Shown: positions 1 through 51,658 of the stretch, piece by piece
Layout: every line of letters starts with the position of its first letter
How positions within the stretch are numbered: position 1 is the stretch's first letter
The notes under the pieces: model-generated
What the model saw: only the letters and a program-made list of their open reading frames with translations
Databases searched by the model: none
What the model was told of the DNA's origin: nothing
Source: Pseudoxanthomonas kaohsiungensis
Lineage (GTDB): Bacteria > Pseudomonadota > Gammaproteobacteria > Xanthomonadales > Xanthomonadaceae
Assembly: GCF_010211765.1 (NCBI RefSeq)
Contig: NZ_PDWO01000019.1
Location: 1 to 51,658, forward strand
Direction: 5' to 3'
Length of the DNA: 51,658 nt
Program-made: the position numbers and the translations under genes

Positions 1-9
1 CCCACCGGC

Positions 10-120
10 GTAGAGCGGGGCTTGCCCCGCTGCCCTTCGCGTACCCGCTGCCCTTCGCGTACCCGCTGCCCTTCGCGGGCCACCACCCAGACACGTCCAG
101 CGGGGCAAGCCCCGCTCTAC
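10..120. repeat. Inverted intergenic repeat with an 18-bp tandem core
   Basis: The stretch opens with GTAGAGCGGGGCTTGCCCCGC and closes with the inverted form AGCGGGGCAAGCCCCGCT followed by CTAC at 99-120. Between the arms, three 18-bp units lie head to tail at 28-45, 46-63 and 64-81 (CGCTGCCCTTCGCGTACC; the last differs at its 3' end). This is the longest member of the GTAGAGCGGGGC family seen at several other gene ends in the window. I see no gene in 1-303; the open frame that runs through it is an extension of putA. Confidence 0.8.
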
Positions 121-303
121 GCGGCCGCCCGCCGGCTTTGTGCCGCCTCCCGCGGCGGCGGCGCGGGAATCCGTCAAGCCAGCACCCCGGGCCCCGGCGA
201 TCATGGCGCGCCTGGCGCCCCGCAAGACCGCCCGCGCCCGCCACGCCGCCCTGCGGCCGTCGCCGGGCGCCCCGGGCGTTCGATCCAGAGCCGACCCCCG
301 CCC

Positions 304-3300
304 ATGAACGCCTCGCCCGAACCGCATTCCCCCGTCCCGCCGCACGCCGCCATCCCGGTCGCGCCCGCCGCCGCGCCGCCATCGGCGCTGCGCGCGGCGA
401 TCACCGCCGCCTGGCTGCGCGACGAGGCCACCCACGTCCGCGAACTGCTGCTGCAGGCCCGCCAGGAACCGCTGGTCCAGGCCGAGATCGACGCACTGGC
501 GGCCGACCTGGTCCGGCGCGTGCGCGCCCGCGCGCAGGACCAGGGCGCGATCGAGGCGTTCATGCGCCAGTACGACCTCGGCAGCGAGGAGGGCGTGCTG
601 CTGATGTGCGTGGCCGAGGCGCTGCTGCGCATCCCCGACCAGGAGACCGCCGACAAGCTGATCCGCGACAAGTTCGGCGACGCCGACTGGGAAAAGCACC
701 TGGGCCAGAGCGAGTCGGTGCTGGTCAACGCCTCGACCTGGGGACTGATGCTCACCGGCAAGCTGGTCAACCTCAACGACCTCACCCGCCACGACGTGCC
801 CGGCGCGTTCAAGCGCCTGGTCGGCCGGGTCGGCGAACCCGTCGTGCGCCTGGCCGTTCGCCAGGCGATGCGGATCATGGGCCACCAGTTCGTCATGGGC
901 CGCACCATCGCCGAGGCGCTGGCGCGCTCGAAGAAGGGCGACAACGCCGCCTACCGCTATTCGTTCGACATGCTCGGCGAAGGCGCGCTGACCATGAAGG
1001 ACGCCCAGCGCTACCTGCAGGCCTACCGCGATGCGATCCACGCGATCGGCCGCAGCGGCAACTACGTGGGTGGCGACCCCGCTTCTAACAATGTCTTCGC
1101 CGCGCCGAGCATCTCGATCAAGCTGTCGGCGCTGTTCCCGCGCTACGAGCACGCCAACCGCGAGCGGGTGATGGCCGAGCTGGCGCCGGCGGTGCTGGAA
1201 CTGGCGCGGCTGGCGAAGTCCTACGGCATCGGCTACACCGTCGACGCCGAGGAAAGCGACCGCCTGGAGCTGTCGCTGGACCTGATCGAGGCGACCTTCT
1301 CCGACCCCTCGCTGGAAGGCTGGGAAGGCTACGGCCTGGCGGTGCAGGCGTACCAGAAGCGCGCGCCGTTCGTGATCGACTTCCTCGCCGACCTGGCCCG
1401 CCGCGTCGGCCGCCGCATCCCGGTGCGCCTGGTCAAGGGCGCGTACTGGGACGCGGAGATCAAGCGCGCCCAGGTCGAAGGCCAGGCCGGCTATCCGGTG
1501 TTCACCCGCAAGCAGAACACCGACGTGTCCTACCTGGCGTGCGCCAGGCGCATGTTCGGCCATGCCGACGCGCTCTACCCGATGTTCGCCACGCACAATG
1601 CGCAGACCATCGCCGCGGTCCGCGCGATCGCCAACGGCCGCGACTACGAGCACCAGAAGCTGCACGGCATGGGCGACGACCTCTACGCCGAAGTCGTGCC
1701 GGCCGACCGCCTGGGCGTGCCGTGCCGGGTGTATGCGCCGGTCGGCAGCCACGAGGACCTGCTGCCGTACCTGGTGCGGCGCCTGCTCGAGAACGGCGCC
1801 AACTCCAGCTTCGTCAACCGCATCACCGACGAGGACGTGCCGGTGGCCGACCTCATCCAGGACCCGGTCACCACCGTGGCCGGCTTCGAATCGATTCCGC
1901 ATCCGCGCATTCCGCTGCCGCGCGACCTCTACACCCAGCAAGGCTTCGACAGGGACAACTCCATGGGCGCCAACTTCGCCGACGACAACGAACTACAGGC
2001 CCTGGCCACGCGCCTCAACGAACACGCCGGCCCCTGGCGCGCCGCGCCGCTGGTGCCGGGCGCCACCCCTGCCGGCGAGGCCATCACCGTGACCAGCCCG
2101 GCCGATCGCCGCCAGGTCGTGGGCCAGTGGCAGCCGGCCGATGCGGCCACCGTGCAGCGCGCGCTGGCCAATGCCGTGGCCGCGCAGCCGGCTTGGGACC
2201 GCACCCCGGCCGCCAGCCGCGCGGCGATCCTCGAACACGCCGCCACCCTGCTCGAGCAGCGCATGCCGCAGTTCATGGCGCTGTGCGTGCGCGAGGCCGG
2301 CAAGACCCTGCCCGACTCGGTCGCCGAGGTCCGCGAGGCGGTCGACTTCCTGCGCTACTACGCCGCCCAGGCGCGCCGCCAGTTCGGCGCCCCCGAGCAG
2401 CTGCCGGGCCCGACCGGCGAATCGAACGCGCTGCAGCTGCAGGGCCGCGGCGTGTTCGTGTGCATCAGCCCGTGGAATTTCCCGCTGGCGATCTTCCTGG
2501 GCCAGGTCTGCGCCGCGCTGGCCGCCGGCAACAGCGTGATCGCCAAGCCGGCCGAGCAGACCTCGCTGGTCGGCCATGCGGCGGTGAAACTGCTGCACGA
2601 GGCCGGCGTACCGGCCGACGTAGTGCAGTTCGTGCCCGGCGACGGTGCCACCGTCGGTGCCGCACTGACCGCCGACGCGCGCGTGGCCGGCGTGGCCTTC
2701 ACCGGCTCGACCGAGACCGCCCGTGCGATCAACCGCGCCCTGGCCGCGCGCGAGGACGCGGCCATCGCCGTGCTGATCGCCGAGACCGGCGGCCAGAACG
2801 CGCTGATCGCCGACTCCTCGGCGCTGCCCGAACAGCTGGTCAAGGACGCGATCGCCTCGGCGTTCACCTCGGCCGGCCAGCGCTGCTCGGCCGCGCGCGT
2901 GCTGTTCGTGCAGGACGACATCGCCGACAAGGTGATGACGATGCTTGCTGGAGCGATGGTCGAGCTGAAGGTCGGCGATCCCGGCCTGCTGGCCACCGAC
3001 GTCGGCCCGGTGATCGACGCCGACGCGCTGGAACTGCTCGATGCCCATGCGCAGCGCATGGATCGCGAGGCCCGCCACATCGCCACCGTGGCCCTCGGCG
3101 AAGCGGCCGCGCATGGCACCTTCTTCGCCCCGCGCGCCTACGAGCTGCAGTCACTGTCGCAGCTGCAGCGCGAGGTGTTCGGCCCGGTGCTGCACGTGAT
3201 CCGCTGGAAGGCCGACCAGCTCGACGCGGTGATCGCGCAGGTCAACGCCACCGGCTACGGCCTGACCCTGGGCGTGCATTCGCGCATCGACGAGACCGTC

Positions 3301-3522
3301 GAGCGGATCGTGTCGCGGGTGAAGGTCGGCAACGTCTACGTCAACCGCAACCAGATCGGCGCGGTGGTCGGGGTGCAGCCGTTCGGCGGCCAGGGCCTGT
3401 CCGGCACCGGCCCCAAGGCCGGCGGCCCGCACTACCTGCCGCGCTTCGCCACCGAGAAGACGGTGACGGTCAACACCACCGCCGCCGGCGGCAACGCCTC
3501 GCTGCTGACCCTGGGCGACTGA
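304..3522 (+). CDS. putA: Bifunctional proline dehydrogenase / L-glutamate gamma-semialdehyde dehydrogenase PutA
   Basis: Oxidises proline to P5C with FAD and then to glutamate with NAD+. The product is 1072 residues. The start at 304 (MNASPEPH) was chosen because the open frame upstream runs through an intergenic repeat. The N-terminus has no ribbon-helix-helix DNA-binding domain, so this is a catalytic-only, short-type PutA. The proline dehydrogenase barrel covers roughly residues 190-480 (RLVKGAYWD near 376). The aldehyde dehydrogenase half covers about 570-1060, with FTGST near 799, catalytic Glu827 in ETGGQNA and catalytic Cys861 in SAGQRCSAAR. No dedicated regulator or proline transporter is adjacent. 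The downstream diguanylate cyclase gene lies 169 bp away and need not be co-transcribed. Confidence 0.96.
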   Translation: MNASPEPHSPVPPHAAIPVAPAAAPPSALRAAITAAWLRDEATHVRELLLQARQEPLVQAEIDALAADLVRRVRARAQDQGAIEAFMRQYDLGSEEGVLLMCVAEALLRIPDQETADKLIRDKFGDADWEKHLGQSESVLVNASTWGLMLTGKLVNLNDLTRHDVPGAFKRLVGRVGEPVVRLAVRQAMRIMGHQFVMGRTIAEALARSKKGDNAAYRYSFDMLGEGALTMKDAQRYLQAYRDAIHAIGRSGNYVGGDPASNNVFAAPSISIKLSALFPRYEHANRERVMAELAPAVLELARLAKSYGIGYTVDAEESDRLELSLDLIEATFSDPSLEGWEGYGLAVQAYQKRAPFVIDFLADLARRVGRRIPVRLVKGAYWDAEIKRAQVEGQAGYPVFTRKQNTDVSYLACARRMFGHADALYPMFATHNAQTIAAVRAIANGRDYEHQKLHGMGDDLYAEVVPADRLGVPCRVYAPVGSHEDLLPYLVRRLLENGANSSFVNRITDEDVPVADLIQDPVTTVAGFESIPHPRIPLPRDLYTQQGFDRDNSMGANFADDNELQALATRLNEHAGPWRAAPLVPGATPAGEAITVTSPADRRQVVGQWQPADAATVQRALANAVAAQPAWDRTPAASRAAILEHAATLLEQRMPQFMALCVREAGKTLPDSVAEVREAVDFLRYYAAQARRQFGAPEQLPGPTGESNALQLQGRGVFVCISPWNFPLAIFLGQVCAALAAGNSVIAKPAEQTSLVGHAAVKLLHEAGVPADVVQFVPGDGATVGAALTADARVAGVAFTGSTETARAINRALAAREDAAIAVLIAETGGQNALIADSSALPEQLVKDAIASAFTSAGQRCSAARVLFVQDDIADKVMTMLAGAMVELKVGDPGLLATDVGPVIDADALELLDAHAQRMDREARHIATVALGEAAAHGTFFAPRAYELQSLSQLQREVFGPVLHVIRWKADQLDAVIAQVNATGYGLTLGVHSRIDETVERIVSRVKVGNVYVNRNQIGAVVGVQPFGGQGLSGTGPKAGGPHYLPRFATEKTVTVNTTAAGGNASLLTLGD

Positions 3523-3539
3523 ACCCGCTGCCGCCGCGC

Positions 3540-3557
3540 GGCGCCCCATCGGGCGCC
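3540..3557 (+). terminator. Possible hairpin after putA
   Basis: GGCGCCC and GGGCGCC pair around a CATC loop, 18 bp after the putA stop. No T-run follows, so intrinsic termination is uncertain. Confidence 0.35.
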
Positions 3558-3691
3558 CGCGCGCGCCGCCGACGGCCACCCCGACCATCGGGGCTTGCCG
3601 GCCGCCGCCGCCATCGGCGACCCTTGCCGCCGAGGTAGGAGAACCCGCAGGACGCGGGGGCAGCCGGCGCTCCGTGCCGGGACGGAGGCGG

Positions 3692-4843
3692 ATGACCACC
3701 GATTTCTACAACCTGCTGCTGACCGACTGCGCGTTGGCGGCGATCCTGCTGGGCCTGTTCTGGTACGTATCGCGCGTGTCGCGCGGCGTGCGTGGCATCG
3801 CCTCCTGGGGGTTGGGTCACTTCTTCTATTCCGTGGGCGCGGCGATGCTCGATGGCGCCGCCACCGGGCTGGAGCGCGCCGGCTCGACCACGGCCACGGC
3901 GGTGGTGGCCGCGACCGGCGGCGTGCTGGCCTGCGGCGGCCTGGCGGTGATGACCGGCGCGGCGATCAAGTTCGGCCAGCAGCGGCCACTCACGCGTGCG
4001 GAATGGATGGTGGTGCCCGGCTTCGTGGCGATGTCGCTGGCCGCGTGGCTGGCCGGCGACGCGGTCGACGGACAGGGCGCGGCGATGAGCGTGGCCGAAC
4101 TGGCGATGCTGGCGGTGGTGCTGTGGCAGCTGCGCGGGCTGGACGTGCCGCCGCTGCGGGTGCCCGCGCGCCTGGTGATGCTGGGTTGCGCGGTGCTGGC
4201 CTACCTCTACGGCCGCGACCTGCTGCAGGCCCTGACCGGCCGGTACGGGCCCAACGACGCCTGGGTCAACGTCGACCTGTCGACCTGGTACCTGATCAAC
4301 TTCTGCATGCTGATGCTGGCCAGCTTCCGCGCCGCCGAGTCGCTGCGGCAGACCGCGATGCTCGATCCGCTGACCGGCACGCTCAACCGCCGCGGCCTGT
4401 TCGCGCGGCTGGACCCGGAGCTGGAGCAGTTGACCCGGGAGGCGCACCTGGCGGTGATCGCGCTGGACCTGGACCACTTCAAGCGGGTCAACGACCGCTA
4501 CGGCCACGAGATCGGCGACCTCGTGCTGCAGAAGCTCAGCGACACCATCCGCGGCCAGACCCGCGAGCACGATGTGTTCGCCCGCACCGGGGGCGAGGAG
4601 TTCGTGATCGTGGTGACCGGCCCGGACGCGCCCAACGCCCAGCACCTGGCCGAACGGATCCGCCAGGCGCTGGCGACGATGCGGCTCGACGCGCCCGCGC
4701 CGCCGGTGCGGGTCACCGCGAGCCTGGGCGTGGCGGTTTCGAACCGTCCGATGCCGCTGTCGATGCTGATGCGGGGCGCCGACGAGGCGCTGTACACGGC
4801 CAAGCGGGTGGGTCGCGACTGCGTGGTGACGCACTCGCTCTGA
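3692..4843 (+). CDS. Membrane-bound diguanylate cyclase (GGDEF)
   Basis: Predicted to make c-di-GMP from two GTP. The product is 383 residues from ATG 3692, which follows a GGAGG at close spacing; a GTG at 3674 would add six residues. The first ~210 residues contain about six hydrophobic segments with no recognisable named sensor domain, so the signal is unknown. The GGDEF domain covers roughly 220-380. Its active-site motif is GGEEF (300-304), and an intact RxxD inhibitory site, REHD, sits at 291-294, which predicts product feedback inhibition. The end of the domain carries the usual ADEALYTAKRVGR helix. Catalytic activity is expected from the intact motifs. It differs from the soluble cNMP-linked GGDEF protein at 44.0-45.1 kb, whose inhibitory site is lost. 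Confidence 0.9.
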   Translation: MTTDFYNLLLTDCALAAILLGLFWYVSRVSRGVRGIASWGLGHFFYSVGAAMLDGAATGLERAGSTTATAVVAATGGVLACGGLAVMTGAAIKFGQQRPLTRAEWMVVPGFVAMSLAAWLAGDAVDGQGAAMSVAELAMLAVVLWQLRGLDVPPLRVPARLVMLGCAVLAYLYGRDLLQALTGRYGPNDAWVNVDLSTWYLINFCMLMLASFRAAESLRQTAMLDPLTGTLNRRGLFARLDPELEQLTREAHLAVIALDLDHFKRVNDRYGHEIGDLVLQKLSDTIRGQTREHDVFARTGGEEFVIVVTGPDAPNAQHLAERIRQALATMRLDAPAPPVRVTASLGVAVSNRPMPLSMLMRGADEALYTAKRVGRDCVVTHSL

Positions 4844-4959
4844 AGCGCGCGGCTGGCGGAGTCGTATCGCCTTTTAGGCCTTCATACCTCGAAGCATCGA
4901 GCGTTGAAGCATTGAAGCGGTAAAGCGTTGAAGCGGGGGTGCCGGCTCCGGAAGGGGCC

Positions 4960-5061
4960 GTCGCCGCCCCGGGGGTTGGCCCATCCCTCGGGCGGACGTC
5001 CTGTCCGTACTCGGGTCGTGGCACATCCATGTGCCACTTGTGCCAACCCCCGGGGCGACGA
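4960..5061. repeat. Three-hairpin intergenic element, copy A
   Basis: An outer stem pairs CGCCCCGGGGGTTGGC (4965-4980) perfectly with its complement at 5042-5057, and further pairing with one mismatch reaches 4960 and 5061. Inside are two smaller hairpins: GGACGTCCTGTCC, and GTGGCACAT with ATGTGCCAC. The arrangement matches the element at 26021-26125. Confidence 0.7.
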
Positions 5062-5264
5062 CGTCCCTGCAGGCGTTGGGGCCGTGGCGTGGATTGAGGC
5101 TGCGGAAGCCACAGCAAGACTCTGGGCTGCTGTACTCCGCGATCACGATCGCACCGGTCGCCGTTGCACGAGAACAACCACCACCCGAGTGCCGCCGCAT
5201 CGGCATCGGCATCGGCGTTGCCATCCACCACGCGGAACAAAGCCACGACCATCCCGGTCACCGA

Positions 5265-5372
5265 GGACGTCGTCCTGTCGCATGGGGGTGCGAGCAGCCA
5301 TGGATGGCTGCGGCCGCGAGGTGAGGCATGGATGCCGGTCCGAGCGGCGCACCCCCATGCGGCAGGACGGCG
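5265..5372. repeat. Three-hairpin intergenic element, copy B
   Basis: The outer arms 5271-5292 and 5349-5370 (CGTCCTGTCGCATGGGGGTG and its complement) pair over 22 bp with a single mismatch. The interior holds GCAGCCAT/ATGGCTGC and a GGCATGGATGCC hairpin. The plan is that of copy A: one long stem enclosing two short hairpins. Confidence 0.65.
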
Positions 5373-5475
5373 GCCCCTTCCGGAGCCGCGCACCCGGAGC
5401 TCCGCTCCCGCATTCTCGCTTTCGCCGTGCCGTGCCGTACCGTGGCCGTGCCGAAACCGCCGCCGGCTCCCTCGC

Positions 5476-6735
5476 TCAGCCGGCCACCAGCCGCACCCGG
5501 GCGAAGTTGCGCTTGCCCACCTGCAGCACGCCCTCGAAGCCCGGCGCGAACGACAGCTGCGCATCCTCGACCACCGCGCCTTCGACCTTCACCGCACGCT
5601 CCTTGAGCTTGCGGTTGGCTTCCGAGTTGGACGGCGTGATCCCGGCGGCGGTGAGCAGCGCGGCGATGCGGATGCCTTCGGCCGGCACCACCACGTCCTG
5701 CAGCGGCAGCGAGGACGTGTCGCCCTGTCCGGTGACCACCGCGTGCCAGCCGGCAATCGCCTGCTCGGCCGCGGCGGCGTCGTGGAAGCGCGTGGCCAGC
5801 TCGCGCGCCAGCCGCAGCTTGACCTCGCGCGGGTTGAGCGCGCCCGATTCGACCTCGGCCTTCAGCTTCGCCGCCTCGGCCACCGAGATGTCGAAGCTGA
5901 GCAGGTCGATCCAGCGCCAGGTGAGCTCGTCGCCGATCTTCATCGTCTTGGTCACGATGTCGATCGCCGGCTCGCTGATGCCGATGTAGTTGCCCAGCGA
6001 CTTGCTCATCTTGTTGACGCCGTCCAGGCCTTCCAGCAGCGGCATGGTCAGCACGATCTGCGGCTTCTGCCCGTGGTGCTCCTGCAGGCCGCGGCCCATC
6101 AGCAGGTTGAACTTCTGGTCGGTGCCGCCGAGTTCGACGTCCGCCTCCAGCGCCACCGAGTCGTAGCCCTGCACCAGCGGGTAGAGGAACTCGTGGATGG
6201 CGATCGACTGCTGCGCCGCATAGCGCTTGGCGAAATCGTCGCGCTCGAGCATGCGCGCTACGGTGTGCTGGCCGGCCAGGCGGATCATGTCGGCCGCGCT
6301 CATCTTCCCGAACCACTCGCTGTTGAAGCGGACCTCGGTGCGCTCGCGGTCCAGCACCTTGAACACCTGCTCCTCGTAGGTGCGGGCATTGGCCAGCACG
6401 TCCTCGCGGGTGAGCGGCTTGCGGGTGGCGTTCTTGCCGGTCGGGTCGCCGATCATCCCGGTGAAGTCGCCGATCAGGAAGATCACCTGGTGCCCCAGGT
6501 CCTGGAACTGGCGCATCTTGTTGAGCAGCACCGTGTGGCCGATATGCAGGTCCGGCGCGGTCGGGTCGAAGCCGGCCTTGACCCGCAGCGGCCGGCCGCC
6601 GGCCTGCAGCGACGCCGCCAGACGGGCCTCCAGCTCCTCGCGCTTGAGCAGCTCGTCGGCACCACGGCCGATCAGGGCTAGGGAATCTTCCACGGACGGG
6701 GACTTGTTCTGGGGGGAAAACACGACCGGCTCCAC
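5476..6735 (-). CDS. tyrS: Tyrosyl-tRNA synthetase
   Basis: Charges tRNA-Tyr with tyrosine. The product is 419 residues from a GTG start. The class I signature is [11 protein letters not shown] near residues 65-75 (following DPTAPDL), and the second is [11 protein letters not shown] near 240. The C-terminal ~60 residues form an S4 RNA-binding domain ([18 protein letters not shown]... ending near KRNFARVRL). Length and motif spacing fit the TyrZ/TyrS2-like bacterial branch of about 400 residues. It is divergent from the M23 peptidase gene across 160 bp, which must hold both promoters. Confidence 0.95.
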
Positions 6736-6818
6736 AGTTCGGGCGACGACAAACTTGAACGAAATGTTACGTGCGGGTTAACCGGAAAGCCAGCGAAAAG
6801 TTCAGCTTCTTCAATGGT

Positions 6819-6847
6819 TTGACGCACTAGTTTCAGGTGTTTAAGGT
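6819..6847 (+). promoter_or_regulatory. Possible sigma-70-like promoter of the M23 peptidase gene
   Basis: TTGACG at 6819-6824, a 17-bp spacer and TAAGGT at 6842-6847. The -10 match is poor, so this is only a candidate in the AT-richer gap between tyrS and the peptidase gene. Confidence 0.3.
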
Positions 6848-6895
6848 ACCGCCGGAATGGGCCGCACCCCGGGGTCCCGTGAAGGAAGTTAAGCG

Positions 6896-8311
6896 ATGTC
6901 CCTGACCGATCACGGCCGCGTCCGCAAGCAGCAGTTCCACGACCGCCTCGGCATCCTTCACCACCGACACCTGCACCGCAAGTTGAAGGAGCGCTTTCCC
7001 GCCGCCTTCAACACCCGCTGGACCCGCCGGCATTGGCTGCACGCCAGCCTGTTCGCGACCCTCGGCGCACTGCTGGCCACGATCGTCCCCGGATTCTCCT
7101 CGCAGCTGCAGCCCGCGGCGCAGCTGCACGCGACCCTGCCGCTGCAGCTGCCGCCGCTCACCGTGCGTGCGCCCGGCGAGGGCGCCGGGCGGCTGTGGGA
7201 CGTGGTCCAGGTCGAGCGTGGCCAGACCCTCGGCGGCGTGTTCGACCGGATGGGCGTGCCCGCGGCGACCATGCACCGCATCCTCGACAACCCGGCCAAC
7301 CGCGAGGCGCTGGTGCGCCTGCGCCCCGGTGCCGAGCTGGCGTTCGAACTGGACGAGCACGGCGACCTGCGCGGGTTCCGCTTCGACCGCAGCCCGACCC
7401 AGCGCGTCGAGCTCGACCTGCGCGGCGAGAAGATCCACGAGAAGGTGCTCGAGCGCGCCACCACCACCCGCCTGGCGGTGACCAGCGCCGAGATCGACCA
7501 CTCGCTGTACGCGGCCGGCCGCAAGGCCGGGCTGAGCCCCGCCGCCATCGCGGTCATGACCGACGACATCTTCAAGTACGACATCGACTTCAAGGACGTG
7601 CAGCCGGGCGACCGCTTCAGCGCGGTGGTCGAGGAGACCTGGCGCGAGGGCGAGCGGATCGGCACCGGCCGGATCCTCGCCGCGACCTTCTCCACCGACG
7701 GCAAGACCTATACCGGCTTCCGCTTCGAGCGCAACGGCAAGGCCGAGTACTTCACCGCAGACGGCCGGCCGCTGAAGAAGAGCTTCATCCGCATGCCGAT
7801 CCCGTACGCGCGGCTGTCCTCCAAGTTCGGCGCGCGCCGGCACCCGGTGCTGGGCAAGATGCGCATGCACAAGGGCGTGGACTACGCCGCCGGCACCGGG
7901 ACCCCGATCATGGCCGCCGGCGATGCGCGGGTGCAGTTCGTCGGCACCCAGCGCGGCTACGGCAACGTGGTGATCCTTGACCACGGCCGCGGCCACACCA
8001 CGCTGTACGCGCACATGTCGCGCTTCGGCAAGGTGCGCAAGGGCCAGCAGGTCGCGCAGGGCACGGTGATCGGCTACGTCGGCTCCACCGGCCTGGCCAC
8101 CGGCCCGCACCTGCACTACGAATTCCGCGTCAACGGCGTGCACCGCAACCCGCTGTCGGTGACCATGCCGCCGCCGGAGCCGCTCAAGGGCGCCGACCTG
8201 GCGGCGTTCAAGGCGGCGACCGCCCCGACCCTGGCGCGGATGGAATCGATGGAACAGCTGATGTTCGCCCACGCCGACCAGGCCAAGCCGAAGAAGAACA
8301 AGCGCGGCTGA
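6896..8311 (+). CDS. Membrane-anchored M23 peptidoglycan endopeptidase
   Basis: Predicted periplasmic zinc metallopeptidase that cuts peptidoglycan cross-bridges, similar to MepM/YebA. The product is 471 residues. A cytoplasmic basic stretch precedes one membrane anchor at about residues 45-65 (WLHASLFATLGALLATIVPGF). Residues ~95-170 look like an OapA/LysM-like substrate-binding region. A linker domain follows, and then the LytM core from about 300. Zinc ligands are visible as His325 and Asp329 (HKGVD) and His407 in the HLH motif (PHLHYEF), with LYAHMSRF in between. All catalytic residues are present, so it should be active and not an EnvC-type activator. The neighbour anmK acts on products of cell-wall turnover. 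Confidence 0.9.
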   Translation: MSLTDHGRVRKQQFHDRLGILHHRHLHRKLKERFPAAFNTRWTRRHWLHASLFATLGALLATIVPGFSSQLQPAAQLHATLPLQLPPLTVRAPGEGAGRLWDVVQVERGQTLGGVFDRMGVPAATMHRILDNPANREALVRLRPGAELAFELDEHGDLRGFRFDRSPTQRVELDLRGEKIHEKVLERATTTRLAVTSAEIDHSLYAAGRKAGLSPAAIAVMTDDIFKYDIDFKDVQPGDRFSAVVEETWREGERIGTGRILAATFSTDGKTYTGFRFERNGKAEYFTADGRPLKKSFIRMPIPYARLSSKFGARRHPVLGKMRMHKGVDYAAGTGTPIMAAGDARVQFVGTQRGYGNVVILDHGRGHTTLYAHMSRFGKVRKGQQVAQGTVIGYVGSTGLATGPHLHYEFRVNGVHRNPLSVTMPPPEPLKGADLAAFKAATAPTLARMESMEQLMFAHADQAKPKKNKRG

Positions 8312-8319
8312 GGCCGCCC

Positions 8320-8417
8320 TTGTAGGAGCCGATTCATCGGCGACCCGACGCCATCGTCACAGGTGACTCCCTCCTCATCCCGAAGCCCGGGTCGCCCATG
8401 AGGATGGGCTCCTACAA
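8320..8417. repeat. GTAGGAGCC inverted repeat
   Basis: Opens with TTGTAGGAGCCGATTCATCG and closes with the inverted form ending GGGCTCCTACAA. It is one of at least six members of this family in the window and lies right after the M23 gene stop. Confidence 0.8.
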
Positions 8418-8504
8418 GATGCGGCGCCGCGGCCGTCTATTGCCAAATCACTGGTGCCTGCTCCCTCCATCGCCGCCGCGGCGCGTTCCGGCTACGCTTC
8501 GCGC

Positions 8505-9617
8505 ATGTCGCACCTCTTCCTTGGCCTGATCTCCGGCACCAGCGCCGACGGCATCGACGCCGCGCTGGTCGAATTCCCCGATCGCACCGGCACGGCCGGC
8601 CTGCGGCTGCGCGCGGCGCGTACCCACACCTGGGCACCGGCGCTGCGCGAGCGCCTGGTCGCGCTCGGCCAGGGCGGCGAGCTGACCTCGCTGGACGAAC
8701 TGGGGCGCCTCGACGTGCAGGTCGCTAGCGCGTTTGCCGATGCGGCGCTGGCCCTGCTCGACGAAGCCGGCGTGGCGGCCGCGCAGGTCGCGGCGATCGG
8801 TTCGCACGGGCAGACCCTGCGCCACCGCCCGCACGGCGACGCGCCGTTCACCATGCAGGTCGGCGACGGCAACGTGATCGCCGAGCGCACCGGAATCGCC
8901 ACCGTGGCCGACTTCCGCCGCCGCGATGTCGCCGCCGGCGGCCACGGCGCACCGCTGGTACCGGCCTTCCACGCCGCGCTGCTGCATTCGGCCGACGAGG
9001 ATCGGGCCGTGCTCAACCTCGGCGGGATTGGCAACTACACCCTGCTGCCGAGACAGGGCGACGTGCGCGGCTTCGACACCGGCCCGGCCAACGCGCTGCT
9101 CGACGCCTGGTGCCTGCGCCACACCGGCCAGCCATTCGATGCCGACGGCGCGTTCGCCGCCAGCGGCCAGGTCGACGGCGGACTGCTGGACCGGCTGCTC
9201 GACGAGGCCTGGTTCGCGCTGCCGCCGCCCAAGAGCACCGGCCGCGAGCAGTTCCACCTGGACTGGGTCGACCGGCGGCTGCTCGGCGGCGAGTCGCCGG
9301 CCGACGTGCAGGCAACCTTGCTGGAGCTAAGCGCGGTAACGGTCGCCCGCGCGCTGGATGTGCACCAGCCGGGGACCGCGCGGGTAATCGCCTGCGGCGG
9401 CGGCGTGCGCAATCCCCAGCTGCTGGCGCGCATCGCCGCGCACCTGCCGGGCGCGCGCATCGAGTCCACCGATGTCCACGGGCTGGATCCGGACTTCGTC
9501 GAGGCGATGGCGTTCGCCTGGCTGGCGCGCGAGACCCTCGCCGGGCGACCCGGCAACCTGGCCGCGGTGACCGGCGCACGCGGACCGCGCGTGCTCGGTG
9601 TGGTGCACCCGCCCTGA
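8505..9617 (+). CDS. anmK: Anhydro-N-acetylmuramic acid kinase
   Basis: Phosphorylates and opens 1,6-anhydro-MurNAc to MurNAc-6-phosphate during cell-wall recycling, in the cytoplasm. The product is 370 residues, the usual family length, from ATG 8505 ([16 protein letters not shown]). The open frame extends 17 codons upstream but without similarity. The N-terminal ATP-binding loop reads [15 protein letters not shown]; many homologues have M at the Ala position. [16 protein letters not shown] and [12 protein letters not shown] follow, and GGGVRNPQL lies in the C-terminal half. ampG and the M23 peptidase lie within 5 kb, in keeping with a muropeptide recycling role. Confidence 0.94.
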
Positions 9618-9652
9618 CCCGACCGCCACGAGCTCCCTTGTCGAGGACCCGC

Positions 9653-10738
9653 ATGAACCCCGTACACGCCCTTGCTCGCTATCCGCTGCGACTGTCCGCC
9701 TGCTTGCTGCTCGTGGCCGCACCGCTCCTGGCGCTGGCGCAGGCCGTGACCAGCGGCAGCGGTGCATCGCCGGTCCCACGGCCCGCATCACCGTTGCTGG
9801 TGATCCACGGCGGCGCGGGCGTGGTCCGCACGGGCCTCTCGGCGCAGGACGAGGCCGACGCGCGCAAGGCGCTGGCGGCCGCGCTGCTGGCCGGCCACGC
9901 GCGCTTGCAGGCGGGCGAGCCGGCACTCGACGCGGTGACCGCGGCCATCACCGTGCTGGAGGACGCGCCGCAGTTCAACGCCGCCCGCGGCGCGGTGTTC
10001 ACCCACGACGGCCGCAACGAACTGGATGCCTCGATCATGGACGGCGCCAGCGGCCGCGCCGGCGCGATCGCCGGCGTGCACCGGGTGCGCAACCCGATCG
10101 TGCTGGCGCGTGCGGTGATGGAGCATTCGAAGCACGTGATGATGGTGGGCGACGGCGCCGAGGCGTTCGCGGCCGAACAGGGCGTCGAACTGGTCGACCC
10201 GTCGTACTTCCGCACCGAGAAGCGCTGGCAGCAGCTGCAGCACGCGCTGGCCGCGGAAGCCAAGGCGCAGGCGTCGAACACGCCGCTGGAACTGCCGGGC
10301 AAGGCCTACTTCGGCACGGTCGGCGCGCTGGCGCTGGATGCGCAAGGCAAGCTGGCCGCCGGCACCTCCACCGGCGGCATGACCAACAAGCGCTACGGCC
10401 GCGTCGGCGATTCGCCGATCATCGGCGCCGGCACCTGGGCCGACGGGCGCTGCGCGGTATCGGGTACCGGCTGGGGCGAGTTCTACATCCGCGCCGCCGC
10501 CGCGCACGAGATCTGCGCGCGCGTGCGCCTGGCCGGGCAGCCGCTGGCCCGCGCCGCCGACGGCGTGATCAACCGCGACGTTCCCGCGGCCGGCGGCGAC
10601 GGCGGCGCGATCGCGCTGGGCGCCGACGGCAGCGTCGCGTTCCCGTTCAACACCGAGGGCATGTACCGCGGCTGGATCGGCGCCGACGGCGTGCCGCACG
10701 TGGCGGTGTTCCGCGACGAGGCGCTGCCCCTGCCGTAA
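9653..10738 (+). CDS. Secreted isoaspartyl peptidase / L-asparaginase (Ntn hydrolase, T2 family)
   Basis: Predicted to hydrolyse beta-aspartyl peptides or asparagine. The product is 361 residues with an N-terminal signal peptide (basic start, LSACLLLVAAPLLALAQA, cleavage near residue 30), so it should act in the periplasm. The precursor must cut itself before Thr222 in GTVGALAL, and this Thr becomes the N-terminal nucleophile. Downstream, TSTGGMTNKRYGRVGDSP and the substrate loop around GTGWGEF are typical. It begins 35 bp after anmK and may be co-transcribed. It could help degrade isoaspartyl peptides released from proteins; the sequence does not decide between asparaginase and isoaspartyl peptidase activity. 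Confidence 0.92.
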   Translation: MNPVHALARYPLRLSACLLLVAAPLLALAQAVTSGSGASPVPRPASPLLVIHGGAGVVRTGLSAQDEADARKALAAALLAGHARLQAGEPALDAVTAAITVLEDAPQFNAARGAVFTHDGRNELDASIMDGASGRAGAIAGVHRVRNPIVLARAVMEHSKHVMMVGDGAEAFAAEQGVELVDPSYFRTEKRWQQLQHALAAEAKAQASNTPLELPGKAYFGTVGALALDAQGKLAAGTSTGGMTNKRYGRVGDSPIIGAGTWADGRCAVSGTGWGEFYIRAAAAHEICARVRLAGQPLARAADGVINRDVPAAGGDGGAIALGADGSVAFPFNTEGMYRGWIGADGVPHVAVFRDEALPLP

Positions 10739-10833
10739 GGCGGCGGCTACGTGACGGCATGGCGCTGCCCCGCTGCGCCTACGCATCGTGTTTTGCGACG
10801 TCAGGCTTCGAGCGCACGACGGCTGGCAAGAGC

Positions 10834-10855
10834 AGCGGAGCGAGCCCCGCTCTAC
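10834..10855. repeat. GTAGAGCGGGGC palindrome at the macrodomain gene end
   Basis: Read on the minus strand it is GTAGAGCGGGGCTCGCTCCGCT. The TAG of the repeat (10852-10854) is the stop codon of the macrodomain gene. Confidence 0.75.
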
Positions 10856-11355
10856 GGGAGCAGGGACCGGTAACGCTCGAGGTCGTTGGTCGAGAAGCAG
10901 CAGAACACCACCTCGCGTACCCGCCGTGCCGGGAATGCGGCGACCGTGTGCACCGCCAGCGGCGCGGCCAGGTCGGCCGGATAGCCGTACACGCCGGTGC
11001 TGATCGAAGGAAACGCCACGCTCGTGCAGCCGGCTTCCTCGGCCAGCGCCAGGCTGTTGCGGTAGCAGCCGGCAAGCAGTTCCGGCTCGCCATCGCCGCC
11101 GCCGCGCCAGATCGGGCCGACGGCGTGGATCACATGACGCGCCGGCAGGCGGAAGCCGGGCGTGATCCGCGCCTGCCCGGCCGGGCATCCACCCAGCGTC
11201 CGGCAGGCTCGGAGCAGTTGCGGACCGGCGGCCCGATGGATCGCGCCGTCCACCCCGCCGCCGCCCAGCAGCGACGCGTTGGCCGCATTGACGATCGCAT
11301 CCACCGCCAGGGTGGTGATGTCGGCCTGCAACGCGCGCAACCGCAAACCGGCCAT
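10852..11355 (-). CDS. Macrodomain protein, O-acetyl-ADP-ribose deacetylase-like
   Basis: A stand-alone macrodomain of 167 residues, close to YmdB and other MacroD-type hydrolases that remove ADP-ribose or deacetylate O-acetyl-ADP-ribose. Visible motifs are [20 protein letters not shown] (the Asn and the glycine loop that bind ADP-ribose), [25 protein letters not shown], and [10 protein letters not shown], which forms the second phosphate loop. It sits 10 bp after the small ribbon-helix-helix gene upstream and is almost certainly co-transcribed with it. Its stop codon is supplied by an intergenic repeat. No DarT-like toxin partner is visible. Confidence 0.92.
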
Positions 11356-11365
11356 GGCGGCTGCG

Positions 11366-11593
11366 TCAGAAGCCCTTGCCGGCCGGCACTTCCTTGAGCG
11401 CGGCGATGGCCTCGGCGAGGGCGTCGACCTCGCTCTCCTCGAAGCCGCCCCGGACTTCGTGCTCGGAGGCGAACAGCCCCTGCTCGAGCAGCCGCAGGAT
11501 GGTCTCGTGCTGGGTCCAGCCGCGCGCCACCGAGACCCGGCGGATGCGGTCGGCGAGGATCGGATCGATGTCGCGCAGCAGCAGGTCGGTCAT
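11366..11593 (-). CDS. Small ribbon-helix-helix-like protein
   Basis: 75 residues from ATG at 11593 ([11 protein letters not shown]). A longer open frame to 11641 lacks support. The N-terminal ~45 residues have a beta strand, helix, helix pattern ([24 protein letters not shown], then [11 protein letters not shown]) like FitA/Arc-type DNA-binding antitoxins. The tail is acidic ([15 protein letters not shown]). It precedes the macrodomain gene by 10 bp. The pairing suggests it may regulate its own operon, which is inference. No PIN-domain toxin follows. Confidence 0.75.
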
Positions 11594-11672
11594 GCAGCCC
11601 CCTGTTCGGCCCCTTGCCCGCCAAGACTGCCACGAATCCAACGCGGGCTGGAGCCGGCGCCGGCCGCCCTGT

Positions 11673-13013
11673 TCATCCGGATGCCGGGGCTGGCGCGGCC
11701 TCGCGGATGCGCGGCCACAGCCACGCCAGCAGCAGCAGGGTCGGCACCACGGTCATGGCGCTGAGGGTGAAGAAGGTGGCGTAGGAGCTGGCCTCGACCA
11801 GGTAGCCGGACAGCCCGCCGGCGAACTTGCCGGGCAGGTTGGCCAGCGACACCATCAGCGCGAACTGGGTGGCGGTGAAGTTGCGGTCGGTCAGCGACGA
11901 CATGAACGCCACCAGGGTGGTCCCGGCGAACCCCTGGGCGACGTTGTCGGCGGTGATCGCCGCGTAGAACGCCCAGATCTGCGATGGATACTGCGCCATC
12001 AGCAGGAAGGCGAGGTTCGACAGCGCCACGCCCAGCGCGGCCACCAGCAGCATCCGCCGGAAGCCGAACGCGGCCACGCACACCCCGCCCAGGAACGCGC
12101 CGCCGATGCCGGCCCAGATCCCGTACAGCTTCGACACCGTGGCGATGTCGGCCTTCGTATAGCCCGAATCCAGGTAGAACGGCCCGGCCATCACCCCGAT
12201 CACCTGGTCGGGGAACTTGAACAGGCCCACGAACAGCAGCAGGGCGATGCCGAAGGTCACGCCATTGTTGCGGAAGAAGCTGGCGAACGGCTGCCAGAAC
12301 GCGCCGATGAAATCGATCCGGCGCTGCACGCTCAGCTCCGGGGTAGCCGGCTCGCGGCTGAGCAGGGTCGCCAGCAGCGGCAACGCCATCAGCGCGGCCA
12401 TGCCCAGGTACGCCACCTTCCAGCCGGCGAAGTCGGCCAGGTAGAGCGCACCGGCGCCGCCCAGGATCAGGCCGATGCGGTAGCCCAGGGTGTAGGTCGC
12501 CGCCAGCGCCGCCTGCGCGTCGGCGGGCGCGATCTCGATGCGGTAGGCATCGACCACCGAATCCTGGGTGGCGCCGGCGAAGGAGCAGAACAGCACCCAG
12601 CCCACCAGCGGGGCCACCCCCAGTTCCGGGCGGGTGAACGCCAGCGCCGCCAGGCCCAGGCCCACGCCCAGCTGCGCCCCGACCAGCCACGAACGGCGGC
12701 GGCCGAGGAATCCGAGCGGCCTGAACACGTAGCGGTCCAGCAACGGCGCCCACAGGAACTTGAACAGGTAGAAGAAGCTGGCCAGGCTGATCAGGCCGAT
12801 GTCGTGCAGCTCCAGGCCCGAATCGCGCAGGCGCGTGGACAGCGTCATCGAGGCGATCGGCAGGAACGGCAACCCGCAGCCGAAACCCAGGACCGCCATC
12901 GTCAGCGCCGAGGGCGTTCCGAACGCACGGCGGATGCCGGCCCAGCCCTTGTACGCCGGCTTCGTCGGCGGCGCCGGGCTCGCCTGCGCCGGCTCCGGGA
13001 CGCCCGCGCTCAC
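11673..13013 (-). CDS. ampG: AmpG-family muropeptide permease (MFS)
   Basis: Inner-membrane transporter expected to import anhydro-muropeptides (GlcNAc-anhydroMurNAc peptides) for recycling. The product is 446 residues with about 12 hydrophobic segments. The segment GFGCGLPFLPIASMTLSTRL, followed by IGLISLASFFYLFKFLWAPLLDRY, is the AmpG signature region. GATQDSVVDAYRIE in the middle is also typical. ATG 13013 overlaps the stop of xth by four bases (ATGA), so the two are translationally coupled. It is somewhat shorter than the E. coli protein (about 490), lacking part of the C-terminal helices. anmK 3 kb away acts on its substrate after cleavage. Confidence 0.9.
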   Translation of the reverse strand: MSAGVPEPAQASPAPPTKPAYKGWAGIRRAFGTPSALTMAVLGFGCGLPFLPIASMTLSTRLRDSGLELHDIGLISLASFFYLFKFLWAPLLDRYVFRPLGFLGRRRSWLVGAQLGVGLGLAALAFTRPELGVAPLVGWVLFCSFAGATQDSVVDAYRIEIAPADAQAALAATYTLGYRIGLILGGAGALYLADFAGWKVAYLGMAALMALPLLATLLSREPATPELSVQRRIDFIGAFWQPFASFFRNNGVTFGIALLLFVGLFKFPDQVIGVMAGPFYLDSGYTKADIATVSKLYGIWAGIGGAFLGGVCVAAFGFRRMLLVAALGVALSNLAFLLMAQYPSQIWAFYAAITADNVAQGFAGTTLVAFMSSLTDRNFTATQFALMVSLANLPGKFAGGLSGYLVEASSYATFFTLSAMTVVPTLLLLAWLWPRIREAAPAPASG

Positions 13014-13819
13014 TTGCCGCCGTCCGCGTAGTCGACGGTGAACGGCGCGTGGTCGGAGAAGCGCTCGTCGCGGTAGATCGAGCAGGCGCGCAGGCGATCA
13101 CGCAGCGACGGGGTGACGAACTGGTAGTCGATCCGCCATCCGACGTTGTTGGCGCGCGCCGCGCCGCGGTTGCTCCACCAGGTGTAGTCCTGCCCTTCCG
13201 GATGCAGCACGCGGTAGGCGTCGACCCAGCCCCGGCCCTGCTTCGCATCGACCTCGTCGGCCTGGTCGGCGCACAAGCCGTTGAGCCAGTCGCGCTCCGG
13301 CGGCAGGCAGCCGGAATTCTTCTGGTTGGAGGTCCAGTTCCGGATGTCCAGGCGCGAGCGGACGATGTTCCAATCGCCGCACAGCACGTAATCGCGGCCG
13401 CTGGCCAGCCACTGGTCGAGGATCGGCTTGAGCCATTCCATGACCTGGAACTTGTAGCCCTGGCGCAGCTCGCCCGACGAGCCGGACGGGATGTAGAACG
13501 AGACCACGCTCAGGTTGCCGAAGCGGGCCTCGATGTAGCGGCCCTCCTCGTCGAAGTCCGGCCGGCCCAGCGCGGTGCGCACTTCGTCCGGCTCGCGCCT
13601 GGCGTAGATCGCCACGCCGCTGTAGCCCTTCTTGGTGCTCGCGTCGCGGTAGAAGCAGTGGTGGCCGTCGGGGCGGAAGCGCGGATCGGAGAGCTGGTCC
13701 TCCTGCGACTTGGTCTCCTGCAGGCAGACCACGTCGGCCTGCTGCGCCTGGAGCCAGTCGAAGAAGCCCTTGCTGGCGGCGGAACGGATGCCGTTGGCGT
13801 TGAAGCTGATGATGCGCAT
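13010..13819 (-). CDS. xth: Exodeoxyribonuclease III
   Basis: AP endonuclease and 3'-5' exonuclease of base excision repair. The product is 269 residues of the EEP fold. Visible active-site elements are the N-terminal SFNANGIRSA, the metal-binding Glu in VVCLQETKSQ, YSGVAIYAR, LCGDWNIVR, and the C-terminal GWRIDYQFVTP and SDHAPFTVDY with the catalytic His. It is the first gene of a minus-strand set with ampG (4-bp overlap). In related genomes as I recall them, xth and pyrE are near neighbours; here they are separated by a 5.4-kb accessory block. Confidence 0.95.
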   Translation of the reverse strand: MRIISFNANGIRSAASKGFFDWLQAQQADVVCLQETKSQEDQLSDPRFRPDGHHCFYRDASTKKGYSGVAIYARREPDEVRTALGRPDFDEEGRYIEARFGNLSVVSFYIPSGSSGELRQGYKFQVMEWLKPILDQWLASGRDYVLCGDWNIVRSRLDIRNWTSNQKNSGCLPPERDWLNGLCADQADEVDAKQGRGWVDAYRVLHPEGQDYTWWSNRGAARANNVGWRIDYQFVTPSLRDRLRACSIYRDERFSDHAPFTVDYADGGK

Positions 13820-13902
13820 GCGGGAAACCGGGACAGGCCAGCGGCTAGCCTAGCGAATCGCGGCACCGCCGTGGCGGGCCCCGTCTCGTGACGCCACGCT
13901 TC

Positions 13903-13955
13903 TTGTAGGAGCCCAGCTTGCTGGCGACACGGGCGTCGGACTCATGAGGGCGTCA
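13903..13955. repeat. GTAGGAGCC half-element
   Basis: TTGTAGGAGCCCAGCTTGCT followed by GGCGACACGGGCGTC matches the left half of the family. The right half is decayed or absent. It lies upstream of xth, at the edge of the accessory block. Confidence 0.6.
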
Positions 13956-14039
13956 CCTGTGCCGCTGCCGTCGCGTCGCGGGCGCTTTTCCACGGACGCA
14001 CGTCCGGTCTCCCCGGCTCCTGCACAGGGCGGCCCCGCC

Positions 14040-14387
14040 CTACTTCGCCGGCTTCAGCAACTCCAGCACGGCCTGGCGCCGCTTCGGCGGCAACGCCCGG
14101 TAACGGACCAGCAGGGTCTTCTCGTCCACATTGCCGATATACAGCTCCGGCGCTTCCCGGACCGACTCCCGGCCCGCATGCGCCGTCGCCGGGCCGCAGA
14201 TCAGCTCGTCCAGCGACGATCCCAGGGCGGTGCGAAGTGCAGGCAACAGCCTGAAGCCCGGCGTCTCCCGGTCGTTCTCCCAGGCCGACACCGAAGACTT
14301 GGTCACGCCCAGGGCGAAGCCCAGCTGCTCCTGGGTCATCCCGGCGGCGATGCGCGCGGCGCGCAGCCTGTCGCCAAAGCTCTTCAT
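14040..14387 (-). CDS. XRE-family transcriptional regulator
   Basis: 115 residues from ATG at 14387 (MKSFGDRLRAAR). The open frame extends eleven codons upstream to 14420, across the palindrome at 14413-14427, so the shorter start is preferred. Residues ~3-62 are a helix-turn-helix of the Cro/CI type (MTQEQLGFALGVTKSSVSAWENDRETP). The rest is a short tail (DEKTLLVRYRALPPKRRQAVLELLK) that often serves in dimer contacts. It is divergent from the envelope-protein genes starting at 14533 and is the likely regulator of that block and of itself. Confidence 0.88.
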   Translation of the reverse strand: MKSFGDRLRAARIAAGMTQEQLGFALGVTKSSVSAWENDRETPGFRLLPALRTALGSSLDELICGPATAHAGRESVREAPELYIGNVDEKTLLVRYRALPPKRRQAVLELLKPAK

Positions 14388-14389
14388 GT

Positions 14390-14505
14390 GTACGGCCCGC
14401 CGGATTGCCAGGCCATACAAAATATGGAGCTTCCCTACCGGTGTCGTCCGGCGCTGCTTGACTCTTGAAGTTTGGAATATCCATACTCCGGCCGGATTCG
14501 TACGG
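14390..14505. promoter_or_regulatory. Divergent control region with candidate XRE operators
   Basis: A perfect inverted repeat CCATA-CAAAA-TATGG lies at 14413-14427. The hexamer GTAYGG or its complement occurs at 14390-14395, 14413-14418, 14481-14486 and 14500-14505. GGAATATCC at 14474-14482 is nearly symmetric. This AT-richer gap between the XRE gene and the gene at 14533 is where both promoters must lie. That the regulator binds here is inference. Confidence 0.45.
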
Positions 14506-14532
14506 AATGCCTATACGCAGGGGAAGGCACTC

Positions 14533-14805
14533 ATGGGGCGGATATCAACAGCCGTTGGAATGGCCGGCGCCTTGGCGCTATTGGCCATGACCGGTCCCGC
14601 CCGAGCGGAAATGTATGTCGTCGAGGTCCGGCGCATCGACCAGGACCTTTACAAGACAGATGAAGGTGTCTACATCCAGACCCGGTACTGCTACGTCTAC
14701 GCCTACGGCGAGAGGGCAGTGCTCAGGTACGAACCGTACAGCTACGACAACAAGCTCATCTTCGAGAACGACGACACGTGCGAAGTCGTGAAGGTGTTCA
14801 AGTGA
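14533..14805 (+). CDS. Small secreted protein of unknown function
   Basis: 90 residues from ATG 14533 (MGRISTAVGMAG). A signal peptide is visible (GMAGALALLAMTGPARA, cleavage near residue 26), leaving a mature part of about 65 residues with two cysteines (RYCYVY and DDTCEVV) that could form a disulphide. The mature part is rich in Tyr and charged residues. I do not recognise a family. Its stop overlaps the GTG start of the protease gene by four bases, so the two are translationally coupled; the small protein could be a partner, inhibitor or substrate of the protease. Confidence 0.75.
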   Translation: MGRISTAVGMAGALALLAMTGPARAEMYVVEVRRIDQDLYKTDEGVYIQTRYCYVYAYGERAVLRYEPYSYDNKLIFENDDTCEVVKVFK

Positions 14806-16046
14806 GGTGCGCGGGTGCCGCCTTCCCGGCGAGGTTCCTGTCCCTGCTGACGCTGGCAGCGTTCCAGGCCAGTGCCCAGGATCTTTCCCCACAGGAGATA
14901 TTTCGACGGGTCGCTCCGAGCGTGGTGATTGTCGAGGTGTGGGAAGCGGATAAGCCGGACAAGACGATCCTTTCGGGCAGCGGAATAGTGATCCCCAGCA
15001 GCGAGAAAGACATCACCGCTGTGGTCACCAACTGTCATGTGGTGGACAAGGCGCCGTATGGCGCAGTCACTCTGACCGCTGGCGAAACCCGCGGATTGGG
15101 CTGGATCGCCGGGAAAGACTCTGCACGCGACCTGTGCATCATCCATGCACTGTTTTATGACGTAGACGCGAAGGGGGTCCCGCTGAAGAGAAGCGACGGG
15201 GAACCTGCATACAGGAAGCTCACTGCTGTCCAGATCGGATCGTCACAATGGCTGGAAGTCGGCGATCCAGTCTATGCCGTCGGTGCACCGCAAGGACTGG
15301 AAATGAGCCTCTCCAACGGACTCGTCTCCGGATTCCGCGAGTACAAGAGCAGCGAGTACATCCAGACCACCGCGCCGATCTCCAGCGGCTCCAGTGGCGG
15401 CGGGCTGTTCGACGCGCAGGGCCGGCTTGTGGGCATCACTACCCTGTACCACAAGGACGGCCAAGCCCTGAACTTCGCCGTTCCGGCTGAACTGATCACA
15501 TCGGTGCCGAAGGCTCGCAATACGCCAACGACAGCGAATGATAGCAACACTGAGACATCCGCTGTCCGAGAAGCAGCCGACTCTGCAGCCGCCGCGGCCG
15601 CGGCCGCGGCGACAGCACAGGCAGCAGCCGAAGCTGTAGCTGCGGCAGTTGCAGAAGCAGAAGCAGAAGCAGATCCAGCGCCTTCGCATGGCAACAGACA
15701 CGGCAGAACAACGGATAGATGGTGGACGTTCTACAGGAGTGGCAAGAGGGAAATCGCCTTCGACCTGGAAACGGTCAATAAGACCGGGACTTCCGTGACC
15801 GTCTGGGAACGAACCAAGTTCGTAACGCCTCAACGCTCCACCTCCGGAGAGACCTATGTCGAAGAGGTGGCCCGATCCACCTACTACTGTGGATCAAGGA
15901 AGCATTCATCCGACCAGTTCACCTGGCGCGATGCCAATGGTGAGGTTGTCTACAGCAGGACTCTGGAGATCTGGGAAATTGAGCGTCTGGACGTGATGCC
16001 AGAAACCGTCGGCGAGGCAATGTACGAGGCAGCATGCAACCCATGA
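14802..16046 (+). CDS. Secreted trypsin-like (HtrA-type) protease with a C-terminal adhesin-E-like domain
   Basis: 414 residues from a GTG that overlaps the previous stop (GTGA). A signal peptide is present (FLSLLTLAAFQASAQ). The S1C trypsin domain covers about 35-235, with the full triad: His79 in TNCHVVD, Asp110 in SARDLC, Ser198 in SSGSSGGGLF. There is no PDZ domain. Residues ~258-290 are an alanine run merging into Ala/Glu repeats, a likely helical spacer. The last ~110 residues (WWTFYRSGKREIAFDLETV, STYYCGSRKHSS, DANGEVVYSR, ending GEAMYEAACNP) resemble the surface-adhesin protein E domain with its two conserved cysteines. This fusion is unusual. It acts in the periplasm or at the cell surface; the substrate is unknown. 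Confidence 0.85.
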   Translation: MRCAGAAFPARFLSLLTLAAFQASAQDLSPQEIFRRVAPSVVIVEVWEADKPDKTILSGSGIVIPSSEKDITAVVTNCHVVDKAPYGAVTLTAGETRGLGWIAGKDSARDLCIIHALFYDVDAKGVPLKRSDGEPAYRKLTAVQIGSSQWLEVGDPVYAVGAPQGLEMSLSNGLVSGFREYKSSEYIQTTAPISSGSSGGGLFDAQGRLVGITTLYHKDGQALNFAVPAELITSVPKARNTPTTANDSNTETSAVREAADSAAAAAAAAATAQAAAEAVAAAVAEAEAEADPAPSHGNRHGRTTDRWWTFYRSGKREIAFDLETVNKTGTSVTVWERTKFVTPQRSTSGETYVEEVARSTYYCGSRKHSSDQFTWRDANGEVVYSRTLEIWEIERLDVMPETVGEAMYEAACNP

Positions 16047-16492
16047 GCCAGTGCATATATAACCGGCACCTGATGGATGCCCGCTACGTCCGCTGGCAAG
16101 GCATCGCCATGGCGCAGTTCACCATTGCGATCGCGCTCCTTTCCGCCTTGTCGGTTTCAATGCTCGGCGCGAGCCTCGTACTCATCCTGCACGAGAAATT
16201 CCCAAGCCCGGGGGCCCATGGACTTGCTCTGGGCCTGTCCATGTTGCTTCTGATGGCAGTCGTACTTTTATGCCTTTTCGCCACCGTAAGTCGGACACTC
16301 GACTTCCGCCTCACCGCACGCAAGGTCCGCGGGAAGCGTTGCCTTCTCATGTTCGGCATCAGCAGTGAGCAGTTCGGCAGGATCTCCTGGCTCTGCTTCT
16401 GGACCGCCATTCTCCTGTTTCTCGGCGGAGGGCTGCTGTTCGCCACCTCCTGCGGCCTTCTGCTCCTTCCGAAGCTCCTGTGCGGGACATGA
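16043..16492 (+). CDS. Small multi-pass membrane protein, unknown
   Basis: 149 residues from ATG 16043, which overlaps the protease stop in an ATGA; an ATG at 16034 would add three residues. Three to four membrane segments are visible (FTIAIALLSALSVSMLGASLVLIL; GLALGLSMLLLMAVVLLCLFAT; ISWLCFWTAILLFLGGGLLF, possibly plus CGLLLLPKLL). A basic cytoplasmic loop (RTLDFRLTARKVRGKR) lies between them. No family recognised. Tight coupling to the protease gene suggests a shared role. Confidence 0.7.
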   Translation: MSQCIYNRHLMDARYVRWQGIAMAQFTIAIALLSALSVSMLGASLVLILHEKFPSPGAHGLALGLSMLLLMAVVLLCLFATVSRTLDFRLTARKVRGKRCLLMFGISSEQFGRISWLCFWTAILLFLGGGLLFATSCGLLLLPKLLCGT

Positions 16493-16562
16493 ACCCATCC
16501 GGATCGCACGAATCCAAATCTGCCCTCTCCGGCCCGACCACGGGCTATCCAAGGATACCCAC

Positions 16563-16991
16563 ATGAAGCTGCTCAAGTCCGCCATCATCTACAGCCTTGC
16601 CGTCATCCTTTGTGCGTGCGCCTCCTCCAGCGTCCTGGTCGGTACTGCACGCGAGCCCATCGACGAGGACCAGGTCCGGGTCCTGATCGAACCACCTGCC
16701 AAGTACGAGACCGTCGCATTGCTGGAAGCATCGGACCTTGGAGCCAACGGCTTCTCGGCCCAGAGCCGTATGAACAAAGTGATCGGTCGACTCAAGGCGG
16801 AAGCGGCCGAACTTGGTGCCAACGCGATCCTGTTGCAGGGCTTCGACAGCCAGGTAATCGGCGCAATGGGCAGCGGCTACGCCAACACCCAGCTGAGCGG
16901 GAACTCCGCGTACACAACGGGAACAGGCTACACGGGCGTGCAGACCAGCAAGGTCGGCAAGGCCATCGCAATCCACATCCCCGCCGAGTAG
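16563..16991 (+). CDS. Predicted lipoprotein, conserved hypothetical
   Basis: 142 residues from ATG 16563. The N-terminus (MKLLKSAIIYSLAVILCAC) is a lipoprotein signal with a probable lipidated Cys19, although the -2 residue is also Cys. The body carries LVGTAREPIDEDQVRVL followed by PPAKYETVALLEAS and LKAEAAELGANAILLQGF. I recall this pattern from widespread proteobacterial lipoproteins of unknown function in which the helix ends in GANAI/GANG. The C-terminus is Gly/Ser/Thr-rich. It starts 70 bp after the membrane protein gene. Confidence 0.78.
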   Translation: MKLLKSAIIYSLAVILCACASSSVLVGTAREPIDEDQVRVLIEPPAKYETVALLEASDLGANGFSAQSRMNKVIGRLKAEAAELGANAILLQGFDSQVIGAMGSGYANTQLSGNSAYTTGTGYTGVQTSKVGKAIAIHIPAE

Positions 16992-17043
16992 GGCGTGATG
17001 ACCGGCCCACGTTGCTACCGGTCCGCGGCTGGTTGAGCCAACC

Positions 17044-18624
17044 TTGACCAAGCTTCGCACCCATTACGACAACCTCAAGGTCTCGCGCGACGCGCCGGAC
17101 TTCGTCATTCGTGCGGCCTACAAGACGCTTACCCAGAAGTACCACCCGGACAAGAATCCCAGTGCCGACGCGGCTCGGATCATGCAGTTGATCAACCGTT
17201 CCTATGCCGTTCTTTCCGACCCGGAGCTTCGCACCGAACACGATGCCTGGATTCGGGCGCAGGAGGCCAATGCGGGCCATCGACCCGAGCCGGCTCCGGC
17301 CAGTGCGCAAGAGGATCGTGAACGTACTGAGACTCCACACCGGACCCATAGCCCCGGCAAGCGCCCAGTCGTCTTCCCCGTGGGAGGGTCCGCACCGGCC
17401 AGCTCCTTGTCCGTGAACGTGCTGAAGGTTGTCTCGGACCGCAGCCGCGGTCGTTGCGGTGATCAGGCGCATCTCGCCCTTGGCCCCACCGTCTCGGGCA
17501 CTTTTGCCAGAGCAAGCATCTCCATCGTCTGGCTGCTCATTCTTTATGGGTTGGCTATGGATTCGCGCTGGACAGTCGACGCCAAGATGTGGCTTGGGGG
17601 AGCTTCTGCTCTGTTTGGCATCTACTTCGGTGCGCAACTATACAAGTTGCACCTTTTTCGCAATCGGCCGTTCCGGCCATCCCTCAACATCACGCCCCTG
17701 TATGTCGTGGAGACGACTTGGGACCGTGTCAGCTACTGGCCGATTTCGCTTGTGCGGGGCATACAGGCCATCAACCATCACCGTAACGGCGGCTATACGC
17801 ATACTGGCTTCGATCTCGAATTTTCCGACGACGAGCGTGGCTACGTGACGAACTGCAGGCACACGTACGCCAGCATCGTCAACAGCCTGAATGGCGCGCG
17901 CGAACGCTATCTCGTGGCGGAACAGCATGGCAACCAGGCCATCCTCGACTCGGTCGACGAGCTCAAGGACAGTCAACTGCCGGACGCTCCGGGACATTTG
18001 CCGAAAAGGTACGGTTTTCTCACCGGCTGGCTGGGCGGCTGCCTCGCTTTTCTGCTCGTGTTTTTCATTCTGGCGCTGCTCAACCAGGAGCAGCCGGCGG
18101 ATAAAACAAGATCGACTTATGCCGTCGCGCCACCCAGCCCGCCGGAATACCAATCCCAGCCGCCCATTGCCGAGAAGACGAAAGTTCCACTCGAACCGGC
18201 GCGCCCGCCGACGGATCATATCGCCGACCGGATAGGTGCCGACAGGATCCCAGAACGCCCGGCATACATCCGCGGCGAACCCATGGTCCGCACCGACGGC
18301 CTCTCATCCGTGACGGTGGATAACGCAAGGACCTCGGACGACGTTCTGGTAAAGCTGGTAGCGGTGAACGGCGCGCGCGCATGGCCAGCGAGGACGTTTT
18401 TCATTCCCGCAGGCCGCCAGTTCACGGTCGAGGACATCAGCCCGGGCACCTACGAAATCCGCTACATGGACCGTTACTCCGGCGCAGTGTCCAAGTCCGA
18501 GGCCTTCACGCTGGAAGAGACCGAAACAGCCGACGGTACCGAATACAGCAACATGACCCTGACGCTGTACAAAGTCGCGAACGGGAACATGCATATGCAG
18601 AGCATCGATCCATCCGAATTCTAG
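17044..18624 (+). CDS. Membrane-associated J-domain protein
   Basis: 526 residues. The J-domain begins only eight codons after TTG 17044 and no ATG or GTG fits, so a TTG start is inferred. J-domain residues 8-70 include YKTLTQKYHPDKNP with the HPD motif at 34-36, so it should stimulate an Hsp70 ATPase. Three membrane segments follow (near residues 160-178, 184-200 and 325-345). A cytoplasmic region of about 120 residues lies between the second and third. After a proline-rich linker (PPSPPEYQSQPP) a C-terminal domain of about 100 residues has the look of a beta-sandwich (FFIPAGRQFTVEDISPGTYEIRY). That part would be periplasmic if the topology is as drawn. The precise role is unknown. Confidence 0.8.
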   Translation: MTKLRTHYDNLKVSRDAPDFVIRAAYKTLTQKYHPDKNPSADAARIMQLINRSYAVLSDPELRTEHDAWIRAQEANAGHRPEPAPASAQEDRERTETPHRTHSPGKRPVVFPVGGSAPASSLSVNVLKVVSDRSRGRCGDQAHLALGPTVSGTFARASISIVWLLILYGLAMDSRWTVDAKMWLGGASALFGIYFGAQLYKLHLFRNRPFRPSLNITPLYVVETTWDRVSYWPISLVRGIQAINHHRNGGYTHTGFDLEFSDDERGYVTNCRHTYASIVNSLNGARERYLVAEQHGNQAILDSVDELKDSQLPDAPGHLPKRYGFLTGWLGGCLAFLLVFFILALLNQEQPADKTRSTYAVAPPSPPEYQSQPPIAEKTKVPLEPARPPTDHIADRIGADRIPERPAYIRGEPMVRTDGLSSVTVDNARTSDDVLVKLVAVNGARAWPARTFFIPAGRQFTVEDISPGTYEIRYMDRYSGAVSKSEAFTLEETETADGTEYSNMTLTLYKVANGNMHMQSIDPSEF

Positions 18625-18664
18625 AAACCGCCTGGTATGGAAGCATCCATAATTAAGGGCAGAC

Positions 18665-19009
18665 ATGGTCGAACCCACAACGACCTTCGCCGAGATCCTG
18701 CGCCGGGATCTCGGTCCGGACTTCCCCGTGGTGTCCGGCACCAGCAAGGCCGACTCGCCCCTGGTCATTTCCGAAACACGCGACTACGTCGCGGTCGAGT
18801 ACGCGATCGCCCGCCAGTTCATGCGTGCGATCGGCGAGGAATGGAAGTTGGCCGAGCAACGCCTCCTGCATCGCGACGGCCGCGCGATCGACGAGCTTGT
18901 GGTCAACGTGAAGGATGAGGGTGCGCCGGATTGGCAGGGCCGGAGACGGTTCTACTTCGACATCACGGCGGGTTGGCGCGCCACCTACGGCGACGCACCC
19001 GACCATTGA
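18665..19009 (+). CDS. Hypothetical protein
   Basis: 114 residues, acidic to neutral, without signal peptide or membrane segment, from ATG 18665. It has an Arg/Glu-rich central helix (EYAIARQFMRAIGEEWKLAEQRLL) and a C-terminal strand region (ELVVNVKDEGAPDWQGRRRFYFDITAGW). No family recognised. It follows the J-domain gene by 40 bp and is probably in the same transcript. Confidence 0.6.
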   Translation: MVEPTTTFAEILRRDLGPDFPVVSGTSKADSPLVISETRDYVAVEYAIARQFMRAIGEEWKLAEQRLLHRDGRAIDELVVNVKDEGAPDWQGRRRFYFDITAGWRATYGDAPDH

Positions 19010-19022
19010 GGAGAGTGGCAGC

Positions 19023-19370
19023 ATGCGCAGGACACTGATTGCGGCGATCCTCTCGTATGGCGCGACGTCCGCCGCGTTCGCCCAGGAGCACCCTCCCGCG
19101 GATGTCCGGACCCGCGTTGTGGCGCCACGTGTGGAAACATCCCCTGGAGTCGCGGAGAAGGAAAAGGAAGACTCGACGTTTGCCGTCGTGTACGAACGCC
19201 TGCAGGCGACACAACACGGCGAGGCCCCGGGGCGGAATCCGCCGGTGACATGGGTCGGGCAAGAGCCGCCCAAAGCCATAAGCTCCGACCTCAACTCGTT
19301 CCATCCCTGGGTGAGCCATGACCGGCCGGTGAATTTGAGGGCAAAGCCGGCCCCGAAGGCCAACCGATAA
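19023..19370 (+). CDS. Small secreted protein, unknown
   Basis: 115 residues from ATG 19023, preceded by GAGGAG at good spacing and 13 bp after the previous stop. A signal peptide is visible (TLIAAILSYGATSAAFA, cleavage near residue 20). The mature part is hydrophilic and low in complexity at both ends (proline- and lysine-rich), with no cysteines. No family recognised. It is the last gene of the block before pyrE. Confidence 0.6.
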   Translation: MRRTLIAAILSYGATSAAFAQEHPPADVRTRVVAPRVETSPGVAEKEKEDSTFAVVYERLQATQHGEAPGRNPPVTWVGQEPPKAISSDLNSFHPWVSHDRPVNLRAKPAPKANR

Positions 19371-19477
19371 GCAGGAGACGGATACCGATCCTTGTGGTCC
19401 GCCCGGCCGGGACCGCCACACCTGCTTGTCCAGCCCAAGCGGTATCCTGTTCGCCTCTCCACAGCCATACACGGGCG

Positions 19478-20137
19478 ATGTCCGACCACCGCACCCGCTT
19501 CCTGCAGCTGGCCCTGGACGCCGACGCCCTGCGCTTCGGCGAGTTCACCCTCAAGTCCGGCCGGGTTTCGCCCTACTTCTTCAACGCCGGCCGCTTCGAC
19601 AGCGGCGCCACGCTGGCCGGGCTGGCCGCCAGCTATGCCGATGCGATCGACGCATCCGGGCTGCAGTTCGACCTGCTGTTCGGCCCCGCCTACAAGGGCA
19701 TCCCGCTGGCCACGGCGCTGGCCTGCGAGTACGCCCGCCGCGGCCGCGACCTGCCGCTGGCTTTCAACCGCAAGGAAGCCAAGGCCCACGGCGAGGGCGG
19801 CAGCCTGATCGGCGCGCCGCTGGCCGGGCGCCGGGTGCTGGTGGTCGATGACGTCATCACCGCCGGCACCGCGATCCGCGAGGCGCTGGCGACCATCGCC
19901 GCCGGCGGCGGCATGGTCGCCGGGATTGCCGTGGCGCTGGACCGCCAGGAGATCGCCGCCGACGGCGACCGCCGCTCCGCCGCGCAGGCCGTGGCCACCG
20001 AGGCCGGGGTGCCGGTGCTGGCCGTGGCCGGGCTCGGCGACCTGCTTGCATTCGCCGACGGAAACGAGAAACTGGCCGCATTCCGCGCACCGCTGCTGGC
20101 CTACCGTGCCCGCTACGGTTGCGATCCGACGGGCTGA
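19478..20137 (+). CDS. pyrE: Orotate phosphoribosyltransferase
   Basis: Joins orotate to PRPP to give OMP in pyrimidine synthesis. The product is 219 residues from ATG 19478 (MSDHRTRFLQLALD); the open frame upstream to 19394 has no similarity. FGEFTLKSGRVSPYFFN binds orotate. FGPAYKGIPLA and the mobile loop FNRKEAKAHGEGG carry catalytic Lys residues. The PRPP signature is VLVVDDVITAGTA. All expected residues are present and the length is standard. Confidence 0.96.
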   Translation: MSDHRTRFLQLALDADALRFGEFTLKSGRVSPYFFNAGRFDSGATLAGLAASYADAIDASGLQFDLLFGPAYKGIPLATALACEYARRGRDLPLAFNRKEAKAHGEGGSLIGAPLAGRRVLVVDDVITAGTAIREALATIAAGGGMVAGIAVALDRQEIAADGDRRSAAQAVATEAGVPVLAVAGLGDLLAFADGNEKLAAFRAPLLAYRARYGCDPTG

Positions 20138-20159
20138 CTGACAGCAGGGGGCTGCCGCG

Positions 20160-20861
20160 ATGCCGATCAAGACGATCCCTCCAACGATGCTCGGCCTCCT
20201 CGCAGCGGGAATCCTGCTGCCGACGGCGGCACTCGCCCAGGCCAACAAGGACGCCGCGCCGAAGAAGCTGTACTGCTGGAACGAGAATGGGCAGCGCAAG
20301 TGCGCCGACTCGCTGCCGCCGGAGGCGATGGCCGCCGCGCGCGAGGAGATCAACGTGCGCAGCGGCATGCGCACCGGCGAGGTGCAGCGCGCGCTGACCG
20401 ACGAGGAGCGCGCGGCCCAGGCCGAAGAGGAAGCCAAGCGCAAGACCGAGGCGCTGGCCGCCGAGACCCGCCGCCGCACCGACCAGGCCATGCTCACCTC
20501 GTTCCAGACCGAGGACGAGCTGCGCCGCGTGTTCGCCGAACGGGTCAACCTGGTCGACAACAGCATCAACACCGCGCGCTACAACGTGGCCAGCCTGCGC
20601 GAGGGGCTGGTGACCCTGCTGCGCACGGCCGGCGAGCGCGAACTGTCGGGCAAGCCGGTCCCGGACAAACTCGCCGGTGACATCCGCGTGCGCCACGCGC
20701 AGCTGCTCTACCACACGGCGCTGCAGGCCAGCTTCGAGCGGCAGCGCGCCGAGCTGGACGTGGAGATCGAACAGATCATGCAGCGCTACCGCGAACTGAA
20801 GGCCAGCGACGCCCCCGGCGCGCGCGTGGCCCTGGACCTGCCACCGGCGCCGAAGCAGTAG
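20160..20861 (+). CDS. Periplasmic coiled-coil protein, DUF4124-like N-terminus
   Basis: 233 residues with a signal peptide (LGLLAAGILLPTAALAQA, cleavage near residue 28). The short segment KKLYCWNENGQRKCADSLPPEA resembles the start of DUF4124-type proteins, with two cysteines. It is followed by a long charged helix (TDEERAAQAEEEAKRKTEALAAETRRR) and a second helical pair ending in ERQRAELDVEIEQIMQRYREL. The function is unknown. It starts 22 bp after pyrE and may be co-transcribed. The stop codon TAG is part of a repeat hairpin. Confidence 0.8.
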   Translation: MPIKTIPPTMLGLLAAGILLPTAALAQANKDAAPKKLYCWNENGQRKCADSLPPEAMAAAREEINVRSGMRTGEVQRALTDEERAAQAEEEAKRKTEALAAETRRRTDQAMLTSFQTEDELRRVFAERVNLVDNSINTARYNVASLREGLVTLLRTAGERELSGKPVPDKLAGDIRVRHAQLLYHTALQASFERQRAELDVEIEQIMQRYRELKASDAPGARVALDLPPAPKQ

Positions 20862-20880
20862 AGCGGGGCTCTGCCCCGCT
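20858..20880 (+). terminator. GTAGAGCGGGGC hairpin at the gene end
   Basis: AGCGGGGC (20862-20869) and GCCCCGCT (20873-20880) pair perfectly around TCT. The preceding TAG is the stop codon of the gene at 20160. Positioned as a 3'-end hairpin; no T-run follows. Confidence 0.6.
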
Positions 20881-20985
20881 GCTCCGCCGGGCGGCCCGGC
20901 GCCCGTCGGCGTGCCAACGCGGCCTCGCGGGGCGATGCATCCCTGCCACTCCCCGTCACGGCGCCCGGAAGCGCAGCCTCGTTGT

Positions 20986-21126
20986 TTGTAGGAGCCCATC
21001 CTCATGGGCGACCCGACGCCATCAACCGTCCTCGGGAGCCGATTCATCGGCGACCCGGCGCCGTCGGCACAAGCGGTGCTCCATCATTCGGACGCCCGTG
21101 TCGCCCATGAAGATGGGCTCCTACAG
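20986..21126. repeat. Long GTAGGAGCC inverted repeat
   Basis: The outer arms are TGTAGGAGCCCATCCTCATG and its near-perfect complement ending GGGCTCCTACA. A third, inner copy (GGGAGCCGATTCATCGGCGA) lies at about 21033-21055, so the element looks composite. It lies between two convergent genes. Confidence 0.75.
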
Positions 21127-21160
21127 GGGATCCCGCACTGGCGCAGGAGACCGGCGTACC

Positions 21161-23482
21161 TCAGAACTCCAGCGGCGTGTCCGGCAGCAGGCGGGCGAGC
21201 TGCCCGCGATAGAGGTCCTTGATCCGGGCCAGGGCGGCGGCATCGTCGGCCTCGAAGCGCAGCACCAGCACCGGCGTGGTGTTGGACGCGCGCACCAGGC
21301 CCCAGCCGTCGTTCCAGTCCGCGCGCAGGCCGTCGATCGTGGTCAGGCGCGCGCCGCCGAAGGTCGCCTCGTCGGCCTGCGCCGCGCTGGCGAACTGCGC
21401 CACCACCACGTGCGGATCGCCCTGCACCGGCACCTTGATCTCCGGCGTGGACACGCTGTCGGGCAACTCGGCCAGCACCTCCGACGGCGTTTCGAAACGC
21501 CCGGCCAGGATCTCCAGCAGGCGCGCGGCCGAGTACAGGCCGTCGTCGAATCCGTACCAGCGCTCCTTGAAGAAGAAATGGCCGCTCATCTCGCCGGCCA
21601 GCTCGGCCTCGGTCTCGCGCATCTTGGCCTTGATCAGCGAATGCCCGGTCTTCCACATCATCGGGCTGCCGCCGTGGCGCAGGATGTAGTCGGACAGCTT
21701 GCCGGTGCACTTGACGTCGTAAATGACCAGGGCGCCGGGATTGCGCAGCAGCACGTCGGCCGCGTACAGCATCAGCAGGCGGTCGGGGAAGATGATCTGG
21801 CCTTCCTTGGTGACCACGCCCAGGCGGTCGCCGTCGCCGTCGAAGGCCAGGCCCAGGTCGGCGTCGAAGCGCTTGACCGTGGCGATGAGGTCCTCGAGGT
21901 TGTGCGGCTCGCTGGGGTCGGGATGGTGGTTGGGGAAGCTGCCGTCCACGTCGCAGTACAGCGGGATGACCTCGGCGCCGATCGCCTCCAGCAGGCGCGG
22001 GGCGATCTCGCCGGCGACGCCGTTGCCGGCGTCGGCCACCACCTTGAGCGGACGCTCCAGCTGCACGTCGTCGGCGATGCGGCGGATGTAGTCCTCGTCC
22101 ACCGCCTGCTGCTGCAGCGAGCCGGCGCTGTCAGCCTGTTGCAGGCGGCCATCGCGGATCCGCGCGTACAGGTCCTGGATCGCCGCCCCGGACAGGGTCT
22201 CGCCGCCGACCACGACCTTGAAGCCGTTGTAGTCGGGCGGGTTGTGGCTGCCGGTGACCGCCACGCCGCTGCCGGCGCGCAGGTGGTAGGCGGCGAAGTA
22301 GACCACCGGGGTCGGCACCATGCCCACGTCGATCACGTTGCGGCCGGCCTTGCGCAGGCCCTCGATCAGGCCGCCGGCCAGCTCCGGGCCGGACAGGCGC
22401 CCGTCGCGGCCGACCACGATGTCGGTCAGGCCCTGCTCGGCCATGACCGTGCCGATGGCCTGGCCGATCCAGGCCGCGACCTGCGGGGTCAGTTCGCGGC
22501 CGACCACGCCGCGGATGTCGTAGGCGCGGAAGATGCCCGGCTCCAGCTGCACTTCCACCGCGACCGGGGCGACCCGCACCGGCGCCGGCGCGGATTCCAG
22601 GTCGCGCTGGATGGTCTGGCCCAGCGTCGGCGTCTCCTCTTCGACCGCGGCCGCCGCGGCCTTGCGGCGCAGCTGCGGCAGCTTGCCGTAGGCCAGCAGC
22701 ATGACCACGACCGCGCCCAGCGCGAGCAGCGCCGCCGCGACAATGCAGGGGATCGCGCCCAGCCCGAACGGCCCGCGGGCCACGTCCGGCACCGCCGCGG
22801 CCGCGCGCAGGCCGGTCTTGCCGATCTCGCGGGAAAGGGCGTCGGCACCGCCGGCCAGCGCGGTGTCGCCGCGCTCGGCCACGTTGTAGTTGCCCTGGCG
22901 CAAGGCCAGGTAGGCGCCACCGGGAACCTCGGCCGCCTCCAGCCCGGCGGTCAGCGACGCCAGCGGCATCCGTACGTACGCCACCGCCGGTGCGCCGGCC
23001 AGCACCACCGGCGCGGCCAGGCCCAGCTGCGGCTTGCCGTCGTCGCGCACCACCGCGGCCACCGCGGCGCCGTCGGTCATGGCTTTTTCCAGCAGGCCGA
23101 GGCGCGCGTAGCCGAAGTTGGCGGCATCGGCATAGGCGGTGGCCAGGTCGGCACGCAGGACCTGCGCGTGCGCCGCGCCATTCCAGCCGGCGGTCAGCGC
23201 GGCGGCGGCCGCGGCCGGGTCGCCGGCGGCCAGCGCGGCCTGCACCGGCTCGCCCGCGAGCCGCTCGGCCAGCGCGCGGGTCTGCGCGGCCATGGCGGAC
23301 GAGGCCGCGGCCACCAGGCCATCGCGGGCCGACGCCAGCGCCGACTCGCGCGCATCGGCGCGCCACTGGACGACACCGCTCCATGCGAACCAGGCCGCCA
23401 GCAGTGCCAGCAGCAGTGCCAGCAGCGGCGCCCGCCTCCTCAACTGCCCTGCCGACAGCGGACCAGCATCCATCTGCGCCAT
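21161..23482 (-). CDS. algC: Phosphomannomutase/phosphoglucomutase with N-terminal membrane module
   Basis: Interconverts hexose 6- and 1-phosphates (mannose, glucose) for LPS and exopolysaccharide precursors. The product is 773 residues from ATG at 23482 (MAQMDAG). Residues ~1-310 are an extra module with two membrane segments (about 18-38 and 242-265) flanking an Ala-rich periplasmic domain. The mutase covers ~325-773: phosphoserine loop TGSHNP near 410, metal-binding DGDGDR near 546, sugar-binding GEMSGHFFFKE near 628 and phosphate loop RASNTTP near 727. The stand-alone enzyme in Pseudomonas (AlgC) or Xanthomonas (XanA) is about 450-460 residues, so the N-terminal half is an addition. It lies 17 bp after dut. 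Confidence 0.93.
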   Translation of the reverse strand: MAQMDAGPLSAGQLRRRAPLLALLLALLAAWFAWSGVVQWRADARESALASARDGLVAAASSAMAAQTRALAERLAGEPVQAALAAGDPAAAAAALTAGWNGAAHAQVLRADLATAYADAANFGYARLGLLEKAMTDGAAVAAVVRDDGKPQLGLAAPVVLAGAPAVAYVRMPLASLTAGLEAAEVPGGAYLALRQGNYNVAERGDTALAGGADALSREIGKTGLRAAAAVPDVARGPFGLGAIPCIVAAALLALGAVVVMLLAYGKLPQLRRKAAAAAVEEETPTLGQTIQRDLESAPAPVRVAPVAVEVQLEPGIFRAYDIRGVVGRELTPQVAAWIGQAIGTVMAEQGLTDIVVGRDGRLSGPELAGGLIEGLRKAGRNVIDVGMVPTPVVYFAAYHLRAGSGVAVTGSHNPPDYNGFKVVVGGETLSGAAIQDLYARIRDGRLQQADSAGSLQQQAVDEDYIRRIADDVQLERPLKVVADAGNGVAGEIAPRLLEAIGAEVIPLYCDVDGSFPNHHPDPSEPHNLEDLIATVKRFDADLGLAFDGDGDRLGVVTKEGQIIFPDRLLMLYAADVLLRNPGALVIYDVKCTGKLSDYILRHGGSPMMWKTGHSLIKAKMRETEAELAGEMSGHFFFKERWYGFDDGLYSAARLLEILAGRFETPSEVLAELPDSVSTPEIKVPVQGDPHVVVAQFASAAQADEATFGGARLTTIDGLRADWNDGWGLVRASNTTPVLVLRFEADDAAALARIKDLYRGQLARLLPDTPLEF

Positions 23483-23499
23483 GCGTTCCTTTCCCCTGT

Positions 23500-23970
23500 T
23501 CAACGTACGCCGGTGTGGCCGAACCCGCCTTCGCCGCGCGCGCTGCCGGCAAAAGTATCCACCACCTTCAGCTTCGCTCGCACGATTGGTGCCAACACCA
23601 GCTGTGCGATCCGGTCCCCCGGCTGGATCGTGAAGGTTTCCCGGCCGCGGTTCCAGAGGCTGATCAGCAGCGGGCCCTGGTAATCGGCGTCGATCAGGCC
23701 GGTGCCGTTGCCCAGCACGATGCCGTGGCGGTGGCCCAGGCCCGAGCGCGGCAGCACCAGCGCGCACAACCCGGGATCGCCGATGTGGATGGACAGGCCA
23801 CTGGGTACCAACGCCGCGTCGCCCGGCGCCAGGACAAGCTCGGTCTCCAGCGCCGCGCGCAGGTCCATGCCGGCGCTGGCGGCGGTGGCGTACTCGGGCA
23901 TCGGCCAGCTGTCGCCGAAACGCGGGTCGAGAAGGCGGACTTCCAGTTCGTGCGCAGCCATCGGATTCAT
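23500..23970 (-). CDS. dut: dUTP diphosphatase
   Basis: Hydrolyses dUTP to dUMP and PPi, keeping uracil out of DNA. The product is 156 residues from ATG 23970, which overlaps the coaBC stop in an ATGA. The five trimeric dUTPase motifs are visible: [41 protein letters not shown] and the C-terminal arm [12 protein letters not shown]. It lies between coaBC and algC on one transcript, the same order as in Pseudomonas. Confidence 0.96.
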
Positions 23971-25205
23971 GCCCCCAGCCGCTCGGCGACCAGCTCGACC
24001 AGGCCATCGGCCAGTCGCACCTTCGGCGCGGCCGGGAAATCGCGCTCGCCGCCGGGCCAGTACGCGGTCATGGCGTTGTCGTCGCTTTCGAAGCCGGCGC
24101 CGGGCACGCCCACCCGGTTGGCGACGATCAGGTCCAGGCGCTTGGCTTCCAGCTTCTGCCGCGCGTAGTCGGCCACGTTGGTGGTCTCGGCGGCGAAGCC
24201 GACCACCAGCTTCAGGCCGGCGTCCTCTTGGCGGGCGACCTCGGCCAGGATGTCGGGGGTGCGGACCAGGTCCAGCGCCAGGGTCTCGCCGGTGCCGGTC
24301 TTCTTGATCTTGTCCGGCGAGAACGCGCGCGGGGTGTAATCGGCCACCGCGGCGGCGCCGATGTAGACGTCCGCCGGCAGCGCCGCGGCGACCGCCTCGC
24401 GCATCTGCGCGGCCGAGCGCACGTCGACGCGCTGCACGCCCGGCGGCGTCTCCAGCTGCACCGGGCCGGCGACCAGCACCACCTGCGCGCCCTGGCGGGC
24501 GGCGCTGGCGGCGACCGCGAAGCCCATCTTGCCGCTGCTGCGGTTGCCCAGGTAGCGCACCGGATCCAGGTCCTCGTAAGTGGGACCGGCACTGACCACG
24601 ACCTTCAGCCCCTGCAGCAGGCCGGTCGCCGGGGTCCGGCCGGCGGCAGGCGCGCCGGCCAGCCCGTCGACGATCGCGTCGGGCTCGCTCAGTCGCCCGG
24701 GGCCGGATTCGCCCTCGGCCAGGGGGCCATCGTCCGGCCCGATCACCTGCACCCCGCGCGAGCGCAGCAGGGCCACGTTGGCGACCGTGGCCGGGTGCCG
24801 CCACATGCGGTGGTTCATGGCCGGCGCCACGCTCAGCGGCGCCTCGGTGGCCAGGCACAGGGTGGTGACCAGGTCGTCGGCCAGGCCATGCGCCAGTCGC
24901 GCCAGCAGGTCGGCGGTGGCGGGCGCGACCACCACCCGGTCGGCCCAGCGCGCCAGCTCCAGGTGCCCCATCGCCTGCTCGGCGGCGCTGTCCCACAACG
25001 TGGTCCGGGCCGGGTGCCCGGACAGGGCCTGGAAGCTGAGCGGGGTGACGAACTGCTGCGCACCGGCGGTCATCGCCACCTGCACCGACGCACCGGCGTC
25101 GCGCAGGCGCCGCACCAGTTCCAGCGCCTTGTAGGCGGCAATGCCGCCGCCCACGCACAACAGGATCCGCTGCCCGCCAAGCGGGCCGGTGGCCGTAGCA
25201 CTCAC
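23967..25205 (-). CDS. coaBC: Bifunctional phosphopantothenoylcysteine decarboxylase / phosphopantothenate-cysteine ligase
   Basis: Two steps of coenzyme A synthesis. The product is 412 residues from GTG 25205, with AGGA about ten bases upstream; a longer open frame upstream has no support. The CoaC flavoprotein half covers ~1-185, with [19 protein letters not shown], active-site His in [23 protein letters not shown] and the PAMNHRMW clamp. The CoaB half covers ~195-412, with [34 protein letters not shown] and KIKKTG. dut follows with a 4-bp overlap. Confidence 0.96.
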
Positions 25206-25300
25206 CTGGTTGTTTCCTACGCTGAACAGGCCACCAAGCTTACTCCAAGCACTGCGACGGACCGATCCCGCCGGCCGCGCGACCCGGGCACGCTGGCCGC

Positions 25301-25975
25301 ATGCACATCCGCGACTGGCCCGAAGCCGAACGTCCCCGCGAGAAGTTGCTGGCCCACGGCGCCGGCGCACTCTCCGATGCCGAGCTGCTGGCGATCTTCC
25401 TCGGCTCGGGGCTGCCCGGGCGCGATGCGGTGCAGACCGCACGCGACCTGCTGGCGCGGCACGGCCCGCTGCGCAGCCTGCTCGACCGCAGCCCGCGCGA
25501 GCTGGCGCGCCTGCCCGGCCTGGGCCCGGCCCGCGCCTGCCAGCTGGCCGCCGCGCTGGAGCTGGGCAACCGGCACCTGGCCGCGGCGCTGGAGCGCGGC
25601 GACGCGCTGACCGACCCGGCCGCGGCCGGCCGCTACTTCGCCCGACGCCTGCGGCCCCACCGGCACGAGGTGTTCGCCGCGCTGTTCCTCGACACCCGGC
25701 ACCGGGCGCTGGCCTTCGAGGAGCTGTTCGCCGGCACCATCGACGGCGCCGAGGTCCATCCGCGGGAGGTGGCGCGGCGGGCGCTGGCGCACAACGCCGC
25801 GGCGGTCATCGTCGGCCACAACCACCCGTCCGGCTGTCCCGACCCCTCGGCCGCCGACCGCGCGGTCACCGCCCGGCTCAAGCAGGCGCTGGCGCTGGTG
25901 GAGGTGCGGCTGCTCGACCACTTCGTCGTCGGCGATGGCGAGCCGGTCTCGCTGGCCGCGCGCGGGATGGTCTGA
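25301..25975 (+). CDS. radC: RadC family JAB/MPN-domain protein
   Basis: 224 residues. An N-terminal helical UPF0758 part contains a helix-hairpin-helix ([22 protein letters not shown]). The C-terminal JAB1/MPN metalloprotease-like domain (about 110-220) has the zinc motif [14 protein letters not shown] complete. The name is historical; a role in recombination repair is not established, and a role in DNA or protein processing is unproven. It is divergent from coaBC across 95 bp. Confidence 0.93.
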
Positions 25976-26020
25976 TGGCCACGGCAGGAGTGCCATGCCT
26001 CACGGGCTTCGTTGGGAGCC

Positions 26021-26125
26021 GCGGCAGGTGGGGGATGCCGCTGCCCCCTCGAGCGGACATCCCTGTCCGTACTCGGGGCCGCAGCACATCCCTGTGCTGC
26101 TGCAACGGCATCCCCCACCTGCCGC
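26021..26125. repeat. Three-hairpin intergenic element, copy C
   Basis: GCGGCAGGTGGGGGATGCCG (26021-26040) pairs perfectly with its complement at 26106-26125. The 65-nt interior holds CGGACATCCCTGTCCG and GCAGCACATCCCTGTGCTGC hairpins. The inner CTGTCCGTACTCGGG is shared with copy A. Confidence 0.75.
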
Positions 26126-26160
26126 GTCTTTCGCGATCGTGCAGGTCGCCGCTTCGTACT

Positions 26161-26236
26161 TTGTAGGAGCCGATTCATCGGCGACCCGACGTCGTCTGCA
26201 CGGGGCGACGCCGCCCTGATTCCGACGCCCGGTCGC
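26161..26236. repeat. GTAGGAGCC element, partly decayed
   Basis: Begins TTGTAGGAGCCGATTCATCG, then GGCGACCCGACG. The right arm is reduced to CGACGCCCGGTCGCC. With copy C it fills the 315-bp gap between radC and the DUF1697 gene, which holds no gene that I can see. Confidence 0.65.
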
Positions 26237-26290
26237 CATGACCTCGCGCGCCCGCCGCGGGGTAGATTGGACGCCCCGATCCCGCCGGAC

Positions 26291-26872
26291 ATGCCGATGC
26301 CCGCCTATGCCGCCCTGCTGCGCGCAGTCAACGTCGGCGGCACCGGCAAGCTACCGATGTCCGAGCTGCAGGCGATGTGCGAAGCCGAGGGCTACGCCGG
26401 CGTGCGGACCTATATCGCCAGCGGCAACGTCGTGTTCCACACCGGGCGCGACGCCGCGCAGGTGAAGGCCGCGCTGGAACGGCGCCTGCACGAGTACGCG
26501 GGCAAGCCGGTCCGGGTGCTGGTCCGCACCGCCGCGGAACTGGCGCGGATCCTGGCCGCCAATCCGTTCCCGGAACAGGCACCCAACCGCACCGTAGTCA
26601 TCTTCCTCGACGACGCCCCGGCCGCGGATGCCCTGGCCACGGTGAGCCGGCAACGCGAGGAGCGGGTCGCGCTGGGCGAACGGGAGATCTACGTGGACTA
26701 CGGCACCGGCATGGCCGATTCGAAGCTGCGGATCCCGGCCGGGGAGGCCGGCACCGGCCGCAACATGAACACCGTAGCCCGGCTGGCGGCGATGGCCGCC
26801 GCCCTGGATGCGCAGCCGCCGGCCGCGCCCACGGCCCGTCCCAAGCCGGCCCGGATCCGGCCAAGCGGGTAA
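26291..26872 (+). CDS. DUF1697 family protein
   Basis: 193 residues from ATG 26291 ([17 protein letters not shown]). The family signature is clear: [36 protein letters not shown], and [16 protein letters not shown] in the middle, with [12 protein letters not shown] near the end. The function of the family is unknown. A proline/alanine-rich tail follows. The last codons overlap the probable argS promoter. Confidence 0.9.
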
Positions 26873-26875
26873 AAT
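26870..26875 (+). promoter_or_regulatory. Candidate -10 box of argS
   Basis: TAAAAT, 32 bp before the argS GTG, starts on the TAA stop codon of the preceding gene. I see no good -35. Confidence 0.35.
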
Positions 26876-26907
26876 GCCCGGCCAGACCGCACGAATCCGC
26901 CTCCCGC

Positions 26908-28596
26908 GTGAAAACCCTCCTCAACGCCCTGGTGAACCAGGGCATCGACGCGCTGCGTGCCTCCGGCACCCTGCCCGCCGACGCCGCGACTCCCGATTTC
27001 GTCATCGAGCGGCCCAAGACCCGCGAACACGGCGACTTCGCCACCAACGCGGCGATGCTGCTGGCCAAGGCCGCGCGCAGCAACCCGCGCGCGATCGCGC
27101 AGGCACTGGTCGCGGCGCTGCCGGCCAGCGACGACGTCGCCCGCGTCGAGATCGCCGGCCCGGGCTTCATCAACTTCCACCTCGCCCCGGGCGCGTGGCA
27201 GCGCGAAGTCGCCGCCGCGCTGCGCCACGGCGTGGAGTACGGCCGCAACACCTCCGGCCAGGGCCATACCGCCGGCGTGGAATACGTCTCGGCCAACCCC
27301 ACCGGCCCGCTGCACGTGGGCCACGCCCGCGCCGCCGCCATCGGCGATTGCATCGCGCGCGTGCTCGACGCCAACGGCTGGACGGTCAAGCGCGAGTTCT
27401 ACTACAACGACGCCGGCGTGCAGATCGAGAACCTGGCGCGCTCCACCCAGGCGCGCCTGCGCGGGCTCAAGCCCGGCGACGCCGACTGGCCGGCCGACGC
27501 CTACAACGGCGACTACATCCAGGACGTGGCCGACGGCTACCTGCGCGGCGACATCGTGCGCATCGAAGGCCATGAAGTCGCCGGCAGCGGCGACGCCGAG
27601 GACCTCGACGCGATCCGCCGCTTCGCCGTGGCCTGGCTGCGCAACGAGCAGAACCAGGACCTGGCCGCGTTCGGCGTGGACTTCGACATCTATTTCCTCG
27701 AGAGCTCGCTGTACACCGGCGGCAAGGTCGAGGAGACCGTGCGCGAACTGGTCGCCAAGGGCCACACCTACGAGGAGGGCGGCGCGCTGTGGCTGCGCAC
27801 CACCGACTTCGGCGACGACAAGGACCGCGTCATGCGCAAGTCCGACGGCACCTACACCTACTTCGTGCCGGACGTGGCCTACCACCTGAGCAAGTGGCAG
27901 CGCGGCTACGAGCGCGCGATCACCGAACTGGGCGCCGACCACCACGGCTCGCTGGCCCGCGTGCGCGCCGGCCTGCAGGCGCTGGACGTCGGCATCCCCA
28001 GGGGCTGGCCGGAATACGTGCTGCACCAGATGGTCACGGTGATGCGCGGCGGCGAGGAGGTGAAGCTGTCCAAGCGCGCCGGTTCCTACCTGACCCTGCG
28101 CGATCTGATCGAGGAAGCCGGGCGCGACGCCACGCGCTGGTTCCTGATCGCGCGCAAGCCCGATTCGCAGCTGGTGTTCGACATCGACCTGGCGCGCCAG
28201 CAGAGCAACGACAACCCGGTGTTCTACGTGCAGTACGCGCACGCCCGCGTCGCCGCGCTGCTGCGCCAGTGCACCGAGAAGGGCTACGCGTACGACCAGG
28301 CCAATGCGCTGGCCAGGCTGGAAAGGCTCGACGACGAGGGTTCGCTTTCGCTGATGGTCGAGCTCTCGCGCTGGCCGGAGACGGTGGAAGCGGCGGGCCA
28401 GTCGCTGGAACCGCACCTGGTCGCCCAGTACCTGCGCGAACTGGCCTATGCTTTCCACACCTGGTACGCGAACACGCCGGTGCTGGTGGAGGACGCGGAC
28501 CTGCGCGACGCGCGCCTGGCCCTGGCCCTGGCCGTGCGCCAGGCCCTGGCCAACGGCCTGGACCTGCTCGGCGTCAGCGCGCCGGAGCGGATGTGA
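26908..28596 (+). CDS. argS: Arginyl-tRNA synthetase
   Basis: Charges tRNA-Arg. The product is 562 residues from GTG 26908 ([12 protein letters not shown]); the open frame upstream belongs to another frame of the DUF1697 gene. The N-terminal Add1 domain is followed by the HIGH-equivalent [12 protein letters not shown] in [14 protein letters not shown]. The KMSKS-equivalent is KLSKRAG near residue 390. The C-terminal helical DALR domain binds the anticodon and ends with [16 protein letters not shown]. Length is normal. Confidence 0.97.
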
Positions 28597-28639
28597 GGCG
28601 CCCGACCCGCGCGCCGGATAGAAACGGAGACATGCAGTA

Positions 28640-29392
28640 ATGGCGGCAAGACGTGGCAAGAACCAGGCCCGGCGGACGAGTGGCAATGGTCGCAGCAGCG
28701 GCCGCCCGGCGTGGGTCTGGGTGGTGGCGGGCGTGGCGATCGGCGCGGTGGTCTTCCTGGCCGTGCCCGACCTGCTGAAGAAGGACGGCGACGGCTTCGC
28801 CCGCTTCGGCCCGCGCGCCAATCCCGACGCGCAGCCGGCGCCGATCGCCGACAGCGAGGCCATCGCCGACACCCCCGCCGGCGGCGCGGCGACCGCGCCG
28901 GCCGATGCGGCGCCGCAGTACGACTTCTACACCGTGCTGCCCGGCAACGAAGTGCGCATGTCCGACGCCGAGCTGGCCGCCAGCGCGCGCGAGGAGGAGG
29001 CACGGCGCGCCCAGGACGAGGCGCGGCGCGCCCGCGAGGCACTGGAAGGCCGCGCGCCGCCCCCGGCGCCGACCGCCGCGCCCGCAGCCGTCGCCGAAGC
29101 ACCGGTGACGGTGGCCAGCGCACAGCCGTCACCCGCACCCGCGGCGCCGACCGGCGATGGCGCCCGCTACATCCTCCAGGCCGGCGCCTTCGGCGCCTCC
29201 GGCGACGCGGAGGAAGTGAAGGCCAAGATCGCCATGCTTGGCCTCGGCGCCCGGGTCGAATCGGGCCAGGCGGGCGGCAAGACCGTCTACCGCGTGCGCA
29301 TGGGGCCCTACGGCAGTGCCAGCGAACTGGCCGAAGCCAAGCGCAAGCTCGCCGACAGCGGCCTGCCGGCGATGGCCATAAAAGCCCAGTAG
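28640..29392 (+). CDS. SPOR-domain inner-membrane protein (FtsN-like)
   Basis: 250 residues with one membrane segment at about 26-42 (WVWVVAGVAIGAVVFLAV), a basic cytoplasmic N-terminus and a long Ala/Pro-rich periplasmic region with a short charged helix (EEEARRAQDEARRAREAL). The C-terminal SPOR domain covers about 175-250 (YILQAGAFGASGDAEEVKAKIAMLGLGARV...TVYRVRMGPYGS). SPOR domains bind denuded glycan at the division septum, so it probably takes part in cell division. The argS-SPOR order is common in Xanthomonadaceae as I recall it. The stop TAG is part of the following repeat. Confidence 0.9.
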   Translation: MAARRGKNQARRTSGNGRSSGRPAWVWVVAGVAIGAVVFLAVPDLLKKDGDGFARFGPRANPDAQPAPIADSEAIADTPAGGAATAPADAAPQYDFYTVLPGNEVRMSDAELAASAREEEARRAQDEARRAREALEGRAPPPAPTAAPAAVAEAPVTVASAQPSPAPAAPTGDGARYILQAGAFGASGDAEEVKAKIAMLGLGARVESGQAGGKTVYRVRMGPYGSASELAEAKRKLADSGLPAMAIKAQ

Positions 29393-29476
29393 AGCGGGGC
29401 TCGCCCCGCTGCCCACGCCTGGGGGCAGCTGCCAACGCTGTCGTCGGGGATTACAGCGGGCCAAGGCCCGCTCTAC
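29389..29476. repeat. GTAGAGCGGGGC inverted repeat
   Basis: Left copy GTAGAGCGGGGCTCGCCCCGCT, right inverted copy AGCGGGCCAAGGCCCGCTCTAC. The TAG at 29390-29392 is the stop codon of the SPOR gene. Confidence 0.75.
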
Positions 29477-29495
29477 GAGAAGCCGAGGACACCCC

Positions 29496-30245
29496 ATGAC
29501 CCACACCGCCTTCATCACTGGCGCCACCTCCGGCTTCGGCCTGGCCGCAGCGCGCCGTTTCACCGGTGCCGGCTGGAAGGTCGTCGCCACCGGCCGACGC
29601 GGCGACCGCCTGCAGGCGCTGGTGGACGAACTGGGCGCGGCGAACGTGCACCCGGCGCGATTCGACGTTCGCGATGCGGCGGCGATGGAGGCGGCGCTCG
29701 GTGCCCTGCCCGAAGGCTTCCGCGACATCGACGTGCTGGTCAACAACGCCGGCCTGGCGCTGGGGACGGCGCCGGCGCAGCAGGCCAGCCTCGAGGACTG
29801 GCGGGTGATGATCGACACCAACATCACCGCGCTGGTGACGCTGACCCACCGGCTGCTGCCGGCGCTGGTCGCGCGCAAGGGCGTGGTCATCAATATCAGT
29901 TCGGTGGCCGGTGTGTATCCGTACCCGGGCGGCAACGTCTACGGCGGCACCAAGGCCTTCGTCAGCCAGTTCTCGCTGAACCTGCGCACCGACCTGCACG
30001 GCACCGGCGTGCGCGTGACCACGATCGAGCCGGGCATGGCCGAAACCGAGTTCACCCTGGTGCGCACGCACGGCAACCAGGCCGCTTCGGACACGCTGTA
30101 CAAGGGCGCGCAGCCGATGACCGCCGAGGACATCGCCGAGCAGATCTTCCATGTCGCCACCCTGCCGGCCCACCTCAACATCAACCGGCTGGAGATCATG
30201 CCGGTGACCCAGTCCTTCGCCGGGTTCCAGGTCCACCGCGGCTGA
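29496..30245 (+). CDS. Short-chain dehydrogenase, YdfG-like
   Basis: 249 residues, a classical SDR. The cofactor motif is TGATSGFG, and the following ATGRRGDRL has Arg residues that favour NADP. NNAG lies near residue 87. The catalytic Ser is in NISSVAGVYPYPG, and the YGGTK motif carries Tyr and Lys. The sequence after it (FSLNLRTDLHGTGVRVTTIEPGMAETEF) and the length fit the YdfG group, which oxidises 3-hydroxy acids and serine. The exact substrate is inferred. Confidence 0.88.
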   Translation: MTHTAFITGATSGFGLAAARRFTGAGWKVVATGRRGDRLQALVDELGAANVHPARFDVRDAAAMEAALGALPEGFRDIDVLVNNAGLALGTAPAQQASLEDWRVMIDTNITALVTLTHRLLPALVARKGVVINISSVAGVYPYPGGNVYGGTKAFVSQFSLNLRTDLHGTGVRVTTIEPGMAETEFTLVRTHGNQAASDTLYKGAQPMTAEDIAEQIFHVATLPAHLNINRLEIMPVTQSFAGFQVHRG

Positions 30246-30269
30246 CGCCGCCAGGCGAACACGCTCGTC

Positions 30270-30358
30270 GTAGGAGCCGATCCTTATCGGCGACCGGGCG
30301 TCGGGCTGACCGGGGCGTCGCCCGTGCCGTCGGGTCGCCGATAAGGATCGGCTCCTAC
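30270..30358. repeat. Perfect GTAGGAGCC inverted repeat
   Basis: GTAGGAGCCGATCCTTATCG and the following GCGACC are mirrored exactly by GGTCGCCGATAAGG and the closing ATCGGCTCCTAC, with a 37-nt centre. The minus-strand TAG inside the right arm (30355-30357) is the stop codon of marC. It can serve as a 3'-end hairpin for both convergent genes. Confidence 0.85.
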
Positions 30359-31044
30359 AGGCGCAGCAGCGCCGCCACTTCCTCGGCGATCTCGTAGATC
30401 CCGTTGACCACGAACTGCACGCCGATGCAGACCAGCAGGAAGCCCATCAGCCGCGAGAACGCCTCCACGCCGCTGTTGCCGAGCTTGCGCATGATGGTGC
30501 CGGCGCTGCGCAGGCACAGCAGCAGGATCAGGCTGGCCAGGAAGAACACCAGCGGCGGCGTGGCGTGCATGACCCACTCGGCATACGGCCGCTCGTCCTG
30601 CACCGCCGCGGCGGTGCTGATGATCAGGGCGATGGTGCCCGGGCCGGCGGTGCTGGGCATCGCCAGCGGGATGAAGGCGATGTCATCGGTGCGGTGCTGG
30701 CGCAGCTCCTCGCTGCGGCGCTCGACTTCGGGCGTCTCGTCCAGCTTCTGCTGCGGGAACAGCATGCGGAAGCCGATGAACGCCACGATCAGGCCGCCGG
30801 CGATGCGCAGGCCCGTGATCGAAATGCCGAACACGTTCATCACCAGCTGGCCGGCGTAGTACGCGGTGGCCATGATCACGAACACGTAGATCGAGGCCTT
30901 GAGCGCCTGGCGGTCGCGCTCCTCCTCGCTCATGCCGCGCGACAGGCCCATCAGCAGCGCGACGGTGGTAAGCGGATTGGCCAGCGGCAACAGGGTCGCC
31001 AGGCCGATGCTGACCGCCTTCAACAGTTCCAGCACTCCGTGCAC
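30355..31044 (-). CDS. MarC family membrane protein
   Basis: 229 residues from GTG 31044. It has six hydrophobic segments and the family landmarks [17 protein letters not shown] near the N-terminus, [19 protein letters not shown] in the middle, and [18 protein letters not shown] charged loop ([17 protein letters not shown]) lies between helices three and four. The family is named after the mar locus but has no proven transport substrate. The last codon and stop fall in the flanking repeat. Confidence 0.92.
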
Positions 31045-31216
31045 TCCCGCCGGGCCCGGGATTCACCATACACGGCCGGCGGTTGCATGCGCGACCGCCG
31101 TGCCGGTGCCCTGCATGACGGCGGTCGCCGCTGCGTCCGGCGCAATGCGCGCCGCACCGGCGGCGCGGCCATGCCCTACTGCCGGCGGTGCGCGCCCCCG
31201 CCGGACGAGGCGCCCG

Positions 31217-33106
31217 TCAGGCCAGCGGCTCGTCCGACAAGTAGGTGTAGCCGGTCAGCCCGGCTTCCAGCGCCGCGGCCAGCGCCAGCGACTCGGCTTC
31301 CGGCAGGCCCGCGTCGTGCACCCGCTGCGCGTACGCCTGGCGCAGGTCGTCCAGGCGGTAGCCGACGTAGTCGAGCATGACGTCGGTGGTGTCGCCGCGA
31401 CGCTGCTGGGTCAGTTCGTAGCCGCCGTCGGCCGTGAGGCGCACTTCCACCGCGTCGGTGTCGCCGAACAGGTTGTGGATGTCGCCGAGGATTTCCTGGT
31501 AGGCGCCGACCAGGAAGAACGCGAGCCGGTAGCCCTCGCCGTGCCGCACCGGGTGCAGCGGCAGCGAGGTGTCCAGGCCGCCGTTCTCGACGTAGGTCTT
31601 GACCGTGCCGTCCGAGTCGCAGGTCATGTCGGCGATCACGCCGCGGCGCGTGGGCGCTTCGTCGAGCCGGTCGATCGGCACGATAGGGAACACCTGGTCG
31701 ATCGCCCAGGCGTCGGGGATCGACTCGAACACGCTGAAGTTGACGAAGTACTTATCGACCAGGCGGTCGTTGAGTTCGTCCAGCACCGGGCGGTGGCTGC
31801 GCTCGCCGCCGTCCAGCTGCGCGCGCACGCCGTGGGCGACGGCGTAGAACAGGTCGTCCACGCGCGCGCGCTGCGGCAGGTCGATCTGGCCCAGCGCGTA
31901 GGCGGACAGGCCTTCGGCATGGAAATGCTGGGCCTCGTGGAACAGCTCCAGCGGCGGCCGCTGCTGCAGGTCGGCGTGCAGCTCGCGCAGGTGGCGGATC
32001 ACCGCCGGCTCGTCGTCGTGCGCGTCGGGCACGCGGCCCTCCGGCGCGGTCTCCACCTCGGTGGTGTTGGCCACCAGCACCGCGTGGTGCGCGGTCATCG
32101 CGCGGCCGCATTCGGTGACGATGCGCGGAGGCACCAGGCCCTGCTCGGCGCAGGCCTCGGCCAGCGGCTGGACGATGTTGGCCGCGTACTGGTTCAGGCC
32201 GTAGTTGATCGAGCACTCGCTGCGCGAGCGGGTGCCTTCGTAGTCGATGCCCAGGCCGCCGCCCACGTCCATGTAGCGCACCTTCGCGCCCAGGCGCGAG
32301 AGCTCGCTGAAGTAGCGGGTCGCCTCGCGCATGCCGTTGGCGATGTCGCGCACGTTGGAGATCTGCGAGCCCATGTGGAAGTGCAGCAGCTGCAGGCAGT
32401 CGCTCATGCCCGAGTCGCGCAGCGACTTCCACAGGTCCAGCAGCTGGCGCGGGGACAGGCCGAACTTGGCCTTGTCGCCGCCGCTGTTCTGCCACTTGCC
32501 CGCGCCCAGGCTGGCCAGGCGCATGCGCACGCCCAGCCCGGGGCGTACGTCCAGGTTGCGCGCCTCCTCCATCACCAGCGCCAGCTCGGAGGGCTTCTCG
32601 ATGACGATGAAGGTCTCCAGGCCCAGCTTGCGGCCGATCAGGGCCAGGCGGATGTACTCGCGGTCCTTGTAGCCGTTGCAGACGATCAGCCCGCCCGGCC
32701 GCGACAGCGCCAGCACCGCCATCAGCTCCGGCTTGCTGCCGGCCTCCAGGCCGAAACCCTCGCCCTGGTGGCTGGCCAGGGTGCCGGCCACGCCGCGGTG
32801 CTGGTTGACCTTGATCGGGTACACGGCCGTGTAGCCGCCGCTGTAGTCCGCCTCGGCCATGGCCCGGGCGAAGGCGGCCTGCAGCCGGCCGAGGCGGTCG
32901 CCGAGGATGTCCGGGAAGCGCAGCAGCAGCGGCAGCTGCATGCCCTGGCCGCGCGCGGCCTCTACCAGCGCGGGCAGCGCCAAGGCCGGGCCGCCTTCGC
33001 CGCGCGGCAGCACCTGCATGGCGCCACCGGCCACGTCGAAGTAACCGCCGGACCAGTGCGGGATGGACCAGGTCTTGCGGGCGTGGTCGGCGGACCAGTC
33101 GCTCAT
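31217..33106 (-). CDS. speA: Biosynthetic arginine decarboxylase
   Basis: PLP enzyme that decarboxylates arginine to agmatine, the first step to putrescine. The product is 629 residues from ATG 33106 (MSDWSADHARKTW); twelve codons upstream in frame were left out. The PLP lysine lies in YPIKVNQHRGV near residue 100. LEAGSKPELMAVLAL, HFHMGSQISNVRD and DVGGGLGIDYEGT are typical of the fold III barrel. The C-terminal domain includes TCDSDGTVK. It is divergent from speE, so the two polyamine genes share a control region. Confidence 0.96.
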   Translation of the reverse strand: MSDWSADHARKTWSIPHWSGGYFDVAGGAMQVLPRGEGGPALALPALVEAARGQGMQLPLLLRFPDILGDRLGRLQAAFARAMAEADYSGGYTAVYPIKVNQHRGVAGTLASHQGEGFGLEAGSKPELMAVLALSRPGGLIVCNGYKDREYIRLALIGRKLGLETFIVIEKPSELALVMEEARNLDVRPGLGVRMRLASLGAGKWQNSGGDKAKFGLSPRQLLDLWKSLRDSGMSDCLQLLHFHMGSQISNVRDIANGMREATRYFSELSRLGAKVRYMDVGGGLGIDYEGTRSRSECSINYGLNQYAANIVQPLAEACAEQGLVPPRIVTECGRAMTAHHAVLVANTTEVETAPEGRVPDAHDDEPAVIRHLRELHADLQQRPPLELFHEAQHFHAEGLSAYALGQIDLPQRARVDDLFYAVAHGVRAQLDGGERSHRPVLDELNDRLVDKYFVNFSVFESIPDAWAIDQVFPIVPIDRLDEAPTRRGVIADMTCDSDGTVKTYVENGGLDTSLPLHPVRHGEGYRLAFFLVGAYQEILGDIHNLFGDTDAVEVRLTADGGYELTQQRRGDTTDVMLDYVGYRLDDLRQAYAQRVHDAGLPEAESLALAAALEAGLTGYTYLSDEPLA

Positions 33107-33139
33107 CGGCGTGCGGCTCGGGCTGCAATGAAGGACGCG

Positions 33140-33176
33140 CATTCTAACCCCGGCGTCCGGGAGGGTCCGTTACAAT
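33140..33176. promoter_or_regulatory. Divergent speA/speE promoter region
   Basis: TACAAT at 33171-33176 is a candidate -10 for speE. On the minus strand TAGAAT at about 33141-33146 is a candidate -10 for speA. Both are followed by GCGCG-like bases. No clear -35 boxes. Confidence 0.4.
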
Positions 33177-33285
33177 GCGCGCCCTTCGCCGTCCGGGACG
33201 TCCGGGCGGGTTTTCCGCCGCTGCCGGCCGCGCCGGCCCGACCGACCGCGCCCACCGGCGCCCGCGCCATCCACGAGGACCGCCC

Positions 33286-34146
33286 ATGAGCCCCCAGGAC
33301 AACTGGTACATCGAGCATTTCGAGCCGACCGGCTCGGCTATCGGCTACCGCGTCGAAGCGAAGCTGGACGAGGTGCAGTCGCCGTTCCAGAAGATCGAGA
33401 TCTACAGGACGACCGACTGGGGCAACCTGATGCTGATCGACGGCGCGGTGATGCTCACCAGCCGCGACAACTTCCTGTACCACGAGATGATCAGCCATCC
33501 GGTGCTGTTCACCCACGCGGCCCCGAAGCGCGTGGTGATCATCGGCGGCGGCGACTGCGGCACGCTGCGCGAGGTGCTCAAGCACCCGGGCGTGGAGAGC
33601 GCGACCCAGTGCGACATCGACGAGCAGGTCACGCGCATGGCCGAGAAGTATTTCCCGGAACTGTGCGATGCCAACGGCGATCCGCGCGCCGAACTGCTGT
33701 TCGATGATGGCGTGGCCTACATGGCCAACTGCCCGGCCGGCAGCGTGGACGTGGTGATCGTGGACTCGACCGACCCGGTCGGCCCGGCCGAGGGCCTGTT
33801 CAACAAGGACTTCTACGCCAGCTGCTTCCGCGCGCTGAAGGACGACGGGATCCTGGTGCAGCAGTCCGAATCGCCGCTGGCCCAGCTCGAGCTGATCAAG
33901 GCGATGCGCTCGGAGATGGGCAAGGCCGGCTTCAGCACGTTCAAGACCCTGCCGTTCCCGCAGCCGTGCTACCCGACCGGCTGGTGGAGCGTGACCCTGG
34001 CGCGCAAGGGCCAGGGCTTCGGCTTCCGCGACGGCGATGCGGCGGCCAAGGGCTTCAAGACGAAGTACTACAACGCGCACCTGCACCAGGGCGTGCTGGT
34101 CGCACCGCCGTTCGTGGCCGAGGCGCTGGGCGAAGCGCAAGGCTGA
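33286..34146 (+). CDS. speE: Spermidine synthase
   Basis: Transfers aminopropyl from decarboxylated SAM to putrescine. The product is 286 residues from ATG 33286 (MSPQDNWYIEHFEP). The N-terminal beta domain is followed by a Rossmann-like fold with IIGGGDCGTLREVL, and the active-site signature is DSTDPVGPAEGLF. YYNAHLHQGV near the end is typical. Paired with speA. The genes between them in the pathway (agmatine to putrescine, and SAM decarboxylase) are not in this window. Confidence 0.96.
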   Translation: MSPQDNWYIEHFEPTGSAIGYRVEAKLDEVQSPFQKIEIYRTTDWGNLMLIDGAVMLTSRDNFLYHEMISHPVLFTHAAPKRVVIIGGGDCGTLREVLKHPGVESATQCDIDEQVTRMAEKYFPELCDANGDPRAELLFDDGVAYMANCPAGSVDVVIVDSTDPVGPAEGLFNKDFYASCFRALKDDGILVQQSESPLAQLELIKAMRSEMGKAGFSTFKTLPFPQPCYPTGWWSVTLARKGQGFGFRDGDAAAKGFKTKYYNAHLHQGVLVAPPFVAEALGEAQG

Positions 34147-34348
34147 GCGGACAGGCCATGCGCCGGTCGCAGGACGACCGGCGCGACCGCCACGGGAGCC
34201 GATGCGGGCCAGCCGCCTCGCGGCCGCACTGGCGCCCCGGATGAAACACAGCTTCGACCGGCGTGGCGTTTATCGCCATGCCTGCGGCGCGCAGAATACC
34301 CGCCCCCACGTTGCGATCGCGCCGGCCATGGCCGGACGCGCATTCCTG

Positions 34349-35015
34349 ATGAACTGCCTGATACCGTGCCCGTCGGCGCGTGGCGCCGCCGTGCCAGCGC
34401 TTCCCCGTCGCCTGCTCAAGCGTGGCGAGCGCCTGCTCGAACCCGACGTCTACCTCACCCGGGTCGACGATGCGCCCGCGGTCGTCAAGGACTACGGCCG
34501 CTACCGGCGCACTCCGCTGGCGCCGCTGGCGCGCGTTCTGGTCCGCCGCGAGGCGCGCCACCTGCGGCGCCTGCGCGGATGGGCGCATGCGCCGATGCTG
34601 GTCGGCGTGGTCGGCGGCCTCGCCTTGGCCATGGAGTTCGTCCCCGGGGGGGCCGCTGGGCGGCGAGGCGGCGGCAAACGACGAGACCTTCCGGCGCCTG
34701 CGCGGCGCGGTGGCGCAGCTGCATGCCAGCGGCATCACCCACAACGACCTGCACCCGGCCAACGTGATCGTCGATGGCGAACGGGTAGTACTGATCGACT
34801 TCGCCTCGGCGCTGCGCACGCCACGCTGGTTGCGCAATCTGCCGGTCCTGCGCGAGCTGCGCCGCAGTGACCTGGCCAACACCTACCGCATCGAGCGGCG
34901 CGTGACCGGGCGCGCGCCCGGGGCGCGCGTGGCCGCGACGCTGGCCGCACCGCGCTGGTCGACGGCGCTGCGCGACGCCTGGAAGCGCTTCTACCGTGGC
35001 CTGCGCGGCCGCTGA
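34349..35015 (+). pseudogene. Lipopolysaccharide-kinase-like protein gene with a +1 frameshift
   Basis: Two reading frames together make one small kinase. The first (from ATG 34349, or ATG 34328) reads RRLLKRGERLLEPDVYLTRV and runs to LALAMEFVPGG. The second carries PLGGEAAANDETFRRLRGAV, the catalytic HNDLHPANVI and the metal-binding IDFASA, and ends at 35015. They meet at a run of seven G (34646-34652); with six G the frame is continuous (VPGGPLGGE). The family is the RIO/WaaP-type small kinase that phosphorylates sugars in LPS core or similar targets. The extra G may be a real mutation, a phase-variable tract or a sequencing error. Intact otherwise. Confidence 0.75.
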
Positions 35016-35025
35016 GCGCCGCCGG

Positions 35026-35520
<495 letters not shown>

Positions 35521-35544
35521 CTACCTTCAACGCCGGAGACCGCC

Positions 35545-35820
35545 ATGATCGACCTGCACCACATCGACGACCTCGCCCGCCGCCTCAGCGAGCTGGTGCC
35601 GCCGGGCCTGCGCGAATCCGGCGAGGAGCTGCAGGCCAGCTTCCGCGGCGCGCTGCAGGCCGGCCTCGGCAAGCTCGACCTGGTCACCCGCGAGGAGTTC
35701 GACGTGCAGCGCGCGGTGCTGCTGCGCACGCGGGAGAAGCTGGAGAAGCTCGAGCGCCAGGTCGAGGACCTCGAAGCGCGCCTGCACGCGGCCGGCCAGT
35801 CGCCCGCGCGCCCGGAGTGA
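35545..35820 (+). CDS. ubiK: UbiK/YqiC accessory factor
   Basis: 91 residues from ATG 35545. It is a BMFP-type small coiled-coil protein: an amphipathic N-terminal helix (DDLARRLSELVPPGLR), LVTREEFDVQRAVLLRTREKLEKLERQVEDLEARL as the C-terminal coiled coil, and a short proline-containing tail. In E. coli it helps the ubiquinone biosynthesis proteins under aerobic growth. Seven bases separate it from comM, which is the usual pairing. Confidence 0.88.
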   Translation: MIDLHHIDDLARRLSELVPPGLRESGEELQASFRGALQAGLGKLDLVTREEFDVQRAVLLRTREKLEKLERQVEDLEARLHAAGQSPARPE

Positions 35821-35827
35821 CCCCGCC

Positions 35828-37342
35828 ATGGGCCTGGCGCTGGTGCACAGCCGGGCCCGCGCAGGCATCGCCGCTCCGCCGGTGCAGGTCGAGGTGCACC
35901 TGTCCGGCGGCCTGCCCTCGACCCAGATCGTCGGCCTGCCGGCCGCCGCGGTGCGCGAATCGCGCGACCGGGTGCGCGCGGCGATCCTCTGCGCGCAGTT
36001 CGAGTACCCGCAGCGGCGCATCACCATCAACCTGGCGCCGGCCGACCTGCCCAAGGATGGCGGCCGCTTCGACCTGCCGATCGCGCTGGGCATCCTCGCC
36101 GCCAGCGGCCAGATCGACCGCGACGCGCTGGCCGGCTGCGAGTTCCTCGGCGAGTTGGGCCTGACCGGCGAGCTGCGCGCGGTCGATGGCGTGCTGCCGG
36201 CCGTGCTGGCCGCCACCCGCGACGGCCGCCGCCTGGTGGTGCCGGCCGGCAGCGGCGCCGAGGCGGCGCTGGCGCGCGATGCCGAGGCCTACGTCGCCCG
36301 CACCCTGCTGGAAACCTGCGCCGGGCTCGGCGGCACCACCGCGTTGCCGCGCGCGCAGGGAGGCAAGGAGCCAGCCGCCGCTCCTGCGTCGGCGCCGGAC
36401 ATGGCCGACGTCCGCGGCCAGGCCCAGGCCCGGCGCGCGCTGGAGATCGCCGCCGCCGGCGGCCATCACCTGCTGATGAGCGGCCCGCCCGGCTGCGGCA
36501 AGACCCTGCTGGCGTCGCGCCTGCCCGGCCTGCTGCCGGAGGCGAGCGAGGCCGAGGCGCTGGAAACGGCCGCGGTGGCCTCGATCAGCGGCCGCGGCTT
36601 CGACCCGCGGCTGTGGCGGCAGCGGCCGTGGCGCGCGCCGCACCACGGCGCCAGCGCGGCGGCGCTGGCTGGTGGCGGCAGCCCGCCGCGGCCCGGCGAG
36701 ATCTCGCTGGCGCACAACGGCGTGCTGTTCCTCGACGAGCTGCCCGAATGGCACCGCGCCGTGCTGGAGGTGCTGCGCGAGCCGCTGGAATCGGGGCGGA
36801 TCACGGTCGCCCGCGCCGGACGCAGCGCCGAGTTCCCGGCCCGCTTCCAGCTGGTCGCGGCGATGAACCCGTGCCCCTGCGGCTGGGCCGGCGACCCGTC
36901 CTCGCGCTGCCGCTGCAGCCCGGACCGGATCCGCCAGTACTGGGGCCGGATCTCCGGCCCGCTGCTGGACCGCATCGACCTGCACCTGGCGATGGCGCGC
37001 CTGCCGCCGCAGGCGCTGCGCGGGGACGCACCGCCGGGCGAGTCCAGCGCCGCCATCCGTGGGCGCGTGATCGCCGCGCAGGCGCGGCAGCTGGAACGCG
37101 CAGGCCGGCTCAACGCGCGCCTGGACAATGCCGGCATCACCCGCGACTGCCGGCTCGGCGACGACGGCCAGCGCCTGCTCGAGCAGGCCTGCGAACGCCT
37201 GCAGCTCACCGCCCGCAGCCTGCACCGGGTGCTGCGCGTGGCCCGCACCATCGCCGACCTCGAGGCCGCGTCGGCGATCGCCACAACCCACCTGGCGGAG
37301 GCATTGGGGTATCGCGCCCCCCTGTCCACGCCGGCGACATGA
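35828..37342 (+). CDS. comM: ComM/YifB family AAA+ ATPase (Mg-chelatase-like)
   Basis: 504 residues. In naturally competent bacteria ComM acts as a hexameric helicase that widens recombination joints during transformation. An N-terminal Lon-like domain covers about 20-170 (ALVHSRARAGI, GLPSTQIVGLPAAAVRES, NLAPADLPKDGGRFDLP). The AAA+ core has Walker A GPPGCGKTLLA near residue 220, Walker B VLFLDELPEW near 300, and the CPCGWAGDPSSRCRCSPD cysteine cluster. The C-terminal part reads LTARSLHRVLRVARTIADLE. Intact. No other competence gene is in the window. Confidence 0.94.
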   Translation: MGLALVHSRARAGIAAPPVQVEVHLSGGLPSTQIVGLPAAAVRESRDRVRAAILCAQFEYPQRRITINLAPADLPKDGGRFDLPIALGILAASGQIDRDALAGCEFLGELGLTGELRAVDGVLPAVLAATRDGRRLVVPAGSGAEAALARDAEAYVARTLLETCAGLGGTTALPRAQGGKEPAAAPASAPDMADVRGQAQARRALEIAAAGGHHLLMSGPPGCGKTLLASRLPGLLPEASEAEALETAAVASISGRGFDPRLWRQRPWRAPHHGASAAALAGGGSPPRPGEISLAHNGVLFLDELPEWHRAVLEVLREPLESGRITVARAGRSAEFPARFQLVAAMNPCPCGWAGDPSSRCRCSPDRIRQYWGRISGPLLDRIDLHLAMARLPPQALRGDAPPGESSAAIRGRVIAAQARQLERAGRLNARLDNAGITRDCRLGDDGQRLLEQACERLQLTARSLHRVLRVARTIADLEAASAIATTHLAEALGYRAPLSTPAT

Positions 37343-37420
37343 CCACAGCCCGCGGGCGCACCCGCCGCGCGGCCTCCCACCGCCAACACGAGCGCAGCCG
37401 GGCAAGGCGGCACGACACTC

Positions 37421-37492
37421 GTAGAGCGGGGCTTGCCCCGCTGCCTTCCGGCTAGGCCATCGTCATCCCAGCCGGGCAAGCCCGGCTCTACG
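37421..37492. repeat. GTAGAGCGGGGC inverted repeat, first of two
   Basis: Starts GTAGAGCGGGGCTTGCCCCGC and closes with AGCCGGGCAAGCCCGGCTCTAC. It lies 78 bp downstream of comM, in a 406-bp gap that holds only this and the next copy. Confidence 0.8.
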
Positions 37493-37566
37493 ACACCCAT
37501 CGCGCAAGCTCGGGCCACTACCCTCCATCGGCCAAGACGGGCGCCGCCGGGCAGGCTCGCTCCACC

Positions 37567-37637
37567 GTAGAGCGGGGCTTGCCCCGCTGCCTTCCGGCAA
37601 GGCCATCGTCGGTGCAGCCGGGCAAGCCCGGCCCTAC
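37567..37637. repeat. GTAGAGCGGGGC inverted repeat, second of two
   Basis: Nearly identical to the copy 75 bp upstream, with the same internal CTGCCTTCCGGC and the closing AGCCGGGCAAGCCCGGCCCTAC. The pair forms a direct duplication. Confidence 0.8.
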
Positions 37638-37748
37638 GGGGCGTGCCATCGGTCATGGGGGTGGTTTAACGGGACGGGAACGACGGCGGTGGGGCACATC
37701 GGCTAGCGTGCGTCTTCCGATGCCGCCGGCATCCCCGGGGAACCCGCC

Positions 37749-39839
37749 ATGCGCCACAGCAAACTGTTCGTCGCCTCCAGCCTCGTCCTTGCCCTGGCCG
37801 CCTGCGGCGGCAAGCAGGACGACGCGACCACCGCCACGCCGGCAACCGCCGCGCCCGAGGCACCCAAGGAAGTGGAACTGATCGCGCGCGATGCGCTGTT
37901 CGGCAATCCCGAGCGCGCCGGCGTGCAGATCAGCCCCGACGGCAAGTACCTGAGCTGGATCGCGCCCGTCGACGGCGTGATGAACGTCTGGGTCGCACCG
38001 TCCAGCGATCCGTCGGCCGGACGCGCGGTGACCGACGACAAGGCGCGCGGCATCCGCAACTACTTCTGGTCCTACCGCCCCGACACGCTGCTGTACCTGC
38101 GCGACAACGGCGGCGACGAGGATTTCCACCTGTACGCAGTGGACCTGGCCAGCAACCAGAGCCGCGACCTGACCCCGTTCGAGAAGACCACCGCGCAGGT
38201 CGTCGGCGTCAGCCCGACCCAGCCCGACAGCATCCTGGTCGGCATGAACGACCGCGACGCCAAGTGGCACGACCTGTACCGCGTCGACCTGGCCAGCGGC
38301 GAGCGCACCCTGGTGGAGAAGAACACCCAGGAGATCGCCGGCTACATCGCCGACGGCGCGTACAACCTGCGCTTCGCCCAGCGCTCGCGCCCGGACGGCG
38401 GCATGGACATCCTCAAGCGCGCCGGCAGCGCCTGGGAGAAGGCTGACGACGTGCCGTTCGAGGACGTGCTCACCACGAATGTCCTGGGCCTGACCCACGA
38501 CGGCAAGACCCTGTACCTGGCCGACTCGCGCAACCGCAACACCTCGGCGGTGTACGCGATCGACAGCGGCACCGGCGAGCGCAGGCTGCTGGCCGAGGAC
38601 GCGCGCGCCGACATCGGCGGCGGCCTGTCCGATCCGCGCACCGGCGAGCTGCAGGCCGTGTCGGTCGATTACCTGCGCGAGGAATGGAAGCCGCTGGGCG
38701 ACGCGCTCGCCGCCGACCTGAAGGCGCTGGAGGGCATCGGCCCGGGCGAGGCGGGCGTCAACGCGCGCACGCTCGACGACAGGACCTGGATCGTCACCTA
38801 CTCGGCCGCCGAATCGCCGGTGGTCTACTACCGCTACGACCGCACCCCCGGCGCCGAGGGCAAGCTGACCAAGCTGTTCTCCGCGCGCCCGGCGCTGGAC
38901 GGCAAGCCGCTGGCGCCGATGTGGCCGCTGGAGATCAAGTCGCGCGACGGCCTGACCCTGCCCAGCTACCTCACCCTGCCGGTGCAGGCCGACGCCGACG
39001 GCGACGGCAAGGCCGACGCGCCGGTGCCGATGGTGCTGCTGGTCCACGGCGGGCCGTGGGCGCGCGACGACTATGGCTACAGCAGCTACGACCAGTGGCT
39101 GGCCAACCGCGGCTACGCGGTGCTGTCGGTCAACTACCGTGGCTCCACCGGCTTCGGCAAGGAGTTCACCAACGCCGGCGACGGCGAGTGGGGTCGGAAG
39201 ATGCACGACGACCTGATCGACGCGGTGCAGTGGGCCGTCGGCCAGGGCATCACCACCGCAGACAAGGTCGCGATCATGGGCGGCAGCTACGGCGGCTACG
39301 CCACTCTGGCCGGCCTGACCTTCACCCCCGACACCTTCGCCTGCGGCGTGGACATCGTCGGCCCGTCCAACCTCAACACGCTGCTGGCGACCGTGCCACC
39401 CTACTGGGCCAGCTTCTACGAGCAGCTGGCCAGGCGCATGGGCGACCCGCGCACCGAGGAAGGCAGGAAGTGGCTGACCGAGCGCTCGCCACTGACCCAC
39501 GCCGACAAGATCAGCAAGCCGCTGCTGATCGGCCAGGGCGCCAACGACCCACGCGTGAAGCAGGCCGAGAGCGACCAGATCGTCGAGGCGATGAAGGCCA
39601 AGAACATCCCGGTCACCTACGTGCTGTTTCCCGACGAGGGCCACGGCTTCGCCCGCCCGGAGAACAACAAGGCCTTCAACGCGATCACCGAGAACTTCCT
39701 GGCCAAGTGCCTGGGCGGCCGCGCCCAGCCGATCGGCGAGGACCTCAAGGGCTCCAGCGTCACCGTGCCCACCGGCGCCGACGGCGTGGAAGGGCTGAGC
39801 GCGGCGCTGCAGGCGCATACGCAGGACGTGCGCAAGTAA
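37749..39839 (+). CDS. S9 family prolyl oligopeptidase-like lipoprotein
   Basis: 696 residues with a lipoprotein signal (LVLALAACGG, lipid Cys near residue 19), so it is anchored in the envelope. A beta-propeller (~45-400) is followed by an alpha/beta-hydrolase from about 420. The catalytic triad is Ser513 in GGSYGGYA, Asp600 in GANDPRV and His632 in DEGHGF. HGGPWARDDYGY shapes the oxyanion region. DADGDGKAD near 418 looks like an acidic calcium-binding-like insert. Probably an aminoacyl- or dipeptidyl-peptidase; the exact specificity is not clear from sequence. Convergent with the SagB-like gene. Confidence 0.92.
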   Translation: MRHSKLFVASSLVLALAACGGKQDDATTATPATAAPEAPKEVELIARDALFGNPERAGVQISPDGKYLSWIAPVDGVMNVWVAPSSDPSAGRAVTDDKARGIRNYFWSYRPDTLLYLRDNGGDEDFHLYAVDLASNQSRDLTPFEKTTAQVVGVSPTQPDSILVGMNDRDAKWHDLYRVDLASGERTLVEKNTQEIAGYIADGAYNLRFAQRSRPDGGMDILKRAGSAWEKADDVPFEDVLTTNVLGLTHDGKTLYLADSRNRNTSAVYAIDSGTGERRLLAEDARADIGGGLSDPRTGELQAVSVDYLREEWKPLGDALAADLKALEGIGPGEAGVNARTLDDRTWIVTYSAAESPVVYYRYDRTPGAEGKLTKLFSARPALDGKPLAPMWPLEIKSRDGLTLPSYLTLPVQADADGDGKADAPVPMVLLVHGGPWARDDYGYSSYDQWLANRGYAVLSVNYRGSTGFGKEFTNAGDGEWGRKMHDDLIDAVQWAVGQGITTADKVAIMGGSYGGYATLAGLTFTPDTFACGVDIVGPSNLNTLLATVPPYWASFYEQLARRMGDPRTEEGRKWLTERSPLTHADKISKPLLIGQGANDPRVKQAESDQIVEAMKAKNIPVTYVLFPDEGHGFARPENNKAFNAITENFLAKCLGGRAQPIGEDLKGSSVTVPTGADGVEGLSAALQAHTQDVRK

Positions 39840-39856
39840 GTCGCTGCTACGAGAGC

Positions 39857-39877
39857 GGGCGCCGGATTCCGGCGCCC
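39857..39877. terminator. Convergent terminator hairpin
   Basis: GGGCGCCGG and CCGGCGCCC pair perfectly around ATT, between the stop codons of the S9 peptidase and the SagB-like gene. It can serve both strands. No T-run on the plus strand. Confidence 0.6.
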
Positions 39878-39896
39878 GACCACCTCCACAGGCCGG

Positions 39897-41045
39897 TCAA
39901 GTCCGCCACACGTGGCCGGCGGGATCGAACTCGGCGTTGTTCATCAGATCGCCGCGCCAGCCGAAGCCGCCCAACGCCATCACGCCCTCCTCGAGCGGAT
40001 CCAGGCCCAGGGCTTCCTCGATGTCGGCTTCGTTTATCGCGCAGGTGACGAACGCGCCCAGTCCGAGATCGGTAGCCGCCAGATACAGCGTCTGCGACAG
40101 GTGGCCCACGTCCATGGTGACCGCCCGGTAGGCCTTCGGGTGACGCCGGTACTTCCAGAAGCAGCGCCCGAAGCGCGTTGCCATGGCCACCATGACCGGG
40201 GCGTTGGCGAACCAGTACTGGCCGGCCACCGTGCGCAAGGCCAGCTCCTCCAGCGAGTCCTCCGGCGCCGGCATCGGCTCGAGTGCGTGCTCGATCGCAT
40301 GGTAGTGATACAGCCCCGGCGCCAGCCCCTCGACGTTCTGCACGATCAGGTAGGCCTCGGTGGGGTGCAGCCCACCGCCCGACGGACTGCCCTTCTTCAG
40401 GAATACCGTGTCGTCCTCTACCTGCCAGATCTCCTGCGCGGAGAATACCCGCTGCATCATTGCCCCGAGGACTTCGGCGGACAGGGGACGCGATGCGAAG
40501 TTGCGGCACGTGGCGCGGCGCTTCAGGAGTTCATCGAATCCGGCTCCTGCGGCGCGCGGCAGTGGCACCCGATCGTCCGGGGAGGCGCGCGCGACGACAG
40601 CGGGAGGTGGGCTGCCAAGATTCGAGCGCAAGCCCTCCGCGGTGGCCAGGCCCGCAGCCTCGGTGGCAGCCGCCGCATCGCAACCGCGCCAGCGGCTGGC
40701 CCGGTGCAACATGGCCGCCGGTGGCCACCAATGGCTGTCGCGCAGCTTCGCCTCGCCGCCGCCCGCCCCGTCTTCGGCAAGCACCAGGCCGCACTCCAGC
40801 AGCTTCGGCAGTGCGGTCGACGCCGCTCCGAGGATCCCGGGCTCGACCCACTCACGGGGCGACAGGCGTCCAAGGCACTCGACCTCGGCGATGTCCAGCA
40901 CCACCTCTCCGGGAAGATGTGGCGCATGCGCGATCCACTCCTGGCGTCGGACCGCGCCGCCACCGCCAGCCAGGAGCGAACCCAGGTCGAACTCCGCGTG
41001 TTCCCGCGGTTCGATGTATGTAACGGCGCAGCGGCGGACCCGCAT
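39897..41045 (-). CDS. SagB-like putative peptide maturation dehydrogenase
   Basis: Predicted FMN-dependent oxidase acting on a ribosomal peptide. The product is 382 residues from ATG 41045, with GGGGGAG eight bases upstream. The N-terminal ~150 residues are a family-specific part with a winged-helix-like stretch and no clear motif. The nitroreductase-type SagB/ThcOx domain starts near 180 (LKRRATCRNFASRPLSAEVLGAM), with SGGGLHPTEAYLIV, TMDVGHLSQTLYLAATDLGLGAFV and a C-terminal GGFGWR. It matches what I recall as the 'putative peptide maturation dehydrogenase' of Xanthomonadales. The usual partner, a YcaO cyclodehydratase, is absent. Divergent from the peptide gene across 85 bp. Confidence 0.85.
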   Translation of the reverse strand: MRVRRCAVTYIEPREHAEFDLGSLLAGGGGAVRRQEWIAHAPHLPGEVVLDIAEVECLGRLSPREWVEPGILGAASTALPKLLECGLVLAEDGAGGGEAKLRDSHWWPPAAMLHRASRWRGCDAAAATEAAGLATAEGLRSNLGSPPPAVVARASPDDRVPLPRAAGAGFDELLKRRATCRNFASRPLSAEVLGAMMQRVFSAQEIWQVEDDTVFLKKGSPSGGGLHPTEAYLIVQNVEGLAPGLYHYHAIEHALEPMPAPEDSLEELALRTVAGQYWFANAPVMVAMATRFGRCFWKYRRHPKAYRAVTMDVGHLSQTLYLAATDLGLGAFVTCAINEADIEEALGLDPLEEGVMALGGFGWRGDLMNNAEFDPAGHVWRT

Positions 41046-41130
41046 CCTGTCTCCCCCTTGAAAGCAAGCCCGGCCAGTATGACGATGTCGGGCCGCACAA
41101 GCCGTGCGGCGCAGCGCGAGGGGGCATTGA

Positions 41131-41445
41131 ATGAGTACCGAGCAGACCAGGCAACCGATGGATCCGGCCGTCGTCGACAAGCTTCTCGACCGGCTGTCCA
41201 GTGATGACGAATACCGGGAGCTTTTCGCCAAGGACCCGCGGGCGGCACTGGAGCAGGTCGGCCACAAGGTGCCGTCCGACGACGCGATGGCATGTGCGCG
41301 GACCGAAACACTGGCCTCGAAGGAAGAAATCGCGCAGGCCCGCAAGCTGCTCGCCGACCACCTGACCGACCAGGCCGCCATGGCCATGACCGTGATCTTC
41401 AATTTCGAAGCCGGGCGGATCAGGACCAAGCTGTCGAAGTCCTGA
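41131..41445 (+). CDS. Putative modified peptide (RiPP precursor) with nitrile-hydratase-like leader
   Basis: 104 residues from ATG 41131, preceded by GAGGGGG. Residues ~13-45 (VVDKLLDRLSSDDEYRELF, KDPRAALEQVGHKVP) have the pattern of the nitrile-hydratase alpha-like leader used by some RiPP precursors. The middle contains the only cysteine (Cys55 in AMACARTE) and a helix (EEIAQARKLLADHL). The putative core is the last ~20 residues, AAMAMTVIFNFEAGRIRTKL and then SKS, with Thr87, Thr99, Ser102 and Ser104 and no cysteine or double-Gly cleavage site. It matches what I recall as the 'putative modified peptide' family found next to SagB-like and cyclase genes. Confidence 0.82.
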   Translation: MSTEQTRQPMDPAVVDKLLDRLSSDDEYRELFAKDPRAALEQVGHKVPSDDAMACARTETLASKEEIAQARKLLADHLTDQAAMAMTVIFNFEAGRIRTKLSKS

Positions 41446-41450
41446 CTCCC

Positions 41451-41477
41451 CACCCGCGCCCGTCCCGGGCGCGGGTG
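41451..41477. terminator. Perfect 12-bp hairpin between peptide and cyclase genes
   Basis: CACCCGCGCCCG (41451-41462) pairs with CGGGCGCGGGTG (41466-41477) around TCC. It lies six bases after the peptide stop, between convergent genes, and so can act on both. Confidence 0.7.
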
Positions 41478-41495
41478 CGATTCCCGGGGTGCCGG

Positions 41496-44009
41496 CTATC
41501 TAGCGTGCCCCTGCTGCCATGTCGGCGCTGCCGGGCGCGGCACCGCTGCCATCGCATTGAGCGGAAGCAGCAACTGGGCCAGTGCCGGCTCCGCCCATGC
41601 CCTGCCCCGCCGGGCATGGAGCCATGCATCCTGCGCAGCGGCCTCGTCCGCTCGTACCCCGTCCCGGTACAGGTCGCGCATGACCAGGCGGGCCTGCACT
41701 AGTTCGCTGCCATCCAGCTGGGGAGTCAGCCGGGCGATGCCTTCCTCGACTTTCCCGTCCAGCCGGAGCTGGTTCGCGCGCGCGATCGCCAGCATCTTCT
41801 CGGCCATCGGATTACCCGACCCGGCGACCTGCGGCTCCAGCCAGTCCATCCATCGGCGCGCCAGGGCGGTCTCGCCGCTCCGCTGGGCGATATAGCTGAG
41901 GGCCGCCATCCGGAACAGGTCCTCGTGGCGCGAGACGCGCCCGGGGTCGGCCAGCGCGGCTGCCAGCAGCCGCTCGGTCGTTTCCAGTTCCGATCTCGGA
42001 ATGCTCCGCCCGGCTGCCGAAAGCACGGCCAGATGGGCCACCTGGAAATGCCTGGGGAAGGGGTCGGGCAGGTTCCGCGCCTCGTCGCGCACCATGGAGG
42101 ACAGCTGGACCGCCTGGCCCACATCCCCGTCTTCGAGCGCCATGGTGGCAAGCAGCCGTTGCGCCAGCAGCCACATCACCTTGCCTGACTCGGGCCCCAC
42201 CTGGGCCAGCAGCTTCCTGGCTTCGTCGCGTCGCCCCAGCAACATCAAGGACTCCGCCCGGGTGCCCATCGAGGACAGCGCTGCCCCGGGGCCCGCGTCA
42301 TCAAGCGCCTTGAGTGCTTCCTCGGGCTGCCCCAGGGCGTTGTGGGCACGGGCGACGTGGGCCAGCGTCGTCGCCCTGCGCGGAGCCTGCGGCACGGTGG
42401 CCGCCCAGGCGTGTCGAAGCGCTTCTTCGAAGCGGCTGTCCACGAGCAGGTACCAGGAGGCATTGGACTGCGCCGCGAAGTCGTCCGGATACATCTTCGC
42501 CAGGGCGAGCCATTGCGCCAGCGAATCGCCGCGCGGCGAGACCTCCGCCTCCCACACATCCACGAACAGCTGGTCGCGCGGCATGAGCTGGTCGCGCACC
42601 TTCTTCGCATCCTGCACGTGGAGCACGGCCGCCTGCTGTTCACTCCTCGCCCAGGCGATGCTGGCCATGCCGAGGTGCGCGCGAGCGAACGTGGGGTCGA
42701 TCCTGATGGCGCTGGCGTAAAGCGGACCGGCCTCGTCGAACTTCATCCTCGCCATCGCCGACTCGGCCAGCGCGTAGGCACGCAGGGCGTTGAGGTCGGA
42801 GGTCGTCGCCTGCGGCAGCGGCGTCGCGCTCGCACTGATGCTTGCGATCGCCTCGCCCAGGTTGCCTCGCAGTTTTCCGGACACCTCGTCGATCGAGCCG
42901 AGTACCGAGTTCAACCCGCGCCCGGTGGCGTGATCCGCATATACGGTCGCCTGAGTGGCGGGATCGACCAGTTCGATGGAGAACTGCAGCCTGTCGTCGA
43001 CCTCGCTGACCGTCGGAATGATGACGGCGCGGGCTCCGTCGCGCAGTGCCACCTGGGAAGCGAGGTTGCGGTCCAGCACCGCCTTGTCCGGGTCCAGGCG
43101 CATCTGCTGCAGCGTCTGCTGAACCTTGAGCTCGCTCAGGACATTCACGTAACGCGACTGGCCGATGCTGATCCGGAACGCCTGCTCCAGAGAATCGTCC
43201 AGTACCGTCTGGCCGGTGAGATTGCGCAGGTCGCCCACCACCACCCAGTCGCGCTCGGAGAAGGCGATCGCCGGCTCCGGGCGGGTCATGAACCAGCCGC
43301 CGACGACCAGGCCGACGACCACCACCACCTCGGCGGCGATCGCCACCGGGCGCCGCCACACCGGCATCTCGCGCCGCGCCTTGGCGTCGCCGCGCGGCGC
43401 GCGCAGCGGCGCCAGGCCGGACTCGCCGACCTCGTGCACTTCCTGCACCTCGGGCACGCCCTTGAACAGCCAGCGGCCGTGGCTGCGCCATTGCAGCTCG
43501 TTGCCACGCTCGCCCAGCTCGCGCACCGAGCGCCGCACCAGCGGCTCGACCACCGACGACAGCAGGATCTGGCCGGGCCGGGCCAGCTGCATCAGCCGCG
43601 CGGTGAACGGCTTGGCCAGGCCTTCGATCTCGACCGGCTTGGCCCCGGCGTTCACCGCCTCCTCGCTGTTGCGCCAGATCAGCACCTCGCCCACGTGCAG
43701 GCCGGCGCGCGCCAGCAGCGGGTCGGTGCGGTGGGCGTTGCCCAGCGCTTCCAGGCCGCGGCGGTAGTCCAGGGCGAAACCGAGCCCGTCCAGCGGGCGC
43801 TCGAACAGCAGCAACAGGCCATCGGAGCGGTCGATCAGGCGGCCGCGCCAGCGCTGCTGCAGCTCCAGCACCAGCCGGTCATGGTCGCGGAACAGGGCCG
43901 CGGCCGGGCCGTCGCCGAGCTTCTCGACCAGGACGGTCGAGTCGCAGAGGTCGGTCAGCAGCAGGGTCCGCAGTTGCGGCGCCTGGCTGTCGTGCGGCAT
44001 GCCGTCCAT
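41496..44009 (-). CDS. Class III nucleotidyl cyclase, membrane segment and helical repeats (putative peptide modification system cyclase)
   Basis: 837 residues from ATG 44009, with GAGG nine bases upstream. The N-terminal class III cyclase domain covers about 12-190: metal Asp20 in LLLTDLCDST, Asp63 in DRSDGLLLLF, and GLHVGEVLIW in the substrate region. One membrane segment lies at about 220-240 (AIAAEVVVVVGLVVGGWFM). A TolB/FlgO-like region follows (VVVGDLRNLTGQTVLDDSLEQAF...VLSELKVQQTLQQMRL). The rest is a long TPR-like helical array (ARAHLGMASIAWARSEQQAA and further repeats). It resembles the guanylate cyclase XC_0250 of X. campestris, from memory. It starts ten bases after the cNMP/GGDEF gene, so the two are co-transcribed. 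Confidence 0.85.
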   Translation of the reverse strand: MDGMPHDSQAPQLRTLLLTDLCDSTVLVEKLGDGPAAALFRDHDRLVLELQQRWRGRLIDRSDGLLLLFERPLDGLGFALDYRRGLEALGNAHRTDPLLARAGLHVGEVLIWRNSEEAVNAGAKPVEIEGLAKPFTARLMQLARPGQILLSSVVEPLVRRSVRELGERGNELQWRSHGRWLFKGVPEVQEVHEVGESGLAPLRAPRGDAKARREMPVWRRPVAIAAEVVVVVGLVVGGWFMTRPEPAIAFSERDWVVVGDLRNLTGQTVLDDSLEQAFRISIGQSRYVNVLSELKVQQTLQQMRLDPDKAVLDRNLASQVALRDGARAVIIPTVSEVDDRLQFSIELVDPATQATVYADHATGRGLNSVLGSIDEVSGKLRGNLGEAIASISASATPLPQATTSDLNALRAYALAESAMARMKFDEAGPLYASAIRIDPTFARAHLGMASIAWARSEQQAAVLHVQDAKKVRDQLMPRDQLFVDVWEAEVSPRGDSLAQWLALAKMYPDDFAAQSNASWYLLVDSRFEEALRHAWAATVPQAPRRATTLAHVARAHNALGQPEEALKALDDAGPGAALSSMGTRAESLMLLGRRDEARKLLAQVGPESGKVMWLLAQRLLATMALEDGDVGQAVQLSSMVRDEARNLPDPFPRHFQVAHLAVLSAAGRSIPRSELETTERLLAAALADPGRVSRHEDLFRMAALSYIAQRSGETALARRWMDWLEPQVAGSGNPMAEKMLAIARANQLRLDGKVEEGIARLTPQLDGSELVQARLVMRDLYRDGVRADEAAAQDAWLHARRGRAWAEPALAQLLLPLNAMAAVPRPAAPTWQQGHAR

Positions 44010-44019
44010 CGTCGCAGCC

Positions 44020-45060
44020 TCATCCGCCCGGGAGCGGCGGCAGGCCGTCGATCCAGAACGCGCGGTTGCCGCCCAGGCGCTTGGACTCGTACAGGGCCGC
44101 ATCGGCGCGCGCGTACCAGTCGTTCCAGTCCTGCTCCGGTTCGACCAGGCAGGCGCCCACGCTCACCGGGCAGATGGTCGGCACCGCCTGCTGCAGCAGC
44201 AGCAGGTTGCGGGTGGTGGCCACCACGAACTCGGCGTAGCGCATCACGTCTTCGCGCTTCTGCGCCGAGACCAGCAGGCAGAATTCGTCGCCGCCCAGAC
44301 GGCAGGGCACGTCGTCCGGGCCGGCGACCGAGCGCAGGATGCCGGCGATGTTCTGCAGCACGCGGTCGCCGATCAGGTGGCCATGGTCGTCGTTGACCTG
44401 CTTGAAGCGGTCGCAGTCCACCAGCACCAGGCCCATGGCCTCCTTCATCCCCAGCCGGCGGCATTCCTGCAGGTGCAGGGTCAGGCCGCGGCGGTTGTAC
44501 AGGCCGGTGAGCTCGTCGGTGCGGATCAGCTCCTCGGTCTGGTTGAGCTGGTGGGTGGTGGCGTAGAGGTTGTCCAGCGCCGTCTCCAGGTCCTGGTTGC
44601 GGCGGCGCAGCTGGCGGATCAGGCTCTGCTCGTTGAGCACCACCCGAGTAATGGAGCGGCGCAGGAACTGCGCTACCAGGTGCGGATCGCGTGCCACAAG
44701 CTGCTGGAACTCATCCTCCCCCAGCTCGACCAGGGCGCCGTCGCTGGCGGCGACCGCGTCGGCGCTACGGGTGTGCTCGCCGATCAGCAGGCCCAGCTCG
44801 CCGAAGAATTCCTGCGGCCCCAGCTGCTTGGTGGCCAGGTCGTTGCCGAAGTCCAGCTCGACCCGGCCATGGGAGATCACGTACATGACCTCGCCGGTGT
44901 CGCCGCGGCGGAACAGGCGCTCGCCGGCGCGCATCGGCCGTTCGCGACCGACGGCCGCGAACAGGTTGAACTCGCACGACGACAGGGCGGCGTTTCCACC
45001 ACCGCTGGCTTCCTGGTCGTTCCTGTCCCGGACGCTGCGCGTCACGCCGTCGCTCGACAT
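44020..45060 (-). CDS. cNMP-binding / GGDEF protein (cyclic nucleotide-responsive diguanylate cyclase)
   Basis: 346 residues from ATG 45060 (MSSDGVTRSV), soluble. The CRP-like cNMP-binding domain covers about 30-140 (RAGERLFRRGDTGEVMYVISHGRVEL, EFFGELGLLIGEHTRSADAVA). A coiled linker (RRNQDLETALDNLYATTHQL) leads to the GGDEF domain (~185-340), with an intact active site GGDEF at 256-260. The inhibitory RxxD position reads GPDD, so the I-site is lost and feedback inhibition is not expected. Order and neighbour fit XC_0249 of X. campestris, where cGMP binding raises c-di-GMP synthesis; orthology is inferred. Confidence 0.88.
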   Translation of the reverse strand: MSSDGVTRSVRDRNDQEASGGGNAALSSCEFNLFAAVGRERPMRAGERLFRRGDTGEVMYVISHGRVELDFGNDLATKQLGPQEFFGELGLLIGEHTRSADAVAASDGALVELGEDEFQQLVARDPHLVAQFLRRSITRVVLNEQSLIRQLRRRNQDLETALDNLYATTHQLNQTEELIRTDELTGLYNRRGLTLHLQECRRLGMKEAMGLVLVDCDRFKQVNDDHGHLIGDRVLQNIAGILRSVAGPDDVPCRLGGDEFCLLVSAQKREDVMRYAEFVVATTRNLLLLQQAVPTICPVSVGACLVEPEQDWNDWYARADAALYESKRLGGNRAFWIDGLPPLPGG

Positions 45061-45468
45061 CCCACGGCTCCCGTACCCGGCCCCCTCCGGATGAGCACGG
45101 AGCATACCATCGGCCCGCGTACGGCATAGCGCGCGGCGCGCGGCCCGGCCACCGGCCGTCGGGCCGGAACCGCCGCCCGGGAGCCCCGGAACGTAGCCGC
45201 TGGACCGGCCGCACTCGTGGCCAGGCCGGCGGCGGCCGTGCGGCGCGGGCCCCTTCCTGCGCGGACCGGGGGGTAGCCGCCCACCCGGCGGGGTCGACCC
45301 CAGCGTGCAGCCCGCTTCCCGCCATGGTCCAGCTCCCGGCATGCCTGCCGCCGGCGGATGCCGGCCCCTGACCGGGCTAACGCCGGAACCGGACCAAGGG
45401 GGCCGCGTCCTCCGGCAACAGGGTGGCCTTGGCCTCCATGCCGGAAACGGTATAGCCCCGCCCCCGCA
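45061..45468. other. Non-coding gap upstream of the cNMP/GGDEF gene
   Basis: About 400 bases without a supported gene. Very GC-rich with scattered short palindromes. No clear promoter found by eye, though the promoter of the signalling pair should be here. Confidence 0.5.
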
Positions 45469-45566
45469 TGTAGGAGCCCATCTTCATGGGCGACACGAGC
45501 GCCGGAGCGAACGGGGCGGCGCCCTGGGCAAGGGGCGTCGGGTCGCCGATGAATCGGCTCCTACAG
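45469..45566. repeat. GTAGGAGCC inverted repeat
   Basis: Opens TGTAGGAGCCCATCTTCATG and closes with GCCGATGAATCGGCTCCTACA. Lies between the gap above and the aceA terminator. Confidence 0.8.
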
Positions 45567-45586
45567 ATCGAGCGCCGCCGCGCGGG

Positions 45587-45621
45587 AAAAAAAGGGGTGC
45601 GCCCCCTCCCGGGGCGCACCC
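45587..45621 (-). terminator. Rho-independent terminator of aceA
   Basis: On the minus strand, GGGTGCGCCCC pairs with GGGGCGCACCC around five bases, followed by seven T. This is the only textbook intrinsic terminator in the window and lies 47 bp after the aceA stop. Confidence 0.88.
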
Positions 45622-45668
45622 GCACGACCTGTCACGGCCTGGAGGCCGGTTGCGGCATAGCCCTGGCC

Positions 45669-46961
45669 TCAGGCCGCCGCGCGGTCGTGGAACTGCTCTT
45701 CCTCGGTCGAGCCCTTCAGCGCGGTGGTCGAGGACTGGCCCTGCTGGATCGCCTGGGTCACCTGGTCGAAGTAGCCGGTGCCGACCTCGCGCTGGTGCTT
45801 GACCGCGGTGAAGCCCTTCTCGGCGGCGGCGAACTCGGCCTCCTGCAGCTCCACGAATGCGCTCATCTGCCGGCGGGCGTAGCCGTGGGCCAGGTTGAAC
45901 ATCGAGTAGTTCAGCGCATGGAAGCCGGCCAGGGTGATGAACTGGAACTTGTAGCCGTAGCTGGCGATCTCCTTCTGGAATTTCGCGATGGTGGCGTCGT
46001 CCAGGTTCTTCTTCCAGTTGAACGAGGGCGAGCAGTTGTAGGCCAGCAGCTTGCCCGGGTACTTCGCGTGGATCGCCTCGGCGAACCTGCGCGCGAACTC
46101 CAGGTCCGGCTTGCCGGTCTCGCACCAGACCAGGTCGGCGTAAGGCGCGTAGGCCAGGCCACGGCTGATCGACTGCTCCAGGCCGTTGCGCACCTTGTAG
46201 AAGCCCTCGACCGTGCGCTCGCCGGTGCAGAACGGCTTGTCGTTGTCGTCGACGTCGGAGGTCAGCAGGTCGGCGGCCTCCGCGTCGGTGCGCGCGACCA
46301 GCAGCGTCGGCACGCCCATCACGTCGGCGGCCAGGCGCGCGGCGTTGAGCTTCTCCACCGCCTCGCGGGTCGGCACCAGCACCTTGCCGCCCATGTGCCC
46401 GCACTTCTTCACCGAGGCCAGCTGGTCCTCGAAGTGCACGCCCGCCGCGCCGGCCTCGATCATCGCCTTCATCAGCTCGAACGCGTTGAGCACGCCGCCG
46501 AAGCCGGCTTCGGCGTCGGCCACGATCGGCTGCAGGAAGTCGATGCTGTCGTCGCCCTCGGCATGGTGCAGCTGGTCGGCCCGCAGCAGCGCGTTGTTGA
46601 TCCGGCGCACCACCGCCGGCACCGAGTCGGCCGGGTACAGCGACTGGTCCGGATACATCTGCCCGGCCAGGTTGGCGTCGGCGGCGACCTGCCAGCCGGA
46701 CAGGTAGATCGCGTTCAAACCCGCCTTGACCTGCTGCATGGCCTGGTTGCCGGTCAGCGCACCGAGCGCGTTGACGAAATCCTTCTCGTGCAGGTAGCGC
46801 CACAGCTTCTCCGCGCCGATCTTCGCGATCGAATGCTCGACCGGGATCGTGCCGCGCAACCGGACCACGTCGGCGGCGGTGTAGTTGCGGGTGATGCCGG
46901 CCCAGCGCGGGTCGGTGTTCCATTCGTGCTGGATCTGTTCGGCGGTCTTCAGCGTGGTCAT
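45669..46961 (-). CDS. aceA: Isocitrate lyase
   Basis: Cleaves isocitrate to glyoxylate and succinate, the first step of the glyoxylate shunt. The product is 430 residues. The catalytic signature [10 protein letters not shown] is intact with its Cys. The N-terminus ([19 protein letters not shown]), [21 protein letters not shown] and [10 protein letters not shown] are family-typical. It lies downstream of aceB on the same strand, separated by 162 bp with a palindrome, so both may be read from the aceB promoter or aceA may have its own. Confidence 0.97.
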
Positions 46962-47057
46962 GGTGTTCTCCGTGGGACGGCTTGCGGCGGCTTGGCGTGG
47001 TGCCGGACTGTCCGGCGAGGTGGCAACGGGGGCGGGGCGAGCCGCGCTTGGTGCCTC

Positions 47058-47121
47058 GTAGAGCCGGGCTTGCCCGGCTTGGGGGGTGGCGGGTGCTTCA
47101 GCGGGGCGGGCCCCGCTCTAC
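47058..47121. repeat. GTAGAGC-type inverted repeat between aceB and aceA
   Basis: GTAGAGCCGGGCTTGCCCGGCT at the left and AGCGGGGCGGGCCCCGCTCTAC at the right, ending three bases before the aceB stop complement (47124). The arms are from the two sub-variants of the family (GGGC and CGGG). Confidence 0.75.
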
Positions 47122-47123
47122 GG

Positions 47124-48818
<1,695 letters not shown>

Positions 48819-48873
48819 GGCAGGCTCCAGGGCTGCTCGGGTCGGGAGTCCACGCTGCGCTGCGGCAAACTAT

Positions 48874-48894
48874 TTGACAAAACAGTTTTGTCAA
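48874..48894. promoter_or_regulatory. Perfect palindrome in the aceB/lysR control region
   Basis: TTGACAAAAC and GTTTTGTCAA are exact complements around one central A. The site lies 56 bp from the aceB start and 43 bp from the LysR gene start, and contains TTGACA on each strand, so it could be a -35 box as well as an operator. Confidence 0.75.
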
Positions 48895-48936
48895 TGTACT
48901 TCATAAGCTCAACTAATATGTAGTCACAACCATCCC

Positions 48937-49899
48937 GTGGCTGGCAGCGCAAACCCCCGTTTTTCCTACAAATCCGACCGGCTCAAGCCGCTGCGCGCGT
49001 TCTGCCAGACGGTGCGCCTGGGCTCGGTGTCGCGTGCCGCCGATGCCCTGTTCGTCAGCCAGCCGGCCATCACCCTGCAACTGCAGGCGCTGGAACGGGA
49101 CCTGGGCATGCCCCTGCTCGAGCGCAACGGCCGCCGCCTGGCCCCGACCCGGGAGGGCGAGATCCTGTACGAGATGGCCCTGCCGCTGGTCGAGCAGCTC
49201 GACGGCCTGGAGGCCGCGTTCCGCGAACGGGTCCAGGGCCTGGATGCCGGCGAGCTGAAGATCGCCGCCAACAGCTCGACCATCCTCTACCTGCTGCCGC
49301 GGATCGTGGAGGCGTTCCGGGCGCACCATCCCGAGGTCCGCCTGACCCTGCACAACGTGGTCGCCAGCGAGGGCACCGACCTGCTGCGCGAGGACGCGGT
49401 GGACCTGGTGGTCGGCACCCTGCTCGACGTACCGGCGGACCTGAGCTACGAGGGCGCGTACCGCTTCGAGCAGCGGCTGATCGCCCCGCCCGGGCACCCG
49501 CTGCTGCGCAAGGCGCGGCTGGAGCTGGCCGACCTGGCGGCGCACCCGCTGATCCTGCCGCCCAAGCGGCAGATCACCTGGCGCCTGGTCGACCTGGTGC
49601 TGCAGCAGAACCGGGTGCCGTACACCGTGGCGCTGGAGGTCAGCGGCTGGGACGTGATCAAGCAGTACGTGGCGATGGGCATGGGCGTGTCGATCGTGCC
49701 CTCGATCTGCCTGGGCGAGAACGATGGCGATCGCCTGGCGTCGCGCTCGCTGGCCGCATTCTTCCCGTCGCGCAGCTACGGCGTGGTGGTGCGCAAGGGC
49801 CGCGTGCTGTCGCCGCAGGCGCGTGCGTTCATCGCGCTGATCAAGCCGGACCTGATGTCGCCGCGCGAGTACGACGAGGCGGGGCACTCGGAGCGATAG
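48937..49899 (+). CDS. LysR-family transcriptional regulator, CysB-like
   Basis: 320 residues from GTG 48937. The N-terminal helix-turn-helix (LRAFCQTVRLGSVSRAADALFVSQPAITLQLQALERDLG) is intact. The effector domain covers ~95-300 and includes LKIAANSSTILYLLPRIVEAFRAHHPEV. The position, divergent from aceBA with a shared palindrome, suggests it controls the glyoxylate shunt. The effector is unknown. An older GTG/ATG choice would not change the helix-turn-helix. Confidence 0.9.
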   Translation: MAGSANPRFSYKSDRLKPLRAFCQTVRLGSVSRAADALFVSQPAITLQLQALERDLGMPLLERNGRRLAPTREGEILYEMALPLVEQLDGLEAAFRERVQGLDAGELKIAANSSTILYLLPRIVEAFRAHHPEVRLTLHNVVASEGTDLLREDAVDLVVGTLLDVPADLSYEGAYRFEQRLIAPPGHPLLRKARLELADLAAHPLILPPKRQITWRLVDLVLQQNRVPYTVALEVSGWDVIKQYVAMGMGVSIVPSICLGENDGDRLASRSLAAFFPSRSYGVVVRKGRVLSPQARAFIALIKPDLMSPREYDEAGHSER

Positions 49900-49962
49900 G
49901 GCCGGCTCCTGGAACGGAAGCAGCAACCCGGCGACGGCGCCCGCACCGGCGACCGGTGCACG

Positions 49963-50121
49963 TCACGCCTTCTTCCCCGGATCCGCCGGCGGCTTCCTCT
50001 TCGGGGGCTCCGGCAGCTCGCCGCCCTTGAGGCGCAGGCCGTACTGGTGCTCGTATTCGTGCGCCCGGCGGCCGGATGCGGGTTTCGCGGGCGCTTTGTC
50101 CGTCTCGCGCCGGTCTGGCAT
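49963..50121 (-). CDS. Small basic hydrophilic protein
   Basis: 52 residues from ATG 50121, with AGGAAG six bases upstream. The sequence is Lys/Arg/Pro-rich (RRETDKAPAKPASGRRAHEY, EHQYGLRLKGGELPEPPKRK). It is too short and low in complexity to place in a family; the good ribosome site and lack of overlap with other genes are the support. It lies between the convergent LysR gene and lepB. Confidence 0.5.
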   Translation of the reverse strand: MPDRRETDKAPAKPASGRRAHEYEHQYGLRLKGGELPEPPKRKPPADPGKKA

Positions 50122-50290
50122 GTGACTTCCTCGCCCGGTGGAAAGCATCGTCGATGCCAGCAATAACGCCAGCCATGACGGCAATGGGCCGTCGTCGACA
50201 CGGGTACCACTGCGACCAGGCCGGCGCGAGGCAGGGTCCGGAGAAACAGGCGCCCATGACCGTGCGAACGTTCCCGCCAGGGCGGCCCGC

Positions 50291-50932
50291 CTACAGTCGC
50301 TGCCACTCCAGGCCCTCGCCGCGGCGCCAGTACACGGCCACGGCCCGCGCGTAGATCGCGTCGGCCTCGACGAAGCCGAACCAGCGTCCGTCGGCGCTGC
50401 GGCCACGATGGTCGCCGAGCACCAGCACGCGCCCCTCCGGCACCTCGATGCCGGCGATGTCCGGGCCGCCGCCATCGGCCAGGTCCAGCTGCGCCACGCG
50501 CAGGCCGAAGCGCTCGGCCGACGGCGCGCCCGGGTCGGCCATCGGCACGCTGTTGACCACCAGCCGGCCATCGCGCAGTTCGACCCGGTCGCCGGCCACC
50601 GCGACCACGCGCTTGATCAGGCGGGTGCCGTCGACCGGCGAATCGAACACGACCACGTCGCCACGCCGGGGCTGGCCGCGTTCGACCAGCACGTGGCGGG
50701 TGAACGGCACGCGTACCCCGTAGGCGCTCATGTCCACCGCGACGCGGTCGCCGGGCTGCAGGGTCGGCTGCATCGAGCCGCTGGGCACGTGGTAGTGGTT
50801 GGCGAACGAGGCGCGCGCGGCACCGAGCAGCAACAACAGGGCCAGCATCGGCAGCACTTCGCGGCGCAGCCAGTGGCCGGCGCTGCGGATGCGCGCGAGC
50901 GGTGGCGCGGGCGGGGACATCGACGGTTCCAT
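50291..50932 (-). CDS. lepB: Signal peptidase I
   Basis: Inner-membrane protease that cuts signal peptides. The product is 213 residues from ATG 50932 (ATG 50920 is an alternative four codons in). One membrane segment (VLPMLALLLLLGAARASF) precedes the catalytic Ser53 in PSGSMQPTL. The general base Lys107 is in RLIKRVVAVAGD. The box GDHRGRSADGRWFG has His in place of the usual Asn but is otherwise typical. Shorter than the main Xanthomonadaceae LepB (about 260-270), so probably a second, non-essential copy. The operon partner is unclear. Confidence 0.9.
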   Translation of the reverse strand: MEPSMSPPAPPLARIRSAGHWLRREVLPMLALLLLLGAARASFANHYHVPSGSMQPTLQPGDRVAVDMSAYGVRVPFTRHVLVERGQPRRGDVVVFDSPVDGTRLIKRVVAVAGDRVELRDGRLVVNSVPMADPGAPSAERFGLRVAQLDLADGGGPDIAGIEVPEGRVLVLGDHRGRSADGRWFGFVEADAIYARAVAVYWRRGEGLEWQRL

Positions 50933-51074
50933 CGGCGGCGGCTCCGGCGGTTCGGGATCCCCACGCTAGCGCCGCCGGCCGGCTGGCACCACATGACCGA
51001 TGGCACGGCGCGGCCGGTCACGCGCCGCGACGCGCGGCCGCGCTATCGTGGGCGCGGCTGCACGGAGGTGGCGG

Positions 51075-51658
51075 ATGCGCGGTTTCCTCGATTTCAGTTC
51101 CTGGTCCGGCCTGCTCACCACCCTGTTCGGACTGGTGCTGGTGTCGCTGGTGGCGGTCGGCATCCGCCTGGTGTTCATGCAGACCCTGCAGCGCCGGCGC
51201 GAGCGCGAGAACCGCCAGGTCAACGAGCGTTTGAAGACGCTGATCGCCGCTTACAAGACCCTCGGCGGTTCCTTCACCGGTGAGCTGGGCGTGGACCCGA
51301 GCCACCTGCGCGACCTGCGCCGCGACCCGGCCCGTGCGGGCAGCGAGGCTGCGGACACGCCCGGCGCCGAGCGCCGGCGCCGGATCCGCGACGCGGTCGA
51401 GGCAGCACTGTCGGACGTGATCCTGCTGGGGACCGAGGAGCAGGTGCGGCTGGCCGCGCAGGCCGCCCAGGACATGGTCGCCGGACGGCGGGTCGAGACC
51501 GCGGCGCTGGTTGCCTCGCTGCGCGCGTTCATCCGCCAGGCGCTGGACCTGGCGCCGATCCCCCCGGGCGTGGCCATCCCCAGCCAGGGCCCGCTGCGCG
51601 TCACGGCCGGAGGCGGTGGCGGCAAGCGTGATGGCGCTGGCGAGGGACGGGGCGGAGG
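51075..51658 (+). CDS. Membrane-anchored protein, cut by window end
   Basis: Open from ATG 51075, preceded by GGAGGTGGCGG, to the last base (194 codons, no stop). One hydrophobic segment at about 11-35 (LLTTLFGLVLVSLVAVGIRLVF) is followed by a cytoplasmic coiled stretch (LQRRRERENRQVNERLKTLI) and an Arg/Ala-rich region. The last part is Gly-rich. I do not recognise a family; the C-terminus is missing. Confidence 0.7.
   Translation, partial: MRGFLDFSSWSGLLTTLFGLVLVSLVAVGIRLVFMQTLQRRRERENRQVNERLKTLIAAYKTLGGSFTGELGVDPSHLRDLRRDPARAGSEAADTPGAERRRRIRDAVEAALSDVILLGTEEQVRLAAQAAQDMVAGRRVETAALVASLRAFIRQALDLAPIPPGVAIPSQGPLRVTAGGGGGKRDGAGEGRGG

Follow-up and report, generated by a model that had tools for sequence, protein, structure and literature searches.

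The locus at positions 39897-45060 of the window, by which we mean the whole stretch of 51,658 nucleotides analysed here, raises the question why the genes for a small precursor peptide and a SagB-like dehydrogenase adjoin those for a nucleotidyl cyclase and a cNMP-binding diguanylate cyclase. Our data suggest that it is probably a polymorphic peptide-signal locus, which encodes a modified peptide ligand together with its receptor guanylate cyclase.

Four genes and their conservation in the family

Four neighbouring genes had been recognised here in a sequence-only reading of the DNA, and their presence was confirmed. The SagB-like protein, a putative peptide maturation dehydrogenase of 382 amino acids (39897-41045, reverse strand), the precursor peptide of 104 amino acids (41131-41445, forward strand) and the class III nucleotidyl cyclase of 837 amino acids (41496-44009, reverse strand) score 522.3, 94.4 and 996.2 bits against the NCBIfam models TIGR04511, TIGR04509 and TIGR04510, respectively. 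All three values exceed the curated cut-offs of 240, 34 and 400, in line with the family names that the same reading had proposed. The fourth protein, a cNMP-binding GGDEF diguanylate cyclase of 346 amino acids (44020-45060, reverse strand), matches PF00027 and PF00990, both above cut-off. The GGDEF and cyclase genes are co-directional with 10 bases between them, and the peptide gene is convergent with the cyclase gene and divergent from the SagB gene, from which it is separated by 85 bases. One operon for the whole locus is ruled out by the strands, as the peptide gene lies opposite to the other three. A perfect 12-bp GC-rich inverted repeat (41451-41477) can be read off the sequence where the peptide and cyclase genes converge and represents a possible two-way terminator. 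There is no tRNA in the window, Rfam yielded no match at gathering thresholds, and neither an exporter nor a known leader protease is found among the four genes. An anti-phage system was rejected, since PADLOC gave no match at E 1e-5 for three of the proteins and a weak cNMP-domain similarity for the fourth.

According to the sequence-only reading, the coupling would be accidental if the peptide and SagB-like genes did not accompany the cyclase in other genomes. Among 149 sampled genomes of the family, 93 bear the peptide, and the cyclase scores above cut-off in 91 of these and is present in pieces in the remaining two. The exact order, with the GGDEF and cyclase genes in one direction, followed by the convergent peptide gene and the divergent SagB gene, recurs in 61 of 101 fetched loci and in 69 of 80 named loci, two sets that share species and of which the second comprises the best 80 of 280. 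Co-occurrence together with the recurrent order thus rules out a chance neighbourhood. The GGDEF partner is not universal, as cyclase, peptide and SagB are found in five genomes with no GGDEF match at E 1e-40. Conversely, five genomes contain the GGDEF protein without the cyclase, and one has kept cyclase and GGDEF protein without peptide or SagB.

Family alignments reveal that the precursor is built from an NHLP-like leader, the motif LASKEE and a variable C-terminal core. With the split between leader and core set by us (LASKEE motif plus 22 residues), the presumed core in the window is AMAMTVIFNFEAGRIRTKLSKS (41377-41442, forward strand), which carries the core motif [FL][EDN] in the form FE. 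This motif, picked after the cores had been viewed, is present in 79 of 95 distinct cores, compared with a mean of 32 in shuffles. Moreover, the peptide gene behaves as a coding sequence: eight Xanthomonas relatives were entered, and the seven of equal length showed 254, 185 and 786 substitutions at codon positions 1, 2 and 3, respectively, summed over 21 pairs.

The SagB-like protein also matches TIGR03605 (126 bits) and PF00881. Its residues Lys298-Tyr299 align with residues 201-202 of McbC, a Lys-Tyr pair which we take to be catalytic, and the pair is found in 112 of 113 loci, the remaining one having a gap there. Judged by this pair, the active site of the putative enzyme is intact. No YcaO match was obtained at E 1e-10 in the genome of the window, and azole (TOMM) maturation is ruled out here because this cyclodehydratase is missing. 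Family-wide, YcaO occurs in 9 of 149 genomes and is absent from 84 of the 93 with the SagB-like gene. A C39 peptidase was matched at E 1e-8 in 65 of the 93 peptide-bearing genomes, and the genome of the window has two such matches, both away from the locus. As the other 28 lack C39 at this threshold, there is no support for a C39 exporter as an invariable component.

The cyclase and its GGDEF partner

The catalytic domain of the cyclase (residues 12-200; 43410-43976, reverse strand) is its conserved output part, with a mean pairwise identity of 0.69, and D20, D33 and D63 are near invariant among the homologues. It is followed by a single predicted transmembrane helix (residues 222-242; 43284-43346, reverse strand) with the N-terminus inside. 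One hydrophobic segment is present in 171 of 186 homologues, none in nine and two in six, and the charge bias has the same direction (positive inside) in all 180 scored homologues, six gappy rows having been dropped. The region behind the helix is predicted to be periplasmic and consists of two parts. For the first (residues 245-395; 42825-43277, reverse strand) we adopt the presumptive name TolB-like, its match to PF13036 being weak and below cut-off. The second is a TPR array (residues 396-820; 41550-42824, reverse strand; PF14559 above cut-off), the presumed receptor part, which is variable with an identity of 0.22-0.38 among homologues.

The sequence-only reading had likened the two enzymes to the X. 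campestris pair XC_0250/XC_0249, and the comparison bears this out, although one of six XC_0250 residues differs in the window; both proteins are apparent orthologues by sequence. In the report that described Xanthomonas cGMP signalling in 2013, XC_0250 synthesises cGMP, cGMP stimulates XC_0249, and loss of the relay lowers biofilm and virulence (PMC3770947). For each of the seven residues that the Results of this paper name as cGMP contacts (F73, E90, L91, H98, V142, N145 and E146), the GGDEF protein of the window has the equivalent, and the GGDEF motif is intact in 113 of 113 loci, the window included. The protein matches structure 5h5o with E 9.8e-39, and Xanthomonas GGDEF proteins from equivalent loci are up to 97% identical to it. 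Within the genus group of X. campestris, the 5h5o domain was matched in 29 of 35 genomes, the best match being 97% and none perfect. The code given for XC_0249 in its paper is 4KG1 (PMC3770947); because all seven residue numbers fit at one offset, we infer that 5h5o is likewise an XC_0249 structure.

As to the published mutant residues of XC_0250, the window shows the equivalents D33, D63, L65, A143 and L150, and Val154 where XC_0250 has A161. Of the 180 proteins whose alignment has a residue at this position, 172 have Ala and two have Val, and replacement of Ala161 by Ser is reported to abolish XC_0250 activity (PMC3770947). The residues D41, D71, L73, A150, L157 and A161 are found at their published numbers in four of seven Xanthomonas loci. 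The loci of this study include close Xanthomonas relatives, X. campestris itself not being identified among them. In the same paper, biofilm of the Xanthomonas mutant is reported to be restored by the cyclase domain expressed on its own (PMC3770947), which indicates that the ectodomain is dispensable for basal output. The function of the TPR domain was called uncharacterised in a 2019 review (PMC8042644).

The locus is a polymorphic cassette

The new finding of our analysis concerns variation: the locus constitutes a polymorphic cassette. We scored as a swap any pair in which the GGDEF and catalytic domains share at least 85% identity and the predicted periplasmic TPR region less than 45%, with the peptide changing alongside. 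Among 113 distinct loci, swaps were found in 121 of 238 close pairs, comprising 48 loci and seven clades. SagB is usually exchanged too, its identity being below 0.5 in 74, 0.5-0.7 in 40 and at least 0.7 in seven of the 121 swaps. Between the window and the P. daejeonensis-type locus L055, a cassette (39840-42953) differs while the DNA on both of its flanks is 85-92% identical; within the cassette, blastn detects a single patch of 511 bp, which lies inside SagB and is 68% identical. Both flanks are 80-95% identical DNA in five of the seven pairs examined.

For the congruence of the parts, 136 loci in which each gene is present once were used, multi-copy and incomplete loci being excluded, and 86 were left after redundancy removal. 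In this set, core distance correlates with that of TPR at r 0.67 (partial r 0.55, permutation p 0.001), the values being 0.30 for the GGDEF protein, 0.25 for the catalytic domain and 0.18 for the TolB-like domain. Along the proteins, the partial r ranges from -0.16 to 0.15 over the GGDEF protein, catalytic domain, membrane helix and TolB-like domain and climbs at about residue 400. Core types were then defined as clusters of core distances and placed on trees of the individual parts (83 of 86 loci, types with at least three loci). The TPR tree requires four changes, which is the minimum, SagB six, the TolB-like domain 11, and the GGDEF protein with the catalytic domain 20. The TPR tree needs the fewest changes at five cut levels, and at cut levels other than the one just given it lies above the minimum. 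Of the five core types, four are shared between genus groups. Hand-made types, with 18 of 86 loci as 'other', point in the same direction; they were defined after viewing, and weight was therefore placed on the distance clustering. Taken together, congruent variation and cassette swaps lend support to the peptide-sensing role which the sequence-only reading had suggested for the TPR array, the binding itself remaining presumptive.

The main rival is physical linkage without binding. TPR array, peptide and SagB adjoin, so that linkage could explain the congruence: peptide and SagB would be exchanged along with the 3′ part of the cyclase gene merely as its neighbours, and the TPR array would bind something else. 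In favour of this view, the parts that vary form one unbroken stretch. SagB regions also correlate with the core (partial r up to 0.53), and the core types change only six times on the SagB tree; among pairs with a GGDEF identity of at least 80%, the TolB-like domain follows the core too (rank r 0.64 versus 0.74 for TPR). However, the change points of all 121 swaps, from seven clades, fall within residues 197-419, at or past the end of the catalytic domain; swaps were pre-selected for a catalytic identity of 85%, but this identity is at least 0.7 in all 238 close pairs. Moreover, the partial correlation does not peak at the peptide-adjacent end (0.52) but at residues 486-546 (0.57), encoded some 0.8-1 kb away from the peptide gene, and the TolB-like domain, although linked as well, needs 11 changes versus four. 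We consider hitch-hiking unlikely.

Variable cassettes are also made by toxin/immunity pairs. The peptide may be bacteriocin-like, in which case the cyclase ectodomain would act as a self-recognition or immunity-type sensor of its presence and the variation would reflect toxin/immunity matching instead of communication. Os1348, a related NHLP-clan gene with a SagB-type neighbour, is reported to contribute to antibiotic activity in Pseudomonas, yet recombinant Os1348 itself was devoid of such activity (PMC7726476). The output fused to the ectodomain is a messenger relay and regulatory, its loss lowering biofilm and virulence in Xanthomonas (PMC3770947), and the four genes include no exporter-like or stand-alone immunity-like protein. 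We regard this explanation as improbable.

It is highly improbable that the TPR array handles the peptide, docking or processing the precursor at the membrane and reporting maturation via cGMP with no intercellular signal. TPR arrays frequently dock proteins, and the leader region of the peptide also correlates with TPR, at a partial r of 0.41 overall and of up to 0.50 for the last TPR window. The core tracks TPR better, however (0.55), the best window of the leader is the SagB N-terminus (0.54), and the predicted topology places the TPR part and the SagB enzyme on opposite sides of the membrane.

Proposed working and related systems

In the signalling reading that we favour, the SagB-like flavoenzyme would desaturate the precursor peptide without its usual cyclodehydratase partner, our best guess being a dehydro-amino acid at the conserved Phe or Leu that precedes Glu, Asp or Asn of the core. 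The matured core would reach the periplasm and be bound by the TPR array of the single-pass receptor guanylate cyclase, which would alter cGMP synthesis in the cytosolic domain; cGMP would then bind the cNMP domain of the GGDEF partner, which would make c-di-GMP. A single cassette would carry the ligand and the receptor ectodomain, and mostly the maturase too, from one genome to another, and the alleles would constitute separate signalling types with a constant output. In this scheme, the chemistry of the modification, the export and binding steps and the direction of the response are conjectural. We see an even chance that the XC_0250 cGMP relay receives its missing input from a SagB-desaturated NHLP-type peptide, with at least five ligand/receptor types, spread as cassettes, splitting these bacteria into signalling groups with control over c-di-GMP and biofilm. 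If so, Xanthomonadales would own a bacterial peptide-hormone receptor guanylate cyclase, and Gram-negative genera such as Xanthomonas, Stenotrophomonas and Lysobacter would gain a peptide-sensing cyclase and a pherotype-like system upstream of biofilm control. The locus encodes a definite candidate ligand together with a maturation enzyme, its natural alleles make type specificity testable, and its SagB-like enzyme is free of YcaO and has a candidate substrate.

Three of the four proteins are members of the NCBIfam 'putative peptide modification system'. These names put the cyclase in peptide modification, whereas the present data make the receptor and output side more likely and add the GGDEF partner. 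The locus shares with XC_0250/XC_0249 a matching pair of adjacent cyclase and cNMP-GGDEF genes as well as the seven cGMP-contact residues. In contrast to the present locus, no word starting with 'peptide' or 'operon' occurs in the main text on that pair, and its abstract, first Results part and Discussion name no input to the relay (PMC3770947). In the open-licence literature, we found no paper joining the peptide system with the cGMP relay, and none on XC_0251, XC_0252 or three XCC gene numbers.

Pseudomonas pfl/pos and Os1348-Os1351 likewise combine an NHLP-type precursor with a nitroreductase or SagB-type enzyme and, as described there, no YcaO (PMC12636437, preprint; PMC7726476). The nitroreductase domain of PflD is reported to form Z-dehydrophenylalanine next to Asp (PMC12636437, preprint). 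As described, both systems carry MNIO, HEXXH and GNAT enzymes plus transporters, and the passages describing them mention no cyclase relay (PMC12636437; PMC7726476). The present locus differs from them by its stand-alone SagB-like enzyme plus cyclase.

Animal receptor guanylate cyclases such as the natriuretic peptide receptors are single-pass proteins with an outer ligand part and a cytosolic guanylate cyclase. The layout proposed here is similar, although ectodomain and ligand are different and ligand binding is presumed. The agr and ComQXPA pherotype loci combine a variable signal peptide, maturation enzyme and receptor sensor with a conserved output. The present locus resembles them in its variable ligand/maturase/sensor block between constant output and flanks, and type-specific activation would be expected by analogy. 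In agr and ComQXPA the receptors are histidine kinases of Gram-positives, whereas the receptor proposed for the present locus is a guanylate cyclase of Gram-negatives that would feed cGMP and c-di-GMP.

A recurrent four-gene module

Four adjacent genes occupy positions 39897-45060 of the window, as described in the sequence-only reading, and the family names suggested there were confirmed by HMM search, in which three of the four proteins scored above curated cut-offs: the SagB-related dehydrogenase (TIGR04511, 522 bits), the NHLP-related RiPP peptide encoded on the plus strand (TIGR04509, 94 bits) and the peptide modification system cyclase on the minus strand (TIGR04510, 996 bits). The fourth protein, comprising cNMP-binding and GGDEF domains, is likewise encoded on the minus strand, 10 bases from the cyclase gene. 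The peptide gene is divergent from the SagB gene (85 bases between them) and convergent with the cyclase gene, from which it is separated by a perfect 12-bp inverted repeat. SagB adjoins a gene for a prolyl-oligopeptidase-like peptidase (37749-39839), located outside the variable block; its matches to models of Dpp5 and of lasso peptide isopeptidase score well under the cut-offs. The GGDEF gene is flanked by an isocitrate lyase gene (45669-46961, 817 bits), followed by an ORF (47124-48818) that by its look presumably encodes malate synthase.

Among 149 genomes of the family, TIGR04510 and TIGR04509 were each found above cut-off in 93, TIGR04511 in 93 at E 1e-20 (91 above cut-off), and the GGDEF protein in 93 at E 1e-40. 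The co-occurrence on which the sequence-only reading had hinged was observed, as peptide and cyclase are found together in 91 of the 93 peptide genomes; in the remaining two, G011 and G120, the cyclase is in pieces. Cyclase, peptide and SagB are all present in 90 genomes and all four genes in 84. Conversely, two cyclase genomes, G054 and G126, are without the peptide (in G126 the contig spans 4 kb), and seven cyclase genomes lack a GGDEF match (G126 and G141, both with short contigs, as well as G033, G036, G040, G073 and G100), while in G022 and G067 this match lies away from the cyclase. The exact order GGDEF> cyclase> <peptide SagB> was found in 61 of 101 loci (100 fetched regions, five picked for holding the GGDEF gene alone, plus the window), with 8 further loci containing two peptides and 6 a turned SagB, and in 69 of 80 named loci, which were the best-ranking among 280 relatives found. 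The four genes form one module. At the order level, 57 of 250 genomes have TIGR04510 above its cut-off, including 14 that do not belong to the family; at the phylum level, the corresponding figure for TIGR04511 is 8 of 398, every one in this order.

Several loci deviate in gene content. The loci of G022 (L114) and G067 (L112) are complex, with several SagB-like genes, and these genomes contain nine and five peptide matches, respectively; L122 (G040) harbors five tandem peptide genes, several near-identical. The record of L162 bears the title Bacillus subtilis SK7B5 but contains a locus of the Xanthomonadaceae type, so it is probably mislabelled or contaminated.

Relay match, topology and peptide maturation

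The cNMP domain of the window's GGDEF protein matched structure 5h5o (E 9.8e-39). As the code given for the XC_0249 structure in PMC3770947 differs (4KG1), we infer that 5h5o represents the domain of XC_0249, the GGDEF partner in the Xanthomonas campestris cGMP to c-di-GMP relay, because a single offset brings its sequence into register with all seven residue numbers given in the Results of that paper. All seven cGMP contacts named in these Results are kept in the window protein. All 171 aligned rows (the window counted twice) have E146, and 153 have N145; Xanthomonas GGDEF proteins from this locus reach up to 97% identity with 5h5o. In G060 (L127), from the window's genus group, the GGDEF gene is present, with Ser at the F73 contact; cyclase, peptide and SagB were found neither nearby nor above cut-off genome-wide. 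The six mutation-tested residues of the cyclase XC_0250 occur at the published numbers in four of seven Xanthomonas cyclases examined, and five of them in the window cyclase, which has Val in place of Ala161. Moreover, D20 and D63, the counterparts of the residues conventionally regarded as class III metal ligands, are near invariant. The main text of PMC3770947 contains no word starting with peptide or operon, the function of the cyclase TPR domain is uncharacterised according to a passage of a 2019 review (PMC8042644), and in the open-licence literature we found no paper linking the peptide-system genes with the cGMP relay.

A single hydrophobic segment at about residues 222-242 is present in 171 of 186 cyclase homologues, with a mean net charge of +3.7 before and -1.1 after it; the bias has the same direction in all 180 scored cyclases (6 gappy rows left out). 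Segment and charge bias thus predict a catalytic domain inside the cell and a periplasmic TolB-like (residues 245-395) and TPR (396-820) part. Mean identity is 0.69 in the catalytic domain versus 0.22-0.38 in the TPR and C-terminal part.

In the peptide, an NHLP-like leader and a LASKEE motif are accompanied by a C-terminus that varies, here termed the core. In the SagB-like enzymes a Lys-Tyr pair aligned with McbC 201-202 is kept in 112 of 113, and YcaO is absent from 84 of the 93 genomes with this enzyme. In Pseudomonas, a YcaO-free nitroreductase domain is described as forming dehydrophenylalanine beside Asp in an NHLP precursor (PMC12636437). The motif [FLYMW][EDN], picked after the cores had been viewed, occurs in 79 of 95 distinct cores (shuffle mean 32, maximum 46) and is lacking in 16. 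We propose that the SagB-like enzyme would desaturate the core at this site.

Cassette exchange and core-TPR covariation

Seven hand-picked locus pairs were compared at the DNA level. X. dyei (L160) and Xanthomonas sp. Leaf148 (L204) share 95% identity up to nucleotide ~826 of the cyclase gene, followed by 3.5 kb that cannot be aligned bar one 214-bp patch (69%), and then again 95% for 5 kb. The same pattern, with right flanks of 80-92%, was observed for L160/L103, L095/L033, L093/L047, where similarity returns inside SagB, and window/L055, where the differing block spans 39840-42953. L148/L140 retains two more patches and has no right flank because the contig ends; the window and L132, which are of the same type, are similar throughout.

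Among 238 close pairs (GGDEF identity at least 85%; from 113 distinct loci and not independent), catalytic identity is at least 0.7 in all and TPR identity below 0.5 in 145. Strict swaps, by definition demanding 85% catalytic identity, amount to 121 pairs from 48 loci and 7 clades, the window having three partners (L071, L146, L155). The cyclase changes at residues 197 (5 pairs), 225-229 (44), 261-268 (21), 297-301 (6), 343-364 (21), 388 (2) and 412-419 (22). Across these swaps, SagB identity is below 0.5 in 74, 0.5-0.7 in 40 and at least 0.7 in 7. Clustering of core distances yielded five core types with at least three loci each (83 loci), four of which span more than one genus group, t3 (four loci) being restricted to one. 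On the TPR tree these types require the minimum of 4 changes, compared with 6 for either SagB part, 11 for the TolB-like tree and 20 for the GGDEF plus catalytic-domain tree (shuffled labels, ~42). The TPR tree needed the fewest changes at every cut level (6, 8, 12 and 15 at the others, versus minima of 4, 6, 8 and 9), all trees being FastTree trees of regions unequal in length and rate.

Correlations with core distance, computed over 86 non-redundant loci that carry each gene once, were 0.67 for TPR distance, 0.49 for SagB, 0.30 for GGDEF, 0.25 for the catalytic domain and 0.18 for TolB-like. Given the four other regions, the partial core-TPR correlation was 0.55 (p 0.001), compared with 0.18 for SagB, -0.06 for the catalytic domain and -0.24 for the TolB-like part. 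Adjacency alone could explain some of this congruence. With catalytic-domain and GGDEF distances controlled for, sliding-window values stayed between -0.16 and 0.15 from GGDEF through TolB-like, rose at cyclase residue ~400, peaked at 0.57 (486-546) and were 0.52 at the end; SagB reached 0.53 at 78-138 and 0.2-0.3 in its catalytic part. When pairs were divided into eight strata, each with equal GGDEF and catalytic identity, the rank correlation of core with TPR was 0.30-0.54, and TPR ranked top among the non-peptide regions, or level with SagB, in seven; in the remaining one SagB exceeded it (0.32 vs 0.30). In pairs with GGDEF identity of at least 80%, TolB-like followed the core at 0.64 and TPR at 0.74, as expected for the former where the cassette begins ahead of TolB-like.

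A candidate receptor guanylate cyclase

Additional or solitary cyclases were also observed. Beside SagB, L199 encodes a second copy (11058-12890) that lacks the catalytic domain and keeps the membrane helix and ectodomain, possibly a decoy receptor; similar partial copies occur in genomes G233 and G323. In L188 (9815-12229) and L197 (7028-9442) a second full-length cyclase follows SagB, with no peptide gene of its own within the fetched stretch. L094 (G054), on a 2.3-Mb contig, contains cyclase and GGDEF genes with no peptide or SagB match. If the cyclase is a receptor, the L188 and L197 extras, the L199 copy and the G054 cyclase would be eavesdropping or decoy receptors, or else counter-examples.

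In agr and ComQXP, ligand, maturase and receptor ectodomain are exchanged together while the messenger output stays constant. Likewise, in the locus studied here a ligand, its maturase and a receptor ectodomain would be swapped jointly, the relay behind them being unchanged, and by this analogy we propose that the locus encodes a receptor guanylate cyclase for a modified peptide.
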